Shown: one piece after another, positions 1-64,000 of the stretch
How positions within the stretch are numbered: the first letter of the stretch is position 1
Layout of the letters: each line of letters begins with the position of its first letter
NCBI GenBank assembly: GCA_017452265.1
Contig: JAFTMS010000007.1
Location: 85,485 to 149,484, forward strand
Reading direction: 5' to 3'
From: Bacteroidales bacterium
GTDB lineage: Bacteria > Bacteroidota > Bacteroidia > Bacteroidales > UBA932
DNA length: 64,000 nt
Translations under genes and position numbers: made by a program
The notes under the pieces: generated by a model
The model's database searches: none
Seen by the model: only the letters and a program-made list of their open reading frames with translations
Told to the model about the DNA's origin: nothing

Positions 1-2
1 AT

Positions 3-1319
3 GAAGACCCTCAGTGCTGCTTCAGGAATTTCAAGGCCCTTCCGATGCTTGCCCCTGCGGACGGAGCTCCGGAAGAGACCGTAAAGGCATACGGCAGACT
101 CAACAGATGCATCGAATGCGGATTCTGCGAAGTGAACTGCCTGTCATGCGGATTCACCCTTTCGTCAAGGACAAGAATCGTCCTGCAGAGGGAGATGGCA
201 AGGCTCGCCTCAACGGGTGAAAATCCCGGACTGCTTGAGAAGCTGAAGAGGCAGTATTCATATTACGGAAGCCAGACCTGCGCCGGAGACGGGCTGTGTT
301 CGATGTCCTGCCCTATGGGAATAAACGTTGCAGACCTCACTCACGAGGTGCGCAGACAGGACATGGGCGCAACAGGATACAAGGTCGGGGAATTCGCCGC
401 CGAGCATTTCCACGGCCTCAAGACAGCGCTGCGAGGCGTTCTTCACCTCGCCTCATTCGGTCATACGGTTCTCGGCACAAAAGCCATGACAGGCATCGGC
501 AAGGCACTTCATTCGGTGGGCGTTCCGCTCTGGACACCGTCGATGCCTAAGGCATACAATGCAGCGGAAGCGGTCGTAAAAGCTGCCACGGAGGGCGGGC
601 GCGACAAGGTGGTGTATTTCCCGAGCTGCCTGAACCAGGCCATGGGTACTGACAAGGCCTCAAAAGGAATGAAGCCGCTCGCCGAAGAGATGGTACAGCT
701 GCTCGGCAAGGCCGGATACGACGTCATATTCCCGGAAAGGATGGACTCGCTCTGCTGCGGCACGATATGGGAAAGCAAAGGACTGCCGGACATTGCACAA
801 AAGAAGGTCAGCGAGCTGGAGGAAGCCCTTTGGAAGGCATCGGAGCACGGGAAATATCCGGTCATATGCGACCAGAGCCCATGTCTGCACAGGATGAAGC
901 AGCATATGACCAAAGTGCAGCTTTACGAATCAGCCGAATTCATCTGGAAATTCGCAAAGGACAGGCTGACGTTCCACAGGACGGATACGCCGGTCGCCCT
1001 GCACCTCACCTGCTCGACACGTCTGATGAAGATCGACCGTATAGTCATGGATCTGGCCGAGCTCTGCTCTTCGAAAGTGCTCGTACCTGAAGGCATCGGC
1101 TGCTGCGGATTCGCCGGCGACAAGGGGATGACGCATCCTGAACTGAACGCATATGCCCTGCGCAAGCTCAGAAGCAGGATTCAGGAAAGAGGCATAGAGG
1201 TGGGCTACTCCAACAGCCGCACATGTGAAATAGGCCTCCAGACCAATTCAGGAATCCCCTACCGTTCGATAATATATCTTGTAAACAATTGTACGACTCC
1301 TGCGAGACAGGACAAATAA
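3..1319 (+). CDS. C-terminal part of an FAD/Fe-S oxidoreductase (D-lactate dehydrogenase/glycolate oxidase type), 5' end outside window
   Basis: The frame is open from the first bases, so the start and the presumed FAD-binding half lie upstream. What remains (about 438 residues) is the iron-sulfur half. There is a ferredoxin-like cluster CIECGFCEVNC around position 105, then a second Cys set (CAGDGLCSMSCP) around 276-315. Two CCG-type repeats follow: FPSC with CCGTIWESKG, and LTCSTR with GCCGFAGDKG. This order is typical of large cytoplasmic or membrane-associated oxidoreductases that pass electrons from D-2-hydroxyacids to quinones; the exact substrate cannot be read from this part. The next gene starts 3 bases after the stop, so the two are probably cotranscribed. 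Confidence 0.85.
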   Translation, partial: EDPQCCFRNFKALPMLAPADGAPEETVKAYGRLNRCIECGFCEVNCLSCGFTLSSRTRIVLQREMARLASTGENPGLLEKLKRQYSYYGSQTCAGDGLCSMSCPMGINVADLTHEVRRQDMGATGYKVGEFAAEHFHGLKTALRGVLHLASFGHTVLGTKAMTGIGKALHSVGVPLWTPSMPKAYNAAEAVVKAATEGGRDKVVYFPSCLNQAMGTDKASKGMKPLAEEMVQLLGKAGYDVIFPERMDSLCCGTIWESKGLPDIAQKKVSELEEALWKASEHGKYPVICDQSPCLHRMKQHMTKVQLYESAEFIWKFAKDRLTFHRTDTPVALHLTCSTRLMKIDRIVMDLAELCSSKVLVPEGIGCCGFAGDKGMTHPELNAYALRKLRSRIQERGIEVGYSNSRTCEIGLQTNSGIPYRSIIYLVNNCTTPARQDK

Positions 1320-1322
1320 TAT

Positions 1323-2162
1323 ATGGAAACGATAAAGTTGAACAACGGCATTGAAATGCCGCTATTGGGATACGGCCTCTTCAAGGTCGATCCGAAGGAA
1401 TCTGAAAGATGCGTCAGGGATGCCCTGAGCGTCGGATACAGGATGATAGACACTGCGCAGTTCTACGCCAACGAGGAAGGCGTCGGAAAGGCCGTTGCGG
1501 AAAGCGGAATCCCGAGGGAAGACATATTCATCGTCACAAAGGTATGGCTCACGAACTCCGGAGAGAAGGCTGCCGCTTCGATTCAGGAAAGTCTGAGGAA
1601 GCTGCGCACCGATTATGTGGACCTTCTGCTCGTCCACCAGCCATATGGCGACTATTACAGCATATACAGGGAGCTGGACAAGGCCCGGAAGGAAGGCAAG
1701 GCGCGCGCCATCGGTCTGAGCAACTTCTACGACGACCGCTTCTGCGACCTTGTACACAACAGCGGCATAATCCCAGCCATCAACCAGCTGGAAACCAACG
1801 TATTCAGCCAGCAGAACAGCATGAGGGAGCTGATGAAGGAATACGGAACAAGCCTCATGGCATGGGGGCCGATGGGCCAGGGCAAGAACGATTTCTTCAC
1901 CCACGGCACACTGACCGAAATCGGTGCGAAATACGGAAAGACGGCATCACAGGTGGGCCTGAGGTTTCTGGTTCAGCAGGGAATACCTGTAATTCCGAAA
2001 TCCACCAGCATCCTGCGCATGGAAGAGAACATGAAGCTCTTCGACTTCACTCTCGACAAGCGCGACATGGAAACCATCCTCACCCTCAACCTCAACGACA
2101 AAGGCTCAAGAGACTACACAAGCCCGGCATACGCCCGCAGAATCATCTCGCAGACGTTCTGA
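1323..2162 (+). CDS. Aldo/keto reductase
   Basis: A 279-residue protein, the usual length for the family. It is an NAD(P)H-dependent carbonyl reductase with a TIM-barrel fold, probably cytoplasmic. The catalytic tetrad is visible: D43 in MIDTAQFY, Y48, K73 in VTKVWL and H105 in LLVHQP. The cofactor-binding end is seen in IPVIPKSTS near residue 220. It follows the Fe-S oxidoreductase by 3 bases, which suggests a shared redox operon on small hydroxy-acids or aldehydes; that link is inference. The coding sequence is intact, and the next 170 bases contain only remnants. Confidence 0.93.
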   Translation: METIKLNNGIEMPLLGYGLFKVDPKESERCVRDALSVGYRMIDTAQFYANEEGVGKAVAESGIPREDIFIVTKVWLTNSGEKAAASIQESLRKLRTDYVDLLLVHQPYGDYYSIYRELDKARKEGKARAIGLSNFYDDRFCDLVHNSGIIPAINQLETNVFSQQNSMRELMKEYGTSLMAWGPMGQGKNDFFTHGTLTEIGAKYGKTASQVGLRFLVQQGIPVIPKSTSILRMEENMKLFDFTLDKRDMETILTLNLNDKGSRDYTSPAYARRIISQTF

Positions 2163-2165
2163 TGG

Positions 2166-2201
2166 TCCGGATGACCCACGCAAACCGGGGCAAAAGCGTC
2201 A
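2166..2201 (+). repeat. Left copy of a split intergenic repeat flanking the remnant zone
   Basis: It begins TCCGGATGACCC (2166-2177) and ends GGCAAAAGCGTCA (2189-2201), immediately after the aldo/keto reductase stop. The same two end blocks occur at 5393-5404 and 5467-5479, with a longer middle that contains a TCCGGA hairpin. This may be an intergenic REP-like element or the scar of recombination between two such elements. Confidence 0.4.
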
Positions 2202-2226
2202 TGATGAATGGGTAAGACCAAAGACC

Positions 2227-2319
2227 ATGTTTGAGGAGGTAATCGAGAGGGATGGCAAGTCCTTCAGACGCTTTGAGCTGATTACTGCAGAGGAAGCAGA
2301 ATCCGAGATGAACAAATAG
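2227..2319 (+). pseudogene. Possible gene tail, 30 codons
   Basis: A short open stretch begins MFEEVIERDGKSFRRFELI and ends EMNK. It is highly charged and reads like the end of a small cytoplasmic protein. The frame stays open back through the repeat into the end of the aldo/keto reductase gene, so it looks like a 3' fragment joined there by a deletion rather than a complete gene. I recognise no family. It lies 20 bases before the next small gene, and the two may once have formed a toxin-antitoxin-like pair. Confidence 0.3.
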
Positions 2320-2339
2320 AATTCAAAAATGCATCAATT

Positions 2340-2687
2340 ATGATGGACTTGACCAAAGAACAGAAAAGAATTGCCAAGAGGCTCATCGACATAGCACTTG
2401 AACGCGAGTGTGCTGTCTTCAACCTTAGAATGAAGACATTAGCAGGGCATCACCTGAACACAAAACTCACTAAGCCCAACCATCAACGCTATCTTGACAT
2501 CTATAAGCTGACCACTAAGTTCGACAAGCATATAGCCGACAGATATGACGGATTGAGCGGCTCGAGATATTTCATGACTGTGGTAAATCTGTATTGCGAT
2601 GGCGTCTTGAAAGACGAAGACATCATCGAATTTGACGATGAAGTCTTCATGCAGATCAAAAATATAGCAGATTGGAGGAATAGATAG
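2340..2687 (+). CDS. Small hypothetical protein, 115 residues
   Basis: A soluble, mostly helical, charged protein with no signal peptide or membrane segment. Two adjacent ATG codons (2340 and 2343) could each be the start. It opens with a helix (LTKEQKRIAKRLIDIA) and ends in an acidic stretch (EDIIEFDDEVFMQI). No catalytic motif is visible and I do not recognise the family. It lies in a zone of gene fragments between two better-conserved regions, so it may be accessory. The gene is intact. Confidence 0.55.
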   Translation: MMDLTKEQKRIAKRLIDIALERECAVFNLRMKTLAGHHLNTKLTKPNHQRYLDIYKLTTKFDKHIADRYDGLSGSRYFMTVVNLYCDGVLKDEDIIEFDDEVFMQIKNIADWRNR

Positions 2688-2718
2688 CGACGCAAAATGA
2701 GTTAATCGTTTTGTAGAC

Positions 2719-2726
2719 TATTTTTG
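2719..2726 (+). promoter_or_regulatory. Bacteroidota -7 element (TATTTTTG)
   Basis: TATTTTTG fits the TAnnTTTG consensus. It lies 86 bases before the antitoxin start, so it could drive the antitoxin/PIN pair. No matching -33 TTTG is present at the usual distance. Confidence 0.35.
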
Positions 2727-2812
2727 CAGCGACTTCCGATGTTTTAACCATAATTTGCTGAGCTGAAATTATTGTCTCGAACTGAGGAAGATATAGTTTT
2801 CATACAGTATTC

Positions 2813-2998
2813 ATGAAGACAGTTGTTCGCGAACGCAAGATTCCTTTTGAGATTAAAGCTGAGAGCCGCAATGAAATTAATGCGAATGGTTGGAATGCAA
2901 TCATGCAACTTGGTCAGCAAGCCAAAGAAGCCGGGCTACAAGACATGTCTTTGGAGGAAATCAACGCGATTATAAAGGAAGTCAGAGATGCAAAGTAA
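2813..2998 (+). CDS. Type II antitoxin-like protein of a PIN toxin pair
   Basis: A 61-residue cytoplasmic protein. The first part (MKTVVRERKIPFEIKAESRN) suggests a short DNA-binding or linker region. The end (MSLEEINAIIKEVRDAK) resembles the toxin-wrapping helix of many small Bacteroidota antitoxins. The next reading frame begins inside its last codons: an ATG at 2988 overlaps its stop by 11 bases, as is usual for antitoxin-toxin pairs, and encodes the start of a PIN toxin. Because the toxin is broken, this antitoxin is an orphan here. Recognition rests on gene order and the tail, not on a firm family match. Confidence 0.6.
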   Translation: MKTVVRERKIPFEIKAESRNEINANGWNAIMQLGQQAKEAGLQDMSLEEINAIIKEVRDAK

Positions 2999-3099
2999 AT
3001 ATTATGCAGTCTTGATACCAATGTAATGGTATCACATTATTGGGAGCATCTCATATGTCAAACCCGACTAAAGTTCTGAAAGCTGTGACCGCTGGAAAC
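2988..3099 (+). pseudogene. PIN-domain toxin remnant (frameshifted, truncated)
   Basis: The frame opens MQSKYYAVL and hits a stop at once. Restoring one lost base gives AVLDTNVMVSH, the PIN start with its first catalytic Asp. Restoring a second base about 30 nt later gives a further match, SNPTKVLKAVTAG. The likeness ends near 3099, so the remaining two thirds of the nuclease and its other acidic residues are absent. Two single-base deletions plus the truncation make it non-functional. Its partner antitoxin directly upstream is intact. Confidence 0.6.
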
Positions 3100-3160
3100 T
3101 CTCCTGCCGGATTGGCTTTCCAGCCTATCTCATTACCTTCAATACGAGTTCCTTTTCCAT
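3068..3160 (-). pseudogene. Possible winged-helix protein fragment
   Basis: On the minus strand, MEKELVLKVMR is followed by TAG and then by AGKPIRQES in the same frame. This resembles the first helix-turn of small winged-helix regulators. Two -7-like elements, TATATTTG (3220-3213) and TAGATTTG (3209-3202), lie just upstream in the right orientation. The fragment runs into the PIN remnant, as if the two were joined by a deletion. Short and uncertain. The remainder of 3161-3284 is A+T-rich and holds no gene I can see. Confidence 0.25.
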
Positions 3161-3284
3161 AATCTGAATCCTTTGATTTATTACACTTATTTTGAATTAT
3201 TCAAATCTATTGCAAATATAGGGATATATTTTTATATGCAAATACCTGCATAAAAAAAAAGTCACAACTTGACAAAAAATTTTG

Positions 3285-3292
3285 TAGATTTG
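3285..3292 (+). promoter_or_regulatory. Bacteroidota -7 element (TAGATTTG)
   Basis: TAGATTTG fits TAnnTTTG and lies 61 bases before the ATG at 3353, giving a leader of about 50 bases. A TTGAC lies 13 bases upstream, closer than the usual -33 spacing. Confidence 0.45.
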
Positions 3293-3352
3293 CTGTGAAC
3301 CCACCATGCCACAGGCATATGAAGGTTCCAGTTTAACATTAAGTTCAATGAC

Positions 3353-3664
3353 ATGTCAAAAACATTTGAAACCAATGCTCAGAAGGCCCTGACGATGGCA
3401 TCTGGCATCAAGTCGCACCTTAATGAGGTGACGCATCTCGGCATCAAGGCAGAAGGTCTTGACACCCTCGAGGCCGAGGCTAGGAAGGCAATCGAAATGA
3501 TCCAGGAAGTGGATGCATTAAGGCAGACCGTATCAGAAAAACTTCAGGCAGCAAACGAGAAACTTGCCGATGTGAAGGATCTGGCAATGGGATACCGCCA
3601 GACCATCAAGAACAACTTCCCGATGGAGAAATGGGAATACTTCGGCATCATGGATAAAAGATAG
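3353..3664 (+). CDS. Helical hypothetical protein, 103 residues
   Basis: A soluble protein that appears almost entirely helical. A heptad-like central part (residues about 35-75, e.g. LEAEARKAIEMIQEVDALR) suggests a coiled coil. The C-terminal tail is more mixed (NFPMEKWEYFGIMDKR). There is no signal peptide or catalytic motif, and I do not recognise the family. It has its own -7-like promoter and is followed 20 bases later by a good terminator, so it is probably an expressed single-gene unit, unlike the debris around it. Confidence 0.7.
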   Translation: MSKTFETNAQKALTMASGIKSHLNEVTHLGIKAEGLDTLEAEARKAIEMIQEVDALRQTVSEKLQAANEKLADVKDLAMGYRQTIKNNFPMEKWEYFGIMDKR

Positions 3665-3684
3665 CACTCTCTATAGAAACAGAC

Positions 3685-3721
3685 GACCGCAACTTCAATC
3701 AGAGGCTGCGGTCATTTTTTT
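3685..3721 (+). terminator. Rho-independent terminator
   Basis: The arms GACCGCA (3685-3691) and TGCGGTC (3707-3713) pair perfectly around a 15-base loop, followed by a run of seven T (3715-3721). It ends the 103-residue gene. Confidence 0.8.
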
Positions 3722-3739
3722 GAAAATCCGGTATCATAT

Positions 3740-5171
3740 CTAATATCTGTTATCAATTGCTATCTTGATCACTCCATCTTCCTTGTTCTCGAATATCTTA
3801 TAGGCTTCCTCTATGCGTGAGAGAGGGAAGCCATGAGTGATGAGTGGAGTTGTATCTATCTTTCCTTCCTCTATTAGAGACAGTATTTCTGTACAGTCAC
3901 ATCCGTCCACGCCGCCGGTCTTGAATGTGAGGTTCTTGCCATACATCTGTGGCAGAGGAAGTATCTGAGGCCTGCCATAAAGAGCAACCACAGTGACGAC
4001 AGCATTAGGCCTTGCCGCTTTCCATGCAAGTTCGAAAGTGTCTTCACCTCCAGCGACCTCAATCACGACATCTGCTCCTCCCCTTTCAAGGCTCTGAGCG
4101 GCATTAAGGCATTCCTCCGGAGTCACCACCTGCACTGAAGGATAAATAATGCTGAACAAATGCTCTTCGTTCAGAAGAAGCCTCACATACGAAAATCTTC
4201 TTCGGGTTCTTTAGCATCACGCACTGAAGCGTGCAGAGTCCGGTCGGACCGGCACCAATGATGAGCACGGTATCGTCTTCCTTGATTTCAGATATCCTTG
4301 CTGCCCAGAACCCTGTTGCAAGTACATCACCCACAAATAGTGCCTGCTTATCGGACACACCATCGGGAATCCTGTTGAGTCCCTGGTCGGCATACGGCAC
4401 GCGGACATATTCCGTCTGACCGCCGTCTATTCGGCACCCAAGCGCCCATCCGCCGTTCGGATCAGTACAGTTGTTCACGTATCCATTCCTGCAGAAGAAG
4501 CACTCCCCGCAGAAGGTCTCGACATTGACCGCAACCCTGTCTCCAGGCCTGACTGACGTCACTTCAGCCCCGACCTGCTCCACGACTCCTACCATCTCAT
4601 GGCCCACGGTGATTCCCGGCACTGCACGAGGAACACTCCCGTGCTTGATATGCAGGTCGCTGCTGCAGATGCTCGAGAGCGTGACCCTCACGATGGCATC
4701 CTGAGAATCCGCGATGATCACTGCCCTCTTGTAAAGAGATATGAGTTCCTCATTAAGCCCGACGTTGAAGACGGGGTTTTCCTTTGAAAAGAATCCCGCC
4801 TTCACCCAATCCTCCATTATCTTCCCGTTGAATCCGATCCAGTACTCGTTCCAGCCTGTGGACTCGTCCGGCATATACTTATGCCATTCACCGGGGAAGA
4901 GCAGGAACATGTAGCCGTCCTTCAGGTGTCATATGCTGCTGGATCTGGAATTGAACATTCCTTTTCCCTTTGCGATATACAGAAGCTGATATTTGTTCAA
5001 CGTGCGTCCGTTTGCCGTATTGAAGAGATATCTGGTCGGATGGTCCTGTGGAGGATAGGCCTCGTCCTCCCCTATCGACTGATGGCCGACGGTGGTTATG
5101 TGCAGTCCCCTGTCATGGTCCGCAGGACTGACCGTGATGTACTTTTTATGGACTTTGGAGGTCAGTGTCAT
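3740..5171 (-). pseudogene. Broken chimera: AraC-type sensor domain joined to zinc alcohol dehydrogenase
   Basis: The frame starts at ATG 5171 (a TTG at 5195 lies too close to the promoter). It first encodes a cupin-like AraC ligand-binding domain (ending near ELISLYKRAVIIAD). Then, without a DNA-binding domain, it continues at about 4705-4715 into a medium-chain zinc dehydrogenase that lacks its first ~30 residues (AIVRVTLSSICSSDLHI, GHE, CGECFFC Cys set, GAGPTGL Rossmann turn). An in-frame TGA (4929-4931) interrupts the sensor domain, and a frameshift near 4150-4170 splits off the dehydrogenase C-terminus. The likely origin is a deletion that fused a regulator to the adjacent dehydrogenase, followed by decay. 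Neither activity should survive. Confidence 0.8.
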
Positions 5172-5192
5172 GCAGTTATATGATTCAAAGCG

Positions 5193-5200
5193 CAAAGATA
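5193..5200 (-). promoter_or_regulatory. Bacteroidota -7 element (TATCTTTG) for the chimera
   Basis: On the minus strand, TATCTTTG ends 21 bases before the ATG at 5171. It supports that start and suggests the regulator's old promoter is still intact. Confidence 0.5.
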
Positions 5201-5372
5201 ATGAATTTTAAGCCATATAATGAATCTCCCACACCACCGAAAGTCGAATAGTCAAAAAGTGAAGCGTCCGCGTATATTGCCGGACAGAGAATTAACTGAG
5301 CAAATGCAACGGCAACCTATGACGCCGACAGAGATGTGACAGAGATAAAGATCAAGTCAGACCTGACGCTCG

Positions 5373-5479
5373 TCCGGAAAAACGGCGGATTTTCCGGATG
5401 ACCCCGGCAATTTGCTCGACTCGTCCGGAAAAACGGGCCTTTTTCCGGAGCAATTCATCGAATCGTGGCAAAAGCGTCA
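5373..5479. repeat. Two tandem TCCGGA hairpins and the right copy of the split repeat
   Basis: Hairpin 1 has arms TCCGGAAAA (5373-5381) and TTTTCCGGA (5390-5398). Hairpin 2 has arms TCCGGAAAAA (5424-5433) and TTTTTCCGGA (5440-5449). The blocks TCCGGATGACCC (5393-5404) and GGCAAAAGCGTCA (5467-5479) repeat those at 2166-2201. The A and T tracts in the stems would let either hairpin act as a bidirectional terminator at the end of rmuC. The rest of 5201-5372 holds no gene I can see. Confidence 0.5.
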
Positions 5480-6781
5480 CGCCATCTCCTCCATGCCGAG
5501 TTCGGGCGGGAGGGGCTTTTTCGGATTCTTGGGGATGCCGTAGCTTATGAGGCGGTTGGCGGCGCCGACAATGCTCTGGCCGCGTTCGCGGATCTTGCGG
5601 TCGCAGGCATCATAATATTTCATGGCGTCCTCGAGCTTTTCGCCCATCTTTGCATGAGCGGTGCAGAAATCAGACACACGGGCGAGCATCGTCTCAGCGG
5701 CAGCTATAATCTGCTGCTGGTTCGCCACCTGCTCATGGCTCGTCCATGCTATATTTATCATTCTCAGGAAAGGCATCATCGTCTCTTCCGTCGTTATCAG
5801 CACGCCCTGAGAATAGGCATCGTGCCATAGATTCGGCTCCGACTCGTAAGCTAATCTGAGGGCGGAATATACAGGAACGAACATTATCACATAGTCGAGC
5901 ATACGGTGTCCAGGCTTCAGATAACGGCTGTAGTCCTTCTTCGCAAGACGCTTGACCTGCTCCTTCATTGCTGCAAGATTGCGTGACGCCGCATCCGCCC
6001 TGGCAGCCTCATCATCGGCCGAATAATAGTCATATAAAGCCGACAGGACGACCTTGGAATCCACCACGATGTCGTTGCCGTCCGGATAATGCAGGATGAA
6101 GTCAGGACGCATCCTTCTGTCCGTATCCTCATTGCGGATTATATTTCCGTGCTCGTCACGCAGCGTCTCCTCCCTGTCGTAGTCCCTGCCTTCCCGGAGC
6201 CCTTCCGCCGTGAACAGATTGTCAAGAATCACCTCGCCCCAGTTGCCCTGTGTCTTGTTCCTGCCGCGAAGCGCATCGGCAAGGCTGTCCGCCTTGTCAC
6301 CGATCGATACGGTCTGCTCGCGAAGGTTCTTCACAGCATTCTCGATATTCTCCTTCAGGCTCTGCGACACTTCCGTATGAGTCTTGCGGTTCTGATCGAA
6401 GGCTTCCTTCATATCCTTCATATTCTTGTCAAGGCCGCCTGCAAGCGCTTCGAACGTCGCCTTCGCCCTCTTCTCAAGCTCTTCCTCACGCGCCTTCAGC
6501 ACACGTTCGCTCTCCGCCGTCATCTCCGCTCTCATGGCCTCCAGCTGCCTGCGCTGCACCTCATCATACGACGCACGAAGCTCCGCCAGAGCCCTCTGAT
6601 GCCCGGCGTTCAGCTCAGCCACAGTCCTCTCATTCCCCTCCTTCAGCTCCGTGATGGTACGTTCGTAGCTCTCGGAAACCAGAGCCACATTCCTCTTCGA
6701 ATTCCTCAATGCGACCGCAAGACATGCAGCCGCAACAGACAGCAGCACCACTGCCGCCAGACATATCGTCATCGCCGTCAT
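5477..6781 (-). CDS. rmuC: DNA recombination protein RmuC
   Basis: A 434-residue protein of normal length. An N-terminal membrane anchor (residues 1-25) is followed by a long charged coiled coil (about 30-130: ELKEGNERTVAELNAGHQRA and similar). The conserved RmuC domain spans about 130-400 (e.g. GNWGEVILDNLFTAEGL, RMRPDFILHYPDG, MFVPVYSAL). RmuC-family proteins are nuclease-fold proteins that limit recombination at inverted repeats. It starts 6 bases after the mltG stop and shares its strand with the next two genes, so it probably ends a small operon. The stop codon overlaps a copy of the GCAAAAGCGTCA intergenic repeat. Confidence 0.95.
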   Translation of the reverse strand: MTAMTICLAAVVLLSVAAACLAVALRNSKRNVALVSESYERTITELKEGNERTVAELNAGHQRALAELRASYDEVQRRQLEAMRAEMTAESERVLKAREEELEKRAKATFEALAGGLDKNMKDMKEAFDQNRKTHTEVSQSLKENIENAVKNLREQTVSIGDKADSLADALRGRNKTQGNWGEVILDNLFTAEGLREGRDYDREETLRDEHGNIIRNEDTDRRMRPDFILHYPDGNDIVVDSKVVLSALYDYYSADDEAARADAASRNLAAMKEQVKRLAKKDYSRYLKPGHRMLDYVIMFVPVYSALRLAYESEPNLWHDAYSQGVLITTEETMMPFLRMINIAWTSHEQVANQQQIIAAAETMLARVSDFCTAHAKMGEKLEDAMKYYDACDRKIRERGQSIVGAANRLISYGIPKNPKKPLPPELGMEEMA

Positions 6782-6787
6782 AATCTG

Positions 6788-7828
6788 TCATTTCTTAGCT
6801 TTGCGACGGGCCGTCAGTTCACGCTGGAAGGCACGGGCATTCTTCAGATGTTCGCTGTAAGTCACTGCAAAACGGTGCGTTCCGTCAAAGGCAGGGCTTG
6901 CGCAGAAATATATGTAGCCGTGGCTGTCCGGGTTCAGGACAGCATCCAGACAGGCCTTCGGAGGCACATTGATCGGTGCGGGAGGCAGACCTGCATACTT
7001 GTATGTATTATATGGAGAGTCCACCGTCAGGTGCTTCTTGAGCACGCGGTCCAGCTTGTAGTCGAAGCAGAAGCAGACGGTCGGATCCGCCTGAAGCTTC
7101 ATCCCTTTCTTATAGCGGTTCAGATACACTCCTGCGATCTTAGGATATTCGAAATCCTTGAGCGTCTCACCGCTCACTATCGAAGCCAGAATCGACACAT
7201 CCATCCTGCTGAGTCTCTGGGCCTTGGCCTTGGCATCGCGCTCCGGAGTCCAGAACGACTCATATTCCTTATGCAGGCGGTCAAAGATTTCCTCAACCGA
7301 CGCAGTCCAGTACATCTCATACGTGTCCGGAAGAATCATCGCAAAGACATTCTCCGGCGTAAATCCGTATCTTTCAAGAAATTCCGTAGAATCCAGAGCA
7401 GCGGCCACAGAAGCGGAATCCGCCATCATCTGCATGCTTATCTTCTTCGCGACCCGGCCTTTGCTGCGCATCGTGCCGGAAAGCGTCATCATCTGCGGAG
7501 TCTGCCAGCCGTATACGAGCATACGAGCGACATAAATGCTTGTCGCTGAAGACTCCACGACATAACGGCCCGGCTTCATTGCAGCAGCGACATCCATCTT
7601 TCTGAAAGTCCGCTCTATGCTTTTCGGCCTCAGCACGCCGGCTCCGCTCTGCAGCGAATCCATGACTTCCTGCACATCGGTCCCCGGACGCACATAAAGC
7701 ACATATTCCTTTGAAAAGTTAGGCTTCCTGTTGTCGCTGTAATACCTTCCGAGCACAAAACCGCCGATTCCGGCCAGGACAGCCATGACGGCAAGCACCC
7801 ATAAGCTTATCTTCAATCTTACTGTCAT
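6788..7828 (-). CDS. mltG: Endolytic murein transglycosylase MltG (YceG family)
   Basis: A 346-residue protein with one N-terminal membrane helix (ISLWVLAVMAVLAGIGGFVL) and a periplasmic YceG domain. It cleaves nascent peptidoglycan strands and helps set glycan length. The catalytic Glu is probably the one in ILASIVSGETLKDFEYPKIA; the conserved LNRYKKGMKLQADPTV and PYNTYKYAGLPPAPI blocks follow. It starts 1 base after the glucosaminidase stop, so the two cell-wall enzymes are very likely cotranscribed. It is intact and ends in a basic tail. Confidence 0.95.
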   Translation of the reverse strand: MTVRLKISLWVLAVMAVLAGIGGFVLGRYYSDNRKPNFSKEYVLYVRPGTDVQEVMDSLQSGAGVLRPKSIERTFRKMDVAAAMKPGRYVVESSATSIYVARMLVYGWQTPQMMTLSGTMRSKGRVAKKISMQMMADSASVAAALDSTEFLERYGFTPENVFAMILPDTYEMYWTASVEEIFDRLHKEYESFWTPERDAKAKAQRLSRMDVSILASIVSGETLKDFEYPKIAGVYLNRYKKGMKLQADPTVCFCFDYKLDRVLKKHLTVDSPYNTYKYAGLPPAPINVPPKACLDAVLNPDSHGYIYFCASPAFDGTHRFAVTYSEHLKNARAFQRELTARRKAKK

Positions 7829-7829
7829 A

Positions 7830-8828
7830 TCATTTCCTCAATCTTATTATATCTCCTTCCTTCGGGACGTACCCTTGCTCAAATCCGTTCAGTTTGTAAA
7901 GTTTCGAAAGCTTCAAGGCGTACCTCTGGGAAATCTCCCTCATGGTCTCGCCTTCCTCGATCACATGCTTGTCAAGTCCTTTCGCGGCCTTTCCCTTCTT
8001 GGCCCTGAGATACACCACTGTGCCCGGCTGAAGCCCCCCGGAATACCACAGGTCGTTGAATTTCAGAATCTCACGCGGGAAAAGTCCGTAATATGAAGCC
8101 AGGCTTTCATATGTATCCCCTTCCTCAGCATATACGAACGGAACACCGTTCTTCGTATACACCTGACGCGAGAGCGGAAACTGGAAATGGCCGCTGCGGA
8201 CATCCGACAGCGGCACGACCTCCTCCATCTTTGAAGGAGGAGCAGGAACCGCAGAAGCGTCAGAAACGTCTTCCGTATGTCGGTCATGACGGTTTCTGCG
8301 TACCGAGCCCGGCCTGCGCGAGTCATATTCGTACAGACGGTAATCCTCTATTATCTTTATCAGCTTCTTCGGATACGACGGATCTGTGGCGTAACCGGCC
8401 TTTCTGAGGCCGTACGCCCATGCCTTGTAGTCCGTCACGCGATAGTCGAAAAGGAACTTGTAGCGGTCGCGGTAGCGCAGGAAATCGGAATGGTCACGGA
8501 AAGACTCCTCCGGAGACGAATACCTGCGGAAGCACTCGCCACGGCGTTCGTCGTCGTAGCGGATGGTCTTTCCCGTCCACCCGTTATGGCACTTTATGCC
8601 GAAATGGTTGTTGCCTCTGACCGCAAGATCGGACATGCCGTTTCCCGACTCAAGCATTCCCTGGGCAAGGGTTATGCTGGCCGGTATGCCGCTGCGGTAC
8701 ATCTCCTCGACGGCAAGTTCCGCGTATTTCTCAATGTAGCGTTCCTGCGGAGAACCGTCCGGGCGGGCCCGGAGCGAAAGCATCGCCAGAAACACGAAAA
8801 AACAGGTCGTAAATATCCTTTTCCTCAT
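7830..8828 (-). CDS. Secreted glucosaminidase with two LysM domains
   Basis: A 332-residue protein. The signal peptide is followed by a GH73-type glucosaminidase domain (about 28-170). The presumed catalytic Glu is in LAQGMLESGNG, and NHFGIKCHNGW is a typical later motif. A low-complexity linker with basic residues leads to two LysM repeats (about 225-285 and 287-332; ending VPKEGDIIRLRK) that bind peptidoglycan. It is expected to cut N-acetylglucosamine links in the cell wall, and its gene is directly followed by mltG. Housekeeping wall remodelling is likelier than defence or phage origin. Confidence 0.92.
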   Translation of the reverse strand: MRKRIFTTCFFVFLAMLSLRARPDGSPQERYIEKYAELAVEEMYRSGIPASITLAQGMLESGNGMSDLAVRGNNHFGIKCHNGWTGKTIRYDDERRGECFRRYSSPEESFRDHSDFLRYRDRYKFLFDYRVTDYKAWAYGLRKAGYATDPSYPKKLIKIIEDYRLYEYDSRRPGSVRRNRHDRHTEDVSDASAVPAPPSKMEEVVPLSDVRSGHFQFPLSRQVYTKNGVPFVYAEEGDTYESLASYYGLFPREILKFNDLWYSGGLQPGTVVYLRAKKGKAAKGLDKHVIEEGETMREISQRYALKLSKLYKLNGFEQGYVPKEGDIIRLRK

Positions 8829-8846
8829 ATCCCGGATTGAAACATT

Positions 8847-11800
8847 CTAATGTACATCCTGCGAAGATAAGGATTTTTTACGATATTCGGACGGTGAACA
8901 GCCGAACTCTTCCTTGAAATGGCCCGCAAAGACCTTAGGAGAGTTGAATCCGACCATATAGGCGACCTCGGAAATGTACACTCCGTCCGTCTCCAGCAGC
9001 TGTGCAGCCTTCTTCAGACGCAGGGCCCTGATGAACTCGACCGGCGTCTTTCCCGTGATGTAAAGCAGCTTCTTATAAAGGCTTGCCCTATGCATGTACA
9101 AAGCCGCAGAAAGCTCGGCCACGGAGAAATCCGGATTGCTTATGTTCTCGTTTATTACGTTTATGGCCTTCTGCAGGAGACGATCGTCCATCGATGTCAG
9201 CGTAATCTGCTCTGTCGTTATTTCAAGTTCCTTTTCGAAAAGGCGCTTCGAACGCTTCTTCCACTGGATGAACTTCGCAATGCGCAGACGCAGGATGGAC
9301 ATGTTGAAAGGCTTGGTGAGATAGTCGTCGGCTCCGGATTCGAGGCCGTGGCATTCATCATCACGCATCGCCTTGGCAGTCAGCAGAATAACAGGTATAT
9401 GAGACGTATTTATGTCCGACTTCATCCTTCGGCAGAATTCCGTTCCGTCCATCACCGGCATCATGACGTCACATATGACCACATCCACATCGTTGGCCTC
9501 GACTGCCTTCAGGGCTTCCGCTCCGTCACAGGCATACAGGACATTGTACTCATCGCTCAGTGAGGCGCAGAGAAAAGTCCTGAAATCGTCATTGTCGTCC
9601 ACTACGAGAACCGTCGGACGCCCTTCGACGGCAGGAACATCAGCAGGAGAAGCCGTCTCCGTCACATCCTCGTCATCAACCGTTTCCGCGCTTTGTCTCT
9701 GCACCGGGAGGGTGAAAGAGAATATGCTTCCGGTCGGTTCATTGTCACGCACCGAGATGTCGCCACCATGAAGCTGGATGAACTCACGCACCACATGCAG
9801 GCCGATGCCGCTTCCTGCAGGACTGCCCTTCGACTGATAGAAACGGTCGAAGATGCGGTGCCTGTCCTTTTCAGGAACACCGCAGCCTGTGTCACGCACT
9901 TCCACAGCCACATGATCCTGCCCGTCCATATGGACATCGACAGTAATCGCACCTCCCGACGGAGTGAACTTGAAGGCGTTTGAAAGCAGGTTCGTCAGCA
10001 CCTTGACAATCTTGCCCTGATCGAAATCGAATACAAGGGAATCAATATCCGACACCACGGAAAGAATGACAGACTGGCTTTCTGCCATCAGACGGAAGGA
10101 ATCGGAGGCATCACGGACAGCTGATATGAAATCCGCCGACGCAAGGTTCAGATCCGTTCCGTACATCTCTATCTTTCTCAAGTCCAGGACTTCATTCACG
10201 AGATTCAGCAGCCTTTGGGCATTGCGGTGCACAGTCATCATGAAGGCATCCTCGCGAAGCTCGGGATTCTTTGCAAGCTTTTCCTCAATCGGTGTAAGAA
10301 TAAGCGTGAGCGGCGTTCTGAAATCGTGGCTGACGTTTGTAAAGAACTGCATCTTCATCTCATCGAGATAATGCCTGCGTTCCTGCTTCATGGCAAGTTC
10401 CCTCTGACGCGCATCCATCCTTCTGCGTCTTCTCACCATGAGAGAGGCGAAGCATAGCAGAGCCGTGCCGGCCAGCACGTACAGGCAGATGGCCCACCAT
10501 GTCTTCCACCACGGGGGCAGGATACGGATGTCCAGAGTGATTCCTCTGGACGAATCACTGATGTCCGGAGTCAGGCAGAGCCGGTATTTTCCGGGACTCA
10601 GGGACGTGAATGTCAGACGGTTGAGATTCTTGTCCGTAGTGATCCATTCGTCGGACAGGCCTTCCAGACGGTAATACAGGTTGCAGTCCTGCACGGAAAA
10701 ATAGTCCAGATTCGTGAAGTCTACGGATATGAGCGAGGCTTCATGAGGCAATGTCACAGCCTGTGTATATTCCAATGCCTTTTCGAGAATCACATCACCA
10801 TCGTATTCCTGCCCCGGGCGTACAGGCATGCTGCCGACATACAGTCTTGTGAAATACAGTTTTGCTTCGTCATGCGCCATCCTTGCGGAGAGCTTGTCCG
10901 GAGAAAAACGCATCACTCCGCAGAAGCTTCCCATAAGCATGTCGCCGGTTGGTGTCATGCAGGCCGCCTTCTGATTGAAGTGCAGGTCCGGAATCTGCGG
11001 AAAGCTGTAGGAGCTGAAGTCAAAGGCATAGCCATGCTCAGTGCTGCGGAACACATCCACCCGGCAAAGCCCTTTGTCCGTCACCACCCATATTGCAGAA
11101 GAAGCGTCCTCCAATATATCCCTGACGGCCCTCAGAGCAGGATGTGACGGTGTATATACTGCTCCTGAAGCAGGATCATACACCTGCACAAGGCCATCCT
11201 CGTCCATCCAGACGAGCCCCCTTGAGTCCACATGCACACCCGTCATGTTTTCGAAGGCCAGGCCGTCAGCCGTACCCACGACACGTGAGGTGCATGTATG
11301 GGAATTGAATATCGTAAGTCCGTAGGCTGTCGCCAGATATATATTGCCGTCCGGAGCGCAGTCCAGATCCAGCACATAATCGTTTGAAATGCCGTGCGTG
11401 GCACTGACAAAAGTCCGGCACGATCCATCCGCCGGATTGAAGAGCTGAAGGCCGCCTCCCAACGTCGCAAGCCAGATGCGGCCTGAAGCGTCGTGGTCGA
11501 TCGCCCATATGTTCTCGGAGGCAAGCTGCCCGGCTCCGCTGCGGTCATAGTCGTATGTACGCATCCTTCCGTTCTCCATGCACGTCAGTCCGCCATAGAA
11601 GGTGCCTATCCACAGCCTACCGGCATTGTCGCAATGGATGTCCGTGATGACATTGCTCGCAAGGGCACTGTTCGCAATGTTGTAGAGCCTTTCCGTACCG
11701 TCCGCAGGATTGTACCTTATCAGTCCGTAACCATCGGTTCCGAACCACTGCATGCCTCTGGAATCTTCGCAGGATGCATTGATGTCGTCCGGAAAGCTAT

Positions 11801-12836
11801 AGTCGTGAAGTGTCTTCAGATGCGACAGGGACCATGTCCGGTTGTCGCCCCGCCATATCGAAAGGCCTTTTTTGGTATATCCCACCCATATATTGTCCTG
11901 ACTGTCACGAAAGAGGGCGTATACACCGTTGCTGGCCAATGTATTGGCATCGTCAGGCACATTCTTCAGCCGGTGAAGGACATCTCCGCGACGGCTGCAT
12001 ATCGTGATTCCGCCGTGATCGGAAGCAAGCCAGACATTCCCATCGGCATCTTCTAAAATCGCACAGATGAAGCCCCCGGATATGTTATGGTCGCGTGATT
12101 CCTCTGAGTAACGGATTGTTTCAGAACCGTCCGAAGGCAGCATCCACACTCCCCTTGCGCCCTGTGAAAGCCACATGTTACCTGCCGAATCCGCAAAGAC
12201 ACAATGGAATCTATGGTCAGTACTGCCCTCAGGCACTTCCACAGGAGCCTTGATGACATCCAATGCCCGTATCCCGTCCGCTCCATAGGCATACCTGTAT
12301 ACATCGCCGTCCGCACATAGCAAATACGTTATTCCGTTAGTGCAGAAGATGTCATACGGAGTTCCGTCCACCCGCCCGGCCTCCAGCGTCTGTCCGGTTC
12401 CGGCCATCCTTACCTTGAGGATTCTGTTGTCCGTCCACCACAGATTGAATCTGGAATCTATCTGCACGACATCCAGCCATGTCGAGGCGCCAAGCTCGGC
12501 AGCAGCCTCCTGTTCGGTACCGATACGGCAGGTCTGAGGATCATATATTACAAAGCCGTTACGCTTCTTCGTCCATATCCTGCCCTGAGCATCCTGCTGT
12601 ATGTCCTGAAAGGAATCGCCCTCACATATCACGTCCTGCTCCAGCACATGGCCACCCATGCCTCTGTAAAGTCCGTTTCTCGTGCCTATCCAGATAAAGC
12701 CGTCACTGTCCTGAAATATGCTGTTGATCCAATGGTTCGGGGTCTGGACATGTTCAAACAGATAATTTCCTGCCTCCGCGCGCATCAGGAACGGCAGAAG
12801 CAGGAAAACTATGATAGAGACAAATCTTTTCATCAA
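8847..12836 (-). CDS. Hybrid two-component regulator (HTCS) of PUL 1
   Basis: A 1329-residue one-protein signalling system. A signal peptide is followed by a periplasmic beta-propeller sensor made of Reg_prop repeats (e.g. DGFIWIGTRNGLYRG, repeated WIGT/WLA blocks, about 25-680) and a Y_Y_Y domain. A membrane helix lies near 780-800. The histidine kinase has its phospho-His in SHDFRTPLT near 837, an ATPase N-box LTNLLSNAFKFT and G-box DTGCGVPEKDR. A receiver follows (VVDDNDDF near 1078, phospho-Asp in ICDVMMP), then a C-terminal AraC-type DNA-binding domain. It starts 26 bases after the GH5 stop on the same strand, so it may be the last gene of the operon it controls, giving feedback. Confidence 0.95.
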   Translation of the reverse strand: MMKRFVSIIVFLLLPFLMRAEAGNYLFEHVQTPNHWINSIFQDSDGFIWIGTRNGLYRGMGGHVLEQDVICEGDSFQDIQQDAQGRIWTKKRNGFVIYDPQTCRIGTEQEAAAELGASTWLDVVQIDSRFNLWWTDNRILKVRMAGTGQTLEAGRVDGTPYDIFCTNGITYLLCADGDVYRYAYGADGIRALDVIKAPVEVPEGSTDHRFHCVFADSAGNMWLSQGARGVWMLPSDGSETIRYSEESRDHNISGGFICAILEDADGNVWLASDHGGITICSRRGDVLHRLKNVPDDANTLASNGVYALFRDSQDNIWVGYTKKGLSIWRGDNRTWSLSHLKTLHDYSFPDDINASCEDSRGMQWFGTDGYGLIRYNPADGTERLYNIANSALASNVITDIHCDNAGRLWIGTFYGGLTCMENGRMRTYDYDRSGAGQLASENIWAIDHDASGRIWLATLGGGLQLFNPADGSCRTFVSATHGISNDYVLDLDCAPDGNIYLATAYGLTIFNSHTCTSRVVGTADGLAFENMTGVHVDSRGLVWMDEDGLVQVYDPASGAVYTPSHPALRAVRDILEDASSAIWVVTDKGLCRVDVFRSTEHGYAFDFSSYSFPQIPDLHFNQKAACMTPTGDMLMGSFCGVMRFSPDKLSARMAHDEAKLYFTRLYVGSMPVRPGQEYDGDVILEKALEYTQAVTLPHEASLISVDFTNLDYFSVQDCNLYYRLEGLSDEWITTDKNLNRLTFTSLSPGKYRLCLTPDISDSSRGITLDIRILPPWWKTWWAICLYVLAGTALLCFASLMVRRRRRMDARQRELAMKQERRHYLDEMKMQFFTNVSHDFRTPLTLILTPIEEKLAKNPELREDAFMMTVHRNAQRLLNLVNEVLDLRKIEMYGTDLNLASADFISAVRDASDSFRLMAESQSVILSVVSDIDSLVFDFDQGKIVKVLTNLLSNAFKFTPSGGAITVDVHMDGQDHVAVEVRDTGCGVPEKDRHRIFDRFYQSKGSPAGSGIGLHVVREFIQLHGGDISVRDNEPTGSIFSFTLPVQRQSAETVDDEDVTETASPADVPAVEGRPTVLVVDDNDDFRTFLCASLSDEYNVLYACDGAEALKAVEANDVDVVICDVMMPVMDGTEFCRRMKSDINTSHIPVILLTAKAMRDDECHGLESGADDYLTKPFNMSILRLRIAKFIQWKKRSKRLFEKELEITTEQITLTSMDDRLLQKAINVINENISNPDFSVAELSAALYMHRASLYKKLLYITGKTPVEFIRALRLKKAAQLLETDGVYISEVAYMVGFNSPKVFAGHFKEEFGCSPSEYRKKSLSSQDVH

Positions 12837-12862
12837 TCGGAATTTGCCCTAAAGTTAGTCAT

Positions 12863-14602
12863 TTAATCCGGATATTGTGTCTTTCCGGCCTCGATTATGG
12901 CCTCATATGTCGCCTGTTCCGTGACCTTGAGTTCACTTCTGTCGATGAGGTCTCCCTCGCAGTGCCAATAGAAAGGCACACAGCCGTTGGCCTTGGACTC
13001 CCTTACCACACAAGCGTTGAATGCAGCACGGGACTTCATGTAGCCCTCGTATGCCTTTTCATTTTCAGCGGCAGTTCCAAGATTGCAGTTCTTGGTCGTA
13101 CATACGCTGTATTCACCGATGATGACAGGTATACCCTTGTCCCAGAATTTCTTCTTCATCTTTGCCATCTGCTTTGCCACATAGCCTTCATTGTAATTCC
13201 TGTCCCACCGTCCTGCATATGCGCCTGCAGCATATGATTCCTGTTCATCTCCCCAGAAGTACATCATCTTTCCCCAGCTTTCGTCCTGCGCAAGACCGCA
13301 GAATGTCCAAGGCGTATAATAATGTACTTCGGCTGCAAGTCTGTCCTCTACAGAATCGACCGGAAGCCTGTCCATCAGCTGATCGGTCTTGTCGATATCC
13401 GTGCTTGGTCCCTGAACCACAAGTACGCGATAGGCATTTCTACCTCCTGTCTTGCGGACAGCATCGACGAAAGTCTGCTCATACCTCAGAAGAGTCTCCA
13501 TATGTGACGCATTCTCGGCATTCGGCTCGTTCGTGCCGGCAAAGACAAGATGCTCGTCGTAGTCGCGGAATGTCGTCGCGATCTGGGTCCAGATAGAATG
13601 CTGCTCAGCATTTACAGCCTCATCATATCCGTTCGGGATATCGTTTTCGAGCCAGCCCTGATCCCAATGAATGTTCAGGATGGCATACATATCGTTATCA
13701 ACGACATAGTCCACGACTTCCTTGACGCGGCTCATCCAGCTGCTCTTGACTACATATCCGTCTCCAGGCTCGAGATACTGATGCCATGAGCACGGTATAC
13801 GTACAGCATTGAAGCCCAAGCCCTTAATATACTTGATCATAGCCTCCGTCGTCCTCGGAGCGCCCCACGAAGTCTCGCCTCCTGTAGCCTCGAGGGTATT
13901 TCCGAGATTTATACCCAGTTCCATTTTCTTCATGAGGGTCTTCGCATCGCTCTCCATACCTGTCATATCAGCTTCAGGCACGTCCTCATCATTTGCAGCC
14001 TGAATCACCTGCACCTGATACTGCTCATCAGCTGATGTAAAGGTAATGACAGCTTCACGCGCAAAGTTCTGCATATTCAATGTCGCAGCAAATAAAGCAG
14101 TTCCGGCCTTGATATCCTTCTCCTCCAGAGTAAGCCATGAAGCATCCCCAAACGAGACTTCGTAATCCTCGGCAGCCTGTGCCGTGATATAGAAGGTCGT
14201 CGCCGTATAAGGAAGTCTGACAGGAGCCTCGTCCACGAGAAGTGAATACCCTCGCTGAGTCACTGTCACCCGACCGGCTTCCTCGCCATCGATCATTACG
14301 GAAAGCACTTTCTCCCTTTCGGAGACATTCGGATTCTCCTGAACGGAAATCGTGAACTTGCTGATCTTGTCGGAAGCATATGGTTCCTTGACCACAGTGC
14401 ACCATGAAGCAGTACCTGTGACCCCAACTTCCGCCGTCGTCTGGACAAAAAGTTCCTGAGTCCCGCCGGCAGCAGTGAAAACGAATTCGGTCGCGCCTAT
14501 CTTGAATTCCACGACGTCATTCTTAAGATCGTCCGGCTGACATCCGATAAACGCAGACATGGAGATGATCCCCATAACGACAATTGCAATATATTTACGC
14601 AT
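12863..14602 (-). CDS. Lipoprotein GH5 endo-glycanase with two BACON-like domains
   Basis: 579 residues. The start is taken at 14602 because lipoprotein signal MRKYIAIVV with lipobox FIGC21 begins there; an upstream in-frame start would add 18 unlikely residues. Two BACON-like beta-sandwich domains (about 30-118 and 125-202) precede a GH5 TIM barrel (about 215-579). INLGNTLEATGG and the barrel sequence suggest subfamily 4. The acid/base is E359 in GTNEP and the nucleophile E497 in IIGEYS. Known GH5_4 enzymes cut the backbone of xyloglucan, mixed-link glucan or glucomannan. It is expected on the cell surface, making oligosaccharides for the SusCD pair encoded upstream. Confidence 0.92.
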   Translation of the reverse strand: MRKYIAIVVMGIISMSAFIGCQPDDLKNDVVEFKIGATEFVFTAAGGTQELFVQTTAEVGVTGTASWCTVVKEPYASDKISKFTISVQENPNVSEREKVLSVMIDGEEAGRVTVTQRGYSLLVDEAPVRLPYTATTFYITAQAAEDYEVSFGDASWLTLEEKDIKAGTALFAATLNMQNFAREAVITFTSADEQYQVQVIQAANDEDVPEADMTGMESDAKTLMKKMELGINLGNTLEATGGETSWGAPRTTEAMIKYIKGLGFNAVRIPCSWHQYLEPGDGYVVKSSWMSRVKEVVDYVVDNDMYAILNIHWDQGWLENDIPNGYDEAVNAEQHSIWTQIATTFRDYDEHLVFAGTNEPNAENASHMETLLRYEQTFVDAVRKTGGRNAYRVLVVQGPSTDIDKTDQLMDRLPVDSVEDRLAAEVHYYTPWTFCGLAQDESWGKMMYFWGDEQESYAAGAYAGRWDRNYNEGYVAKQMAKMKKKFWDKGIPVIIGEYSVCTTKNCNLGTAAENEKAYEGYMKSRAAFNACVVRESKANGCVPFYWHCEGDLIDRSELKVTEQATYEAIIEAGKTQYPD

Positions 14603-14662
14603 AATTTCGAGATTTGAATTGGGAAGCGGCGGTCCGGCCAGAGACCGCCACCTCAAATCATA

Positions 14663-17017
14663 TTACATGAGGGTAATCGCATCAACGCTTACCTGTACAG
14701 CTGCAGGATCCACGAGATCCGCGCCCAAGCCTACGATATCGAGGACGTAGACAACAGCACCTTCAGCAAGTGCAGAAACAGGAGCAGTGAAGATGTATGT
14801 ACCATCTCCGGTCACAGTCGTGCCGGCTGTTTCGTTCTTGTTATCTGACTGAACGCTCCAGTCAGGGTTTGAGTAATAGATACCGCCAATGTATGAACCG
14901 GCAGCACCTTCCTTCAGCTCGATACCGCTGAATGTAACTGCCATGATCATGTTCTCAGAGAATGAGATTTCTGCCGTATTTACAGCAGGATCAGGCTTGG
15001 TGGATCCCCATTCATTGTAGAACTCGATACGGTAGTTGCCGTTATTCTCAAGGTCACCGAGAGCAAGCTTTGAGTTGTCAGCTGCAAGAGACTTGATCGC
15101 AGGGAGTTCACCGTCAAGGGTAATCTTGTTGACGTAAGCAACCGGTGTAGAGCCATCGGCAAGATCAGCAGAAAGCCCTACAATATCCAGCACGAATACG
15201 ACAGCGCCTTCTGCGAGTGCAGCTACCGGAACCTTGAAATTATAGGTGCCGTTTCCTGTCACCATCGTACCGGCAGTCTCATTCTTGGTATCAGCCTGTA
15301 CAGACCAGTCCGGATTTGAATAGTATACACCGCCGACATACGAACCTGCCGCTCCGTCCTTGAGCTGGATACCGCCGAGAGTGATGCTGATATTCATTTC
15401 CTGAGAGAATGAAATATCTGCAAGATTAACAGCCGGATCATCTTTTGTAGAACCCCACTCATTGTAGAATTCGATACGGAGATTACCATTCCCTTCAAGG
15501 TCACCGACAGCAAGCTTTGTATTGTCAACAGAAAGCACCTTTGCTTCTGCAGGAGGAGTCACTACTCCACCACCGCCGGCACCGACATTTGCCACGAGAT
15601 GATAGCCCATGTACTCTTCCTTTGCAGGATCCTTGGCACCGACCCACATCTCCGAAATGACACCGTTCTTTGTAGTGATCTCCATGATGCGGAGCTGGTT
15701 CTCTGCTGTTGTCGCGAACGATGCCCAGCCGACCACTGTGAACGATGGTATTCCGTTGTCGAATGTATAGACGCCCTTCTCGTCAAGAGTATATGTACCC
15801 TCGGCCTCAGACCCGTCAGGAATGACGACCTTATATGAATTGTCTGCACTGTCCATTGTAAGAGAGAAGCCTTCATATACAGCAGGATCAGGAGTTCCGA
15901 GCCAGTCAGCATACTCGCCAGGAGTAAGCCAGCCGTTCATGCGCGAACCGTCCATGTTGCACCAGTCGAGAGGATTCTGATCTGAAAGCTTCCACTCGAT
16001 TGCAGTCTGGGAAATCGTACCTACGATATCCTGCCATCCTTCAGGAAGGACAGGCTCAGACGGCTTTGCAGGCTCTTCCGGCGCTGGCGGATTGTCCCAA
16101 TAGTTCTGTGACACATAGTTGTACAGAAGGAGACATGGGCCTTCTGAAGGATCGTTGTCACGGATAACTCCAAGCTGGAGGAAGTCTTCAGTAAGCTGGA
16201 TCACACGTGCATTGCCCCACTGAGTGACGATTGCGTCACGGCCCGGATCATGAAGGATGCCTGCATCCGACATTGTAAGATTATAATTCTCCGTATCGAG
16301 AAGGAAAGTACCGTTCTGCTCAGACTCGACAGAGCCGTCAGCATTGAGTCGTGTCACCTTCACGTGAGCTCCGTCAATCAGGTCAAATGTCATCGTACCG
16401 TAGTCCATTGCACCTGTACCTCCGAAAAGCCATGAACCGTTTCCGGCCCAGTCTGCTGCCCAGTTCCACGAATCAAGTGTACCGTCACCATTGTAGTCGG
16501 TCGCCTCCTGACCTCCGTTTACGTTTCCATACCAGTCGTCAGTACCATAGAAGTAGAGAGGGCCTGCGAAATACTTGCATCCGTCTGCAGAGACATCAAG
16601 TTTCCATGTCTTCGACTGACCTTTTCCACCTGTGAGGGTGTTCCACATTGGGTCATCCACATAGGAAAGGTTGTCGGTTGTGAGATTCAGCACATATGGC
16701 TCGCCATATACATAGCCGCCGGCGGTTTCAACACCGAACTTTATTGTATACTCGCCCTTGAACGCTATCTTAAGTGTGATTTCATCCTTCTGACTACGTC
16801 CCTGAGGATGCTCCCACAGAGGAGTATAGCCAGCCATAAGGTTCTTGAGGTAGACCGTATTAGGATCTGTCGGGTCCTGGGTAACGCTGTATGCAATACC
16901 CTGTACAAGCTCGTCCGCAGTCACATCGACAGGGCCCAACTCATACTCTTCCGGCATACAGGCATAAACCCCTGCAAGGCACAGAAGCGACAATATGAAC
17001 AATCTTATATTTTTCAT
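14663..17017 (-). CDS. Surface glycan-binding lipoprotein with duplicated C-terminal domain
   Basis: 784 residues with a lipoprotein signal (lipobox GVYAC) and no catalytic motif. The middle contains an aromatic-rich lectin-like region (DDWYGNVNGG, WNWAADWAGNGSWLFGG) and a second similar block (EWKLSDQNPLDW). The last ~280 residues are two near-identical ~140-residue beta-sandwich modules sharing NGNYRIEFYNEWGSTK/NGNLRIEFYNEWGSTK and YSNPDWSVQ. Its place right after SusD and before the GH5 enzyme is that of a SusE/F-type or SGBP-B protein. It probably holds the polysaccharide at the cell surface. Exposed Trp and Tyr in the duplicated modules are candidate binding platforms. Confidence 0.85.
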   Translation of the reverse strand: MKNIRLFILSLLCLAGVYACMPEEYELGPVDVTADELVQGIAYSVTQDPTDPNTVYLKNLMAGYTPLWEHPQGRSQKDEITLKIAFKGEYTIKFGVETAGGYVYGEPYVLNLTTDNLSYVDDPMWNTLTGGKGQSKTWKLDVSADGCKYFAGPLYFYGTDDWYGNVNGGQEATDYNGDGTLDSWNWAADWAGNGSWLFGGTGAMDYGTMTFDLIDGAHVKVTRLNADGSVESEQNGTFLLDTENYNLTMSDAGILHDPGRDAIVTQWGNARVIQLTEDFLQLGVIRDNDPSEGPCLLLYNYVSQNYWDNPPAPEEPAKPSEPVLPEGWQDIVGTISQTAIEWKLSDQNPLDWCNMDGSRMNGWLTPGEYADWLGTPDPAVYEGFSLTMDSADNSYKVVIPDGSEAEGTYTLDEKGVYTFDNGIPSFTVVGWASFATTAENQLRIMEITTKNGVISEMWVGAKDPAKEEYMGYHLVANVGAGGGGVVTPPAEAKVLSVDNTKLAVGDLEGNGNLRIEFYNEWGSTKDDPAVNLADISFSQEMNISITLGGIQLKDGAAGSYVGGVYYSNPDWSVQADTKNETAGTMVTGNGTYNFKVPVAALAEGAVVFVLDIVGLSADLADGSTPVAYVNKITLDGELPAIKSLAADNSKLALGDLENNGNYRIEFYNEWGSTKPDPAVNTAEISFSENMIMAVTFSGIELKEGAAGSYIGGIYYSNPDWSVQSDNKNETAGTTVTGDGTYIFTAPVSALAEGAVVYVLDIVGLGADLVDPAAVQVSVDAITLM
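14666..15545 (-). repeat. Tandem coding duplication in the glycan-binding lipoprotein
   Basis: Module 1 (about 15545-15110) and module 2 (about 15085-14666) encode proteins alike over ~140 residues, including EFYNEWGSTK, KNETAGT and EGAVV.VLDIVGL. The nucleotide copies differ at many third positions, so the duplication is not very recent but is under purifying selection. Confidence 0.85.
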
Positions 17018-17040
17018 AACAGTGTTTCTATTAAAGGTTA

Positions 17041-18741
17041 TTACCAGCCCTTGTTCTGAGTGTAAACATTGCCGGAAAGTGTGATCTGATTGTCAGGAAT
17101 ACGGCAGAGGCCACGCTTTGAGATGACGTTCTGAGCATCGATCTTGACCACATCATTCTGGTTGCCGCTGAGGACGGTCCATGAACCTGCGATTTCGTTT
17201 GCGGCATAGTCCACTCCCTGACGGAGAAGATCCCAATAGCGGAGGCCCTCACCCATGAACTCACGGTGACGCTCTGCGATGATGTTGTCCTTGGAATAAT
17301 CGACGGCTCCGAGACCTGCTCGTGCACGCACCTCGTTCATGTATGATGCGTCTTCCTTGAGCTCTGAAAGCATGAGAAGGACATCAGAATATCTCATGAT
17401 CACGTAGTCCTGATACTGTGAAATCTGGAAGTCGTGGCCGCCCTCCCATGTCGATTCAGCCTGAACCTCAGGGACTGCCTGTCCGCCTACGTTGTATGAA
17501 AGAGGGATATACTTCTTGAGATTGTAGCCTGTGTACTCACGCTGGTCTGCAAGCTCGACTTCACCGAACATTGCCTGACGGCCTTCTCCGACGATGTCGA
17601 TGATGGTAGCGGCCTGACGTGCGTCACCTGCCTCGAAGACATTCCATGAATCAGGATTCACCGTACAAGCGCCCCATCCCTTTCCGTAAGGGACTGCACA
17701 TGCATCAGAGATGCCACGGAGGCCCACCATCACAAGCCAGCGGTTACCAGTAGTCACTCCGTTGTAGTCCTGGGTATAGTTGAACTTCATTGTGAAGAGG
17801 TACTCGTTCACTTCTGAATCCTTGCATCCGATGCCTACCCAGTCGTGATAGTTAAGGCCCTGGCCGTCACCGTTGTCAGTAGCGACAGCAGCCCTCCACA
17901 GACGTGCGAATCCGTTGTTCTCGGAATTCTGCACGAGACCGTAGTTTCCGCCGGCAACGACATCCTCAAGGCCCTTGATCACATAGTCCTTCGTAACGTC
18001 AGCCGGTTCCTTTCCGTAATATCCCTTATAAAAGAGGTATACACGTGCGAGCATTGCCTTTGCGGCCTCGGATGTAGCGCGTCCGTCATTTACTGCATGC
18101 CATGCCTTTGTAGGAACGTACTTGATGTTCTCGGCAGCGAACTTGAGGTCTGCAAATATCTGTGCATATGTCTCTTCCGGATCTGCCTGAGGCACGATGT
18201 CCTTGTTCGGAGCTGTGAGAAGAGGCACACGCTCGAAAAGACGGACGAGGTCGAAGTACTGTACTGCGCGGAGGAAACGTGCCTCGCCCTCTACAGCAGC
18301 CTTTGTCTCTTCAGCTGACGAAGTGTTGAAGTCCGCAGACTCTTCCCATGTGATGTTGTCCAGCTGCACGAGCAGAGAGTTTGCGTTGAAGATACCTGCA
18401 TAATACAGCGTCCAGAGTGTTTCGAAGAGGTTCATATCTGCAGGGGACTGACTCTGGTCAAAACGGTCAATTACCTGATAGCCACGGCCGTCACCATTTC
18501 CTGTAGCTCCGAAGCAGTCGTCACTCATAATCTCCGAAGCCTCGAAGAATGAAGGAGAAGCTCCTCCGGATGCTGTACGGCGATAACCGTCATAGCAGCC
18601 GACGAGGGCGGCCTTTGCATCGGCCATTGTCTTGTAATATGTCTGTGAGTCGATACTTGACATCGATTCCGTGTCGAGAGAGCATGCAGTACCGCTTACA
18701 GCCAACAGAACTATTGCAGCATTTCTAAAAAACTTTTTCAT
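17041..18741 (-). CDS. SusD-like outer-membrane glycan-binding lipoprotein (PUL 1)
   Basis: A 566-residue lipoprotein (lipobox SGTAC near residue 20). It has the RagB/SusD helical TPR framework: an N-terminal block with SQTYYKTMADAKAALVGCYD, a central LARVYLFYKGYYG-type helix pair, and the C-terminal hallmark EVRARAGLG with HREFMGEGLRYWDLLRQG. SusD proteins cap the SusC channel and hand over oligosaccharides. It starts 21 bases after the SusC stop, forming the standard pair, and is followed 23 bases later by the surface-binding lipoprotein. Confidence 0.97.
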   Translation of the reverse strand: MKKFFRNAAIVLLAVSGTACSLDTESMSSIDSQTYYKTMADAKAALVGCYDGYRRTASGGASPSFFEASEIMSDDCFGATGNGDGRGYQVIDRFDQSQSPADMNLFETLWTLYYAGIFNANSLLVQLDNITWEESADFNTSSAEETKAAVEGEARFLRAVQYFDLVRLFERVPLLTAPNKDIVPQADPEETYAQIFADLKFAAENIKYVPTKAWHAVNDGRATSEAAKAMLARVYLFYKGYYGKEPADVTKDYVIKGLEDVVAGGNYGLVQNSENNGFARLWRAAVATDNGDGQGLNYHDWVGIGCKDSEVNEYLFTMKFNYTQDYNGVTTGNRWLVMVGLRGISDACAVPYGKGWGACTVNPDSWNVFEAGDARQAATIIDIVGEGRQAMFGEVELADQREYTGYNLKKYIPLSYNVGGQAVPEVQAESTWEGGHDFQISQYQDYVIMRYSDVLLMLSELKEDASYMNEVRARAGLGAVDYSKDNIIAERHREFMGEGLRYWDLLRQGVDYAANEIAGSWTVLSGNQNDVVKIDAQNVISKRGLCRIPDNQITLSGNVYTQNKGW

Positions 18742-18762
18742 AATTCTCTTTGATTTAAACGG

Positions 18763-21700
18763 TTAGAACTGAAGGTTTACACCAAGGAGGAATGTACGCG
18801 GATGCGGATAGTATCCGAGATCGATGCCTGAGCACCAGCCTGAAGTACCGTAACCGATTTCAGGGTCCATTCCGTCATACTTCGTGAATGTGAACGCATT
18901 CTGCACTGAGACATAGAGTCTTGCCTGGCTGAGCCACTTCACATTTGCAAGACGTGCGAAGTCGTAGCCGAGGGTGATGTTGCTGATGCGGAGGTAGCTT
19001 CCGTCCTGAAGGAAGAGATCCGAGAACTCAGCGTAGTTGATGTTCTGGTCTGTCACGCGAGGAATTCTGTCCGACGTGCCCTCACCATGCCAGCGTCCGA
19101 GGACTGCAGTGGTGTAGTTCGCATACTTGTTAGTGAAGTTCCTGTACGACTGCACAAGTTCAGCTCCTGCAGAACCGTAGGCTGTGACATTGAAGTCGAG
19201 GCCCTTCCAGTCGAATCCGAGGTTGAATCCGTATGTGAATTCCGGCATACCGTTTCCGAGGTCAACCTTATCGCTGTCGTCGATCTTTCCGTCCCTGTTC
19301 TGGTCTACGAAACGGACGTCACCTGGCTGCACATCCGACTGGAGTACACCGAGGCCAGCAGCCTTATGGTCATTGATCTCCTGCTGATTCTGGAAGATGC
19401 CGTCGGTCTCAAGGCCCCACCAGTAACCGATAGAGTGGCCGTTTTCAGCACGGTAGAACTCCTTGGCATTGTCGAAGAGCTCGTTAGTGTTTCCGTGGAT
19501 GATTCCGTCTGAGTTAGGGATTTCGCCTACGACGTTCTTGTTGTATGCGCCGTTTACACCTATATAATAGTTGAAGTCCTTTCCGATATGGTCGTTCCAG
19601 TTGAGTGCAAGCTCGACACCTGAGTTGGTCACGTCACCTCCGTTGATATACGGTGCTCCGGTACCTGCGGTTGCAGGAATAGGGGCTGTGACGAGCCAGT
19701 CGCGCGTAATCTTACGATACCAGTCTGCATTCAGGCTGAGGCGGCTGTCAAGGAAACGTGCATCGATACCGAAGTCGAGCTGTTCCGAAGTCTCCCACTT
19801 GATAGCTGAATTTGCAAGACGCTCCTGTACCGCACCGAGAGTCTCGGCAGCTGAACCGAGCTCGGCACCGGAGCTGGTACCGAATGTGTATGAGTGGTTT
19901 ACAGTCGAGATAGGAGCTGTGAATGCATAGTTGGTGATGTTCTTGTTACCCACCTGTCCCCATGACGCACGGATCTTGAGGAAGTCGAGGCCTTCGGCAT
20001 TGCGGAGCCAGTCCTCTTCGGTCATCACCCAGCCGGCAGACACTGAAGGGAAGAATCCCCAGCGGTTGCCCTTGGCGAACTTCGAAGAACCGTCGGCACG
20101 GAATGTCGCATTGATCATGTACTTCTCCTTGTAGTTGTAGCCGAGACGTGCGAATGCCGAGAAGGTCTTGTCGATGTCGTTCACATTACCCTGAGGCTTG
20201 CCCCAGAATGTGTTGTCGTCAGAACCGTTGTTGAGCCATGCATGGTCGAAGTCCTTGAACTGCTCGACAGAAATCTTGTTGGTTCCGTACATCCACTCGC
20301 CGTAGTTCGTGTCCCACTCGGAACCGATCATAGCAGAGATGTTGTGGTTCTCGGCGATTGTAGTGTCGTATGTCGCAGTGTTGATCCAGGAGAAGCTGTA
20401 GCCGCTTGAAAGGTTCTGGCTTACGGATGCATAATAGTCGGTCTCACCTGAAGGGATGGTACCGTATGAGTTCCAGCGTGCATTGTAGCCGATGCCGTGG
20501 CCGTTAGATGAATAATGAGAGAAGCCCACGGTAGACTTGATTGCAAGGCCCTTCACAGGAGTGAGTTCCACATATACGTCACCGATGAAGTTCTGTGAAG
20601 CCGATGTAGACCTGCCGAGCATCATGGATGCATAAGGGTTGCCGTCGTTGTTATACCAGTTTGTGCTGTCGTATGCAGAGTCGTTCCAGATGCCGCCCTC
20701 ATCGCCCCAGCCGTAATAGTTGTTTCCGTATACATGGGCGAGAGGTGAGGTGTTGAATGCTCCGCGGAGGGTGTTGTTGTACTGGTTGCCCACTCCGATG
20801 CCTGCGGACTTGCCGTAGACGAAAGTCATGTGCTCACCCACCTTGAGAAGGTCCTTGTACACCTTGTGCTCTGAGTTGAGACGCACCTTGTAGCTCTGGT
20901 AGCTTGACTTCTCGCGGCTTCCTGCGATACCTTCCTGATCCGTATAGTTGAACGAAAGTGCATATACGGAAATGTCGTTTCCTCCTGTCACGCCGACTGT
21001 GTAGTTCTGCGTCGGAGCCGACTCACGGAACATCTGGTCCACCCAGTCCGTATCTGCAAGATTATACTGTGACCAGTCGTAAGGGACGCTGCCTGAATTG
21101 AGTGCCTGCTCGTCCATGATCACCTTATATTCCTCAGCATTGAGCATGCGCGCCTGACGGTAAACGGTCTGAACGCCATAATATCCGTCGAAATAAACAT
21201 GGGCCTGTCCTGCCTTACCGGTCTTCGTGGTCACGAGAACCACACCGTTGGCTGCCTGCGAACCGTAGATGGCTGCAGAAGCGGCATCCTTGAGCACGTC
21301 GATGCTCTCTATATCGGCAGGGTTGATCTTCGAGATGTCTCCCGGCACTCCGTCAACGATATACAGAGGGCCTGAGCTTCCTGTAGTACCGATACCACGG
21401 ATAGTGACCTTCATTCCTTCGCCTGGCTGTCCTGATGTAGAGGTGATCTGCATACCCGGGGTCTGGCCCTGAAGCGCCTGAAGGGCGCTTGTGGTATTGC
21501 GCTTCATGAGTTCGTCACCCTTGACATTGAGATTTGCACCTGTCACGAGCTTCTTCTTCTGGACACCGTAGCCGACGACCACGACATCTTCAAGCGTATT
21601 CAGATCCTCTTCAAGGACGAAATCGATCACAGAGCGACCGTTGATCTGCTGTGTGACCGTCTTGTAGCCGAGGCATACGACAGAAAGCTCCGTCGTCCCT

Positions 21701-21918
21701 GTCGGCAACATCATCGAGTAGGTACCGTCAGCTTCGGTCATAGTTCCGACCGTCGTACCAAGCACGACGACTCCGGCTCCTATGACAGGAGAACCGTCGG
21801 CCGCAGCGGTAACCTTACCTGTGACATGGGTCTGGGCAAATGCCTGCCCCCCCCATGCGACAATCGCGAGCAGCGCTGCAAGCGCCGTCACGAGTCTTTT
21901 AGGGAAAATCTTTTCCAT
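18763..21918 (-). CDS. SusC-like TonB-dependent transporter (PUL 1)
   Basis: 1051 residues. The order is signal peptide ending near QAFAQ, carboxypeptidase-regulatory-like domain (about 32-110), TonB box region (DVVVVGYGVQKKK), plug (about 115-235, with IRGIGTTGSSGPLYIVDGVPG), then a 22-strand barrel ending in the typical aromatic C-terminus (FLLGVNLQF). It imports oligosaccharides across the outer membrane, energised by TonB, with SusD as lid. It is the first gene of PUL 1. The signal-peptide codons contain a run of eight G, so a one-base slip would abolish the protein. Confidence 0.97.
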   Translation of the reverse strand: MEKIFPKRLVTALAALLAIVAWGGQAFAQTHVTGKVTAAADGSPVIGAGVVVLGTTVGTMTEADGTYSMMLPTGTTELSVVCLGYKTVTQQINGRSVIDFVLEEDLNTLEDVVVVGYGVQKKKLVTGANLNVKGDELMKRNTTSALQALQGQTPGMQITSTSGQPGEGMKVTIRGIGTTGSSGPLYIVDGVPGDISKINPADIESIDVLKDAASAAIYGSQAANGVVLVTTKTGKAGQAHVYFDGYYGVQTVYRQARMLNAEEYKVIMDEQALNSGSVPYDWSQYNLADTDWVDQMFRESAPTQNYTVGVTGGNDISVYALSFNYTDQEGIAGSREKSSYQSYKVRLNSEHKVYKDLLKVGEHMTFVYGKSAGIGVGNQYNNTLRGAFNTSPLAHVYGNNYYGWGDEGGIWNDSAYDSTNWYNNDGNPYASMMLGRSTSASQNFIGDVYVELTPVKGLAIKSTVGFSHYSSNGHGIGYNARWNSYGTIPSGETDYYASVSQNLSSGYSFSWINTATYDTTIAENHNISAMIGSEWDTNYGEWMYGTNKISVEQFKDFDHAWLNNGSDDNTFWGKPQGNVNDIDKTFSAFARLGYNYKEKYMINATFRADGSSKFAKGNRWGFFPSVSAGWVMTEEDWLRNAEGLDFLKIRASWGQVGNKNITNYAFTAPISTVNHSYTFGTSSGAELGSAAETLGAVQERLANSAIKWETSEQLDFGIDARFLDSRLSLNADWYRKITRDWLVTAPIPATAGTGAPYINGGDVTNSGVELALNWNDHIGKDFNYYIGVNGAYNKNVVGEIPNSDGIIHGNTNELFDNAKEFYRAENGHSIGYWWGLETDGIFQNQQEINDHKAAGLGVLQSDVQPGDVRFVDQNRDGKIDDSDKVDLGNGMPEFTYGFNLGFDWKGLDFNVTAYGSAGAELVQSYRNFTNKYANYTTAVLGRWHGEGTSDRIPRVTDQNINYAEFSDLFLQDGSYLRISNITLGYDFARLANVKWLSQARLYVSVQNAFTFTKYDGMDPEIGYGTSGWCSGIDLGYYPHPRTFLLGVNLQF
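21847..21854 (-). repeat. Homopolymer of eight G in the SusC 1 signal-peptide codons
   Basis: Eight C on the plus strand, read as TGG GGG GGG CAG (Trp-Gly-Gly-Gln) on the coding strand about 22 codons after the start. Tracts of this length are prone to slipped-strand changes. Confidence 0.8.
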
Positions 21919-21994
21919 AGAGACAGTGTTAGTTTGTGGTTAATAATTATGTTTTGTGTCATTATAGCAAGCAAACGCGAGCATTTTCACATAG

Positions 21995-22002
21995 CAAATA
22001 TA
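21995..22002 (-). promoter_or_regulatory. Bacteroidota -7 element for PUL 1 (TATATTTG)
   Basis: TATATTTG on the minus strand, 76 bases before the SusC ATG, with no clear -33 TTTG, as expected for an activator-dependent PUL promoter. The 242-base divergent region also carries the promoter of the esterase on the other strand; no clear paired operator is seen. Confidence 0.5.
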
Positions 22003-22102
22003 CGGATTCCCGACGGAAAGGAGTGGGAGTTTTTGTTGTTTCTTCATGTAATAAATGTTGTTGAAAGTGCGAAAACATTAGGAATATGTCGTGATTGTTT
22101 TC

Positions 22103-22110
22103 TAAATTTG
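22103..22110 (+). promoter_or_regulatory. Bacteroidota -7 element (TAAATTTG) for the esterase gene
   Basis: TAAATTTG fits TAnnTTTG and lies 50 bases before the ATG at 22161, giving a leader of about 40 bases. Confidence 0.5.
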
Positions 22111-22160
22111 CTCCCGCCTCACGGGCATAAGACACCGAAACATATAACCGATACAGATAC

Positions 22161-23612
22161 ATGAAACGACTAATGACCTTAGTCCTCCTGCTATGCACAT
22201 GCCTTGCAGCGGAGGCAAAACTTTCGATTTCGAAACTTTGCAGCGATTCGATGGTGCTGCAGCAGAATTCACAGGCGACGATCTGGGGAACGGCAAAAGC
22301 AGGCTCCCAGATATCTGTAAGCCCATCATGGAACGGCAGGACATATCGATGCAACGCCGATGGCGAGGGAAGATGGACTGTCAAAATTGATACACCTGAG
22401 GGAAGTTACAAAAGTCACACCCTTACCGTAAAGGGAGATGGAGAGACCGTACGCATCAATGACGTTCTGGTAGGAGAAGTATGGCTTGCCTCCGGACAGA
22501 GCAACATGGAGATGCCGATGCGAGGCTTCTACAACTGCCCTGTCGAGGATGCTCTCGACTACATCAGTGCCCCTGCAGCGAAGGAAAAGATAAGGATGTT
22601 TACGGTTCCGATCAAGCAGTCCTACGAGCCGCAGACCGAGGTGGAAAGCAGCTGGCTTGGAGCGGAAGCGTCAACAGTTCCGGGGATGAGTGCAGTGGCA
22701 TACTTCTTCGCACACGAGCTGAACGAGATGCTGGACATTCCTGTGGGAGTCATTTCGTGCGCATATGGCGGAGCGCGTGTCGAAAGCTGGACGTCTAAGG
22801 AGATTCTTGAGACGTATCCGGACGAAGACCTCAGCCGTGAGCACATCGAGTCCATGGTCCATTATCACCGCCCTTATCTTGCATACAACGCAATGCTCTG
22901 CCCTGTAATGGGATACACCATAAAAGGCTTCATCTGGTATCAGGGATGTTCGAATGTCGGAAAGCATGAGCAGTTCGTGGAGCGCATGGAGAACATGGTC
23001 GGACACTGGAGGAAGTGCTGGAACGACACGGATGCCAGCCTGCCATTCTATATGGTGGAAATCGCACCTTACCGCAACAAGCCGGCAAGCGCCACAAGCT
23101 GGTATGCCCTTCTGAGGCAGGCCCAGCATGAGGCGGCAAAGAAGATTCCGAACAGCGGCATCGTCGTGACGAACGACCTTGTGGAGAGCTATGAGATGGA
23201 CAACATACATCCGGCAAAGAAGAAGCCTGTCGGGGAGAGACTTGCATATCTTGCACTGAACCGCAACTATGGCTTCACCACGATTGCATGCGACAGTCCT
23301 GAGGCGGTACGCGCGATACAGATGGGAAGCGGAAACGAGATCGGAGTGGAGCTTACGAACTGCTGGAACGGAATAAGCCGCTGGATGGAGATCGAGGGAC
23401 TTGAGGTGGCCGGTAGCGAAGGTATATTCTATCCCGTGACTTACGCATATTTCGAATGGGAGCCTAAGATACTGAGAGTCAGATCGGAATTCGTCTGGGA
23501 TCCTTGTGAGGTGCGCTATGGCTGGGGTGATTTCAGACCGGGCAATCTCAAGAATGTGCAGGGACTTCCTGTCGCACCTTTCTGGTTAAAGTTGGAAAAG
23601 AACGCCAAATAA
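22161..23612 (+). CDS. Sialate O-acetylesterase-like SGNH esterase
   Basis: 483 residues with a signal peptide (ends near AAEA). The SASA-type esterase family shows an N-terminal beta-sandwich strip (LSISKLCSDSMVLQQNSQAT) and then the SGNH core. The nucleophile is probably S114 in ASGQSNMEMP, the oxyanion Gly block lies near SCAYGGARVESW, and the Asp/His pair lies in MDNIHPAKK. Such secreted enzymes remove O-acetyl groups from sialic acid or, in plant-glycan loci, from xylan or xyloglucan. It is divergent from PUL 1, where deacetylation would expose the backbone to GH5, but the link is inferred. A paralogue lies at 31643-33142. Confidence 0.9.
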   Translation: MKRLMTLVLLLCTCLAAEAKLSISKLCSDSMVLQQNSQATIWGTAKAGSQISVSPSWNGRTYRCNADGEGRWTVKIDTPEGSYKSHTLTVKGDGETVRINDVLVGEVWLASGQSNMEMPMRGFYNCPVEDALDYISAPAAKEKIRMFTVPIKQSYEPQTEVESSWLGAEASTVPGMSAVAYFFAHELNEMLDIPVGVISCAYGGARVESWTSKEILETYPDEDLSREHIESMVHYHRPYLAYNAMLCPVMGYTIKGFIWYQGCSNVGKHEQFVERMENMVGHWRKCWNDTDASLPFYMVEIAPYRNKPASATSWYALLRQAQHEAAKKIPNSGIVVTNDLVESYEMDNIHPAKKKPVGERLAYLALNRNYGFTTIACDSPEAVRAIQMGSGNEIGVELTNCWNGISRWMEIEGLEVAGSEGIFYPVTYAYFEWEPKILRVRSEFVWDPCEVRYGWGDFRPGNLKNVQGLPVAPFWLKLEKNAK

Positions 23613-23622
23613 GGTAAATTTG
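23592..23622 (+). promoter_or_regulatory. Complete Bacteroidota promoter (TTG / TAAATTTG)
   Basis: TTG (23592-23594) and TAAATTTG (23615-23622) are separated by 20 bases, the expected -33/-7 spacing. It overlaps the end of the esterase gene and puts transcription start near 23629. This favours the ATG at 23657 for the DJ-1-like gene over one at 23630. Confidence 0.65.
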
Positions 23623-23656
23623 CACGCTTTTGCATGAATTTACAGTTTACATTGAT

Positions 23657-24232
23657 ATGAAAGGAACATTTGTATTTCTCGCAGACGGATTCGAGGTGTC
23701 TGAAGCCCTCACGACCGTCAATATGCTCCGCAGAGGCGGAGTGAACGTCAAGACCGTATCAATCTACGACGACAGGATCGTCACAAGTTCGAACCGCATA
23801 CCGGTCGTGGCAGACATGTCATTCGGAGAATTCAGGGCATCCACATCATTCGGAGCCTGCCTGCCGACGGACGTGATGATATTCCCGGGCGGAATGCCGG
23901 GTTCTGCAAATCTTGCAGCATTCGGAAAGCTGATGGACATAATGCAGCAGCATTATGCGGAAGGCGGTACCGTAGCGGCGATCTGTGCTGCTCCAAGCGT
24001 CGTGCTGTCACTTCTTCCGGGACTCAAAGGCCGCCGCATGACCTGCTATGACGGTTTTGAGGAAACCCTCACAGCAAAGGGTGTCGAATATGTGAAGGAA
24101 GGCGTCGTGAAGGACGGCAACATCATCACAGGACGCGGCCCGGGCTGGGCTGTGGAATTCGGCCTTGCAATCCTTGCACACATCAAGGGGCAGGAAACAG
24201 CTGACAAAGTGAAGGCAGGCCTGATGCTCTGA
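23657..24232 (+). CDS. DJ-1/PfpI family protein
   Basis: 191 residues, cytoplasmic. Start 23657 is chosen because MKGTFVFLADGFE begins the conserved fold and an upstream in-frame ATG (23630) coincides with the predicted transcription start. The nucleophile elbow is AAICAAP with C110, and the conserved Glu is E13 in GFEVSE; together they form the DJ-1-type reactive-cysteine site. Relatives act as protein or nucleotide deglycases, glyoxalases or stress chaperones; the specific role cannot be told. The gene has its own promoter, and the SDR gene follows by 53 bases. Confidence 0.92.
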   Translation: MKGTFVFLADGFEVSEALTTVNMLRRGGVNVKTVSIYDDRIVTSSNRIPVVADMSFGEFRASTSFGACLPTDVMIFPGGMPGSANLAAFGKLMDIMQQHYAEGGTVAAICAAPSVVLSLLPGLKGRRMTCYDGFEETLTAKGVEYVKEGVVKDGNIITGRGPGWAVEFGLAILAHIKGQETADKVKAGLML

Positions 24233-24285
24233 CAGCGCTTGACTGTAACGTCTCAGAATGTAAACAGTTTCTAAAACCTATTGAT

Positions 24286-25071
24286 ATGGATTTTAAAGGA
24301 AAGACCGTCCTCATCACGGGCGGCGGCAGCGGCATCGGGGAGGCAATGGCCTACCAGTATGCCAAAAGAGGTACAAACGTCATCCTCACGGGAAGACGCA
24401 TCGCTACCCTCGAAAAAGTGCAGAAAAACTGCATCGCTCTCGGTGTGAAGGCATGGTGCAGGACTGTAGATGTCGAGAAGCCTGAAACAATCGACGAACT
24501 CGTAGCCTGGATACGTCAGGAAGGCCATCAGATAGACTTCCTGCTCCAGAATGCCGGCATATCCACAAGGTCGCTAACCCTGGAGACGGACATGAGCGTG
24601 GACCGCAGGGTGATGGAAGTGAACTACTTCGGAGGCATCTACCTCGTGAAGGCGCTTAAGGACATGTTCCTCGAAAGAGGTGTACATATAGCCGTGATAT
24701 CTTCTGTATCAGGAGTGTTCGGATTTCCGGTCCGTTCCGCATATTGTGCATCGAAGCATGCTCTGCACGGATTCTACGAGACCATAGCCCTCGAATATCC
24801 TCAGATAAAGACGACAATCATCATTCCGGGACGTATACATACCGATGTATCCATCAACGCCCTTGACGGCACAGGAAAGCCGACAGGTGTAATGGATCCG
24901 GGCCAGGCCAACGGAATGGATGTCAACAAGATGGCGAAGAAGGCAATGAGGGCGATTGCACGCGGCAGGCATCAGAAAGTCGTCGGAGGATTCGACACGA
25001 TCATGGTGCCGTTCTACAAGTACATCCCGTGCCTGTTCCGCCTCATAGCACGCAATGTATCAGCACGCTGA
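24286..25071 (+). CDS. Short-chain dehydrogenase/reductase
   Basis: 261 residues, the classical SDR length. The NAD(P)-binding turn is TGGGSGIG (11-18), NAG is at 89-91, and the catalytic residues are S140, Y153 and K157 in ISSVSG...YCASK. The helix around RRI at 37-39 suggests NADP preference. The C-terminal end (TIMVPFYKYIPCLFRLIARN) is hydrophobic, as in membrane-associated members acting on lipid-like substrates. The cytoplasmic substrate is not identifiable. A strong hairpin follows the stop. Confidence 0.93.
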   Translation: MDFKGKTVLITGGGSGIGEAMAYQYAKRGTNVILTGRRIATLEKVQKNCIALGVKAWCRTVDVEKPETIDELVAWIRQEGHQIDFLLQNAGISTRSLTLETDMSVDRRVMEVNYFGGIYLVKALKDMFLERGVHIAVISSVSGVFGFPVRSAYCASKHALHGFYETIALEYPQIKTTIIIPGRIHTDVSINALDGTGKPTGVMDPGQANGMDVNKMAKKAMRAIARGRHQKVVGGFDTIMVPFYKYIPCLFRLIARNVSAR

Positions 25072-25113
25072 CACCCCGTAAAACATAAAGCACTGAATAC
25101 AAACACCTTACCC

Positions 25114-25147
25114 AAAGTGCGTGCTCACCATTGACGGCACGCACTTT
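25114..25147 (+). terminator. Strong 11-bp hairpin after the SDR gene
   Basis: AAAGTGCGTGC (25114-25124) pairs perfectly with GCACGCACTTT (25137-25147) around 12 bases. There is no long U-run after it on either strand, so it may work as an imperfect terminator or an mRNA 3'-end stabiliser. Confidence 0.5.
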
Positions 25148-25188
25148 CAATAAAACAATGATAATCAAATAGTTACATTTTACATAAT

Positions 25189-26262
25189 ATGAACAAAAGA
25201 AAAGTGATCTGCGGAATACAGCAGGTCGGAATCGGAGTAAGAAGCGTTGAAGAGTCATGGGCGTGGTACAAGGACGTCTTCGGCTTTGACGTGAAGATGT
25301 TCGGCGACGAAGGCGTTGCCGAGAGGATGCTTCCGTACACAGGAGGAAAGCCACAGCCGCGCTATGCAATCCTGGTGCTGAACCTTCGCGGAGGCGGCGG
25401 ATTCGAAGTGTGGGAACCTCGCGGACGTGAGTTGAACTATGTGCAGTTCACTCCGGAACTCGGAGACTACGGCATATTCGCCTGCAAGGTGAAGTCGCGC
25501 AATGTGCGTGCCGCATATGAAGAGATGAAGAAGAAAGGAGTCAATGTGCTTACAGAGCCTGCCGCAAACCCTGCAGGTAAGGAGCATTTCTTCGTTCTGG
25601 ATCCTTGGAACAACCTTTTCGACATCGAGAGCGACAGCTATTGCTTCATCAATGAAGACAAGAATACGGGCGGCAACAACGGTGCGCTCCTCGGAGTGTC
25701 AGACATGGACAAGTCCATCAGGTTCTACAGTTCGATCATGGACTACGACAAGGTGGAATACGATGTCACAGACACATTTGCAGACCTCAAAGGCGTTCCC
25801 GGCGGTCAGTACCGGCTGCGCAGAGTCATGCTCACGCGTTCAAAGCCGATTGAAGGCCCTCTGAGCGAAGTCATGGGAACATCCCACATAGAACTGGTCC
25901 AGAGGATTGCAGAAGAAGGCGTTCCGGCAGCACGCAAGCTCTATGAAGGCAGGCTGTGGGGCGATCCGGGATTCATCCACCTCTGCTTCGACATCCGCAA
26001 TATGGAGGAAATCCGCAAGGCATCCGAGGCCCTCGGCCACAAGTTCGTCTGCGACGGAGGACGTGACTTCAAGATGGGAGAGGCAAACGGTCACTTCACG
26101 TATATCGAGGATCCGGACGGCACCCTCATCGAATTCGTCGAGACATTCAAGATCCCGATTCTCAAGAAGTTGGGCATATATCTCCACCTCGAGAACCGCG
26201 ACGATTCAAAGCCGCTTCCAAGCTGGATCATGAAATGCCTCCGCTTCATGAAGAGCAAATAG
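25189..26262 (+). CDS. Double VOC (glyoxalase/dioxygenase fold) protein
   Basis: 357 residues with two vicinal-oxygen-chelate domains: residues about 1-140 (GIQQVGIGVRSVEESWAWYK to FVLDPWNNLFDIES) and about 155-325 (ALLGVSDMDKSIRFYSSI to THIELV and YIEDPDGTLIEFVET). Possible metal ligands are the His of SHIELV and the Glu of LIEFVE. Family members include glyoxalase I, extradiol dioxygenases and 4-hydroxyphenylpyruvate dioxygenase; the C-terminal half is the better-preserved metal site. The enzyme is cytoplasmic and its substrate unknown. A TACATTTT near -7 upstream is only a partial promoter match. Confidence 0.87.
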   Translation: MNKRKVICGIQQVGIGVRSVEESWAWYKDVFGFDVKMFGDEGVAERMLPYTGGKPQPRYAILVLNLRGGGGFEVWEPRGRELNYVQFTPELGDYGIFACKVKSRNVRAAYEEMKKKGVNVLTEPAANPAGKEHFFVLDPWNNLFDIESDSYCFINEDKNTGGNNGALLGVSDMDKSIRFYSSIMDYDKVEYDVTDTFADLKGVPGGQYRLRRVMLTRSKPIEGPLSEVMGTSHIELVQRIAEEGVPAARKLYEGRLWGDPGFIHLCFDIRNMEEIRKASEALGHKFVCDGGRDFKMGEANGHFTYIEDPDGTLIEFVETFKIPILKKLGIYLHLENRDDSKPLPSWIMKCLRFMKSK

Positions 26263-26298
26263 CACGCGGACATGAAAAAGTCAAAAGACTGCCGAGCC

Positions 26299-26787
26299 CT
26301 AAAGTTCTGCAGTCTTTATTTCATTGAAGAGGTTGCGGCAGGCTTCTTCGAGAAGATCGAGAACCAGACCGAATCCTTCGGCACCCATATAATACGGATC
26401 CGGGATATAGGACATCTTATGGATGGTAAGGAAATCTGCCATCCTTCTTATCTTTCTGGAATCCTCCACAGATGGAGCAAGATGCATCAGATCCTCATAG
26501 TTCTGATCGTCCATAGCGATGACGAGATCGAAATCCAGAAAGTCAAGACCGGATACCGGACGGGCCCTATGAGTCAAGCCATATCCGCGATACAGGGCCG
26601 CTGTGCGCATACGACGATCCGGCAATTCTCCGCGATGTCCGCTGTAAGTTCCTGCCGAATCTGCCTCAATCCTGTCCAGCATCCCGTTCTCCCTGACAAC
26701 ATGCTCAAAGATTCCCTGCGCCGCAGGAGACCTGCATATGTTCCCCAGACAGACAAATAATACTTTATATTTCTTGTCGGTATTCAT
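26299..26787 (-). CDS. Low-molecular-weight protein tyrosine phosphatase
   Basis: 162 residues, start at 26787 (MNTDKKYKVLFVCLGN; an in-frame ATG four codons upstream is less likely). The P-loop CLGNICRS supplies nucleophile C13 and R19, and the general acid is the Asp in IPDPYYMG near residue 125. This cytoplasmic enzyme removes phosphate from tyrosine and is often linked to polysaccharide or envelope control. Its start is 23 bases after the alanine racemase stop, so the two are probably cotranscribed. It converges with the VOC gene. Confidence 0.95.
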   Translation of the reverse strand: MNTDKKYKVLFVCLGNICRSPAAQGIFEHVVRENGMLDRIEADSAGTYSGHRGELPDRRMRTAALYRGYGLTHRARPVSGLDFLDFDLVIAMDDQNYEDLMHLAPSVEDSRKIRRMADFLTIHKMSYIPDPYYMGAEGFGLVLDLLEEACRNLFNEIKTAEL

Positions 26788-26809
26788 ATATCTACGCAAT
26801 TACAGACAC

Positions 26810-27928
26810 TTATCGGTCAATATCGGTCACAACCCGTTCGATGCGGCGGGGGACGGAGGTGAGGATTTCGTAGGGGATGGTGCCGAGGATGGAGGCGAGT
26901 TCGGATATGGTCGGATTCTCGCCGAAGATGGTCACAGTATCGCCTACCTTTGCATCAACGTCTGTGACATCGAGCATGCACATGTCCATGCAGATGTTGC
27001 CGATGGTCGGAACCCTGCGGCCGTTGAGCATGAACGATACATTTCCGCAGCCGAGATGACGGTCGATTCCGTCAGCATAGCCGACAGGGATAGTGGCTGT
27101 GACCGTACCTTCTGGAGCAATCTTCCCGTGACGTCCGTAGCCGATGGTCCCGTCATATGCTGACAAAGTCTTGATTTGCAGAATCTTGCATTTGAAAGAT
27201 GCCACAGGTGCAAGCTGCACCCCGGGCAGTGCACTGACTCCGTATATCCCTATGCCGAGGCGTACCATATCGAACTGATATTGAGGAAAGCGTTCTATTC
27301 CGGCAGAGTTAAGTATATGATACATAGGCTTATATCCAAGAGAAGCCACAATCCTGTCGGCATTTGTATGGAACATCTTCACCTGAGAAAGCGTAAAATC
27401 GTCCCACTGAGGTTCGTCAGATGCGGCAAGATGCGAATATATCGAAGCAATGCGCACCCTGCCGCATGTCTTGAGGAAAGCCATAAGATCCGGCAGTTCT
27501 GAAGACATGAAGCCGAGACGATGCATGCCGGTGTCGAGTTTGATATGTATGGGATATTCCTCCACTCCCCTTTCCTCCAAGACATTACAGAACGCCTTCA
27601 GTGTATACATGTTCGGTATGCCGGGCTCCAGACTGTTGTCGATGATCTCGTTGAAGAAGTCCGTTCCGGCCGTCAGCACGATTATCGGCCGGCTGATGCC
27701 TGCCTCCCTCAACTCGACACCTTCTACCGGATATGCCACAGCGAAGTAATCCGCTCCGGCCCTCTCCATCAGCGAAGCAAACTCAACTGCGCCATGGCCG
27801 TATGCATTGGCCTTGACCAACACAAGCATCCTCGTCGAAGGCTCAAGCTTCGACCTGAAGTATCTGTAGTTGTCAAGGCACGCTCCGAGATTTATCTCCA
27901 GCCTTGAAAAGTCCTCCTTTCTCGTCAT
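26810..27928 (-). CDS. alr: Alanine racemase
   Basis: 372 residues, normal length. It is a PLP enzyme making D-alanine for peptidoglycan. PLP-binding Lys is K39 in VLVKANAYGHGA. The second catalytic base is expected in the TIGYGRHGK block, and the dimer-site motif GYADGIDRHL and ICMDMCMLDVT confirm the family. The start follows a -7 element by about 50 bases. It is a cytoplasmic housekeeping enzyme. Confidence 0.97.
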   Translation of the reverse strand: MTRKEDFSRLEINLGACLDNYRYFRSKLEPSTRMLVLVKANAYGHGAVEFASLMERAGADYFAVAYPVEGVELREAGISRPIIVLTAGTDFFNEIIDNSLEPGIPNMYTLKAFCNVLEERGVEEYPIHIKLDTGMHRLGFMSSELPDLMAFLKTCGRVRIASIYSHLAASDEPQWDDFTLSQVKMFHTNADRIVASLGYKPMYHILNSAGIERFPQYQFDMVRLGIGIYGVSALPGVQLAPVASFKCKILQIKTLSAYDGTIGYGRHGKIAPEGTVTATIPVGYADGIDRHLGCGNVSFMLNGRRVPTIGNICMDMCMLDVTDVDAKVGDTVTIFGENPTISELASILGTIPYEILTSVPRRIERVVTDIDR

Positions 27929-27979
27929 TTTCCGTATATATATCCTGCCAAACTGTCAGCAGCCGGCACAAAACGGCAG

Positions 27980-27987
27980 CAAAATTA
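27980..27987 (-). promoter_or_regulatory. Bacteroidota -7 element for alr (TAATTTTG)
   Basis: TAATTTTG on the minus strand, 51 bases before the alr start, in a divergent region shared with the next gene. Confidence 0.55.
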
Positions 27988-28010
27988 CGAAATTATCTGA
28001 CAATATTTAC

Positions 28011-28018
28011 TATTTTTG
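28011..28018 (+). promoter_or_regulatory. Bacteroidota -7 element (TATTTTTG)
   Basis: TATTTTTG on the plus strand points to the metallopeptidase gene 122 bases on. The leader contains the inverted repeat GTTCCGCA (28078-28085)/TGCGGAAC (28120-28127) but no riboswitch class I recognise. Confidence 0.5.
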
Positions 28019-28140
28019 TCGTCAGTACGTTTTTTGTGGACATCGGCAATCAGACAGAGAAAGTGCGGTGGGGAAAAGTTCCGCAGCCACCGACCTTCTG
28101 ATAACAGACAAATTACCATTGCGGAACCTGAGCAACAGTT

Positions 28141-28815
28141 ATGAATATCTGGGTGATAATGATTGCAATAATGGTTCTGAGCTTTCTTGTGCAGCAGATG
28201 CTCCAGAGCCGTTTCAACAAGTATTCGAAAGTGGGACTGCCAAACGGAATGTCAGGCGCTGAAGTAGCGGCAAAGATGCTCCACGACAACGGCATATATG
28301 ATGTGAAGGTCGTGCCGACAAGAGGAAGCCTGACTGACCATTACAATCCGCAGACAAAGACCGTGAACCTCAGCGAAAGCGTATATGCAAGCCGCTCTGT
28401 GGCGGCAGCGGCTGTCGCAGCCCACGAATGCGGACATGCAGTACAGCATGCCTATGGCTATGCCCCTCTGAGGATGCGCTCGGCCCTCGTGCCTGTCGTG
28501 AATTTCGCCTCGAACATCGTGCAGTGGGTGCTTCTTGCCGGAATAATCTTCTCCCAGGCATTCCCGGGCCTGCTCTGGTTCGGAATCGCCCTCTTTGCCA
28601 TGACCACCATCTTCAGCTTCATCACTCTTCCAGTTGAGATCAACGCAAGCTCAAGGGCCATAGCATGGCTGGGCAATGCCGGTATCACAGACAGCCAGAC
28701 ACGCCCGATGGCCATAGACGCCCTCAAATGGGCAGCATACACATACGTAATCGCAGCCCTCGGCTCCCTCGCCACCCTGTTCTACTACATAGGCATTGCA
28801 AGAAGCAGGGACTGA
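28141..28815 (+). CDS. Membrane zinc metallopeptidase (YugP family)
   Basis: 224 residues. An N-terminal membrane helix is followed by a cytoplasmic or membrane-facing catalytic loop with HECGH (95-99), then two hydrophobic hairpins (about 120-170) and a final one (about 195-218). This pattern fits the Zn_peptidase_2/YugP family, whose substrates are mostly unknown; membrane-protein quality control is a guess. The gene is intact with a long leader. It ends 14 bases from the convergent GH97 gene. Confidence 0.9.
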   Translation: MNIWVIMIAIMVLSFLVQQMLQSRFNKYSKVGLPNGMSGAEVAAKMLHDNGIYDVKVVPTRGSLTDHYNPQTKTVNLSESVYASRSVAAAAVAAHECGHAVQHAYGYAPLRMRSALVPVVNFASNIVQWVLLAGIIFSQAFPGLLWFGIALFAMTTIFSFITLPVEINASSRAIAWLGNAGITDSQTRPMAIDALKWAAYTYVIAALGSLATLFYYIGIARSRD

Positions 28816-28829
28816 TGCTTGATGAGGTT

Positions 28830-30809
28830 TTACTTCTTTTTAAAAACAGCAGCGAAACCACCGCCTGGAGCTAAATGAAACGGAAGTACCGATGTTGCCG
28901 AGACATCAACAGTTTCCTTCTTGTAGTCGCTTCCATGGCGGTCACTGTTCACTCCGTCGCGGATTATTTCCGCAGTCCATTCTCCTTCTTCAAGAAACGA
29001 GCAGTCAAGAGCGATGTCGCGTGGTTCCCATGAAGTCAGACCTCCCACATACCACACCCCGTCCTTCAGACGTCCCATCACGATGCTCTCGCCCACCTTT
29101 CCTTCAAGAACGACAGAACGGTCGTAAACAGTAGGAACCGCAGAGATGAAACGCGTACATTCATCTTCTCTAATATAGTTGGACGGCGTGTCGCAAAGCA
29201 TTGTCAGAGGCGCATCAAAAACGACATACAGCGCTATTTGATGTGCACGGGTTCCCTGACTCATTCCCATATGGTCTATACTTCTGTAATCTCTTTTGGC
29301 CGCATTGATCATAGCCCCAGGAGTGTAATCAAGAGGGCCGCATGCCATACGGATATAAGGAACAAGGACATCATTCAAAGGCATATCTGCCTTATCCTTA
29401 TCAGTCCATTTCATCTGTTCAAGGCCATAAACTCCCTCAAAGTTAATGACATTCGGCCATGTACGGCTGAGCCCGGTCGGCTTGTATACTCCGTGCATAT
29501 CAATAAGGAGATTGTACTTTGCCGTCACCTCAGCAAGAGTATATAGATCCCTCACAACCTCCTGATCCTGAGACTCAAAGAAATCCACTTTGAATCCCGC
29601 CACACCCATCTTGGCATAGTGTTCACATATTTTCTCAGCATCCTTGACAAGGGTATGTCCCACCGCCCAGAGTATTATCCCAACGCCTTTCTTCTCTGCA
29701 TATTCGCAAAGCTTCGGGAGATTAAGGTCTGCACGAGGATTAAGCATATCCTTATCCCGGAAACTATACCACCCGTCATCAATCATGACATATTCGATTC
29801 CATATTCAGATGCAAAATCGATATGATACATGTATGTCTCGGTATTGTTTCCTGCACGAAAATCCACTCCGTACAATTTGCATCCGTTCCACCAATCCCA
29901 TGTCGATTTGCCCGGTCTGATCCAAGACACATCATCTATCTTGCATGGAGTGGCAAGCTGATACACCATATTATTCATCGGAAGATCCTTATCATCAGCA
30001 GCATAGGCAACTATTCTCCATGGGAAAGTTTCCTCCGCTTTCATTCCGCATGCAATCACATCCTTCCTTTCTCCGGCATTGAGACTCCCGCTCATGGTCT
30101 CGACTTGGGTCAGACGAGCTTTAGGGAAGACCGCCGTCAAGCCATCAGCGGTAGCATTCCGTTCAATGAACATGCCCGGATAATCAATGAGGTCGGCCTC
30201 CATCAGCAGCAGCCATCCCCTGTCATCCATATCCACAAGGAGCGGCGTGAAGGCAAACCTGTCGTCATAAGGTTTCTCACTTAACTTATGGAAGGTATAC
30301 TGGCTCTCGAATGAACTTGCATATTTATCCTTGCGCTTGTCCGAATATGGAATGATGAGCTCATAATCTTCCGTAAAGCGAAACTCAACCTGTTCGTCCC
30401 TCACATCGAATCCATCCTTGAAATCAGTAACAAAACGGTAGGCAATGCCGTCATCATATGCTCTGAATTCGAGAGTCCACCCTCCAGAAAACACGACATT
30501 GAGAATATTGTATGACACCTCGAACGAGCTTTGGCGATACATAGGGGCAACGATGGTCTCCGTCCTGGAATCTTTGCGCACTTTGGACACCTTAGGAGCC
30601 GCACCAAGGACACGACCGTCTGCAAGAGTCATAGAAAGGGCGCAATCGTCCATCACGACCTTCCCGTCCACGGAAAGACTATAGGAAAGCGCATCATCCA
30701 CGTCAAGGGTCACTTTCAGGACTCCCGAAGGAGATGACAGTTCATACTGTTTCGCACTAACAACCCCAAAGCACAAAACAGCAGCAATGAATGTCAGAAG
30801 TCTTTTCAT
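28830..30809 (-). CDS. GH97 glycosidase, retaining (alpha-galactosidase-like)
   Basis: 659 residues with a signal peptide; start at 30809 (MKRLLTF). It has the GH97 layout: N-terminal beta-sandwich (about 20-280), TIM barrel (about 285-560) and a C-terminal beta domain. At the position where inverting SusB-type enzymes carry Gly, this one has D409 in GFKVDFFES, the nucleophile of retaining members. E464, 55 residues later in NFEGVYGLE, matches the acid/base spacing. Retaining GH97s characterised so far are alpha-galactosidases. It lies last on the minus-strand run, after two esterases, and is probably periplasmic, trimming imported glycans. Its paralogue is at 41847-43862. Confidence 0.9.
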   Translation of the reverse strand: MKRLLTFIAAVLCFGVVSAKQYELSSPSGVLKVTLDVDDALSYSLSVDGKVVMDDCALSMTLADGRVLGAAPKVSKVRKDSRTETIVAPMYRQSSFEVSYNILNVVFSGGWTLEFRAYDDGIAYRFVTDFKDGFDVRDEQVEFRFTEDYELIIPYSDKRKDKYASSFESQYTFHKLSEKPYDDRFAFTPLLVDMDDRGWLLLMEADLIDYPGMFIERNATADGLTAVFPKARLTQVETMSGSLNAGERKDVIACGMKAEETFPWRIVAYAADDKDLPMNNMVYQLATPCKIDDVSWIRPGKSTWDWWNGCKLYGVDFRAGNNTETYMYHIDFASEYGIEYVMIDDGWYSFRDKDMLNPRADLNLPKLCEYAEKKGVGIILWAVGHTLVKDAEKICEHYAKMGVAGFKVDFFESQDQEVVRDLYTLAEVTAKYNLLIDMHGVYKPTGLSRTWPNVINFEGVYGLEQMKWTDKDKADMPLNDVLVPYIRMACGPLDYTPGAMINAAKRDYRSIDHMGMSQGTRAHQIALYVVFDAPLTMLCDTPSNYIREDECTRFISAVPTVYDRSVVLEGKVGESIVMGRLKDGVWYVGGLTSWEPRDIALDCSFLEEGEWTAEIIRDGVNSDRHGSDYKKETVDVSATSVLPFHLAPGGGFAAVFKKK

Positions 30810-30830
30810 TTCAGGCATCAGGTTAAAAGA

Positions 30831-31640
30831 TTATTCTATCGTCATATCTATTCTACATGGCAGAGATACCAGCTGATAATACAGGCAAAGAGCCAGACGG
30901 CGTTGTCCTTCGTCATTCGGGTGCAGACGGTCTGTATCACTGTAGAAATAGTCTTTCTGCTCCTCATGCATAGGGAAAAGACCGCTGAGGGCATGAGTAT
31001 CAATCACCGGGACAGACCAGATATTCGACGCTTCCTTTATCGCCTGCACATACGCATCCAGATATTCACCGCATCCGTTCTGCCAATCCTCTGTCGGCTG
31101 TACATTCCATTGTCCCCACGAAGCACGGCTCCTGTGTATTGGAGTAAGCATAACAATCTGTTTTGTCGGATACAGTCTTTTAAGAGTATCCAGAACTACG
31201 TTTATACGGCCACAAAACGTATTCCTGCCGAAATTTGTCACACGGCGAGTGCGTTCCACCCAATGCCCATCTGCATTGACAACACCCTTCTCTTCCGTAA
31301 ACCATTCTCCGACAGGAACCGCTGAATTGAAATCATTGGTTCCCATGAATATCATAATGGCATCCACATCATTGCCATGCTCTGCATGAAGTCTTTCAAT
31401 CTGTCCTAAAAGTTCAATCCACTGGCGGCCGTTCTGTCCATAACAATAAGAAGTCGCCCCAAGCCATTCCTCAAGATAGCCCCAATACTTCGTCTTACTT
31501 TCCCGATTACGGGCATCCGTTATCGAATCGCCGAGATAGGCAATCTTCTTTCCGGCCCACGGGTGTTCGAATGTGTTTTGAGCAGAAACTGCCGTCGCCA
31601 ACAGCAAGGCGGCAGCAGTTATATATGATTTCAGTTTCAT
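30831..31640 (-). CDS. Secreted SGNH/GDSL hydrolase
   Basis: 269 residues with signal peptide (cut near VSAQ). The nucleophile block is YLGDSITDARN (S39), the oxyanion Asn is in MGTNDFN and the Asp/His dyad in DTDRLHPNDEG. These enzymes remove acyl esters from carbohydrates in the periplasm. It starts 2 bases after the SASA-type esterase stop and ends about 20 bases before the GH97 start, so all three form one operon that probably clears acetyl groups before galactose removal. Confidence 0.9.
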   Translation of the reverse strand: MKLKSYITAAALLLATAVSAQNTFEHPWAGKKIAYLGDSITDARNRESKTKYWGYLEEWLGATSYCYGQNGRQWIELLGQIERLHAEHGNDVDAIMIFMGTNDFNSAVPVGEWFTEEKGVVNADGHWVERTRRVTNFGRNTFCGRINVVLDTLKRLYPTKQIVMLTPIHRSRASWGQWNVQPTEDWQNGCGEYLDAYVQAIKEASNIWSVPVIDTHALSGLFPMHEEQKDYFYSDTDRLHPNDEGQRRLALCLYYQLVSLPCRIDMTIE

Positions 31641-31642
31641 AA

Positions 31643-33142
31643 TTATCTTATCTCACCGATTTCATCTGCAGGTATTTCCCAATCATCTGTTCTGAATGGC
31701 ACAAGAGGCTGTCCCATTGTTGTCATAACGTTTGCGTCCTTAGGGAAATTACAGAAAGCGTAACGAACTGCAACAGGTTCAGGAACGTGTTCCGACCAAA
31801 CCTCTATTCTGTTCTCCCACCAACGGTAGTTGGCCTTAGCTTTATGCCACACCTTGTCAGCTCCCGCGATTTCAAATCCATCCGGAGTGCAATAAGCATT
31901 CTTCGCATATCCTTTGAAACTGTCCGGATCGTTCCATTCATATTTCTTTGACAGATTTTCGAAACTGAGCACAAGCATGTTTCCACGCCTTTCATCATTT
32001 ATAAGTTCCATCTCCTTATAACGTGGAGCAGGTCTTGGCACACCTCTCAGTCCATAATCATTAGCTAAAGCAAGATAGGCAAGGCGCTCCGCCACCTGTA
32101 TTTTCTCAGACGGATGTATGCAGGTCCGGTTTCCAAGATCGGTCGTAGCAGCAATTCCGGAATATGGAATTTCCTTCATTGCCTGATATTGAGCCTCAAT
32201 GACCAACGGCAGTGAGCGGAGGCCATCACCTTCGTAGGTATATGGAGCCAACTGAGTGTAATAGAACGGCATTTTGTCATCACCCCATATATTTCTCCAA
32301 AATTTAACAAGAGAAACCATCAGATTCTTATAGTCAAACCAATTATGCCTGTTAGAACATCCCTGATACCAGATAAAGCCCTTTGCCGTGAAATCCTTTA
32401 TCGGATGGATAAGTCCGTTGTATAATTTCTGTGGAGCGCTCGTATCGCCTTTACCGCTTTTCGCAATTTCATGATTGATTCCTTCAGTTGCATCAATAGC
32501 CTCTTCAGTCATCCAGCATTCTATACGGCTTCCACCCCAATTCGCAGAAATCAGTCCCACAGGAATTCCACCCAGAGCCTTTGTCAATGCCTTACCAAAG
32601 AAATATCCCACGGCAGAAAAAGAGCATACACTCTGTGGTGTTGAAACTTGCCAAGTGCCTTCACAATCGGCCTGAGGAACGTCATTCGATACACGAGGCA
32701 CGTTGAAAAGGCGGACATTCGGGGTTTCTGACGCTGCATAAAGAATTGCTTCTGATGATCCTTCAACAGGCTGATACATGAAACCGCATACCGGCATCTC
32801 CATATTCGACTGGCCGCCACATATCCACACCTCACCGAGAAGGATATTGTCAAGAACCGTCTTCTTTCCATCACTGAAAGTGATTGTATAAGGACCGCCG
32901 GCCTCTCCTGTAGCCACCTTCAGGCTCCAAGAACCATCATCAGCAGCCTTCACCTTGTACTTTTCTCCATTCCACGAAGTCTCTACAGTCACGGTCTTGC
33001 CGGCTTCTGCACTACCCCATAGATTCACCTCAGTATTGCGCTGAAGCACCATATTGCTTCCCAAAACGGAAGGAAGCTTCACCTCCGCCTGCATAGCAAA
33101 CGGCAGAACAGCCATTACAGCCAAAATAAACAACTTCTTCAT
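31643..33142 (-). CDS. Sialate O-acetylesterase-like protein
   Basis: 499 residues with signal peptide (AMQAE). The N-terminal sandwich (VLGSNMVLQRNTEVNLWG) is followed by an SGNH core with S112 in CGGQSNMEMP and His in TCIHPSEK. It is a secreted esterase, expected to remove O-acetyl groups, for example from sialic acids that cap mucin glycans. It is paralogous to 22161-23612. It starts the three-gene esterase/GH97 tail of PUL 2, separated from the rest of that PUL by the A+T-rich island. Coding is intact. Confidence 0.9.
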   Translation of the reverse strand: MKKLFILAVMAVLPFAMQAEVKLPSVLGSNMVLQRNTEVNLWGSAEAGKTVTVETSWNGEKYKVKAADDGSWSLKVATGEAGGPYTITFSDGKKTVLDNILLGEVWICGGQSNMEMPVCGFMYQPVEGSSEAILYAASETPNVRLFNVPRVSNDVPQADCEGTWQVSTPQSVCSFSAVGYFFGKALTKALGGIPVGLISANWGGSRIECWMTEEAIDATEGINHEIAKSGKGDTSAPQKLYNGLIHPIKDFTAKGFIWYQGCSNRHNWFDYKNLMVSLVKFWRNIWGDDKMPFYYTQLAPYTYEGDGLRSLPLVIEAQYQAMKEIPYSGIAATTDLGNRTCIHPSEKIQVAERLAYLALANDYGLRGVPRPAPRYKEMELINDERRGNMLVLSFENLSKKYEWNDPDSFKGYAKNAYCTPDGFEIAGADKVWHKAKANYRWWENRIEVWSEHVPEPVAVRYAFCNFPKDANVMTTMGQPLVPFRTDDWEIPADEIGEIR

Positions 33143-33178
33143 GATAACATATTGTTAACAAATTATTTACAAACTAAA

Positions 33179-33568
33179 TTATTGTATTCCATTCTGTTGT
33201 TGCAGGAAAGTCTCTACCATTTCTTTCCGCTCAGAACGACTTACCATTTTAATGGTATTATTCATATGAGCAATATTCCAACACATCACATCATATACAA
33301 TAGACGGATAGCCCATACTGACGACATCATCCCTATCTATTCCAAGTTTGAAGCGGCGTCCATGTACCTCTACGTTTTTCAGCATCGTATTAAAAATACT
33401 GTCCCTCAACGGCAAATCGTCAACAGGTTTCATAATGTCTCCTTCAAACAGGCCCAATTCGCGCATATACATGGCATACTGTTCATCATTAATGACATTA
33501 TCATCACTTCTACAGCATCCCGCTGTAAAAAATATTGAAATAGCAACTATTATAAATACCCGTACCAT
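33179..33568 (-). CDS. Small lipoprotein of unknown function
   Basis: 129 residues. The lipoprotein signal VFIIVAISIFFTAGC ends at the lipobox Cys, followed by CRSDD. The mature part is acidic then basic, with a helix-rich end (SRSERKEMVETFLQQ); no motif is recognised. It overlaps the upstream lipoprotein gene by 19 bases, so the two are coupled. This lies in the A+T-rich island and ends close to the SASA esterase start on the same strand. Surface or periplasmic location is expected. Confidence 0.7.
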   Translation of the reverse strand: MVRVFIIVAISIFFTAGCCRSDDNVINDEQYAMYMRELGLFEGDIMKPVDDLPLRDSIFNTMLKNVEVHGRRFKLGIDRDDVVSMGYPSIVYDVMCWNIAHMNNTIKMVSRSERKEMVETFLQQQNGIQ

Positions 33569-34254
33569 GAGTATGTTCCTCCATTTGAATCTGATGTAGT
33601 AAATTGTATTGTTCCATAAGTATTAGACGCTGCAATCGCCACACTGAGATTCCCATTTCCCCAACGTCTGGCGGAATGTACTCCACCGAAGAATTCTGTT
33701 CTAACTTCACTCCAACCAACCAAAGCAACATTACTAAAACAATGTCCATTAATACCTTTCATACCGTTAGGAGCAAAAATTGAGACTCCGCCAGGGACCC
33801 CAAGTGTAGCGGAAATGGAACCACTCGGCATTGTCACGGTTTGCTCTTGCCGAGTCTTAAGAGACGGCAAGACTACTATGGAAGTCGTACTATAAGTACA
33901 ATCGTCTATATGCCATTCATTAATATTCGGATCATTTTCCCAATTTGCGATATCCTGCAATATCTGCTCATTTGCCAAATGCAATTGAGCATCCATATAA
34001 TTATAGCTATCAAGAGAGTACCCTAATTCTATCGCTTCTTCTAACGAGATTTTTAGTCTGTATTGATAGTTGTCGAATTCTATATACCCAGCCTCTATTA
34101 TTTTCAATGCCTCGTATTCTGTCTCTTGAAGAGATTTAGTAAGCACCATTCCATGGTGTTTTGGAGACTCCATCATAGATAATTCCTCAAAAACATCCCT
34201 TGTACATGACATTGATGCGAATACAATAAAAATAAACAAAAAATGTACTTTCAT
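33550..34254 (-). CDS. Lipoprotein of unknown function, 234 residues
   Basis: Start taken at 34254 (MKVHFLFIF), giving signal and lipobox FASMSC. The mature protein has a helical first half (LKIIEAGYIEFDNYQYRLKI to EQILQDIANWEND). Its second half is Gly/Ser-rich and likely beta (SGSISATLGVPGGVSIF, NGHCFSNVALVGWSEVRTEF, TSDSNGGTYSWYGYL). I recognise no family. The C-terminal half could be a small secreted beta domain. It sits behind a TAACTTTG element and leads the two-gene unit with the 129-residue lipoprotein, apparently as a companion of the cassette at 34612-39985. Confidence 0.7.
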   Translation of the reverse strand: MKVHFLFIFIVFASMSCTRDVFEELSMMESPKHHGMVLTKSLQETEYEALKIIEAGYIEFDNYQYRLKISLEEAIELGYSLDSYNYMDAQLHLANEQILQDIANWENDPNINEWHIDDCTYSTTSIVVLPSLKTRQEQTVTMPSGSISATLGVPGGVSIFAPNGMKGINGHCFSNVALVGWSEVRTEFFGGVHSARRWGNGNLSVAIAASNTYGTIQFTTSDSNGGTYSWYGYL

Positions 34255-34298
34255 AATCAACGGTAAATTTTAATCAATAGCGCAACACTATCGAAATT

Positions 34299-34306
34299 CA
34301 AAGTTA
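34299..34306 (-). promoter_or_regulatory. -7 element (TAACTTTG) with adjacent inverted repeat
   Basis: TAACTTTG on the minus strand lies 45 bases before the ATG at 34254. Directly upstream, ATATCT-CTA-AGATAT (34310-34324) is a perfect inverted repeat that could be an operator. Confidence 0.45.
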
Positions 34307-34324
34307 AAAATATCTCTAAGATAT

Positions 34325-34611
34325 TACGACTCGTTATAATCCGCACCTTTCGGCATATTCTACCTTATCAAATCGTTTATGCTTTATGTCCCAAGAGTGG
34401 CACGGTTCCGCAAAACGGACTTTCAAGTTAAGTCTCCATACGGTCTCTTGTGTCAGGCTAACCTCATTATCGGCCGTGATTTTGCATAGTAATTTTCTAT
34501 TGGTTATACGTATTGACAAGGGTTTCTGTTATAGGGGTGGCCTCCTTCCCCTTTAACTCCTACTAACAACTACGTATGCTGTTTTATTTATCTTCTACAA
34601 CTCGCATTGTA
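34325..34611. other. Intergenic stretch without a supported gene
   Basis: A 61-codon minus-strand frame (34519-34334, ending KVEYAERCGL) starts with TTG and has no clear ribosome site or family, so I leave it unannotated as a gene. It could be a decayed fragment. The stretch marks the end of the coupled cassette upstream. No clear terminator hairpin is seen. Confidence 0.4.
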
Positions 34612-36213
34612 TTACTCCGCATGATTTTGTTCATAAAAGCCAGTTGCGTGATTAACTATTTGCGACACCTCCACAGACGGTACTTTTATCTTTTTGCACA
34701 TAATTTCTTCTGCTATTTTCATGGCATTTTCTATATCACCAAGAGTTTCACACAAATTCATCTTTAGATGCAATGGTCTGAAACGGTTCGGGCACATTGC
34801 AGATGCCATATCGAAACATTCCATTGCACGTCCAAAATCATTCTGTTTCTCAGCAATCAGCCCTAAAAGCAATTGAAGATCATAATCTGCCCATAACACC
34901 TCACACTTTTCAGCGACATCCCGCGCTTTTTCATAGTTTTCAGTATGATATAATGCATAAGCATAATTATAGAGGAAAAATCTATCCGTATTTTTCTTTG
35001 CATAAAGAGCTTCATATTGCTGAAGCTGCTCTTCTCCATATTGCCTAGAAGCAACTATTTCAGCCCACTGCAATTCCGAGCGAATTCGAGAATTATATTC
35101 ATAAGAAAACCAAATTGTAACAGCAAATATTATCAACGCTACCATACGCTTCACATGAGCATTCAACTCCGAAAGACGTTGCACGAACGGGGCATCATGC
35201 AGCAGTATAGCAATCGAATATGCCACAACAAACCATGTAAAAGGATATTTAAACGGATATGAAAACATTGCAAATACAACTACAGAAAGAAACGATAACA
35301 AAGCGACCAATTTCTCCGGGCATCTGTCGGCAAAATACCTTTTCAAGACACATACCCCTAAAACACATAAAGCGAGCACCGGGAAAATACCAAAAGAAAC
35401 CCACAAATACAACAACTCATTAAATGGATGCTGTATATTATCAGCCAACATCATCCATTTTTCATTGGGATTATCCGCCAAAAACGCTGCCTGACAATTC
35501 ATATATTCCGCCGCAAATCCACCACGTCCCATTCCCCATAGCCAATTATCGCGAATCATATCAAACGTAACATTCCATATAAGCAATCTTCCTGACGCCG
35601 AATCCATCTTAGTATACATATAAGCAGCCAGCAACAAGACCCAGGCTATTATAAGGCCCCATTTAGCAACAGAACGTTTGGTTATGAATTTATGCCCACC
35701 AAAAATCAGGATTATAAGCACGCTTAACATTCCAGCACGAGAGCCAGACAACGCTATTGCCAGAAACATGACAAAAAAGACTATCTGGGAAGCCCCGCGA
35801 AGAATTTTATTGGCAGCAATCATACCATATAAAATAAATGGCATCATAAACACGAGAGCAGAGGCGAACCCAGCCGGGTTGTCAAAAGATCCAGTAATTC
35901 TGAACCGACCGACTGATGGGATCAAACCTTTATTCTGCAAAAGCCCATAGACTGACATGAAACCAGCAACGGCAACAAATGCAACTATCATTGTAGCCAT
36001 ATTTCCGAATATGCGCAACCGGCCAGGACTTACCAATGTCTGCACGCAATTTAATAGTACCACAAACAGAATCCAGGCAAACAAGCAAATCCATTTGGGT
36101 GCAAGAGTATATTCAACGAACAACGATGAAGAAATACAAGTCAAGCCCAATATTATAATCAAACATACAGGGAAATCTGCATATTTTTTAAAAGTTCCTG
36201 CAGTCAAGTTCAT
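34612..36213 (-). CDS. O-antigen ligase/polymerase-like membrane protein with TPR tail
   Basis: 533 residues. About ten membrane helices fill residues 10-375, with the large periplasmic loop typical of the Wzy/WaaL (O-antigen ligase, PF04932) family containing GRLLIWNVTFDMIRDNWLWG and WMMLADNIQHPFNELLYLW. The His in IQHPFNE matches the position of the conserved catalytic-region His. The C-terminal 150 residues are TPR-like helices (YNYAYALYHTENYEKARDVA, LLLGLIAEKQNDFGRAMECF). The family joins or transfers lipid-linked glycans, sometimes to proteins. It starts 3 bases after the transglutaminase-like gene and ends the coupled cassette. A role in glycosylating a cassette lipoprotein is possible but unproven. 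Confidence 0.85.
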   Translation of the reverse strand: MNLTAGTFKKYADFPVCLIIILGLTCISSSLFVEYTLAPKWICLFAWILFVVLLNCVQTLVSPGRLRIFGNMATMIVAFVAVAGFMSVYGLLQNKGLIPSVGRFRITGSFDNPAGFASALVFMMPFILYGMIAANKILRGASQIVFFVMFLAIALSGSRAGMLSVLIILIFGGHKFITKRSVAKWGLIIAWVLLLAAYMYTKMDSASGRLLIWNVTFDMIRDNWLWGMGRGGFAAEYMNCQAAFLADNPNEKWMMLADNIQHPFNELLYLWVSFGIFPVLALCVLGVCVLKRYFADRCPEKLVALLSFLSVVVFAMFSYPFKYPFTWFVVAYSIAILLHDAPFVQRLSELNAHVKRMVALIIFAVTIWFSYEYNSRIRSELQWAEIVASRQYGEEQLQQYEALYAKKNTDRFFLYNYAYALYHTENYEKARDVAEKCEVLWADYDLQLLLGLIAEKQNDFGRAMECFDMASAMCPNRFRPLHLKMNLCETLGDIENAMKIAEEIMCKKIKVPSVEVSQIVNHATGFYEQNHAE

Positions 36214-36216
36214 AAG

Positions 36217-38121
36217 CTACTTCCAATTTATTTCATTACAATGTGTAAATATACGATGTTGACGTCCTCTATTAAGACATTTTATATATAATAACGCATA
36301 GCGTGGTACATCGTGAAACTCCACATATGAATCTACGGCAGTCATTGTTTCATGAAGTTCCCAGCTCCTTCCTGTATTATAATAAAGTTCATATCTATCT
36401 CCAGGAAACACATCATTACCATCGCCACGACGATAATATATCACTTTACCCAATGTAACCGGATAAACAAAATCAAAAATCACTGAAACAGAAACGTCAT
36501 CCGCTTCTATACGAGAAAATGTCAAAGGATCGTCATCAATAAGTCGCGCATGATTGATATAATAAGAAGTCTGAGACTCCTCCCAAAGTACTTTCGGGTA
36601 AAGGCGCTTACCGGAGTGATCGTAAAAGCACAATTCAGCAAAATCACTCGGCTCTTTAGCATTTACCGATAAGCTATAATATCTATATGAACCTATTTCT
36701 TTGACCACTATACTACCAGCAAGAGCTGATGGGAAATCAAAAATCTTATCAGGAGTCTTGTCATTGCTACCATCTAAACCATACAAAGTTCCTCCGCTCA
36801 GAAATGAACGTATACCATAAACATCAGCAGACCGCGGATATTTTCTGGTTATAATAAGTGACGACTTATCGGTCGAATCCATCGAATAATAATGGACTTC
36901 ACCATTTAAAGACAACTCAAACGGGCATGAAACCTGCTTGACTCTGTCATGGGCATACTCTACCAGACAATATGTTCCGCCTACTGCAACGTCAGCAAAC
37001 TTAAGAGTTCCTTTACGGTTAACCGCAATATCCACCGGAATCCAATCGTAATCATCAAATACAGCAAGATATAAGTATTCATGTTTAGAATCCGTGTGCA
37101 ATTCGAACTCTGCAACTCTACAATACTCGGCAGTGACATCTGTCGTAAATATATACTCCAATGATGGTGGCAATTCAATTCCGGCATCACATGCTTCTTT
37201 TAAAATCTCACGAGGTTTCCATGAGAAACGATAAACTTTAGGCATACGATAGTCATTTTTGCGAAAATATCCTGGATATGCGTCATTGGGATCCAATGGT
37301 TCGAAAGCTTCAGGAGTTCGTGTCGAATTCAAAATGTTAATCCAATAATGCACACCATTACGATTCATCCAGTTCGGAGTGTAATCTATGCTGGCAGGTA
37401 TTCCATTTGCCCTACAGTACATAAGTTCTAAAGCTGCCTTTTCATAGCAATCGGCATACGGAGCATTTAAAATGGCTCGCGGCACAAGCACAGGTATAAT
37501 ATCCAAATGAGAATAAGATTTTACATTTGTGTTCCGGACAATATAATCATGCAATCTCATATATCCATGTCTCACACTATTTTCAAACAAAGAAATCTCA
37601 TTCCAAAGCGTATCAGACGACCAATCTATCACAGAATAATCTTTCCAATCATCCAACATCTGCCCTTCGAGACACTTATATGGCAAAACATATTCACAAA
37701 ACTCGTCAAAATTCAGATGCTGTAGATATTCTCCGGTTTTCCAACGTACAAAAGCCGCATCAATTTGCGAGATAAGATAATCCTCCGTCAACAATTCCTC
37801 ATCATTTTTTAATCTGATCTTTCCGACATATTTACGAAGAATTTTATCCGCTTCTTCACGCAACGAGGGCTCATCAAGATTTAACAAAAACAGCGAATCT
37901 ATGGCATTACAATAATCACAATATGGTACAATTTCAAACGACTGATGATACTGCATATTCTCAATAAGATATGCAGCAGCCGCCTGTTTCATAGGCTCAC
38001 AAATATAATGCGCGATTACATTCCGGTATAATTCATTCTGTTTAGCCGGAGGACAAGAATTCAAATGTGTAAATAAGACAATTAAAATGACAAGTAATCT
38101 TATTCTATAAGATACCATCAT
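36217..38121 (-). CDS. Transglutaminase-like lipoprotein with C-terminal sandwich domain
   Basis: Start 38121 chosen because its ATGA overlaps the stop of the DUF1573 frame; a second ATG follows directly and another lies 12 bases upstream. About 634 residues. The lipoprotein signal ends HLNSC. The transglutaminase-like core shows Cys near 224 (APYADCYEKA), His near 258 (NGVHYWINI) and an Asp in FEPLDPNDA, a complete-looking triad. The rest is beta-rich, and the last ~150 residues resemble a discoidin-like sandwich (DPLTFSRIEADDVSVSVIF, WELHETMTAVDSYVEF). It is expected in the periplasm or at the surface, as a cysteine protease or cross-linking enzyme. The next gene, the O-antigen-ligase-like one, follows by 3 bases. 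Confidence 0.8.
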   Translation of the reverse strand: MMVSYRIRLLVILIVLFTHLNSCPPAKQNELYRNVIAHYICEPMKQAAAAYLIENMQYHQSFEIVPYCDYCNAIDSLFLLNLDEPSLREEADKILRKYVGKIRLKNDEELLTEDYLISQIDAAFVRWKTGEYLQHLNFDEFCEYVLPYKCLEGQMLDDWKDYSVIDWSSDTLWNEISLFENSVRHGYMRLHDYIVRNTNVKSYSHLDIIPVLVPRAILNAPYADCYEKAALELMYCRANGIPASIDYTPNWMNRNGVHYWINILNSTRTPEAFEPLDPNDAYPGYFRKNDYRMPKVYRFSWKPREILKEACDAGIELPPSLEYIFTTDVTAEYCRVAEFELHTDSKHEYLYLAVFDDYDWIPVDIAVNRKGTLKFADVAVGGTYCLVEYAHDRVKQVSCPFELSLNGEVHYYSMDSTDKSSLIITRKYPRSADVYGIRSFLSGGTLYGLDGSNDKTPDKIFDFPSALAGSIVVKEIGSYRYYSLSVNAKEPSDFAELCFYDHSGKRLYPKVLWEESQTSYYINHARLIDDDPLTFSRIEADDVSVSVIFDFVYPVTLGKVIYYRRGDGNDVFPGDRYELYYNTGRSWELHETMTAVDSYVEFHDVPRYALLYIKCLNRGRQHRIFTHCNEINWK

Positions 38122-38416
38122 AGTACATCGCATTTTAGATTTATGATTGACAACGGTTGTTGAACGGCATCCGAGAATACATATATTTCACGCCTAAGTT
38201 CTCCTTTTCTATCCGGAATAAACTTAAAGCCTAATACGAGTTCATTGCCGGGATATATTTCATACGAATGATTTTCATGTAAAAGCTCCACACATGAACA
38301 ACTTGTTCTGATATTTTAGACATTTCAGAAAATGGAGCATTATATAATATACTTTGCTTACACGCACTGACCATTAATAGTGTCAAAAATATGTTAAAGA
38401 GCCTTCGCATTTTCAT
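38118..38416 (-). pseudogene. DUF1573-type lipoprotein, frameshifted
   Basis: The ATG frame gives a lipoprotein signal (MRRLFNIFLTLLMVSAC) and stops after 61 residues. From about 38310 the next frame encodes a clear DUF1573 ending: TSCSCVELL, then YEIYPGNELVLGFKF, then REIYVFSDAVQQPLSI, stopping at 38118. Only about 20 residues separate the lipobox Cys from CSC, fewer than usual, so a small deletion plus frameshift is likely. The stop overlaps the next start by ATGA, so coupling would survive only if the shift is bypassed. A sequencing error or a programmed frameshift cannot be excluded. Confidence 0.65.
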
Positions 38417-38760
38417 TTATCTGTATTTTGTTGTAAAACACCATCTTGTATAAGTTCATCACGGAGACGGTAATATGAATCAAGAAGCAATCGTGACTCC
38501 ATGATTTCATCATTAGCGTCTCGTATAGATTGGACTTCAGACACAGATGATTCATCTATCTCTTCAAAAATCACGTTCAAGACTTCATCATCTAATAGTT
38601 GCCGCGAAATCCATGTATAAGAAATTCCCTTTGCATCCAGCCCGCCAAGATACAAAGAGTATTTTCCCTCTTTATTTGTAATTATCACATTTACAGAGCC
38701 ACTTTCAATCGCGGCGTTGGCAGAAGAGGAAACAGATGATAAAACAGCAAATCCTTTCAT
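38413..38760 (-). CDS. Small cassette protein B (MKGF type), unknown function
   Basis: 115 residues, no signal peptide, acidic. Start 38760 overlaps the previous stop by ATGA. It begins MKGFAVLSSVSSSANAAI and carries GKYSLYLGGLDAKGISYTWI, LNVIFEEIDESSVSEVQS and a helical tail YYRLRDELIQDGVLQQ. The layout matches the gene just upstream (MKGF start, beta-rich middle, F.E.D.S acidic strip, helix ending in a Leu/Val pair), so the two are diverged paralogues. Cytoplasmic location is expected. I recognise no family. It could be an adaptor or chaperone for the secreted partners. Confidence 0.75.
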   Translation of the reverse strand: MKGFAVLSSVSSSANAAIESGSVNVIITNKEGKYSLYLGGLDAKGISYTWISRQLLDDEVLNVIFEEIDESSVSEVQSIRDANDEIMESRLLLDSYYRLRDELIQDGVLQQNTDK

Positions 38761-39095
38761 AACAATCCTTTTTCTTTCAAGAAGTTTTCCAATTGACGAA
38801 AGGAGTCCAGTTTCGACATAGGACATCTAATACTTTCGTCTGTAACACTTTCCATTGGAGTGGATAATTCATCCATTTCTGCAAACTTAATCTGGAAACT
38901 ATCTTTCACATTCATCGGAGTAAATTTTTGCCAGATATTACGTTGTTTTGCATCATAATCCACACTATCAATCATCACAAAATTACGTTCCCCCCGACCG
39001 GCATTCTGATAATGAAGATGAATTGTACACAAGCCACCGTCTTTCACACCGACTTTAATACTCTGTCCTTTTGATGTAATAACAAATCCTTTCAT
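38757..39095 (-). CDS. Small cassette protein A (MKGF type), unknown function
   Basis: 112 residues, no signal peptide. Start 39095 is fixed by its ATGA overlap with the Cys-tailed lipoprotein stop; an in-frame ATG 15 bases upstream is less likely. It begins MKGFVITSKGQSIKVGVKDG, with NVKDSFQIKFAEMDELSTP in the middle and a charged helix (KLDSFRQLENFLKEKGLL) at the end. It is paralogous to the next gene. The pattern suggests a small beta domain followed by a helix that could bind a partner. No catalytic residues are recognisable. Confidence 0.75.
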   Translation of the reverse strand: MKGFVITSKGQSIKVGVKDGGLCTIHLHYQNAGRGERNFVMIDSVDYDAKQRNIWQKFTPMNVKDSFQIKFAEMDELSTPMESVTDESIRCPMSKLDSFRQLENFLKEKGLL

Positions 39096-39985
39096 GCTGT
39101 AGAACCACATTGGTGTGTATTATACGGCGGCCAGACTCCTTGCGTCAAACAATATTCCAAGCATTTTGAACATCCATCAGGAATTGGAGAAAAACAACGT
39201 TCGAATTGTCTCTGGCAATACTCGAAATTTCCATTGGATATCGATGATTGTGTTTTACACACAACAACTTCATAATATAAAATTCCAGCAATTACGACAG
39301 TTGCAATCGAAGCGACAATCTCCCCAGTAGGCGTAGGCTCACCAACTGCAATCGTCCAAATTGTCTCTAACAGAATACGACAAGTCGCCCCATCGGAAGC
39401 TTCACTCCTTGTCTTAATCCTTTTCAGCCCGCTATTAGGAGTTGGCACCATAAGGCCACTTTCTTCCAAATACTGAAGTTCTTGGGCTCCATAGTATAAA
39501 GCTGCAATAACGTTTTGTAAGCGTTCTTGCTGTATTTCCGGGACATAAGTCAATATTTCATCCGCAAGACTTGAGAGACGAAACATCATATCACCATAAG
39601 ATGTACTGCTTGCACAATCATCGACAATACGATTGATATACTGAATCTGTATTTTCGTTAACGTCTTATAAGCAGTAATGAAATCTTGTGGTGACATAGC
39701 ATAAGACTCTTTTCCGACCGTATTTTTCGTAACCGGGATAGGAACAATCTGTGATATATCATTGAAATAACGCTGCTGAAATTCCACAGACGCATCAGCA
39801 TCAGAATAATCTATACCCATTTTGTGTAAAGACACACCAATAAGACGAATATCCGAGGCAACTGCTTTTCCAAAAACCACCGAGGTCTCAGACAATTTCT
39901 CTTCAATTGATTCCGATGATTCATAGCGTGAACATTGGCAAAACAATGTCAATAATAACACAAAGGTAAAATGGTATTTTTTCAT
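39092..39985 (-). CDS. Lipoprotein with hydrophobic segment and Cys-rich tail
   Basis: 297 residues. Lipobox Cys in LTLFCQC near residue 19. A helical body (about 30-185) is followed by a basic stretch (LKRIKTRSEASDG) and a hydrophobic segment rich in small residues (EIVASIATVVIAGILYYEVVV). The tail then has seven Cys in about 57 residues (EYCQRQFERCFSPIPDGCSK and onward). I do not recognise the family. The Cys-rich tail after a hydrophobic helix suggests a secreted or surface structural protein or peptide carrier stabilised by disulfides. It is the first gene of the coupled cassette. No exact TAnnTTTG is found upstream, though 40040-40049 is a palindrome (AGGAATTCCT). Confidence 0.7.
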   Translation of the reverse strand: MKKYHFTFVLLLTLFCQCSRYESSESIEEKLSETSVVFGKAVASDIRLIGVSLHKMGIDYSDADASVEFQQRYFNDISQIVPIPVTKNTVGKESYAMSPQDFITAYKTLTKIQIQYINRIVDDCASSTSYGDMMFRLSSLADEILTYVPEIQQERLQNVIAALYYGAQELQYLEESGLMVPTPNSGLKRIKTRSEASDGATCRILLETIWTIAVGEPTPTGEIVASIATVVIAGILYYEVVVCKTQSSISNGNFEYCQRQFERCFSPIPDGCSKCLEYCLTQGVWPPYNTHQCGSTA

Positions 39986-40105
39986 ACGTACAATTCGTTA
40001 TAACGTGTCTATAAACAGGGGCTTCATAAATTCACAAACAGGAATTCCTAAAACAACCAAGTAAAAGGCAAGCTCTTTTGGAAGTTTAAATCCGAAATGA
40101 GAATT

Positions 40106-41833
40106 TTATTGCTCTATGACGATATTCTTGCAGTGATGATGGACGAAGGAATTCTTTTCTTCGAATGTGTAAGGGTAGTCGTCGGTCATCTCTATAGTGT
40201 TGTTGCGGAAAGTCAGGTCTTCGACGCTGAAGAGATTGAGGATGCGCGGATCAAAGACACGGAATGTATTGTTCTCAATAAGAATTCCCCTATGATAGCC
40301 GCGTTCTGCCTTGTCAAGCTCCGGAATGCGTGTGCCGACTGCGATGCAGGCTGCTCCCCATGTAGGATATCCGAAATTACCGTTTTCAAACACATTGTTG
40401 CGGATGATCACTTCACGTACGCCGGCCTGCTCGAACCAGAAGTTTCCGTCTCCCTCAAAAAGGATGGCCGCTCCCGGAATATGGAAATAGTTGTCTTCGA
40501 TGACCATGCGTCCCCTCGAGCCAAGAAGAAGGCCTCGAGCACGGTTTCCGGCCATATGGCAGCCCCTTATGATCACATCAGGATATTCTTCATCTGCTGC
40601 GACGACCATATTCCTTTCCACTCCTTCAGGAAGGGCCTCCTCAAACGTTACGACCGTAGCTATCTTATTCAGACGCTCCACTTCCTTTACAACGGCATAG
40701 CAATATGTGTCTGTGGTCTTCTGATCGACAATTTCCACCTTCATGCCCGGCTTCACGAAATCCACTCCGTATTGTCCTGAATTGCGCCACTTGAGCACAA
40801 CCTTGTCAGGAGCAAGAAACTCATCTACAGCCATATAAAGGCCATGGATATTTGTAGCATCATCCTTCTGGTTGCAGAAAGTACAGTCCAGCATACGGAT
40901 ATACCCGGCACAGTTCACATAATGCGTAGCATCGGCCGTAATACTGATCATGCGGCCTTTCCCCGGAGACGGTACCACATCAACATTCATAAGTTCGATG
41001 TCGCGGCTGCGCTGGGCGATGACGCCCATACCTCCGCAGTGCCAGATGTTCACATTACGGATCCACACTTCATCGCTGTCTGATATGAAGAAGGCCGGAT
41101 TGTAACGGGCAGCAGCACCAAACACCATAACATTGCCGACAGTCCCCTTCAGATCGTGACGTTTGATGCGAACAAGATTGCTTTCAAGTTTTTCTGCCTG
41201 TATGGTTCTCTTTGAAAGCCAGTAGTCAGAAGCAAGGAAAGCCGGTTCTCTCTTCTGGGAATCAAACTCCAGAAGGTTCGAGAAATCGTATGTTATGTTG
41301 TTTTCATCGGTAAAATACAGGCATCCGTTCACTATGTTGCAACGGTAGTCCTCCGGAAAACGGATGTCCAGATATCCGTCCCCTACTTTTTCAATGATAC
41401 CTTCGGAATGGAATGTCCTCGTATAGTCAATCGAAAGGTTCTCGATGCGGACGTTTTCACATTCTTCAATGCTGAAAGGAGAGATGAATCCAGTGAAAAG
41501 AAGCAGAGTGTTTTTGCCCTCAACCACGAAATTGTCCATGCCTTCCAGATCGAAAGCAATCCTTTTCAGGCTTTCGGTATTGTTGCTGATGAACTGATAC
41601 TTCTCGTATGCCTGATCCGGCCATATGCGAAGAGTGCCTTCCGGGAGGACAAGACGCGATGCATTCATCTCCCTGCAGACAGCCAAAGCCTCACGGATTG
41701 CCGGCATGGCATCCTTTTCAGCCTGACCTTCCTGAAGATAATCAGCAAGATACACTATCTTTGGATCATTGCTGCATGACGCAGCCGAGGCGGCAAGAAC
41801 CACCAGAACAAACAGCTTTACAATTGTTTTCAT
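40106..41833 (-). CDS. GH110 alpha-1,3-galactosidase (parallel beta-helix lipoprotein)
   Basis: 575 residues with lipobox ASAASC. A right-handed parallel beta-helix body carries the GH110 signature pieces: TADATHYVNCAGYI, KDDATNIHGLYM, NRARGLLLGSRGRMVIEDNY and IPGAAILFEGDGNFWFE. GH110 enzymes remove terminal alpha-1,3-galactose from blood group B or linear alpha-Gal glycans by inversion. It follows the GH97 stop by 13 bases, so both are in one operon. It is expected in the periplasm or on the surface. I do not assign specific catalytic residues. The A+T-rich island begins after its end. Confidence 0.88.
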   Translation of the reverse strand: MKTIVKLFVLVVLAASAASCSNDPKIVYLADYLQEGQAEKDAMPAIREALAVCREMNASRLVLPEGTLRIWPDQAYEKYQFISNNTESLKRIAFDLEGMDNFVVEGKNTLLLFTGFISPFSIEECENVRIENLSIDYTRTFHSEGIIEKVGDGYLDIRFPEDYRCNIVNGCLYFTDENNITYDFSNLLEFDSQKREPAFLASDYWLSKRTIQAEKLESNLVRIKRHDLKGTVGNVMVFGAAARYNPAFFISDSDEVWIRNVNIWHCGGMGVIAQRSRDIELMNVDVVPSPGKGRMISITADATHYVNCAGYIRMLDCTFCNQKDDATNIHGLYMAVDEFLAPDKVVLKWRNSGQYGVDFVKPGMKVEIVDQKTTDTYCYAVVKEVERLNKIATVVTFEEALPEGVERNMVVAADEEYPDVIIRGCHMAGNRARGLLLGSRGRMVIEDNYFHIPGAAILFEGDGNFWFEQAGVREVIIRNNVFENGNFGYPTWGAACIAVGTRIPELDKAERGYHRGILIENNTFRVFDPRILNLFSVEDLTFRNNTIEMTDDYPYTFEEKNSFVHHHCKNIVIEQ

Positions 41834-41846
41834 ATCGGTTTCAGTG

Positions 41847-43862
41847 TTAAATTTCTTCTATTATCATTGCTGCTCCACCACCCTGCGCAAGTCTGAATGT
41901 CATTTCGTCTGCAGATGTGAGTGTGATTTCCTGTATAATATGGGATGACGGTGTTTCGTTCGATTTCGGGGTATATTCAAGTATCTTTGCACGATACTGC
42001 CGTCCATCCTCAAGAAACGAAAGCGGTACAGTGATTTCACGTGAGTTCCAGTCCGTAAGCGCACCGACATACCACTTGCCTTCAGCATGACGTGCTGTCA
42101 CTATATAGCTTCCCAAATCAGCCGCGAGTATTTCTGTCTTTTCAAACACCGTCGGGATGGACGTGATGAATGACGTACACTCCGGATCATCCATATAGTT
42201 GGAAGGAGTGTCGCAAAGCATTGCCAGCGGAGAGTCGAAGACCACATATGTAGCGGCCTGATGAGCCCTTGTGCCCTGTCCCATAGGCTCGTAGTAATCG
42301 ATTTCGAAACCTTCCTTCGTTGCATTGACGAATGCGCCCTGCGTATAGTCCACAGGTCCCTGAACCATCCTGAGGAACGGGAAGGTCACATCATATGAAG
42401 GCTGATCCGGGTTTGACCATTTAAGTTCTTCCATTCCGAATACGCCTTCGAAGTTCACCACATTCGGGAAAGTACGGTTCAGACCTGCAGGCTTGTTTAC
42501 GCCATGGAGATCCAACACCAGATGATGACGGGCAGCAGCATCACATATTCTATATATGAGATCCATGGATTCCTGGTCATCGCGGTCGATGAAATCGGTC
42601 TTGAAGCCTTTTATCCCCATTTCGCTGTAATAAGCGCAAGCCTCTTCAAGTTTGTCGTCAAGAACATTCGCCACAGCCCATATTATGAGTCCGACATTAC
42701 GTTCAGCAGCATACTTGGCCAGTCCCGGAAGGTCGATACAATCTTTGATTGTCATTATATCGTCCTTTGCAGACCATCCTTCGTCAAGAATGACATACTC
42801 CACACCGAACTTTGAAGCAAAATCTATATATGCCTTATATGTCTCATTGTTTATGCCCGGAGTAAAATCCACATTTCTGAGCCCCCAGTCGTTCCACCAC
42901 TCCCAGGCTACCTGTCCCGGCTTTACCCACGATGCATCTTCAATACGGGATGGTTCGGCAAGAGCATAGACAAGATTGTTTACCGGAAGCTTTCGGTCAT
43001 CATCGGAAACGAGAACAATCCTCCATGGGAAAGTTCTGGAAGCTTCAGTACGGGCAATGATATCCTCTCTTGTCGCCACCTTCTTCTGGCAACGTACCGG
43101 ATTGATATACATGCTGTCCGGGAGATGGGCGAACATTCCTTTATATCCGCCGTCAGTGGCGGTAAGGAACATTCCCGGATACGACCTCAGATCAGACTCG
43201 CATATAAGTACGGTCAGGCCCGAATTCGTCTCGACAGCAAGCGGCACAAGGGCAACATCCGAATCTCCGGAACCGAAGCCGCTGATGGTTTCGGATGTAT
43301 AAGTTGCCTGAAAAGAATTGGCGATCAAATCTTTACCCCAAGAATACGCAACCCAAGACTTGGCATCCTCTGAAAAGTGGAAAGTGCTCTGTTCATCCTT
43401 GACCTCTATGACACCATCGCCCATCTCTGTAACAAAACGGTAGGCGAAGCCACTGTCATATGCTCTGAATTCGATTCTATATCCGTCACACTGCAGCAAA
43501 AGGTCATTGCATGATTCCGTGAAGGAACTCTGGCGGTACAAAGGGGCGCCTATCGTTTCGGAGCGAGCCCCGTAGCTCGCCTTCCTTACGGAAAATTCTT
43601 CACCTTCTGCATTCATGCCTCCGAGGACAGTACCGTCGGACAAAGTCATGGAAAGAGGCGACACATTTACGACCTGAACACCATCATATTCAAGCGAATA
43701 AGCAAGGTCCGCACTACCGGTAAGTTCTCCTGCAGCAGTGTACACCGTCACAGCAAGCCTGCCATCAGGAGATTTAAGTACCATCTGCGCCGGAACCTCC
43801 CGGCATCCGGAAACAAACGCGGCCACTGCGACCAAGACAATAAGTTTAAGGATTCTCTTCAT
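41847..43862 (-). CDS. GH97 glycosidase, retaining, lipoprotein
   Basis: 671 residues. Lipobox VSGC20. It has the same sandwich-barrel-beta layout as the paralogue at 28830-30809. D423 in GFKTDFIDR is in the nucleophile position of retaining GH97s and E478 in NFEGVFGMEE is the matching acid/base at the same 55-residue spacing. Retaining members act as alpha-galactosidases. It lies between the metzincin-glycosidase fusion and GH110, so three alpha-galactose-directed or candidate enzymes are clustered in this PUL. The gene starts 24 bases after the fusion gene's stop. Confidence 0.92.
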   Translation of the reverse strand: MKRILKLIVLVAVAAFVSGCREVPAQMVLKSPDGRLAVTVYTAAGELTGSADLAYSLEYDGVQVVNVSPLSMTLSDGTVLGGMNAEGEEFSVRKASYGARSETIGAPLYRQSSFTESCNDLLLQCDGYRIEFRAYDSGFAYRFVTEMGDGVIEVKDEQSTFHFSEDAKSWVAYSWGKDLIANSFQATYTSETISGFGSGDSDVALVPLAVETNSGLTVLICESDLRSYPGMFLTATDGGYKGMFAHLPDSMYINPVRCQKKVATREDIIARTEASRTFPWRIVLVSDDDRKLPVNNLVYALAEPSRIEDASWVKPGQVAWEWWNDWGLRNVDFTPGINNETYKAYIDFASKFGVEYVILDEGWSAKDDIMTIKDCIDLPGLAKYAAERNVGLIIWAVANVLDDKLEEACAYYSEMGIKGFKTDFIDRDDQESMDLIYRICDAAARHHLVLDLHGVNKPAGLNRTFPNVVNFEGVFGMEELKWSNPDQPSYDVTFPFLRMVQGPVDYTQGAFVNATKEGFEIDYYEPMGQGTRAHQAATYVVFDSPLAMLCDTPSNYMDDPECTSFITSIPTVFEKTEILAADLGSYIVTARHAEGKWYVGALTDWNSREITVPLSFLEDGRQYRAKILEYTPKSNETPSSHIIQEITLTSADEMTFRLAQGGGAAMIIEEI

Positions 43863-43886
43863 ATCTGTTTTTATTATATACTCATC

Positions 43887-46800
43887 TCATCGGAGGGCAA
43901 TTTTAAGGGTTTGCCCATCCTTGACCACATACCTCCTGTCCTTCTCTCCTGTCTGAGAAACAATCACCTCAAGCCGTCCATCATCATTCCTTGTCACATT
44001 GATGTCGAAATCCGCCCCGAAAGCCTTGATGTCATTCAGAGCCATCCTGTCCCAATCTGAAGGCATAGACGGGCGAAGTTCAAATGTACGGAATCCGACC
44101 GGTCTGAGACCGAACAATCCTTCAGTTATTACGCGGCAGTATAATCCGCTTTCAGCAGCCAGATGCCTCTGTGAGCCCTCCGGCCAGGCTTCTATTGCAT
44201 ATGGGACATGATCTTCAAGAAGACGTCTATGTGAATATGACGTCAGCTTTTCTATCGCAACATCTGGTTTTCCGGCAGCAAATATTCCCCTGAGGGCATA
44301 CAATGTCGAGCGGTCCCAGAAGGTAGTACTGCCCTGCTCTGTCAGAAGGCCGTCTTCCTTCCAGAGAAGCGGACTGCACAATGCCTCAACCGTAGCATCA
44401 GCCCTGTCATATATGCCGACAGTAAGAGGAATGCATATCCATGCACGCAGGAGATCATTGCCGTCGTAGTATCTGTATGTATTGAAACCACTTACCTCTG
44501 CACCATAATATTTTTCGATATTTACGGCGAGAGCCGCTGCCTTGTTTCTGTAATCCTTGGCTACTGATGACTTCATGCCAAGTTCCCTGCTGAGGCAGGC
44601 AGCGCTCAAAAGAGCATCATAATACAGTGAGGAAGTACAGAGATTGGCATCTCCATCCTCAAAGCGTCCTTCCAATTCATCTGTGTCCGACTCAACCACT
44701 CCGCTGTCGTTCAGTTTCATTTCGCAATATTCCAGACACCACTCTATCAACGGCCAGAGTTCCTGTGCCACGGTTTTGTCTCCGTATGCAAGGGCAAAAC
44801 GGGATGCACCATATGCTATCATTGCGGCATCTCCCCTATCTCCGGCCCCATTCCAGATATCACGGCCTTCAGAAATGATTGAGCTTGGTATCGGTTCCCA
44901 TCTGTCATTCATGAAGCGTGCAAAATGGCGGAACGAATTGATGGCCGACTCGTTACCGCGCCAATATCCGAGATAAGGAAAGAACGGATTGACATATTCA
45001 GCCTGATCATTTGCCCAGATTGCAGCATAATACGATTCTCCTCCCGGTGCATGCATGTAGCCTCCCGATGTCTTGCATATGCTTTCACTTGTACGGATCT
45101 TCGCATATCGGAACATCGTGTTTATCACCGGATCTGGAGTTTCAAGGACAAGAGCCTTGTCTATATCGCCATTTACAAAAGACCATCGTGCCTTCAATTC
45201 CGCTTTCACATCTATGTCCTGCACGGATTCGTTCTCCCTGCGGGCAGAATAGGTCACTGTAAAGACAACAGCCTCTCCCTTCTTCAAAACATACGTACCG
45301 GCTCCATGGATATCAGCCGAAATCACATAGACGCCGTCCCTTCCTTTTGACTCAAGCGTACGATAAGACTGAGAGAATTCCGGAATGTAGACGACTGCAT
45401 CCTTTTCGCGAATGTTTTCAATTCTATAATATTCGCAGAGAGCCGGTTTGTCCATAGAAGGGAATACAGTCCTCTGCATGCTGACTGCCGGAACCGGAGC
45501 GGTGCCCCTTCCCGAGCCGATATTGTGCTTTCCCACACACCATGTATCGACAGCGCAGAACATTCCGTTCAGCGTGACTGATTCCGTCTTTCCGTTCTTA
45601 AGAGAAAGACCGTCTACATTTATGAGCGACGGGATATCGATAGAGATCCTGTGCATCAGGCTGGCGTGGGTATTGTCAGGAAGAGTCCTGAGCATCGGGA
45701 ATACAAGAGAGCGCTCCATAGATAAAGTGGAATTCTCATCCAGTCCCCAACGGAGGACGCACGACACCTGCTCACCCGTCATCTCGATATGGTCGGAATG
45801 TGGATATGTTCCCTCATTTACTTTCCACACGATATTTCCATCAGTATTTATATTCCAACGTGATGCCACCTTCTGTGCCGGCGCCGGAAAGAATCTGGAC
45901 TTATCGACATTGAATTCAAAAGGATCGGACGGCTTCGTGTCCTTTAAAGAAACATCCAGACGATAGGTATCCTTGCCCTCGAAAGTCACATTCTCTATTT
46001 CATAAAGCGGAAGCCATGCGTAAGCCACCTTGCCGCCAGAAGAAGCCTTTACGAACATATTCGGATATTTCAGGCCGAAGTCCTTGGTCTTTGGAAAAAT
46101 CGTCTCCGTTTTAAAGCGGCATACCCCATTCGCGTCGGTCTTTGCCACATGGACAGCTTCAGGAGAGACACTGTATGAATACCATCCGACAGGATAGAAT
46201 TCCAGAACCGCATCATTCACAGGCTTTCCATCCGGTCCCTTGACGCAGAAAGACAACCATTCAGGACACATTTCGGCCACAAGATTGTCGATTTCCACCA
46301 TCTTGTCACCTGAAAGATTTATCATATTGACGGCATAATCGCTCCAGAAGGTTTCTCCATACGGATAGTCCATGATGCACCTCGTACCGTAGCATCCGAT
46401 CGGCGCTACAGGGTTCTTGTCCGCATCCACTTTCATGGCATATATGTCAGGTACACCTCGTCCGTGTCCGAACTCATGGATAATGCCGTCTATCGCCCCT
46501 TGTTCAAACGGATTGTTGAAGCGGTCATTATGTGTACGGGCATGGTAGACTGTCAGTATGTCCGAACCATACCAGCCGCCTCCGACCTCTTCAGGATGAG
46601 ACTTATAACCGTCTATCACAACAAGATAGTCATGATCAGGGTGAGGTTTATGCACCTCATGAGCCGAAATGCCGTCATAAATATAGAATGCATCCCAGTC
46701 CACCACAAAATCATAGACAGCATCGAACTGTCTTGTATGGTTGAAAGCACGGTTGATCTTGTCAAACATCCTTGTAATCTGATGTCTGACATTAGCCTCT

Positions 46801-46925
46801 CCGCCGAGGGAGTCCACAGACTCGCAGTCGATTCCCACCTTGACGGTAAAACGGTGAAGCGGCTGGGCAGTCATACTCCAGCAGACAGCGGCCAAAAGGA
46901 TTGTCGCTAAAACTGATTTTTTCAT
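43887..46925 (-). CDS. Metzincin-like protease fused to a six-hairpin glycosidase-like domain
   Basis: 1012 residues with signal peptide (WSMTAQ). N-terminal catalytic domain: HEFGHGRGVPD (H150, E151, H154, D160) is an HExxHxxGxxD zinc site, with Met-turn M185 in CIMDYP, as in small metzincins of the snapalysin type. A beta-rich middle (about 215-590) follows. The C-terminal part (about 600-930) reads as an (alpha/alpha)6 barrel of the six-hairpin glycosidase type (SESICKTSGGYMHAPGGESY, WANDQAEYVNPFFPYLGYW, TEQGSTTFWDRSTLYALRGI), ending in a beta domain. A protease and a glycan-active barrel in one secreted protein suggests cleavage of glycoproteins. The GH family and catalytic acids are not assigned. 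Confidence 0.75.
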   Translation of the reverse strand: MKKSVLATILLAAVCWSMTAQPLHRFTVKVGIDCESVDSLGGEANVRHQITRMFDKINRAFNHTRQFDAVYDFVVDWDAFYIYDGISAHEVHKPHPDHDYLVVIDGYKSHPEEVGGGWYGSDILTVYHARTHNDRFNNPFEQGAIDGIIHEFGHGRGVPDIYAMKVDADKNPVAPIGCYGTRCIMDYPYGETFWSDYAVNMINLSGDKMVEIDNLVAEMCPEWLSFCVKGPDGKPVNDAVLEFYPVGWYSYSVSPEAVHVAKTDANGVCRFKTETIFPKTKDFGLKYPNMFVKASSGGKVAYAWLPLYEIENVTFEGKDTYRLDVSLKDTKPSDPFEFNVDKSRFFPAPAQKVASRWNINTDGNIVWKVNEGTYPHSDHIEMTGEQVSCVLRWGLDENSTLSMERSLVFPMLRTLPDNTHASLMHRISIDIPSLINVDGLSLKNGKTESVTLNGMFCAVDTWCVGKHNIGSGRGTAPVPAVSMQRTVFPSMDKPALCEYYRIENIREKDAVVYIPEFSQSYRTLESKGRDGVYVISADIHGAGTYVLKKGEAVVFTVTYSARRENESVQDIDVKAELKARWSFVNGDIDKALVLETPDPVINTMFRYAKIRTSESICKTSGGYMHAPGGESYYAAIWANDQAEYVNPFFPYLGYWRGNESAINSFRHFARFMNDRWEPIPSSIISEGRDIWNGAGDRGDAAMIAYGASRFALAYGDKTVAQELWPLIEWCLEYCEMKLNDSGVVESDTDELEGRFEDGDANLCTSSLYYDALLSAACLSRELGMKSSVAKDYRNKAAALAVNIEKYYGAEVSGFNTYRYYDGNDLLRAWICIPLTVGIYDRADATVEALCSPLLWKEDGLLTEQGSTTFWDRSTLYALRGIFAAGKPDVAIEKLTSYSHRRLLEDHVPYAIEAWPEGSQRHLAAESGLYCRVITEGLFGLRPVGFRTFELRPSMPSDWDRMALNDIKAFGADFDINVTRNDDGRLEVIVSQTGEKDRRYVVKDGQTLKIALR

Positions 46926-46996
46926 TATTAATTGCGGTTAGTTTTCAAATCGGCACCTGCGGCCTGTTTCACCATGCCGCAGGCAAAATATACTGA

Positions 46997-48274
46997 TTAT
47001 TTCGTAAGGCTCACAACAAAGAATTTTGTAATTGATCCTTCTGCTGCGATAAAGTCAAGAACAAATGTTTTGGTCGTAGAATCATAATAAGAATGATTCA
47101 AGACTACAGTATTGTGATTTCCATGCCTATCCTGAATATCAACTATCGGATACACACCTTCCTGACCATTATATTTGCTTTCCCAATCAATATTGAAATA
47201 GAGAGGCTGATTAAACCAGTCATAAAGGATACCATATAACTGACCATTAGTGGTATCGTTTCTCCATTGAGTTTCGTGATCAGTCGTATTCACTATATAC
47301 TCTTCACCATCCATATAGGATGTCATGGTATAACCATCTTCCGCCATTGCAAAGATATTTGAACCATTATAGTGGTAACTGTATGTATCGGTTCTTATAG
47401 AAATCGGATCTTTTATGTTATCAGTAACCGTTGGATCATATTCTGGAATGACTGCCTGAATTTCCTCAGTTGTAAATGTAGTTGCCAAATCATTATTAAA
47501 TGACGTGCAATAACCGGCAACTGACTCCAGAGGATTATCAAGTTCTCCCATATTATATATTGTACCTTCTACAAGAGTCTTGTTAGAGTATGATTTAGCC
47601 TCAACACCATTAACAAAAATCTTGAGGGCAGAGAATGTTCCTGGAGCTACAGCAATGTAATATGTATTTCCCACAAACATACCTCCTTTGAGAGTGACTT
47701 CTGACTCTGTTGCAGAGATTTCAGAACCGTCGAAAGTTGCTTCACCGGCAAGTTTGTCACCTGTAGCGGAAAGTTTTACCGAATAGATCTCACCTTCTGT
47801 CACAGTAAACTTCACAAGAGCTGTAAGATTATGGAATTTGATTTCAGAACCGGTGGAACTTCCGTATGCAAGAGTCGCAGTCGGATCAAATCCGTTTTTG
47901 GTCGCTATCTGAACCTCCGGAATGTTCAAACCGGTAAAAGTAGAGAAATCGGATGTAGCGATATTTGTGTTCTGTGGGTAGAAGGCCCAATATGTATCAG
48001 GTTGCTCAAATGTTCCTTCATAAGTGAATTCTGCAGTAGCCTGGCTGCTTGTAATGGCAGTCGTAAACGGACGGTTGATTTTCTGTGCATCAAAAACAGA
48101 AATAGCGTCTCCCTGTGCCCAATAAGTCTTTGTTCCGTCGGTCAGAACGGTCTTGGTCTCATCACCGGCAGCTACAGCTGTAAGTGTGACAGTCTTTATC
48201 TCCTGAACATTTTCCTTTGCGCAGGATACTGCTGCGAGAGCGGCTAATGCCGCGAAATACAATATCTTCTTCAT
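46997..48274 (-). CDS. Fimbrillin-like lipoprotein
   Basis: 425 residues. Start 48274 is chosen because an AAGGA lies just upstream and lipoprotein signal MKKILYFAALAALAAVSC begins there. The first 250 residues resemble Bacteroidota fimbrillin/Mfa-like proteins: TVTLTAVAAGDETKT, YWAQGDAISVFDA, KFHNLTALVKFTV and GTYTY-like strands. The C-terminal ~170 residues are a separate beta-rich region with many Tyr and Trp (YYDSTTKTFVLDFIAAEGSI). It is expected at the cell surface. In this PUL it may serve as glycan or host binding protein rather than a true pilus. A small gene precedes it by 27 bases. Confidence 0.7.
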   Translation of the reverse strand: MKKILYFAALAALAAVSCAKENVQEIKTVTLTAVAAGDETKTVLTDGTKTYWAQGDAISVFDAQKINRPFTTAITSSQATAEFTYEGTFEQPDTYWAFYPQNTNIATSDFSTFTGLNIPEVQIATKNGFDPTATLAYGSSTGSEIKFHNLTALVKFTVTEGEIYSVKLSATGDKLAGEATFDGSEISATESEVTLKGGMFVGNTYYIAVAPGTFSALKIFVNGVEAKSYSNKTLVEGTIYNMGELDNPLESVAGYCTSFNNDLATTFTTEEIQAVIPEYDPTVTDNIKDPISIRTDTYSYHYNGSNIFAMAEDGYTMTSYMDGEEYIVNTTDHETQWRNDTTNGQLYGILYDWFNQPLYFNIDWESKYNGQEGVYPIVDIQDRHGNHNTVVLNHSYYDSTTKTFVLDFIAAEGSITKFFVVSLTK

Positions 48275-48301
48275 TTTGTCCTTCAATTTATTCGGTAAAC
48301 A

Positions 48302-48442
48302 TTAGAGATCCTCTTCCTGCCAATCGTCAAAGGAAAGTTCGACCTGACTTGCACAAAGCACACTTTCAGTAGCCAAATACACTACCTCAAGGCCGGGAGC
48401 TTCATAAACCTGCCCCCCCCGATTCATTTTTTCTGTCTTCAT
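48302..48442 (-). CDS. 46-residue peptide with a G8 tract
   Basis: The frame opens MKTEKMNRGGQVYEAPGLE and ends VELSFDDWQEEDL; it has no signal peptide. The YEAP.LEVVYL pattern followed by a small residue block (TESVLCAS) resembles short peptides found beside fimbrillin-like genes in Bacteroidales; their function is unknown. The codons CGG GGG GGG CAG contain eight G (48413-48420 on the plus strand as C), so a slip would shift the frame at residue 9. It lies between an M60 gene and the fimbrillin-like gene, 27 bases before the latter. Confidence 0.6.
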   Translation of the reverse strand: MKTEKMNRGGQVYEAPGLEVVYLATESVLCASQVELSFDDWQEEDL

Positions 48443-48477
48443 AAGAAATGTTTTAATGTTGATAAAGTTTTGATTGG

Positions 48478-49785
48478 TTATCTTTTTAGAGATTCTTCTA
48501 TAAGTTCAAGTTCTTCTGGAGTATAGCATGTAAGGGTTACATCCTCTCCGGCTGCCTCTGACACATGACCAAGGAAATAGAGGAAACGCTCGTATGCCCC
48601 ATCCAACTTCGGAAGCTGATCTTCCTCAAGAGCATAAAGTGCCCTGAAAGCTTTCTTATATACATCCCATCCATATTTATCCTTGATTCTGAGGAAGGTA
48701 TAATGCAGTGCATCTCCATTATTCTTCGGAATGCCGGCTCCAATGGTTTCGTCATAGAAAATCTTGTAATAGTCCCTGACATCAGCACCGCGATACACGA
48801 CATTCCTCTGGCTGACACCGCCATTGCAGACCTCCACGGCATAGGACATGCGGAAATTGGCAAAAATCTCGTCATTCCAGTTCCAGCTTCCGCGACCACG
48901 AATATTACCTGCTGAAAAGACATGACCGATTTCATGCAGGATTCCGAATCCCCAGTCGTCGAATTCGGCCGTGCGTTCAATCACATCCTTCACCTTGACA
49001 TGGCTGTTCCAGAGGATTGGATTTCCTGCGAGCGCCCAATAGCCCGGTTCAATACCCGGTGTATTGATGATATGTATCCTGCGGCCTCCAAACGGCACTT
49101 CTCCTACAAGTTCGTTATATGCTTCATAGACACGGTCAAGCTCGGAAAGCCATTCGTCCATCTGTGCATCAGTAATGGTGACATTGGCTGTATCAAGCCA
49201 CACTTCGATATGGTCGCTTGCACGATGGTACATCTGATCGCCTACTGGCTCCACGCATACATCGTCATACCATACGGTTCCTAAAGCCTTGCCGCCATTG
49301 TAGGTACCCCAAGGGAAGCCGAGCGAGCAGCAGATTACGGCTTTGCCTTCCTGATCAGGTACGAAGTCCATATAGACTTCCGTCCAGTCCTTGTCCTCAT
49401 ATGCGAACTCCGATGCATTCCAAGGCTGTTCAAGATCATCGGGCAGCAGATACAGCACGGCTCCGCGGCCTTCCTTGACACCTTCACATTTCATCTTTGC
49501 ACTCATCCTGTAAAGTTTTCCAGGTTCAAGGCCTTCCAATGAATGCATGATTCTCAGGGCTCCACGCTCAGGATTGCTGATCTTAACGCAGCCGCTATTA
49601 TCCACACCGCCTTCCGTGAGATATTCCACCTTACCGTACTCATTGTCAGCGGCATTGTCAGTCCACAACAGGGAGAAGTTCTCCGCATTGTTGAAATCAT
49701 CTGTAAAAACAGTATTGTCTGCCGGTGCGCAGGCACAAAAACCGGCAGCGGCAAGACATGCCAGATATAAAACTTTTGTCTTCAT
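48478..49785 (-). CDS. M60-like zinc peptidase lipoprotein 1
   Basis: 435 residues, lipobox GFCAC. An N-terminal carbohydrate-binding-like beta-sandwich (about 25-180) precedes the peptidase. The zinc site is H284-E285-I-G-H288, with the downstream Glu E306 in WNWNDEIFANF, fitting the M60/enhancin rule HExxH(8-28)E. M60 enzymes cut mucin-type O-glycoproteins, often next to a glycosylated Ser/Thr. It is one of three tandem paralogues encoded just after SusC/SusD and the DUF1735 gene. Its start is 3 bases from the next paralogue's stop. Surface exposure is expected. Confidence 0.85.
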   Translation of the reverse strand: MKTKVLYLACLAAAGFCACAPADNTVFTDDFNNAENFSLLWTDNAADNEYGKVEYLTEGGVDNSGCVKISNPERGALRIMHSLEGLEPGKLYRMSAKMKCEGVKEGRGAVLYLLPDDLEQPWNASEFAYEDKDWTEVYMDFVPDQEGKAVICCSLGFPWGTYNGGKALGTVWYDDVCVEPVGDQMYHRASDHIEVWLDTANVTITDAQMDEWLSELDRVYEAYNELVGEVPFGGRRIHIINTPGIEPGYWALAGNPILWNSHVKVKDVIERTAEFDDWGFGILHEIGHVFSAGNIRGRGSWNWNDEIFANFRMSYAVEVCNGGVSQRNVVYRGADVRDYYKIFYDETIGAGIPKNNGDALHYTFLRIKDKYGWDVYKKAFRALYALEEDQLPKLDGAYERFLYFLGHVSEAAGEDVTLTCYTPEELELIEESLKR

Positions 49786-49788
49786 GAT

Positions 49789-51159
49789 TTATTGCAATTG
49801 CTTCTTTATCGACTCCAATTCAGAATCTGTAAAATACGACCAGAGGTCTACATTAGGATATGTCTCTTTTGTAAAGCGATCAAGCATATTGACAAAGTAT
49901 ACGAATTTATCATATTTGCTGCCTCCGTTACCGCCATTCTGTCTAAGATAGTCGAAAGTCTTCTTGTAAGGCTCCCAACCGATATTTCTGGACATTCTGG
50001 CAAGCATGTAATGTATACCATTGTCATTCACCTTAGTACCTATGGTCTTGTCATAGTCAGGCTTGTACAGGTTCAGGATTTCTTCGCCGACAAAGACTTT
50101 TGATTCTCCATTGGCATCTGTCTGATGCACCTGGCCACCGGTCTTTTCCAGCGCGTAATGCATCCTGAAGTTTGCAAACATCTCGTCGTTCCAGTTCCAT
50201 GAAGTGTTCCCGATATTGAATACATGACCGATCTCATGCAGAAGCCCGAAGCACCAGTCGCCATAGTCCTTCATCTTCGCAAATGAATCTTCCACTGCGG
50301 TGTAATTGATGCTCCAAAGGATAGGATAACCGGCAAGTGCCCAGTATCCGGAATATATTCCACGAGTCGTCTGTATGGCAAGTTTGCGGCCTTCATGAGG
50401 AGCAGCTCCCATAAGCTCTACGCATGCCTCATAATATCCGTCAAGATCTTCTATCCAATCCGACAGAATCTGAGAAGATATGGTTACTTTGGTTGGCTCG
50501 ATATAAAGCCTCATATGATCGCTTTCAAGCTGGAAAAGTTCATCAGAAATCTTCTTTACACTGATGTTGTCGAAATAGGCCGTGCCTGTTGAACGTCCCC
50601 CGTTTGCCATTCCTCCCTGCCAGAAACCGAGGGCAGCAGTGATGGTGGCCTCTCCATTATCATCCGACATAAAGTCCATGACCACATTAGTCCATGACTC
50701 AAGTTCGGTTCCGTAAATATACTTGGACGAGTTCCAGTACTGCTTTGTGTTAGGGCTGAAGACCACGGGGCCGGTGCCCTCACCATTAGGAATATCGGAA
50801 TAACGGATTCTCGCAGTAATCCTGTACATCTGATCCGGTTCCAGTCCGGTAAGTTTCCTCTCTACGCCGACACAGCATTTCCCGTTTTCCGGAAACTGCT
50901 GGATCTTGAGGCATCGGCTGTCCTTGACACCCTGGCCTTCCACCACCTCCACCGTTGTCTTATCACCGTTGGCGTATTTCTTTACAGTCCATCCTTCAAG
51001 GCCATCCTCGAAATTTCCGTTCGGCAGTTCAACTGCATACGGATCCTCAACTACAGGCGGGACAACCGGTTCCACAGGAGTATTGCCATTCCCGTCCTTG
51101 GAGCATGAAGATGCGAGGACAGCGGACAAGCATAAACAATATATGAATTTTGCTTTCAT
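49789..51159 (-). CDS. M60-like zinc peptidase lipoprotein 2
   Basis: 456 residues, lipobox LASSC followed by an acidic and Pro-rich linker. The N-terminal sandwich (about 45-205) carries GNFEDGLEGWTVK and TAYFDNISVKK, typical of carbohydrate-binding jelly rolls. The zinc site is H308-E309-I-G-H312 and E326 lies in WNWNDEMFANFRMHYALE. Its role matches the neighbouring M60 genes. It is separated by 3 bases from copy 1 and by 15 bases from copy 3. The three copies differ mainly in the sandwich domain, which suggests different glycan recognition with a common peptidase. Confidence 0.85.
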   Translation of the reverse strand: MKAKFIYCLCLSAVLASSCSKDGNGNTPVEPVVPPVVEDPYAVELPNGNFEDGLEGWTVKKYANGDKTTVEVVEGQGVKDSRCLKIQQFPENGKCCVGVERKLTGLEPDQMYRITARIRYSDIPNGEGTGPVVFSPNTKQYWNSSKYIYGTELESWTNVVMDFMSDDNGEATITAALGFWQGGMANGGRSTGTAYFDNISVKKISDELFQLESDHMRLYIEPTKVTISSQILSDWIEDLDGYYEACVELMGAAPHEGRKLAIQTTRGIYSGYWALAGYPILWSINYTAVEDSFAKMKDYGDWCFGLLHEIGHVFNIGNTSWNWNDEMFANFRMHYALEKTGGQVHQTDANGESKVFVGEEILNLYKPDYDKTIGTKVNDNGIHYMLARMSRNIGWEPYKKTFDYLRQNGGNGGSKYDKFVYFVNMLDRFTKETYPNVDLWSYFTDSELESIKKQLQ

Positions 51160-51174
51160 GATGATATGATTATA

Positions 51175-52602
51175 TTATTCATTTTCCAGATAAGTACGAA
51201 TTGTGCTTATTTCCGTGGAGTTAAAGCAGGTTTCGTAAACATTCTCACCTGCATGCTTACTCAGGCATTCCATGAAATATTCGAATTTCTGCCAGTTGTT
51301 CCAGCTCTGCTCTTCTTCCTGATTTCTCGGACGCTTATATAGATCTGCAAAGACATTCTTATAAAGTTCCCAGCCGTATTTCTCCTTAATCTGAATCAAC
51401 TTATAACAAAGCGCATTGCCCATTTCAACTGAGCGTCCTGCACCGATAGTGCGTTCATAGCAATTGTCTGATTCCGATTTATATAAGTCAGCCAATTCCG
51501 CCCCGATATAAGTTTTTTCCTGTGACTTGAATGTTCCGTCACCTTGCGGAATGGAAGCAGTTGTAATTACAACAGCATCAAGTTTTTCAAGTGCATAAAA
51601 CATTCTGAAATTGGCAAAAAGTTCTTCGTTCCAGTCAAAGGAATAGGTCGCATCATTGATGTAAGGGGCAAAATTGTGCCCGATTTCATGCATGAGGCCG
51701 AAGCACCAGTCTCCTCTTGCGACATTCGCCAATGTCTCTTCTATATAATTCCTGTTCCACTGTATAGGATTGCCGGCATAAGCCCATGCATCTATGGTAG
51801 CGGCCCGAATAGCCGTGATCTTGCCTTCGAACGGTACAATTCCGCTGAAAAGTTCCTCATAACATTCGTACACCTTGTCCAGATTTGCAAGCCAATCATC
51901 GATAATCTGATCAGAAATCGCGACATATTCCTTATCAACCACAAGACGAAGATGCTTGCTCTCGCGAATGTAAAGTTCGTCATTTTCAGTCAGCTTCACA
52001 TCATCGAAATACACAAGTCCCTTGGAAGATGCCGCTGTGTTTCCAAGACGCAGGCAAAGCGTGATTTCGCCGGACTCCGGGACATCGTCCACATCCAATT
52101 CTATCGTCTTCCATTTGTTGTTCGAACCGGTCAAGGCATCAGACGAAGGGGCCCAAAGATAGTCAAGACAGAGATTCGCACCTTTGCCTCCTGTAATCAT
52201 ATCAGTCTTCACCTTGGCTGTAGCCTTGTAATATCCTCCAGGAACAAGTCCGGTGACTTTCTGTGCGAACTTGACATCAGTATCTTCATTCAGTGCAATG
52301 ATAGACAGGCAACGGGACCCGCCTACACCTTTTCCATCCTCCTGGGAAACCTGAGCGGCCTCCGTATTCCATCCGCCGATATAGCTCCAGTTCCCTGTGG
52401 CAGCTTCGGATACAAGTTCCATCGATATGTCTGCTTCCATGTCTCCATTGACGAGCAGATTCGGCTTCGGAGCTACGGGAGAGACCGGAACCTCCGGAAC
52501 CGAAGGCACATCCGGATCTATGGTTTCAGAGCCGGAATAATCCGTGCCGCCGCATGAAACGGCAGCAAGAAAAATCATAAACAAGAATGTGTTTCTTCGC
52601 AT
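51175..52602 (-). CDS. M60-like zinc peptidase lipoprotein 3
   Basis: 475 residues, lipobox AVSC followed by a long Pro-rich linker (VPSVPEVPVSPVAPKP). The sandwich domain (about 48-205) includes LLVNGDMEADIS and KGLVYFDDVKL. The zinc site is H305-E306-I-G-H309 with E327 in FDWNEELFANFRMFYALE; the loop between zinc residues is longer than in the other copies (FAPYINDATYS). It is the first of the three M60 genes downstream of DUF1735. Expected to act on glycoproteins at the cell surface. Confidence 0.85.
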   Translation of the reverse strand: MRRNTFLFMIFLAAVSCGGTDYSGSETIDPDVPSVPEVPVSPVAPKPNLLVNGDMEADISMELVSEAATGNWSYIGGWNTEAAQVSQEDGKGVGGSRCLSIIALNEDTDVKFAQKVTGLVPGGYYKATAKVKTDMITGGKGANLCLDYLWAPSSDALTGSNNKWKTIELDVDDVPESGEITLCLRLGNTAASSKGLVYFDDVKLTENDELYIRESKHLRLVVDKEYVAISDQIIDDWLANLDKVYECYEELFSGIVPFEGKITAIRAATIDAWAYAGNPIQWNRNYIEETLANVARGDWCFGLMHEIGHNFAPYINDATYSFDWNEELFANFRMFYALEKLDAVVITTASIPQGDGTFKSQEKTYIGAELADLYKSESDNCYERTIGAGRSVEMGNALCYKLIQIKEKYGWELYKNVFADLYKRPRNQEEEQSWNNWQKFEYFMECLSKHAGENVYETCFNSTEISTIRTYLENE

Positions 52603-52672
52603 CTATCTACTGTTTGAAAATGAAAAGGCAGGAAGATGTCCCACAGGTCATCTTCCCACCTCAATTTCATAT

Positions 52673-54331
52673 TTATTCCACAGGAATCATGTTAACCTGA
52701 ATAGGGAAACCGCCCTGTTCTTTATATGCATTATCAAGAACCATAAGGTCAATATGGACAATGCCGGTTTCTGTATCGACATATGAATTGCCGTTATCCA
52801 CAATCTCGTCATATCCTGCAGCCCTATCATAAGCTCTATCGACAAAATCACCGAGTTTAAGACGGTTCGGATATCCGGAAATTGTCTCATTCAAAATATT
52901 GAAATAGATGAGTCCATCAGCCCATACCTCATTGTACTGGAAAGCATACTTTTGCTTTTCCTCTCCCCTTGAAGGTCTGAAACCAGTGAAGTTTGTAGCA
53001 GTAAGGATACCGGCCTTAGTCTTTCTATTCGACTTTTCTTCACCCCAGAGTTCCTTGGTATACTCTACGCCCAATGTTCTGAAAGGCTGAACATATATGA
53101 CATCTCCCTCGACATTTGTGCCGACGAAAAGATCTGTTCTGTCCAACGCCAATGGAACCAGATATTTATCCTCACCATCATATTCAAGTTCAGACATATC
53201 GACGATGTATGACACCTTTCCTGTCTTGGCTCCTGTTTCGATGAAAGCAGCTGTAACAGTAATCTTGGAAGGATCAAGGCTGAGATACGATGTGCCGTTT
53301 GCAGTATTGTACTCTGCTACCTTGGAATTATCTACAACGAAATTCAACGGCTGTTGCTCTGAAATAGGAGCATTCATTTCCACGCCGATGCTGCCCTTGC
53401 CGCTTGTGCTTACAAAGAGACCGTCTGCATCCACAACCCACATATAAAGAGTAGAGAGCTGGACAAGCACATAGATAGGATTCTTCTGAGACACCTGATA
53501 TGCATCAGACTCCATTGCAAGAGGAAGCACATAGATATCATCACTAGTCATCTCATAGCAATCAAAAGTGACTGTCGTACCCCAATTCATTGTCTCAACA
53601 TCAAGGACTCCATTCTTAATTGCATAGTACTCTTCAGAAAGAAGCTCGTAATCTGTACCGTTGACTTCATTAAAAGTCGCAACTGCTGAAGGTACTGCTA
53701 CATAAGTCACTTTAGAAGCATCCACCGTAGTAAAGTTAGAAGTCGCGTTGAGAACCACATCCTGAGTGAAAGGAACTCCTTTTATGAAGCTGAGGCTTGA
53801 ATTCACCTCCGGCTCTATAACTTCAAGCTTAGGTTCCACAACACTCGGCAGAAGGATAACCTCCGTCTGAGCGCCCTTCTCGTCGAGCTCGATTGATGAA
53901 CTTGTTATCGAGAGAGGAATCACATAGTTATTGGCCTTTGAGAGTCCTGACGCAGCTACGAGAGCCTTTGGCTTGATCACTACCGGCACTTCGATTTCCT
54001 TGACGGTCTTATCGAGCGTCACTGTCTGAGGAATGGTATAATACTCAGCAGGCATGAGCTCGTACGAAGTGCCGTTCAAAGTATTGTATTCAGCAAGAAG
54101 AGCCTCATCTATTCCGACTGTCATTTCCACATCCTTTGAAAGGCCATGGACACGGGAAACAATGATGACGGTCTCCTCCTGATCATAAATCGAGATCGTA
54201 TTCACGGTGTAGACACCGGTCTTATCGAATACTGGATCCGGATTAATCACAATCGGTGGCAGCTCAGCTTCACATGCTGCCAAAGCCGAGAACAGGGCAA
54301 CCGATGAGAATATCTTAAAAAATGTTTTCAT
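52673..54331 (-). CDS. DUF1735-repeat surface lipoprotein (SGBP-like)
   Basis: 552 residues, lipobox SALAAC20. Three DUF1735-like beta domains are visible by their repeated motif: LLAEYNTLNGTSYELMPAEY (near 100), VATFNEVNGTDYELLSEEYY (near 230) and VAEYNTANGTSYLSLDP (near 345). A separate C-terminal domain follows (about 400-552). Such proteins take the place of SusE/SGBP and bind the target glycan or glycoprotein. The gene follows SusD by about 65 bases. Confidence 0.9.
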   Translation of the reverse strand: MKTFFKIFSSVALFSALAACEAELPPIVINPDPVFDKTGVYTVNTISIYDQEETVIIVSRVHGLSKDVEMTVGIDEALLAEYNTLNGTSYELMPAEYYTIPQTVTLDKTVKEIEVPVVIKPKALVAASGLSKANNYVIPLSITSSSIELDEKGAQTEVILLPSVVEPKLEVIEPEVNSSLSFIKGVPFTQDVVLNATSNFTTVDASKVTYVAVPSAVATFNEVNGTDYELLSEEYYAIKNGVLDVETMNWGTTVTFDCYEMTSDDIYVLPLAMESDAYQVSQKNPIYVLVQLSTLYMWVVDADGLFVSTSGKGSIGVEMNAPISEQQPLNFVVDNSKVAEYNTANGTSYLSLDPSKITVTAAFIETGAKTGKVSYIVDMSELEYDGEDKYLVPLALDRTDLFVGTNVEGDVIYVQPFRTLGVEYTKELWGEEKSNRKTKAGILTATNFTGFRPSRGEEKQKYAFQYNEVWADGLIYFNILNETISGYPNRLKLGDFVDRAYDRAAGYDEIVDNGNSYVDTETGIVHIDLMVLDNAYKEQGGFPIQVNMIPVE

Positions 54332-54396
54332 AATATTTTCTTAAAATCGTTTACTTATCCATTAAATCAATAGAGAATCCGAACAGGAATCATCTA

Positions 54397-56244
54397 TTAA
54401 TAGAACGGAGCCTGAACCAGTTCGGTGTTGAGTTCACACTCGGAAGCCTTGACAGGCATGAAATAGTGCTGTATATCAAATCTCTTGATGGCTGCCTGAG
54501 TCAATGTGAAGAACTCCTTGTCAGTTGGGCCTGTTCCCTTAGACATGTCAAGGCCATACTCGTTATGGTTGAAAACTCCTTCAGGGCCGTGTGCAATGAA
54601 CCATCTGCGGACATCGAACCAGCGCTGGCATTCGTAGCACAGTTCGACCTTACGCTCATGACGGATCATTTCACGCATTTCCTCCTGAGAATAGCTGCCC
54701 TCATATGCAGGGATGCCGGCACGGGCACGGATTTCGTTAAGGTACTTCAGGACTTCATCCTGCTCAGCCTCGCCATAATACTCATTCACTGCCTCTGCAT
54801 AATTGAGGTATATCTCTCCAAGACGAATGATAGGGAACGGACAGTTCATCATTCTGGTGGCAGTACTCTTCTCCTTGTTGGAAGTATAGTCGAGCGGAAT
54901 ATTCTTTCTTACAGAGAATCCTGTGGTATTCTTGTCACCCGGAGTCGATCCGTTTCCGGACTTTCCGCTATACCAGAAGTCAACAATTCCATAACCATCC
55001 GCATCTTGTGCGGCATCCGGTTCTGTTGGAGAAGCATATGAAAGGCGCTGGTTAGGGAAATGAACGTTCGCATAGAAACGAGGCTCTCTGTTACAGAACA
55101 TCCAGAAGGTATTGGCAATGGTTCCGTTACCTGCTTCTTCAGAGAATTTCTTGTCATCGAACCATGTTTCAAGTTCAGGAGCTACGGAACCGTCGGCCAT
55201 AAAGAAGTCATTGACCATTCCGATAGCCAGCGAGTAACGTCCGTTCCATCCGAACCATCTGGCAGGAAGAGCGCACATGCCATACCACTGCATACTGTTC
55301 GGATGAGCCCAGATTACCTCAGGATTGTTTTCAGCTCCCCATGTAGTAGTGATTGAACGGATATTGTCCACAATCTCGTCAAAAGAAGCTTTTTCAGGAG
55401 CCTTCTTGAGAGAGAATCCATAGTTGTCAATGATATCCTTGGCTCTGTCTGCAGCTTCCTTCCAAAGTTCTTTATCATATTGCTGCGGAATAAGGACAGT
55501 ACCATCATTATTCGTCCAGCTGGCGTATATGGTGTTGCCGTTATAGAGAGGGCTGGCAGCCATAAGGTACATTCGGGACTGGATCGCACGAGCCGCAGCC
55601 ACAGTAGGAAGGCCAAGTTCAAGAGTTTCGTTTCTTGTTTCAGGCATGCCGTTCTCACAAGCCCAATCAATCTCATCACTTATCCACTGGACACACTCTG
55701 CAAAAGGCTTACGAGCCTGAGGAGCAGCAATGGCATCGGCACCACGGCTGGACTCCACGACAGGGATAGGGCCATAAAGACGGAGCAGAAGATAATGGTA
55801 ATATGCACGCATAAAACGAGCCTCGGCCCTCTTGACACGACGTTCAAGCTCGCCCATCTCCTGACATTTGTCAAGATTCTCAAGGAAGATATTGATATGG
55901 CGGATAGCCTGATAATATCTTACAAAGAAGTACAGGTTGTAAACTGTATAGCCGTAATAATTGTCCGGAGACATCAGACCTTCAGAAACGCCTTTAATGT
56001 TGCCCTCCATGACATAAGCAGCTTCGTCAGTACACCAGAAATACGGTATCTGACCTGAATAGTGCATTTCCTGCACCATGAAATCATCGCTGTACATCCG
56101 GGCATACCATTCTTTGGTTGAGACCTCGGATGCGAACACTTTATCGATCGTATTCATTCCGCCCGGATCCTGATCCAGATAGTCCGAACATGCCGGAACA
56201 AGCATCAGCGATGCCAGAATCATATATAAAATCTTATTCTTCAT
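54397..56244 (-). CDS. SusD-like outer-membrane lipoprotein (PUL 2)
   Basis: 615 residues, lipobox MLVPAC. RagB/SusD framework: SDYLDQDPGGMNTIDKVFA start, helix blocks LENLDKCQEMGELERRVKRA and RAYYHYLLLRLYG, and the C-terminal hallmark YLNEIRARAGIPAYEG with RHERKVELCYECQRWFDVRRW. It is the lid/partner of the SusC encoded 12 bases upstream. Substrate not readable from sequence; the PUL content points to glycoprotein fragments. Confidence 0.97.
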   Translation of the reverse strand: MKNKILYMILASLMLVPACSDYLDQDPGGMNTIDKVFASEVSTKEWYARMYSDDFMVQEMHYSGQIPYFWCTDEAAYVMEGNIKGVSEGLMSPDNYYGYTVYNLYFFVRYYQAIRHINIFLENLDKCQEMGELERRVKRAEARFMRAYYHYLLLRLYGPIPVVESSRGADAIAAPQARKPFAECVQWISDEIDWACENGMPETRNETLELGLPTVAAARAIQSRMYLMAASPLYNGNTIYASWTNNDGTVLIPQQYDKELWKEAADRAKDIIDNYGFSLKKAPEKASFDEIVDNIRSITTTWGAENNPEVIWAHPNSMQWYGMCALPARWFGWNGRYSLAIGMVNDFFMADGSVAPELETWFDDKKFSEEAGNGTIANTFWMFCNREPRFYANVHFPNQRLSYASPTEPDAAQDADGYGIVDFWYSGKSGNGSTPGDKNTTGFSVRKNIPLDYTSNKEKSTATRMMNCPFPIIRLGEIYLNYAEAVNEYYGEAEQDEVLKYLNEIRARAGIPAYEGSYSQEEMREMIRHERKVELCYECQRWFDVRRWFIAHGPEGVFNHNEYGLDMSKGTGPTDKEFFTLTQAAIKRFDIQHYFMPVKASECELNTELVQAPFY

Positions 56245-56256
56245 ATATTCAAATGT

Positions 56257-59200
56257 TTAGAATGAAACATTCACACCAAGGAAGATGGTTCGCTGCATAG
56301 GGTAAGAATCGGCACCTGTCTCCGGATCCCAGAAGTCTGAGTAGAACTTACTGAATGTAAGGAGATTCACACCCTGGAGATATACACGTAGCGAGTTTGC
56401 AAAAATCTTCTTGGCCCAACGGTCTGGAAGGGTATATCCAATCTCGACATTCTTCAGACGAAGATAGCTTGCATCACGCAACCACCATGTGGATGTCTGA
56501 TAGTTGTTCGTATTGGAACCATAGCTGAGACGAGGAGAGAATGCATACGGATTCGGATTGTCCTCTGTCCAACGATCAAGGAAAGCAGTCATCACATTAC
56601 CCATGAACTTCGGTCCACGCTCAGCCTGGAACGGCTGGAAATACCATCCGCCGGTAAGGTAAGTCGATCTGTTGCCGGCTCCCTGGAAGAGGAAAGAGAA
56701 GTCGAGACCTCTCCAGTTGAGGGAAGCGCCAAAACCATAAACGATTTCCGGCATTGAAGGATTTCCGATCCATGTACGGTCTGCCTCTGTAATGCGTCCG
56801 TCATCGTTAAGGTCCTCATAACGGATATCTCCTGGACGAAGCTGAGTCTTGTCCATCGAGAACTGCTCATAATAATCAGGAAGGGCATCAAGTTCTTCCT
56901 GAGAGAAGAGATGCATAGCCTTATAACCAAGCCTCAGGCCATAACGGGCACCTTTCTGATCCTGCCATGGATATGCATAATACTTACCATCCTGAAGGAC
57001 TGTATTCCTTGTGAAAGTGAAGTTTCCACGGGCAGAAATGAAGAGGTCTGTTCCAATCTGCTTCTGATATTCAGCAGACACTTCAAAACCCTTGTTCTCC
57101 ATTGTACCCATATTGGCGTAGATGTCATAGTCCTTAGGCAGACCGGTCACCTCCGACACCTGAGGAGACAGGAAGATGTTTTCACGAAACTCGTAGAATA
57201 TATCTCCGTTGATACGAAGGGCATTGAAGAAGCCGAGTTCAACACCAAGATTATACTTGGTAGCGACCTCCCATGTCACATTCTCGTTTGACATACGGCC
57301 CTCACCGATACCACCGACACCCTGATTATAGTTAAGACCGATATTACCGTATCCGTTCGCATTGTCATTCATGGTAGCGAGATAGATGAAACGGGTGGAA
57401 GGTATCTGATCGTTACCTACCTGTCCGACCGATGCACGAAGCTTTGCCCATGTCAGGACATTATTGTTTTCGAGCCAAGGTTCCTGTGATGCCACCCATC
57501 CGAGAGCGACAGCCGGGAAGGTACCCATTCTGTTTCCTTTTGCGAAATTCTCGGAACCGTTGAATCCGATGTTGGCCTCCACGAGATATCTGTTGTCATA
57601 TCCATATGTCACACGACCGGCAAGACCGATGCTTCTCTTAGGAAGAGACGTCATGTAGTCCATTCCCTGAGCCATATAACGATAATCCTTTGCAAATCCC
57701 ATGACAAGGGCACCAACATCATGCTTTCCGAAGAAACGCTGATAGTTCACCGTCGCCTCTGCATACTGCGATCTGGTAGAAGAACTTTTATGACTATAAT
57801 TAAGGTAGTCCATATACTGGTCTGCATACCATTCCGAAACCATAAGTTCACCGTCTTCATCACGGCCTGTAGGTTCATAGAAATTGATGCTGCGCGTTCT
57901 TTCATCTATTGCAGTCGTTGCATAGTCATAAGCATAAGTGATCTTGGCCGTAAGTCCCTGTGTAATGAACTTGAGATCCTGATCAATGGAGAGATTTGCA
58001 CGAAGAGCATTCGACATGGTCTTGACATTACCCCTCTGAGTCAACATGTTGTAAGGGTTGTTCAAACCGTCGCGGCCGGCAAGTCTTCCATCCTTAAGAC
58101 GTACCGGGAAAGCATTCGGTGCTGCATTGATGATGTCACGGTAAATGGCAGCGGAACCGCCTTCCGCAGGTTCAAGGTTTTCAGAGACATTTCCCTGAAG
58201 TCCGAGGCTGACTGTTGTGGTAGGAGTAATATCCATGTCTACGTTCGAACGGAAATTGTACCTTGTATAATTCACATTCGAGCCAAAAGTACCGATAGTC
58301 GGGCTCACCCATGAATATGCACCAGGGTTCACAGTGTATTGTCCTTCCTGATTGTAGAAGGAAACCGATGTGAAGTAACGGGCGAACTTACCACCACCAG
58401 AGATGTTCGCACTTACCTTTTCCGACATGGTGAGGTTCTTCATGAGGACCTTCTGCCAGTCTACATTCGGATAAAGTTCAGGATCTGTGCCATCGCGCAT
58501 AGCAGCGATTTCCGCATCCGTATATTTAAATGAAGAAGAGATACCCGCAGTACCGTCAACTGCTTCATTGAAGAGCATTGCACGAGTTGCAGCATCGACA
58601 AATGAAAGACGTTTGCTCGGTGAAGACAAACCATGCTCATAGCGCACATCAATACGGGCAGGTCCATCAAAACCGCGACGTGTATTGATCAGAATGACAC
58701 CATTGGCACCACGCACACCATAGACAGCAGTGGCTGAAGCATCCTTGAGCACAGAGAATGACTCTATTTCAAGAGGATCGACATTCTCAAGAGGACGTTC
58801 AATACCGTCTACTAGCACGAGAGGATCCGGATCACCGGTAAATGTTGCAATACCACGGATCCAGAACTGAGCATCATCTTTGCCCGGCTCACCGGATGAC
58901 TGGAGAGCAACGAGACCGGCAACATTACCAGCGAGAGACTGGCTGAGGGAACGCACCGGAACACGAAGTTCATCAGGACGGATAGCTGCGACAGCTCCTA
59001 CCACAGATTCCTTTCTCTGGGTACCATAGCCGACCGCCACAACCTGTCCTGCATCCAGAGCCACGGCATCCGGCTTAAGGACGACTGTCAATGGCTTGCC
59101 GGCATAGGCAACCACAGACTGGGTCTCGCAACCGATATACGAAATCACGAGGTTGGCGTTTTCGTTCAGATCAAAACTGAACTTACCGTCAAGATCGGTA

Positions 59201-59370
59201 ATCGTGGCAGTGGTTGTACCTCTGACCATCACTGTCGCACCGATATACGGCTCACCTGCCTCATCAAGCACGACTCCGGAAATTCCGGCTTGCTGAGCAA
59301 AGGCAGCAGCTGAAATCATCAGCGCCGCTATCGCCAGAAGTGCTTTTCTAAGAGTAGAAAAAACTCCCAT
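56257..59370 (-). CDS. SusC-like TonB-dependent transporter (PUL 2)
   Basis: 1037 residues. Signal peptide (SAAAFAQ), carboxypeptidase-regulatory-like domain (about 28-105: GISGVVLDEAGEPYIGATV), TonB box region (VVAVGYGTQRKESVV), plug (FWIRGIATFTGDPDPLVLVDG, then SFSVLKDASATAVYGVRGA) and barrel ending FLGVNVSF. First gene of PUL 2 and divergent from its hybrid regulator. It imports the oligosaccharides or glycopeptides released by the surface enzymes. Confidence 0.97.
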   Translation of the reverse strand: MGVFSTLRKALLAIAALMISAAAFAQQAGISGVVLDEAGEPYIGATVMVRGTTTATITDLDGKFSFDLNENANLVISYIGCETQSVVAYAGKPLTVVLKPDAVALDAGQVVAVGYGTQRKESVVGAVAAIRPDELRVPVRSLSQSLAGNVAGLVALQSSGEPGKDDAQFWIRGIATFTGDPDPLVLVDGIERPLENVDPLEIESFSVLKDASATAVYGVRGANGVILINTRRGFDGPARIDVRYEHGLSSPSKRLSFVDAATRAMLFNEAVDGTAGISSSFKYTDAEIAAMRDGTDPELYPNVDWQKVLMKNLTMSEKVSANISGGGKFARYFTSVSFYNQEGQYTVNPGAYSWVSPTIGTFGSNVNYTRYNFRSNVDMDITPTTTVSLGLQGNVSENLEPAEGGSAAIYRDIINAAPNAFPVRLKDGRLAGRDGLNNPYNMLTQRGNVKTMSNALRANLSIDQDLKFITQGLTAKITYAYDYATTAIDERTRSINFYEPTGRDEDGELMVSEWYADQYMDYLNYSHKSSSTRSQYAEATVNYQRFFGKHDVGALVMGFAKDYRYMAQGMDYMTSLPKRSIGLAGRVTYGYDNRYLVEANIGFNGSENFAKGNRMGTFPAVALGWVASQEPWLENNNVLTWAKLRASVGQVGNDQIPSTRFIYLATMNDNANGYGNIGLNYNQGVGGIGEGRMSNENVTWEVATKYNLGVELGFFNALRINGDIFYEFRENIFLSPQVSEVTGLPKDYDIYANMGTMENKGFEVSAEYQKQIGTDLFISARGNFTFTRNTVLQDGKYYAYPWQDQKGARYGLRLGYKAMHLFSQEELDALPDYYEQFSMDKTQLRPGDIRYEDLNDDGRITEADRTWIGNPSMPEIVYGFGASLNWRGLDFSFLFQGAGNRSTYLTGGWYFQPFQAERGPKFMGNVMTAFLDRWTEDNPNPYAFSPRLSYGSNTNNYQTSTWWLRDASYLRLKNVEIGYTLPDRWAKKIFANSLRVYLQGVNLLTFSKFYSDFWDPETGADSYPMQRTIFLGVNVSF

Positions 59371-59429
59371 AGTTGATTGAGTTTAATTGTGAATATTTAG
59401 GTAATAATTAGTGGTTATATAATTTTTCG

Positions 59430-59436
59430 CAAGGTA
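59430..59436 (-). promoter_or_regulatory. Imperfect -7 element for PUL 2
   Basis: TACCTTG on the minus strand lies 60 bases before the SusC start. It lacks one T of TAnnTTTG, fitting a weak, activator-dependent promoter. Confidence 0.3.
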
Positions 59437-59510
59437 GCCATTGTCACAGCCAAAAACGGCAATAAAAAACATCATCTATATAAATTTCATCTTATTCAAC
59501 AGTCATTTTA

Positions 59511-59518
59511 CCCCCCCC
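59511..59518 (+). repeat. Run of eight C between PUL 2 SusC and its regulator
   Basis: Eight C at 59511-59518, non-coding, between the direct repeats and the SusC promoter. Length change here would alter spacing rather than a reading frame. Confidence 0.8.
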
Positions 59519-59530
59519 GACACCTATTTC

Positions 59531-59564
59531 AGACAAAATTTACATTAACAAGACAAAATTTACA
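59531..59564 (+). promoter_or_regulatory. Tandem 14-base direct repeat, candidate HTCS operator
   Basis: AGACAAAATTTACA occurs at 59531-59544 and 59551-59564, a 20-base period, which puts both copies on one face of the helix. AraC-type domains of hybrid regulators usually bind such direct repeats upstream of SusC. The divergent region contains no other gene. Confidence 0.55.
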
Positions 59565-59635
59565 CGATACAAGATTCATCGCACAGAACTAAAACAAAAA
59601 TAAAGAAAGAATGGACTCCAAATCGTTATTTTCAT

Positions 59636-59643
59636 TACATTTG
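59636..59643 (+). promoter_or_regulatory. Bacteroidota -7 element for the HTCS gene (TACATTTG)
   Basis: TACATTTG fits TAnnTTTG and lies 62 bases before the ATG at 59706. No TTTG at -33 is seen. Confidence 0.5.
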
Positions 59644-59705
59644 CAGCACTAACACACACGACAGTCAGGCAAAGAGCCAATAACCACATAATTAAAGGCC
59701 TGTTT

Positions 59706-62700
59706 ATGGAAAACTTACGAAGATATGCGGCTGCACTTGCAGTAATGCTGGGCATTTTACCTGTTTACGGAGGGAGTAGAATGTCCTTCAGCCACATTAC
59801 AATCGAAAATGGTCTCAGTTCCAATACAATTCAATGTATTTATCAGGATAGTGAAGGCCTGATGTGGTTTGGGACGAATGACGGGCTTTCAGTGTATGAC
59901 ACATACATGATCAGGACATGGAGAAACATTCCCGGAGATCCCACGTCAATCGGGAACAACAGCATCTACAGTATATTCGAAGATCGGGACAAAACACTCT
60001 GGATAGGCACGGAAAGAGGCCTTTTCACATACAACAGGCGAAACAGCACTTTTGCATTGGCAATGGAAGATACGGACCTGGCTTCTGCACACATAAGGTC
60101 AATTGCACAGGACACGACAGGGAATATCTGGCTGGCAACTCTTGGGAACGGAATTTTCCGCATTGATTCCGATACAGGCCGGATACGCAACTGGAGACAT
60201 GACATTCTGGACAGCGGAAGCATAGGATCAGACTATTGCCCTAAAGTACTTGCAGATGCAATGGGCAATGTATGGTGTCTGACATCGGGCAAATACCTTT
60301 ATAGACACGAGCACGAAACCGACAGCTTCATGCCGATTCTGATACAAGACGTCATAAAAGGCAAAACAGCCAAGAATGCCTTCACCATGTGTCTTGACTG
60401 GGAAGGAGACCTTTGGATCGGCGGTTGGGACAGCGGAATATTTCATTACGACAAGGAAAGCGGCATATTTACGAACCACATGACAAATTCCAGAGGGCCG
60501 CTTCTGAAAGGACGTATACACACACTTGCGGAACCAGAACCCGGACGTCTCCTCATAGGATCTGACGCAGGATTGACTGATTTATCATACGACACAGGTC
60601 GCTTTTCGACTACTTCATATGGAGATGCTTCAGACAATGGTCTTTCCGATGATTTCGTACATGACATTTTTCTTGACAGAGAAGGAGGCTTATGGATTGC
60701 GACTTATTTCGGTGGAGTGAACTACATGAATCCGAACAGCAGCAGTTTTATTCTGGAAAAATGCAGCGTGGGGGCTTCAAAAGGCCGCGTCATAAGCAAA
60801 TTCTGCGAAAACGGAGACGGTAAAATATGGATTGGAACCGATGACGGAGGGGTTTTCCTTTATGATCCGGCAAAAAAGCAAAGCGTTCAGGTTGCAATTG
60901 ATCCGGACATACCGAACCTGAATATCCATGCGCTCTTGAAAGATGGAGAATATCTATGGACAGGCACATACAGCAACGGACTGTACCGCATGGAGATACG
61001 TAGCGGGAAAGTAGAGCATTTTCCCACATTCAGTGAAAAGGACAGTATAAATCAAAGCGTATATTCTCTCTACAAAGATCAGACAGGCAGATTGTGGATC
61101 GGCACAAAGACGGGAATTTATGTTTGGAATGCGGAAAAGGGATTCACCCTTATGAAGCGTTTAGGATTCCATAGCGACATAATTGCCATCTGTGCAGACA
61201 CAAAAGGACACATATGGTTCGCATCAATAAGCAATGGACTTTTCTGCTACGACCCTCAGTCACAGGAGTTGAATGCCGTATACAGCAGTTCAGGCGATAA
61301 AATTCCAGAGGAGATTCTGTCCATGTGCATACATTCCGACCAGATATATCTCGGAACAGCCGGACGTGGAGCCGTAAGGCATGATATCAGCTCGGGAAAA
61401 ACGGTAAGACTGGAAAGCCCGACCGATAATATGGCAAATCTAAGTATCTTTCACTTAATAAATGATGAAGATGAATTGTGGATGAGTACAAACGAAGGAT
61501 TATTGAGATATGATCTGACATCAGGAAAGGTGAGCATATTCGGAAGGTCAGACGGTCTGAAGACAGATGTATTCAACAGCAACTCAGGCATTAGAACCGC
61601 TGACGGCTACATTTATCTCGGTACAAATGACGGATTCAATATTTTCAAGCCGGATAATCTGCAGAAAAACACCACGTCTCCTGGAACCATATTCACAAGA
61701 TGCTCCTTTCCCGACCTGATGGACGGAGACCATATTGTCATAAGAAAAGGACACGATCCGTTTACAATAGGTTTTTCAGCCCTGAGCTACAGAGCGCCTC
61801 AAAAGAACAGATATCGTTACATGCTTGAAGGGCACGAAGATACATGGACAGAAACATCATGGGACTGCAATACTGTGTCATTCTCTGATTTGGCCTGCGG
61901 ATCCTATATATTCCGTGTATATTCATGCAACAATGATGGTATATGGGGTGAACCGATTTCTGCTGAAATCACCGTCAAGCCATACTGGTACAATTGTACA
62001 GCGGCTATAGTAATATATATTGCTCTTGGATTATTGTTTCTGATGGGAATAGCCACGACTTTCATAACATACACAATGCAAAAGAAAAAGAGTCGTGCGG
62101 AAAAAATCAAGTATGTAAAGGAAAAGACCAGAATAGAGACTGAACTGCAGTTTTTCACCAACCTGGCTCACGAAATCCGTACACCTGTTATGCTGATCAA
62201 TGCTCCTGCCAATGAGATAGCTGGAATGAAGGACCTTCCCCAAAAGGTTCAGGACAACATTGCCCTGATAAAGAAGAGTTCGGACAAGCTCAGCAGCCTG
62301 ACGAATGAAATATTGAACTTCAGGAAAAGCAGTTCAGACATGGAAATTTCCCCAAAACCGATAATCCAACTCACACGACAGATAGCGGACGACTTCATGC
62401 CTGTAACGACAGCACAGGGAATAACCTTGAATTTTGTGGACAATACAGAAGGAAAGGCTATTGCTGACATCAATACCGAGGCATGGAATAAGATTATCAA
62501 CAATCTGCTGACCAACGCGATCAAGTTCACAAAAGATTTAATTGAAATACGAGCTGATATCATCAACGATACTCTGTACATTAAAGTCTATGACAATGGG
62601 ACAGGTATACCTCAACACGAAATTAAGAAGGTATTCCAAGCGTTCTGGCACTACGACAAGACAGCGAGAAGGCCTTCGCCTGGCTTTGGCCTCGGATTGT

Positions 62701-63701
62701 CCATAACAAGTATGCTGGCTCACAAGATGGGAATGAAACTGAATGTTACAAGCGAAGTCGACAAATTCACTGAATTCACTATACGCATACCTTTGAGTGG
62801 CAAAGAAGCGGCTGAGGAAGAGTTCATGGAAGAAACAGTGGTGAATGAATCACTGTCTGAAGTGAAACCGGATACGACGCAGGGAGACGGCATGAACATG
62901 AAGGCAAAGAATATCGTCACAATAATGATAGTTGACGATGACGACGATCTCAGATTGTATCTTGCCAGCATTTTATCCGAAAGCTATAAAGTGCTGACTG
63001 CATCGGATGGAGAGGAAGCGATGGACATGCTGAAATCAGGACAGTTGCCGGATCTGATAATAAGTGACATAATGATGCCAAGACTCAATGGTATAGAATT
63101 ATGCAACACGATCAGAAAAGACATCAATCTCTGCCATATTCCAATCATTCTGCTCTCTGCTAATTCTGATATTGAAATAAGGAAACAGAGCGCCCAGAAT
63201 GGTTCAGACATTTATATAGACAAGCCTGTGGATATCGCCTACTTGAAGACACAGATTATGAATCTTCTGGAGCGAAGACAAATGCTGTGGGATTCATTCA
63301 GCAAGAGGCCTTATCTTAGCCTCCAGAACATTGCTGAAGATTTGGCAGACAAAGACCTGATCAAGCGTTTCAATGACATTGTGACCAAGAACATGTCAAA
63401 TCCGGATTTATCTGTTCCGGATCTTGCTGTCCAGCTCGGTATGAGCCGGAGTCACATGTGCAGAAAGATTAAGGATATAACAGGACTTAGTCCCAGTGGT
63501 TATCTCAAAACCGTGAGACTTCGTAAAGCTGCCGAGCTCCTTGTTCAAGGCAATCATCAGATCAACGAAATATGCTGGATGGTCGGTTTCAACACACCAA
63601 GCTATTTCTCGAAATGCTTCAATCAGGAATTCGGGATCAATCCGACAGAATTCATATCAAGGAACCGGCATGACATTTCTGACGAAAAGGAAGGGCTATA
63701 G
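59706..63701 (+). CDS. Hybrid two-component regulator (HTCS) of PUL 2
   Basis: 1331 residues. Signal peptide, periplasmic Reg_prop beta-propellers (e.g. EGLMWFGTNDGLSVY, TLWIGTERGLFTYN, GKIWIGTDDGGVFLYD; about 30-650), Y_Y_Y domain (about 690-755) and a membrane helix at about 765-790 (IYIALGLLFLMGIATTF). The kinase has its phospho-His in LAHEIRTPVM near 820 and ATPase motifs NNLLTNAIKFT and DNGTGIP. The receiver begins near 1072 (IVDDDDDLR) with phospho-Asp in IISDIMMP, and a C-terminal AraC-type domain follows (about 1220-1318, ending FSKCFNQEFGINPTEF). It is divergent from the PUL 2 SusC, the usual place for its regulator. Confidence 0.96.
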   Translation: MENLRRYAAALAVMLGILPVYGGSRMSFSHITIENGLSSNTIQCIYQDSEGLMWFGTNDGLSVYDTYMIRTWRNIPGDPTSIGNNSIYSIFEDRDKTLWIGTERGLFTYNRRNSTFALAMEDTDLASAHIRSIAQDTTGNIWLATLGNGIFRIDSDTGRIRNWRHDILDSGSIGSDYCPKVLADAMGNVWCLTSGKYLYRHEHETDSFMPILIQDVIKGKTAKNAFTMCLDWEGDLWIGGWDSGIFHYDKESGIFTNHMTNSRGPLLKGRIHTLAEPEPGRLLIGSDAGLTDLSYDTGRFSTTSYGDASDNGLSDDFVHDIFLDREGGLWIATYFGGVNYMNPNSSSFILEKCSVGASKGRVISKFCENGDGKIWIGTDDGGVFLYDPAKKQSVQVAIDPDIPNLNIHALLKDGEYLWTGTYSNGLYRMEIRSGKVEHFPTFSEKDSINQSVYSLYKDQTGRLWIGTKTGIYVWNAEKGFTLMKRLGFHSDIIAICADTKGHIWFASISNGLFCYDPQSQELNAVYSSSGDKIPEEILSMCIHSDQIYLGTAGRGAVRHDISSGKTVRLESPTDNMANLSIFHLINDEDELWMSTNEGLLRYDLTSGKVSIFGRSDGLKTDVFNSNSGIRTADGYIYLGTNDGFNIFKPDNLQKNTTSPGTIFTRCSFPDLMDGDHIVIRKGHDPFTIGFSALSYRAPQKNRYRYMLEGHEDTWTETSWDCNTVSFSDLACGSYIFRVYSCNNDGIWGEPISAEITVKPYWYNCTAAIVIYIALGLLFLMGIATTFITYTMQKKKSRAEKIKYVKEKTRIETELQFFTNLAHEIRTPVMLINAPANEIAGMKDLPQKVQDNIALIKKSSDKLSSLTNEILNFRKSSSDMEISPKPIIQLTRQIADDFMPVTTAQGITLNFVDNTEGKAIADINTEAWNKIINNLLTNAIKFTKDLIEIRADIINDTLYIKVYDNGTGIPQHEIKKVFQAFWHYDKTARRPSPGFGLGLSITSMLAHKMGMKLNVTSEVDKFTEFTIRIPLSGKEAAEEEFMEETVVNESLSEVKPDTTQGDGMNMKAKNIVTIMIVDDDDDLRLYLASILSESYKVLTASDGEEAMDMLKSGQLPDLIISDIMMPRLNGIELCNTIRKDINLCHIPIILLSANSDIEIRKQSAQNGSDIYIDKPVDIAYLKTQIMNLLERRQMLWDSFSKRPYLSLQNIAEDLADKDLIKRFNDIVTKNMSNPDLSVPDLAVQLGMSRSHMCRKIKDITGLSPSGYLKTVRLRKAAELLVQGNHQINEICWMVGFNTPSYFSKCFNQEFGINPTEFISRNRHDISDEKEGL

Positions 63702-63831
63702 TTATGAATTCGGAATGATCATATGCTCAAGTTGCGCTATGGCAGGCGTTCTATATGTACAAATAGCCTGAAATCCTGACCAAAATCATGAAGGATAACT
63801 TAACACCGTAGTGATTGTAGCAATAAATTTG

Positions 63832-63839
63832 TATCTTTG
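63832..63839 (+). promoter_or_regulatory. Bacteroidota -7 element (TATCTTTG)
   Basis: TATCTTTG fits TAnnTTTG and lies 25 bases before the ATG at 63864. The 130 bases before it after the regulator's stop hold no gene. Confidence 0.5.
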
Positions 63840-63863
63840 CTCGTGACAGAAACCGACGAAGAT

Positions 63864-64000
63864 ATGTTGTACCCGATAGGAATACAGAATTTTGATGATT
63901 TGAGAAGAAACGATTTTGTGTATGTGGACAAGACACACCACATACATCGTTTAGCTTCTACAGGAAAATACTACTTCCTCAGCCGTCCACGCAGGTTCGG
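63864..64000 (+). CDS. AAA-ATPase-like protein (PF09820/DUF1703 type), 3' end outside window
   Basis: Only the first 45 residues are present. They read [20 protein letters not shown] then [20 protein letters not shown] and end in RPRRF, the conserved opening of the AAA-ATPase_like/PD-D/ExK-nuclease family common in Bacteroidota (YVDKT and FLSRPRRFG blocks). Full-length members are about 500-550 residues and of unclear function; many occur in variable regions. Start 63864 follows a promoter-like element; an in-frame GTG at 63843 is possible but would sit at the transcription start. Confidence 0.85.

Follow-up and report, generated by a model that had tools for sequence, protein, structure and literature searches.

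BcpT, a lipoprotein toxin, is described as being cut by C11 proteases after the arginine of two LTR motifs, and its immunity protein, BcpI, is also a lipoprotein (PMC9308784). Fab1 of Bacteroides fragilis is reported to be activated by fragipain (PMC8406203). Among O-antigen-ligase-like enzymes, H338 of WaaL is reported to be important and to be conserved as H349 of PglL, and 21 of 31 PglL genes in other bacteria are described as adjoining pilin genes, their likely targets (PMC3643930). Here, we compare with these systems a gene cassette in a window of 64,000 nucleotides from a Bacteroidales bacterium, which an earlier note had placed within a PUL and had not recognised as a described system. 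Both points held up: GH97, GLAA-B-type, SusC/SusD-type, sialate-esterase and GDSL genes surround the cassette, and no description of the system was found in the open-licence papers searched.

The cassette lies on a 6.96-kb island that is an insertion in the PUL (Table 1). GC content is 35-41% from 33 to 40 kb vs 46-51% in 28-33 and 40-46 kb, and in a same-genus genome (G368, locus L215) homologues of the two flanking genes (71% and 72% identity) are separated by 2 bp, with the island absent; a close homologue of a flanking gene was present in one of three same-genus genomes. When exact words in 140 and 180 bp were compared between the island ends, the longest was a single 10-bp inverted match. 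A function bound to this PUL is not favoured because the G368 operon lacks the island; as a counterpoint, the cassettes of L216 and L217 likewise have SusC/SusD or glycosidase genes in their vicinity. A phage or defence origin is not favoured either: PADLOC gave nothing at E ≤ 0.1, PHROG matches were to unknown-function families alone (E 0.008 or worse), CysLP had no match in phages or in the viral contigs searched, and LIG had none in the viral contigs searched.

Table 1 Features of the inserted island, in window coordinates.
Feature	Coordinates	Strand	Description
Inserted low-GC island	33143..40105	-	Between GLAA-B-type (40106-41833) and sialate-esterase (31643-33142) PUL genes
U33179	33179..33568	-	Small lipoprotein-like ORF; 19-bp overlap with the 33550-34260 gene
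U33550	33550..34260	-	ORF; second probable lipoprotein; SLKTRQE motif before Gly/Ser-rich C-terminal domain
LIG	34612..36213	-	Wzy_C (O-antigen-ligase-like) membrane protein, TPR tail
TG	36217..38121	-	Transglutaminase-like lipoprotein; C-terminal F5/8- or CBM-like region
DUF1573-type lipoprotein gene remnant	38118..38416	-	Two pieces in different frames
MKGF2	38413..38760	-	Small; seven strands and long C-terminal helix
MKGF1	38757..39095	-	Small, without visible signal peptide; first of conserved pair; profile family A3/A5
CysLP	39092..39985	-	297-aa ORF; probable prolipoprotein: helical pro-domain, linker, Cys-rich C-terminal core
Cys-rich hydrophobic core	39095..39382	-	CysLP residues 202-297; eight cysteines
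KTRSE	39401..39415	-	CysLP residues 191-195, directly before core; putative Arg-specific cleavage site (from sequence)

The cassette genes are tightly coupled. All four ATGA overlaps described earlier (39092-39095, 38757-38760, 38413-38416 and 38118-38121) are seen in the sequence, and 3 bases separate the TG stop (36217-36219) from the LIG start (36213). Overlaps of 4 bp occur at 4 of 28 same-strand junctions, all of them the cassette's own, in a hand-made list that covers part of the window's genes and enters the broken DUF1573 stretch as a gene. This stretch had been read as a single DUF1573 lipoprotein gene, which it is not: the ORF that starts at 38416 stops at 38231, and another frame spans 38291-38118, so two of the four overlaps border a remnant. 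The second piece (57 aa) reaches 18.7 bits with a DUF1573 profile made for this analysis, in a match limited to the last ~40 profile positions, and an intact DUF1573 (PF07610) domain was not found in the island; open DUF1573 genes are present in L065, L188 and plasmid L217. Neither the window island nor the surroundings of CysLP in L188 showed a TlpA-like gene. The cassette extends further than proposed, since two more lipoprotein-like genes, U33550 and U33179, share the same low-GC stretch. U33550 had no Pfam, PADLOC or PHROG match, a single NCBIfam hit (E 0.19) and, when the genes called in the searched loci were screened, no relative at E ≤ 0.001, and a Pfam search with U33179 gave nothing at E ≤ 1. 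That these two genes are paralogues was considered and is unsupported (blastp E 0.25).

CysLP has a two-part architecture and is a probable prolipoprotein. Its N-terminus is hydrophobic with Cys16 and Cys18, the latter preceded by Gln at -1 where homologues have Asn-Cys or Tyr-Cys. Homologues were found in L065, L188 and L189 (in L189 the core only, without the pro-domain), and all eight core cysteines are invariant across the four homologues. The L189 core shows 64% identity; between the window and L065, identity is 32% in the core and 42% in the pro-domain, so the core is not always the better conserved part. A search of 373 Bacteroidaceae genomes gave strong hits in L188 and L189 only, two hits at E 0.006-0.007 being left out as chance-level. 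The structure model is weak (pLDDT 60), with parts of the core as uncertain as the linker, and it had no match in the PDB. Against bacteriocin families, CysLP matched nothing at a curated cut-off, and NF033852 did not appear in its NCBIfam hit list, which ran to E 10.

The TRSE part of the motif recurs in other lipoproteins near such cassettes. The motif was first patterned after seeing examples, and we repeated the count with the strict word TRSE. It occurs in 7 of 105 cassette-near unlabelled lipoproteins (0.18 expected by shuffling), a count that includes proteins of the window, L071, L081, L188 and L189 that had themselves helped to suggest the motif, vs 0/216 other lipoproteins and 1/630 in the controls. 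A 225-aa TRSE-bearing protein in L189 was missed by the counting script, and L065 proteins carry GGSE or SGGE in place of TRSE. The bacterium's own genome encodes a protein that matches Peptidase_C11 above the cut-off (E 3.1e-21).

MKGF genes follow CysLP, with a LIG nearby, in all four strong CysLP loci (window, L065, L188 and L189). The genes therefore recur as a unit, and the refuting case set out in the earlier note, a lack of co-occurrence in other genomes, did not arise. MKGF1 and MKGF2 form separate classes in a tree. In L065, two extra MKGF genes lie ahead of the MKGF1 and MKGF2 types; in L189, a 71-bp gap separates CysLP from MKGF, and the second MKGF matches MKGF2 pairwise yet falls outside the MKGF2 class in the tree. 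The genes are not specific to the cassette: by profiles, 16 of 18 MKGF regions lack CysLP, LIG or TG, some of them cut by contig ends, and in five of the 18 (L191, L195, L196, L198 and L203) the MKGF gene itself was missed by the ORF caller. The coupling had earlier been taken to imply the fixed stoichiometry of a complex, a reading that is not supported, as this locus has only a broken DUF1573 member and MKGF genes are also found without the rest. L146 carries an MKGF array. The MKGF fold had no match in the PDB, which does not in itself show it to be new.

TG, whose possible starts are 38133 and 38121, matches Transglut_core (E 1.7e-5; 25.5 bits vs a cut-off of 23), and its C225 and H258 are invariant in 19 sequences. 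A 19-row family profile matches CBM62 (E 5e-27), while the single TG protein does not. LIG matches Wzy_C above the Pfam cut-off (E 8.7e-15; 55.2 bits vs 31.7) and belongs to clade B of a ligase tree, within which its nearest relatives are poorly resolved (supports 0.024 and 0.462); the tree leaves out the L189 ligase, which is split over two called ORFs, and the plasmid ligases, including that of the B. finegoldii plasmid. Two arginines are near-invariant among 55 aligned ligases (R159 in 54, R209 in 53). Directly before a conserved Asn, all 52 sequences that have this Asn carry F, L, Y or P and none carries His (three of the 55 lack the Asn). The solved oligosaccharyltransferase 9rmk has His-Asn at the matching site in a weak alignment, and LIG weakly hits a solved oligosaccharyltransferase by profile (E 0.0083, domain E 0.1). 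We infer that H338 of WaaL occupies the same position as this His.

TG and LIG recur together well beyond CysLP. Of 393 genomes sampled from the window's order, 55 have relatives of TG. In 44 of 79 loci, no more than six same-strand genes lie between one of the pair and the other by rank (23/31 where flanks are full), and the share declines with rank, 20/149 at rank 1 and 2/63 at rank 9; the neighbourhood tallies rely on a basic ORF caller and on profiles made for this analysis. A TG gene was not found in L188. Six plasmid records carry TG (query, window TG) and five carry LIG (query, L217 LIG), all five among the six; five plasmids, from Bacteroides and Phocaeicola, therefore carry both genes, and for two of these the record gives a human sample as the source. 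Window CysLP and window MKGF2 were also searched on plasmids, and neither was found. These clusters are of two types. In type A (ligase clade A), TG and LIG accompany NVEALA peptides, six-bladed propellers and a signal peptidase; the clade/S26 tally drops S26 proteins of more than 350 aa, including one (473 aa) beside the L188 ligase. In the window type, they accompany Cys-rich prolipoproteins whose C-terminal domain is preceded by a KTR/SE-like site, and some of these proteins are annotated as fulvocin C-related bacteriocins. Such a protein is found in L065 (NF033852, E 4.6e-32) and, according to its annotation, on plasmid L217 of B. finegoldii (NZ_OY725911.1). Searches with profiles built here gave no NVEALA, propeller or S26 peptidase label among window genes between 30 and 42.5 kb.

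These data suggest that an unnamed mobile cluster family probably makes, trims and exports cysteine-rich peptides, which possibly serve competition with neighbouring bacteria. For this locus, the explanation we prefer, at a little short of an even chance, is that the island, a cassette gained by horizontal transfer, produces a small, bacteriocin-like peptide rich in disulfides, which is exported, matured and released by a BcpT-like logic. CysLP would be exported as a lipoprotein whose helical pro-domain tethers and protects the eight-cysteine hydrophobic core, and a surface Arg-specific protease of the C11 (clostripain) type would cut at KTR/SE to free the core, which would most likely be a membrane-active, bacteriocin-like peptide. 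TG and LIG may be a conserved module of the envelope that deals with the peptide once it is released, and proteins of the DUF1573/TlpA type (a remnant in the window, open genes elsewhere) may aid thiol chemistry. MKGF1 and MKGF2 could be a cytosolic two-subunit partner, either for immunity or as a pre-export chaperone; immunity is a guess from gene order.

A role in surface biology or signalling, with TG-LIG clusters displaying or releasing Cys-rich peptides that act in sensing, adhesion or matrix building and no antibacterial action, is rather unlikely. In the larger family (clade A), NVEALA peptides and propeller proteins accompany TG and LIG, and the same role is equally imaginable for them; the annotation of L216 includes no bacteriocin; the profile made from the TG family hits carbohydrate-binding modules; and the cassette has SusC/SusD or glycosidase genes close by in the window as in L216 and L217. 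In addition, BT0662 (O-antigen ligase) and BT0664 (propeller), which we guess belong to a type A cluster, are reported to be part of an iron-dependent stimulon of B. thetaiotaomicron, which is not toxin-specific (PMC10434189). The fulvocin C-related proteins of L065 and plasmid L217, however, argue against this reading, as does the position of MKGF genes directly behind the prolipoprotein, and the L146 array looks like stacked partner genes and not like a single structural role.

The earlier note had put forward, as one hypothesis, an envelope system that processes and glycosylates the Cys-rich lipoprotein. An envelope process centred on a prolipoprotein agrees with our results, but glycosylation by LIG is not supported, given the absence of His at the 52 sites. 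We regard it as improbable that LIG glycosylates and TG cross-links or trims this lipoprotein: Wzy_C above the Pfam cut-off, R159 and R209, the weak oligosaccharyltransferase profile hit and the reported closeness of PglL genes to pilin targets elsewhere (PMC3643930) speak for it, whereas LIG lacks the His found before Asn in 9rmk, which probably corresponds to the His reported as important and conserved in WaaL and PglL (PMC3643930), and no sugar-synthesis or flippase gene was recognised among the island genes. It is similarly improbable that a once-mobile cassette is shedding genes here and has no current function. The DUF1573 gene in two pieces speaks for decay, although an assembly error could mimic this break because the assembly is one incomplete genome (84.5%); CysLP, MKGF1, MKGF2, TG and LIG, by contrast, are open and match their relatives in length, and their overlaps and invariant residues are intact.

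A broader version of the peptide-release reading is rather doubtful. Here, the clusters would be an undescribed Bacteroidales class of peptide weapons, built on a mobile TG-LIG module (Wzy/PglL-like, without the catalytic-type His) with two exchangeable substrate classes: NVEALA peptides processed by a dedicated signal peptidase (A) and TR/SE-cleaved Cys-rich prolipoproteins (B). MKGF pairs or arrays would provide cytosolic immunity, also as orphan arrays. If the peptide-release reading holds, one mobile module would unite two groups of secreted proteins of unknown function, the NVEALA/propeller and the Cys-rich prolipoprotein types, the latter would gain a predicted cleavage site, and a role in competition vs signalling would become directly testable. 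TG relatives occur across the order, and TG with LIG on plasmids, yet no account of the system was found in the open-licence literature searched.

Among known systems, BcpT resembles the proposed pathway in being a lipoprotein precursor cut after Arg by C11 proteases and in being plasmid-borne in Bacteroidales (Phocaeicola); it differs in its size (499 aa) and two cleavage sites, BcpI is a lipoprotein unlike MKGF, and what we drew on of its account mentions no TG, LIG or MKGF pair (PMC9308784); the likeness proposed here is one of logic. Fab1/RFab1, compared by description, likewise involves a secreted antibacterial precursor activated by fragipain (C11) and a cluster that was likely horizontally acquired, but the portion of that account used here mentions no Cys-rich core and no TG or LIG genes (PMC8406203). 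LIG shares with PglL and WaaL the Wzy_C domain and two arginines, and differs from them by its TPR tail and, in the sequences aligned, by the lack of His before the conserved Asn. The NVEALA (PF14055)/propeller clusters use the same TG and LIG families, often with DUF1573 or redoxin, and are also found on plasmids (L216), whereas their ligases are of clade A and their NVEALA peptides, propellers and S26 peptidase were not found in the window island. NF033852 proteins differ from CysLP in core sequence, and CysLP itself does not match the model; like CysLP, they carry a Cys-rich C-terminal region after a pro-domain, and in L065 and plasmid L217 they have TG, DUF1573, TlpA, LIG and MKGF genes nearby.

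The earlier note described a cassette whose genes are coupled by four ATGA overlaps and a 3-bp gap, and the window sequence bears out each junction; no further 4-bp overlap occurs among 28 same-strand junctions listed by hand. Pfam agrees with its naming of the transglutaminase-like lipoprotein (TG; Transglut_core) and the O-antigen-ligase/TPR membrane protein (LIG; Wzy_C and TPR), and the Cys-tailed probable prolipoprotein (CysLP) and the small proteins MKGF1 and MKGF2 reach the cut-off of no Pfam or NCBIfam family. The "DUF1573 lipoprotein" is not one gene as it stands: it consists of two pieces in different frames, and resemblance to the DUF1573 end is confined to the second.

The cassette stretch is an insertion in the PUL, in which GH97, GLAA-B-type, SusC/SusD-type, sialate-esterase and GDSL genes surround it. 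GC content is 35-41% at 33-40 kb versus 46-51% at 28-33 and 40-46 kb, and in a same-genus genome, G368, the two flanking PUL genes have homologues (71% and 72% identity) separated by only 2 bp. This empty site rests on one genome because a search of three same-genus genomes with one flanking gene gave a close homologue in G368 and in neither of the other two. A search of the island ends found one 10-bp inverted match and nothing longer. SusC/SusD, fucosidase or arabinofuranosidase genes also lie near the TG/LIG cassettes of two plasmids (L216 and L217), as in the window.

Features of the island and of the loci compared with it (window genes are on the minus strand)
Feature	Location	Observation
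Island	33143-40105	6,963 bp; includes two further lipoprotein-like genes besides the coupled cassette
CysLP	39092-39985	
MKGF1	38757-39095	
MKGF2	38413-38760	
Broken DUF1573 stretch	38118-38416	
TG	36217-38121	
LIG	34612-36213	
Small lipoprotein-like ORF	33179-33568	19-bp overlap with preceding gene; no relative among called genes searched
KTRSE motif	CysLP residues 191-195	First core cysteine is 202
Flanking-gene homologues	L215 (G368):9264-10763 and 10766-12481	
Gene set in a Prevotella sp. MAG	L065	TG, DUF1573-type protein, CysLP, four overlapping MKGF genes, DUF1573, fulvocin C-related protein, TlpA-like proteins, LIG
Gene set in G613/G731	L188	DUF1573-type protein (profile made in this analysis), CysLP, MKGF1, MKGF2, small AAA ATPase, LIG
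Gene set in G613/G731	L189	DUF1573-profile protein, core-only CysLP, two MKGF genes, thioredoxin-like protein (by eye), LIG in two called ORFs, TG
Parabacteroides faecis locus	L069	MKGF pair, LIG, TG
P. vulgatus plasmid	L216 (NZ_CP096966.1)	NVEALA, six-bladed propeller, redoxin, signal peptidase I, O-antigen ligase, hypothetical protein, transglutaminase
B. finegoldii plasmid	L217 (NZ_OY725911.1)	TG (discoidin), DUF1573, fulvocin C-related bacteriocin, TlpA, several others, MKGF pair, O-antigen ligase
MKGF fragment	L217:15306-15452	48 aa, profile E 4e-4, upstream of MKGF pair
Cys-containing lipoproteins	L189:5299-6075 and 10609-11286	Same cassette as L189 CysLP
Possible peptide-maturation run	L033:8580-15394 (G259)	TG, radical-SAM/SPASM protein, 86-aa possible precursor, daptide-metalloprotease-like protein, LIG
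TG beside transporters	L037:8231-13975; L055:9962-17890	FtsX-like permeases and ABC ATPase; resemble peptide exporters (by eye)
Tandem MKGF array	L146:6640-9973 (G259)	Eight profile matches, then small AAA ATPase

Recurrence in other Bacteroidales, on which the earlier note had staked its idea of a unit, was found: CysLP, MKGF genes and LIG lie together in L065, L188 and L189. A two-row CysLP profile detected the protein among 393 genomes of the order only in the window's own, and a four-row profile, which already contains L188 and L189, gave strong matches, among 373 Bacteroidaceae genomes, in none but the two that carry those loci, G613 and G731. MKGF is less specific to the cassette than CysLP, occurring in 7/393 order genomes and 17/379 Bacteroidaceae genomes. 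The cassette was present in 2 of 18 MKGF regions from these 17 genomes; the other 16 showed no LIG, TG or CysLP by these profiles, with MKGF uncalled in five and some regions reaching contig ends. MKGF1 and MKGF2 form separate classes in a tree, and MKGF1 stands ahead of MKGF2 in the window, L188, L065 and L146 alike. The MKGF2 model (pLDDT 87.8) has seven strands and a long helix and found no PDB match. The L146 array carried no TG, LIG or CysLP labels within the stretch read; a relative of its AAA ATPase adjoins MKGF in L149 and L188.

Of 393 sampled genomes from the order, 55 carry TG relatives, the window's own among them, and a scan of named genomes confirmed at least 535 among 595 stretches. 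Among the best of these relatives, kept as 79 distinct loci, 44 had LIG no more than six same-strand genes away from TG (23 of the 31 with full flanks); the LIG rate was 20/149 at gene rank 1 and had dropped to 2/63 by rank 9. Also within that distance in these best 79 loci were a propeller-like protein (32/79), DUF1573 (22/79), an NVEALA-like peptide (22/79), an S26 peptidase (19/79) and MKGF (3/79), and Pfam bears out representative neighbours. Searches of 72,556 plasmid records found a TG relative on six (query, window TG) and a LIG relative on five (query, L217 LIG), all five among the six with TG. The MKGF fragment on the B. finegoldii plasmid suggests that genes of the cassette turn over.

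Two clades, and with them two types of locus (A and B) with different partners, stand out in a tree of the 55 LIG proteins. Clade A (22 members, support 0.989) has an S26 peptidase in 18/22 loci, a propeller in 20/22 and a TR/SE-like protein in 0/22, versus 0/14 (leaving out one 473-aa S26 protein in L188), 1/14 and 7/14 in clade B, which includes the window (14 members, support 0.892). Fisher p-values of 1.6e-6, 5.8e-7 and 4e-4, respectively, overstate these differences because related sequences are not independent. The remaining 19 LIG loci of the tree had no S26, NVEALA-word or TR/SE features. Following the type A TG/LIG/S26 clusters of L112, L118, L119, L121 and L092 are genes of ~350, 1010 and 495-615 aa, which have the sizes of a putative RND efflux triad.

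The CysLP model is weak (mean pLDDT 60; below 50 in core stretches 214-232 and 241-251 and in parts of the N-terminus) and places a helical pro-domain before a linker at about residues 183-199 and then the core. All eight core cysteines are invariant across four CysLP homologues, and the L189 protein is a core without pro-domain (64% identity over 87 positions). TRSE, a word picked after examples were seen, occurs in 7 of the 105 unlabelled lipoproteins that lie close to TG or LIG, where shuffling predicts 0.18, and in 0/216 other lipoproteins and 1/630 other proteins used as controls. The two further L189 lipoproteins carry VRTRSE and IVTRSE ahead of hydrophobic Cys-containing tails. C11 proteases are reported to cut BcpT after Arg in LTR motifs (PMC9308784) and fragipain to activate Fab1 (PMC8406203). 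A C11 protease is also encoded in the genome that contains the window, and CysLP may be cleaved at the putative Arg site.

In TG, Cys225 and His258 are invariant; the family profile hits structures of CBM62 and CBM32, which the window TG as a single protein does not. In L033, TG and LIG enclose radical-SAM/SPASM and daptide-metalloprotease-like proteins, both under the cut-offs of specific maturase models, which points again to peptide maturation. The earlier note had also proposed that LIG glycosylates the lipoprotein. LIG arginines are conserved (R159 in 54/55, R209 in 53/55), and among the 52 sequences having the conserved Asn the preceding residue is F (44), L (3), Y (3) or P (2) and never His. 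The equivalent place reads His-Asn in 9rmk, an oligosaccharyltransferase of solved structure (E 0.0083, domain E 0.1, a weak profile match); glycosylation may therefore occur but is unsupported. WaaL H338, reported to be important and conserved as PglL H349 (PMC3643930), probably corresponds to this column.

None of six terms tried occurs in the text of a Bacteroidales RiPP survey (PMC10352776). The open-licence PMC papers searched make no mention of NVEALA, and no two of fulvocin, NVEALA, transglutaminase domain-containing protein and O-antigen ligase family protein appear together in any of them. In B. thetaiotaomicron, BT0662 (O-antigen ligase family protein) lies two loci from BT0664 (six-bladed propeller); an iron-dependent stimulon lists both, and the passages on them name no system around them (PMC10434189). 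The two are possibly a type A cluster in a laboratory strain. By its presumed mechanism, the cassette would make proteolytically released bacteriocin-like lipoproteins, a kind already known, and the open-licence PMC papers searched gave no description of the TG-LIG cassette itself.
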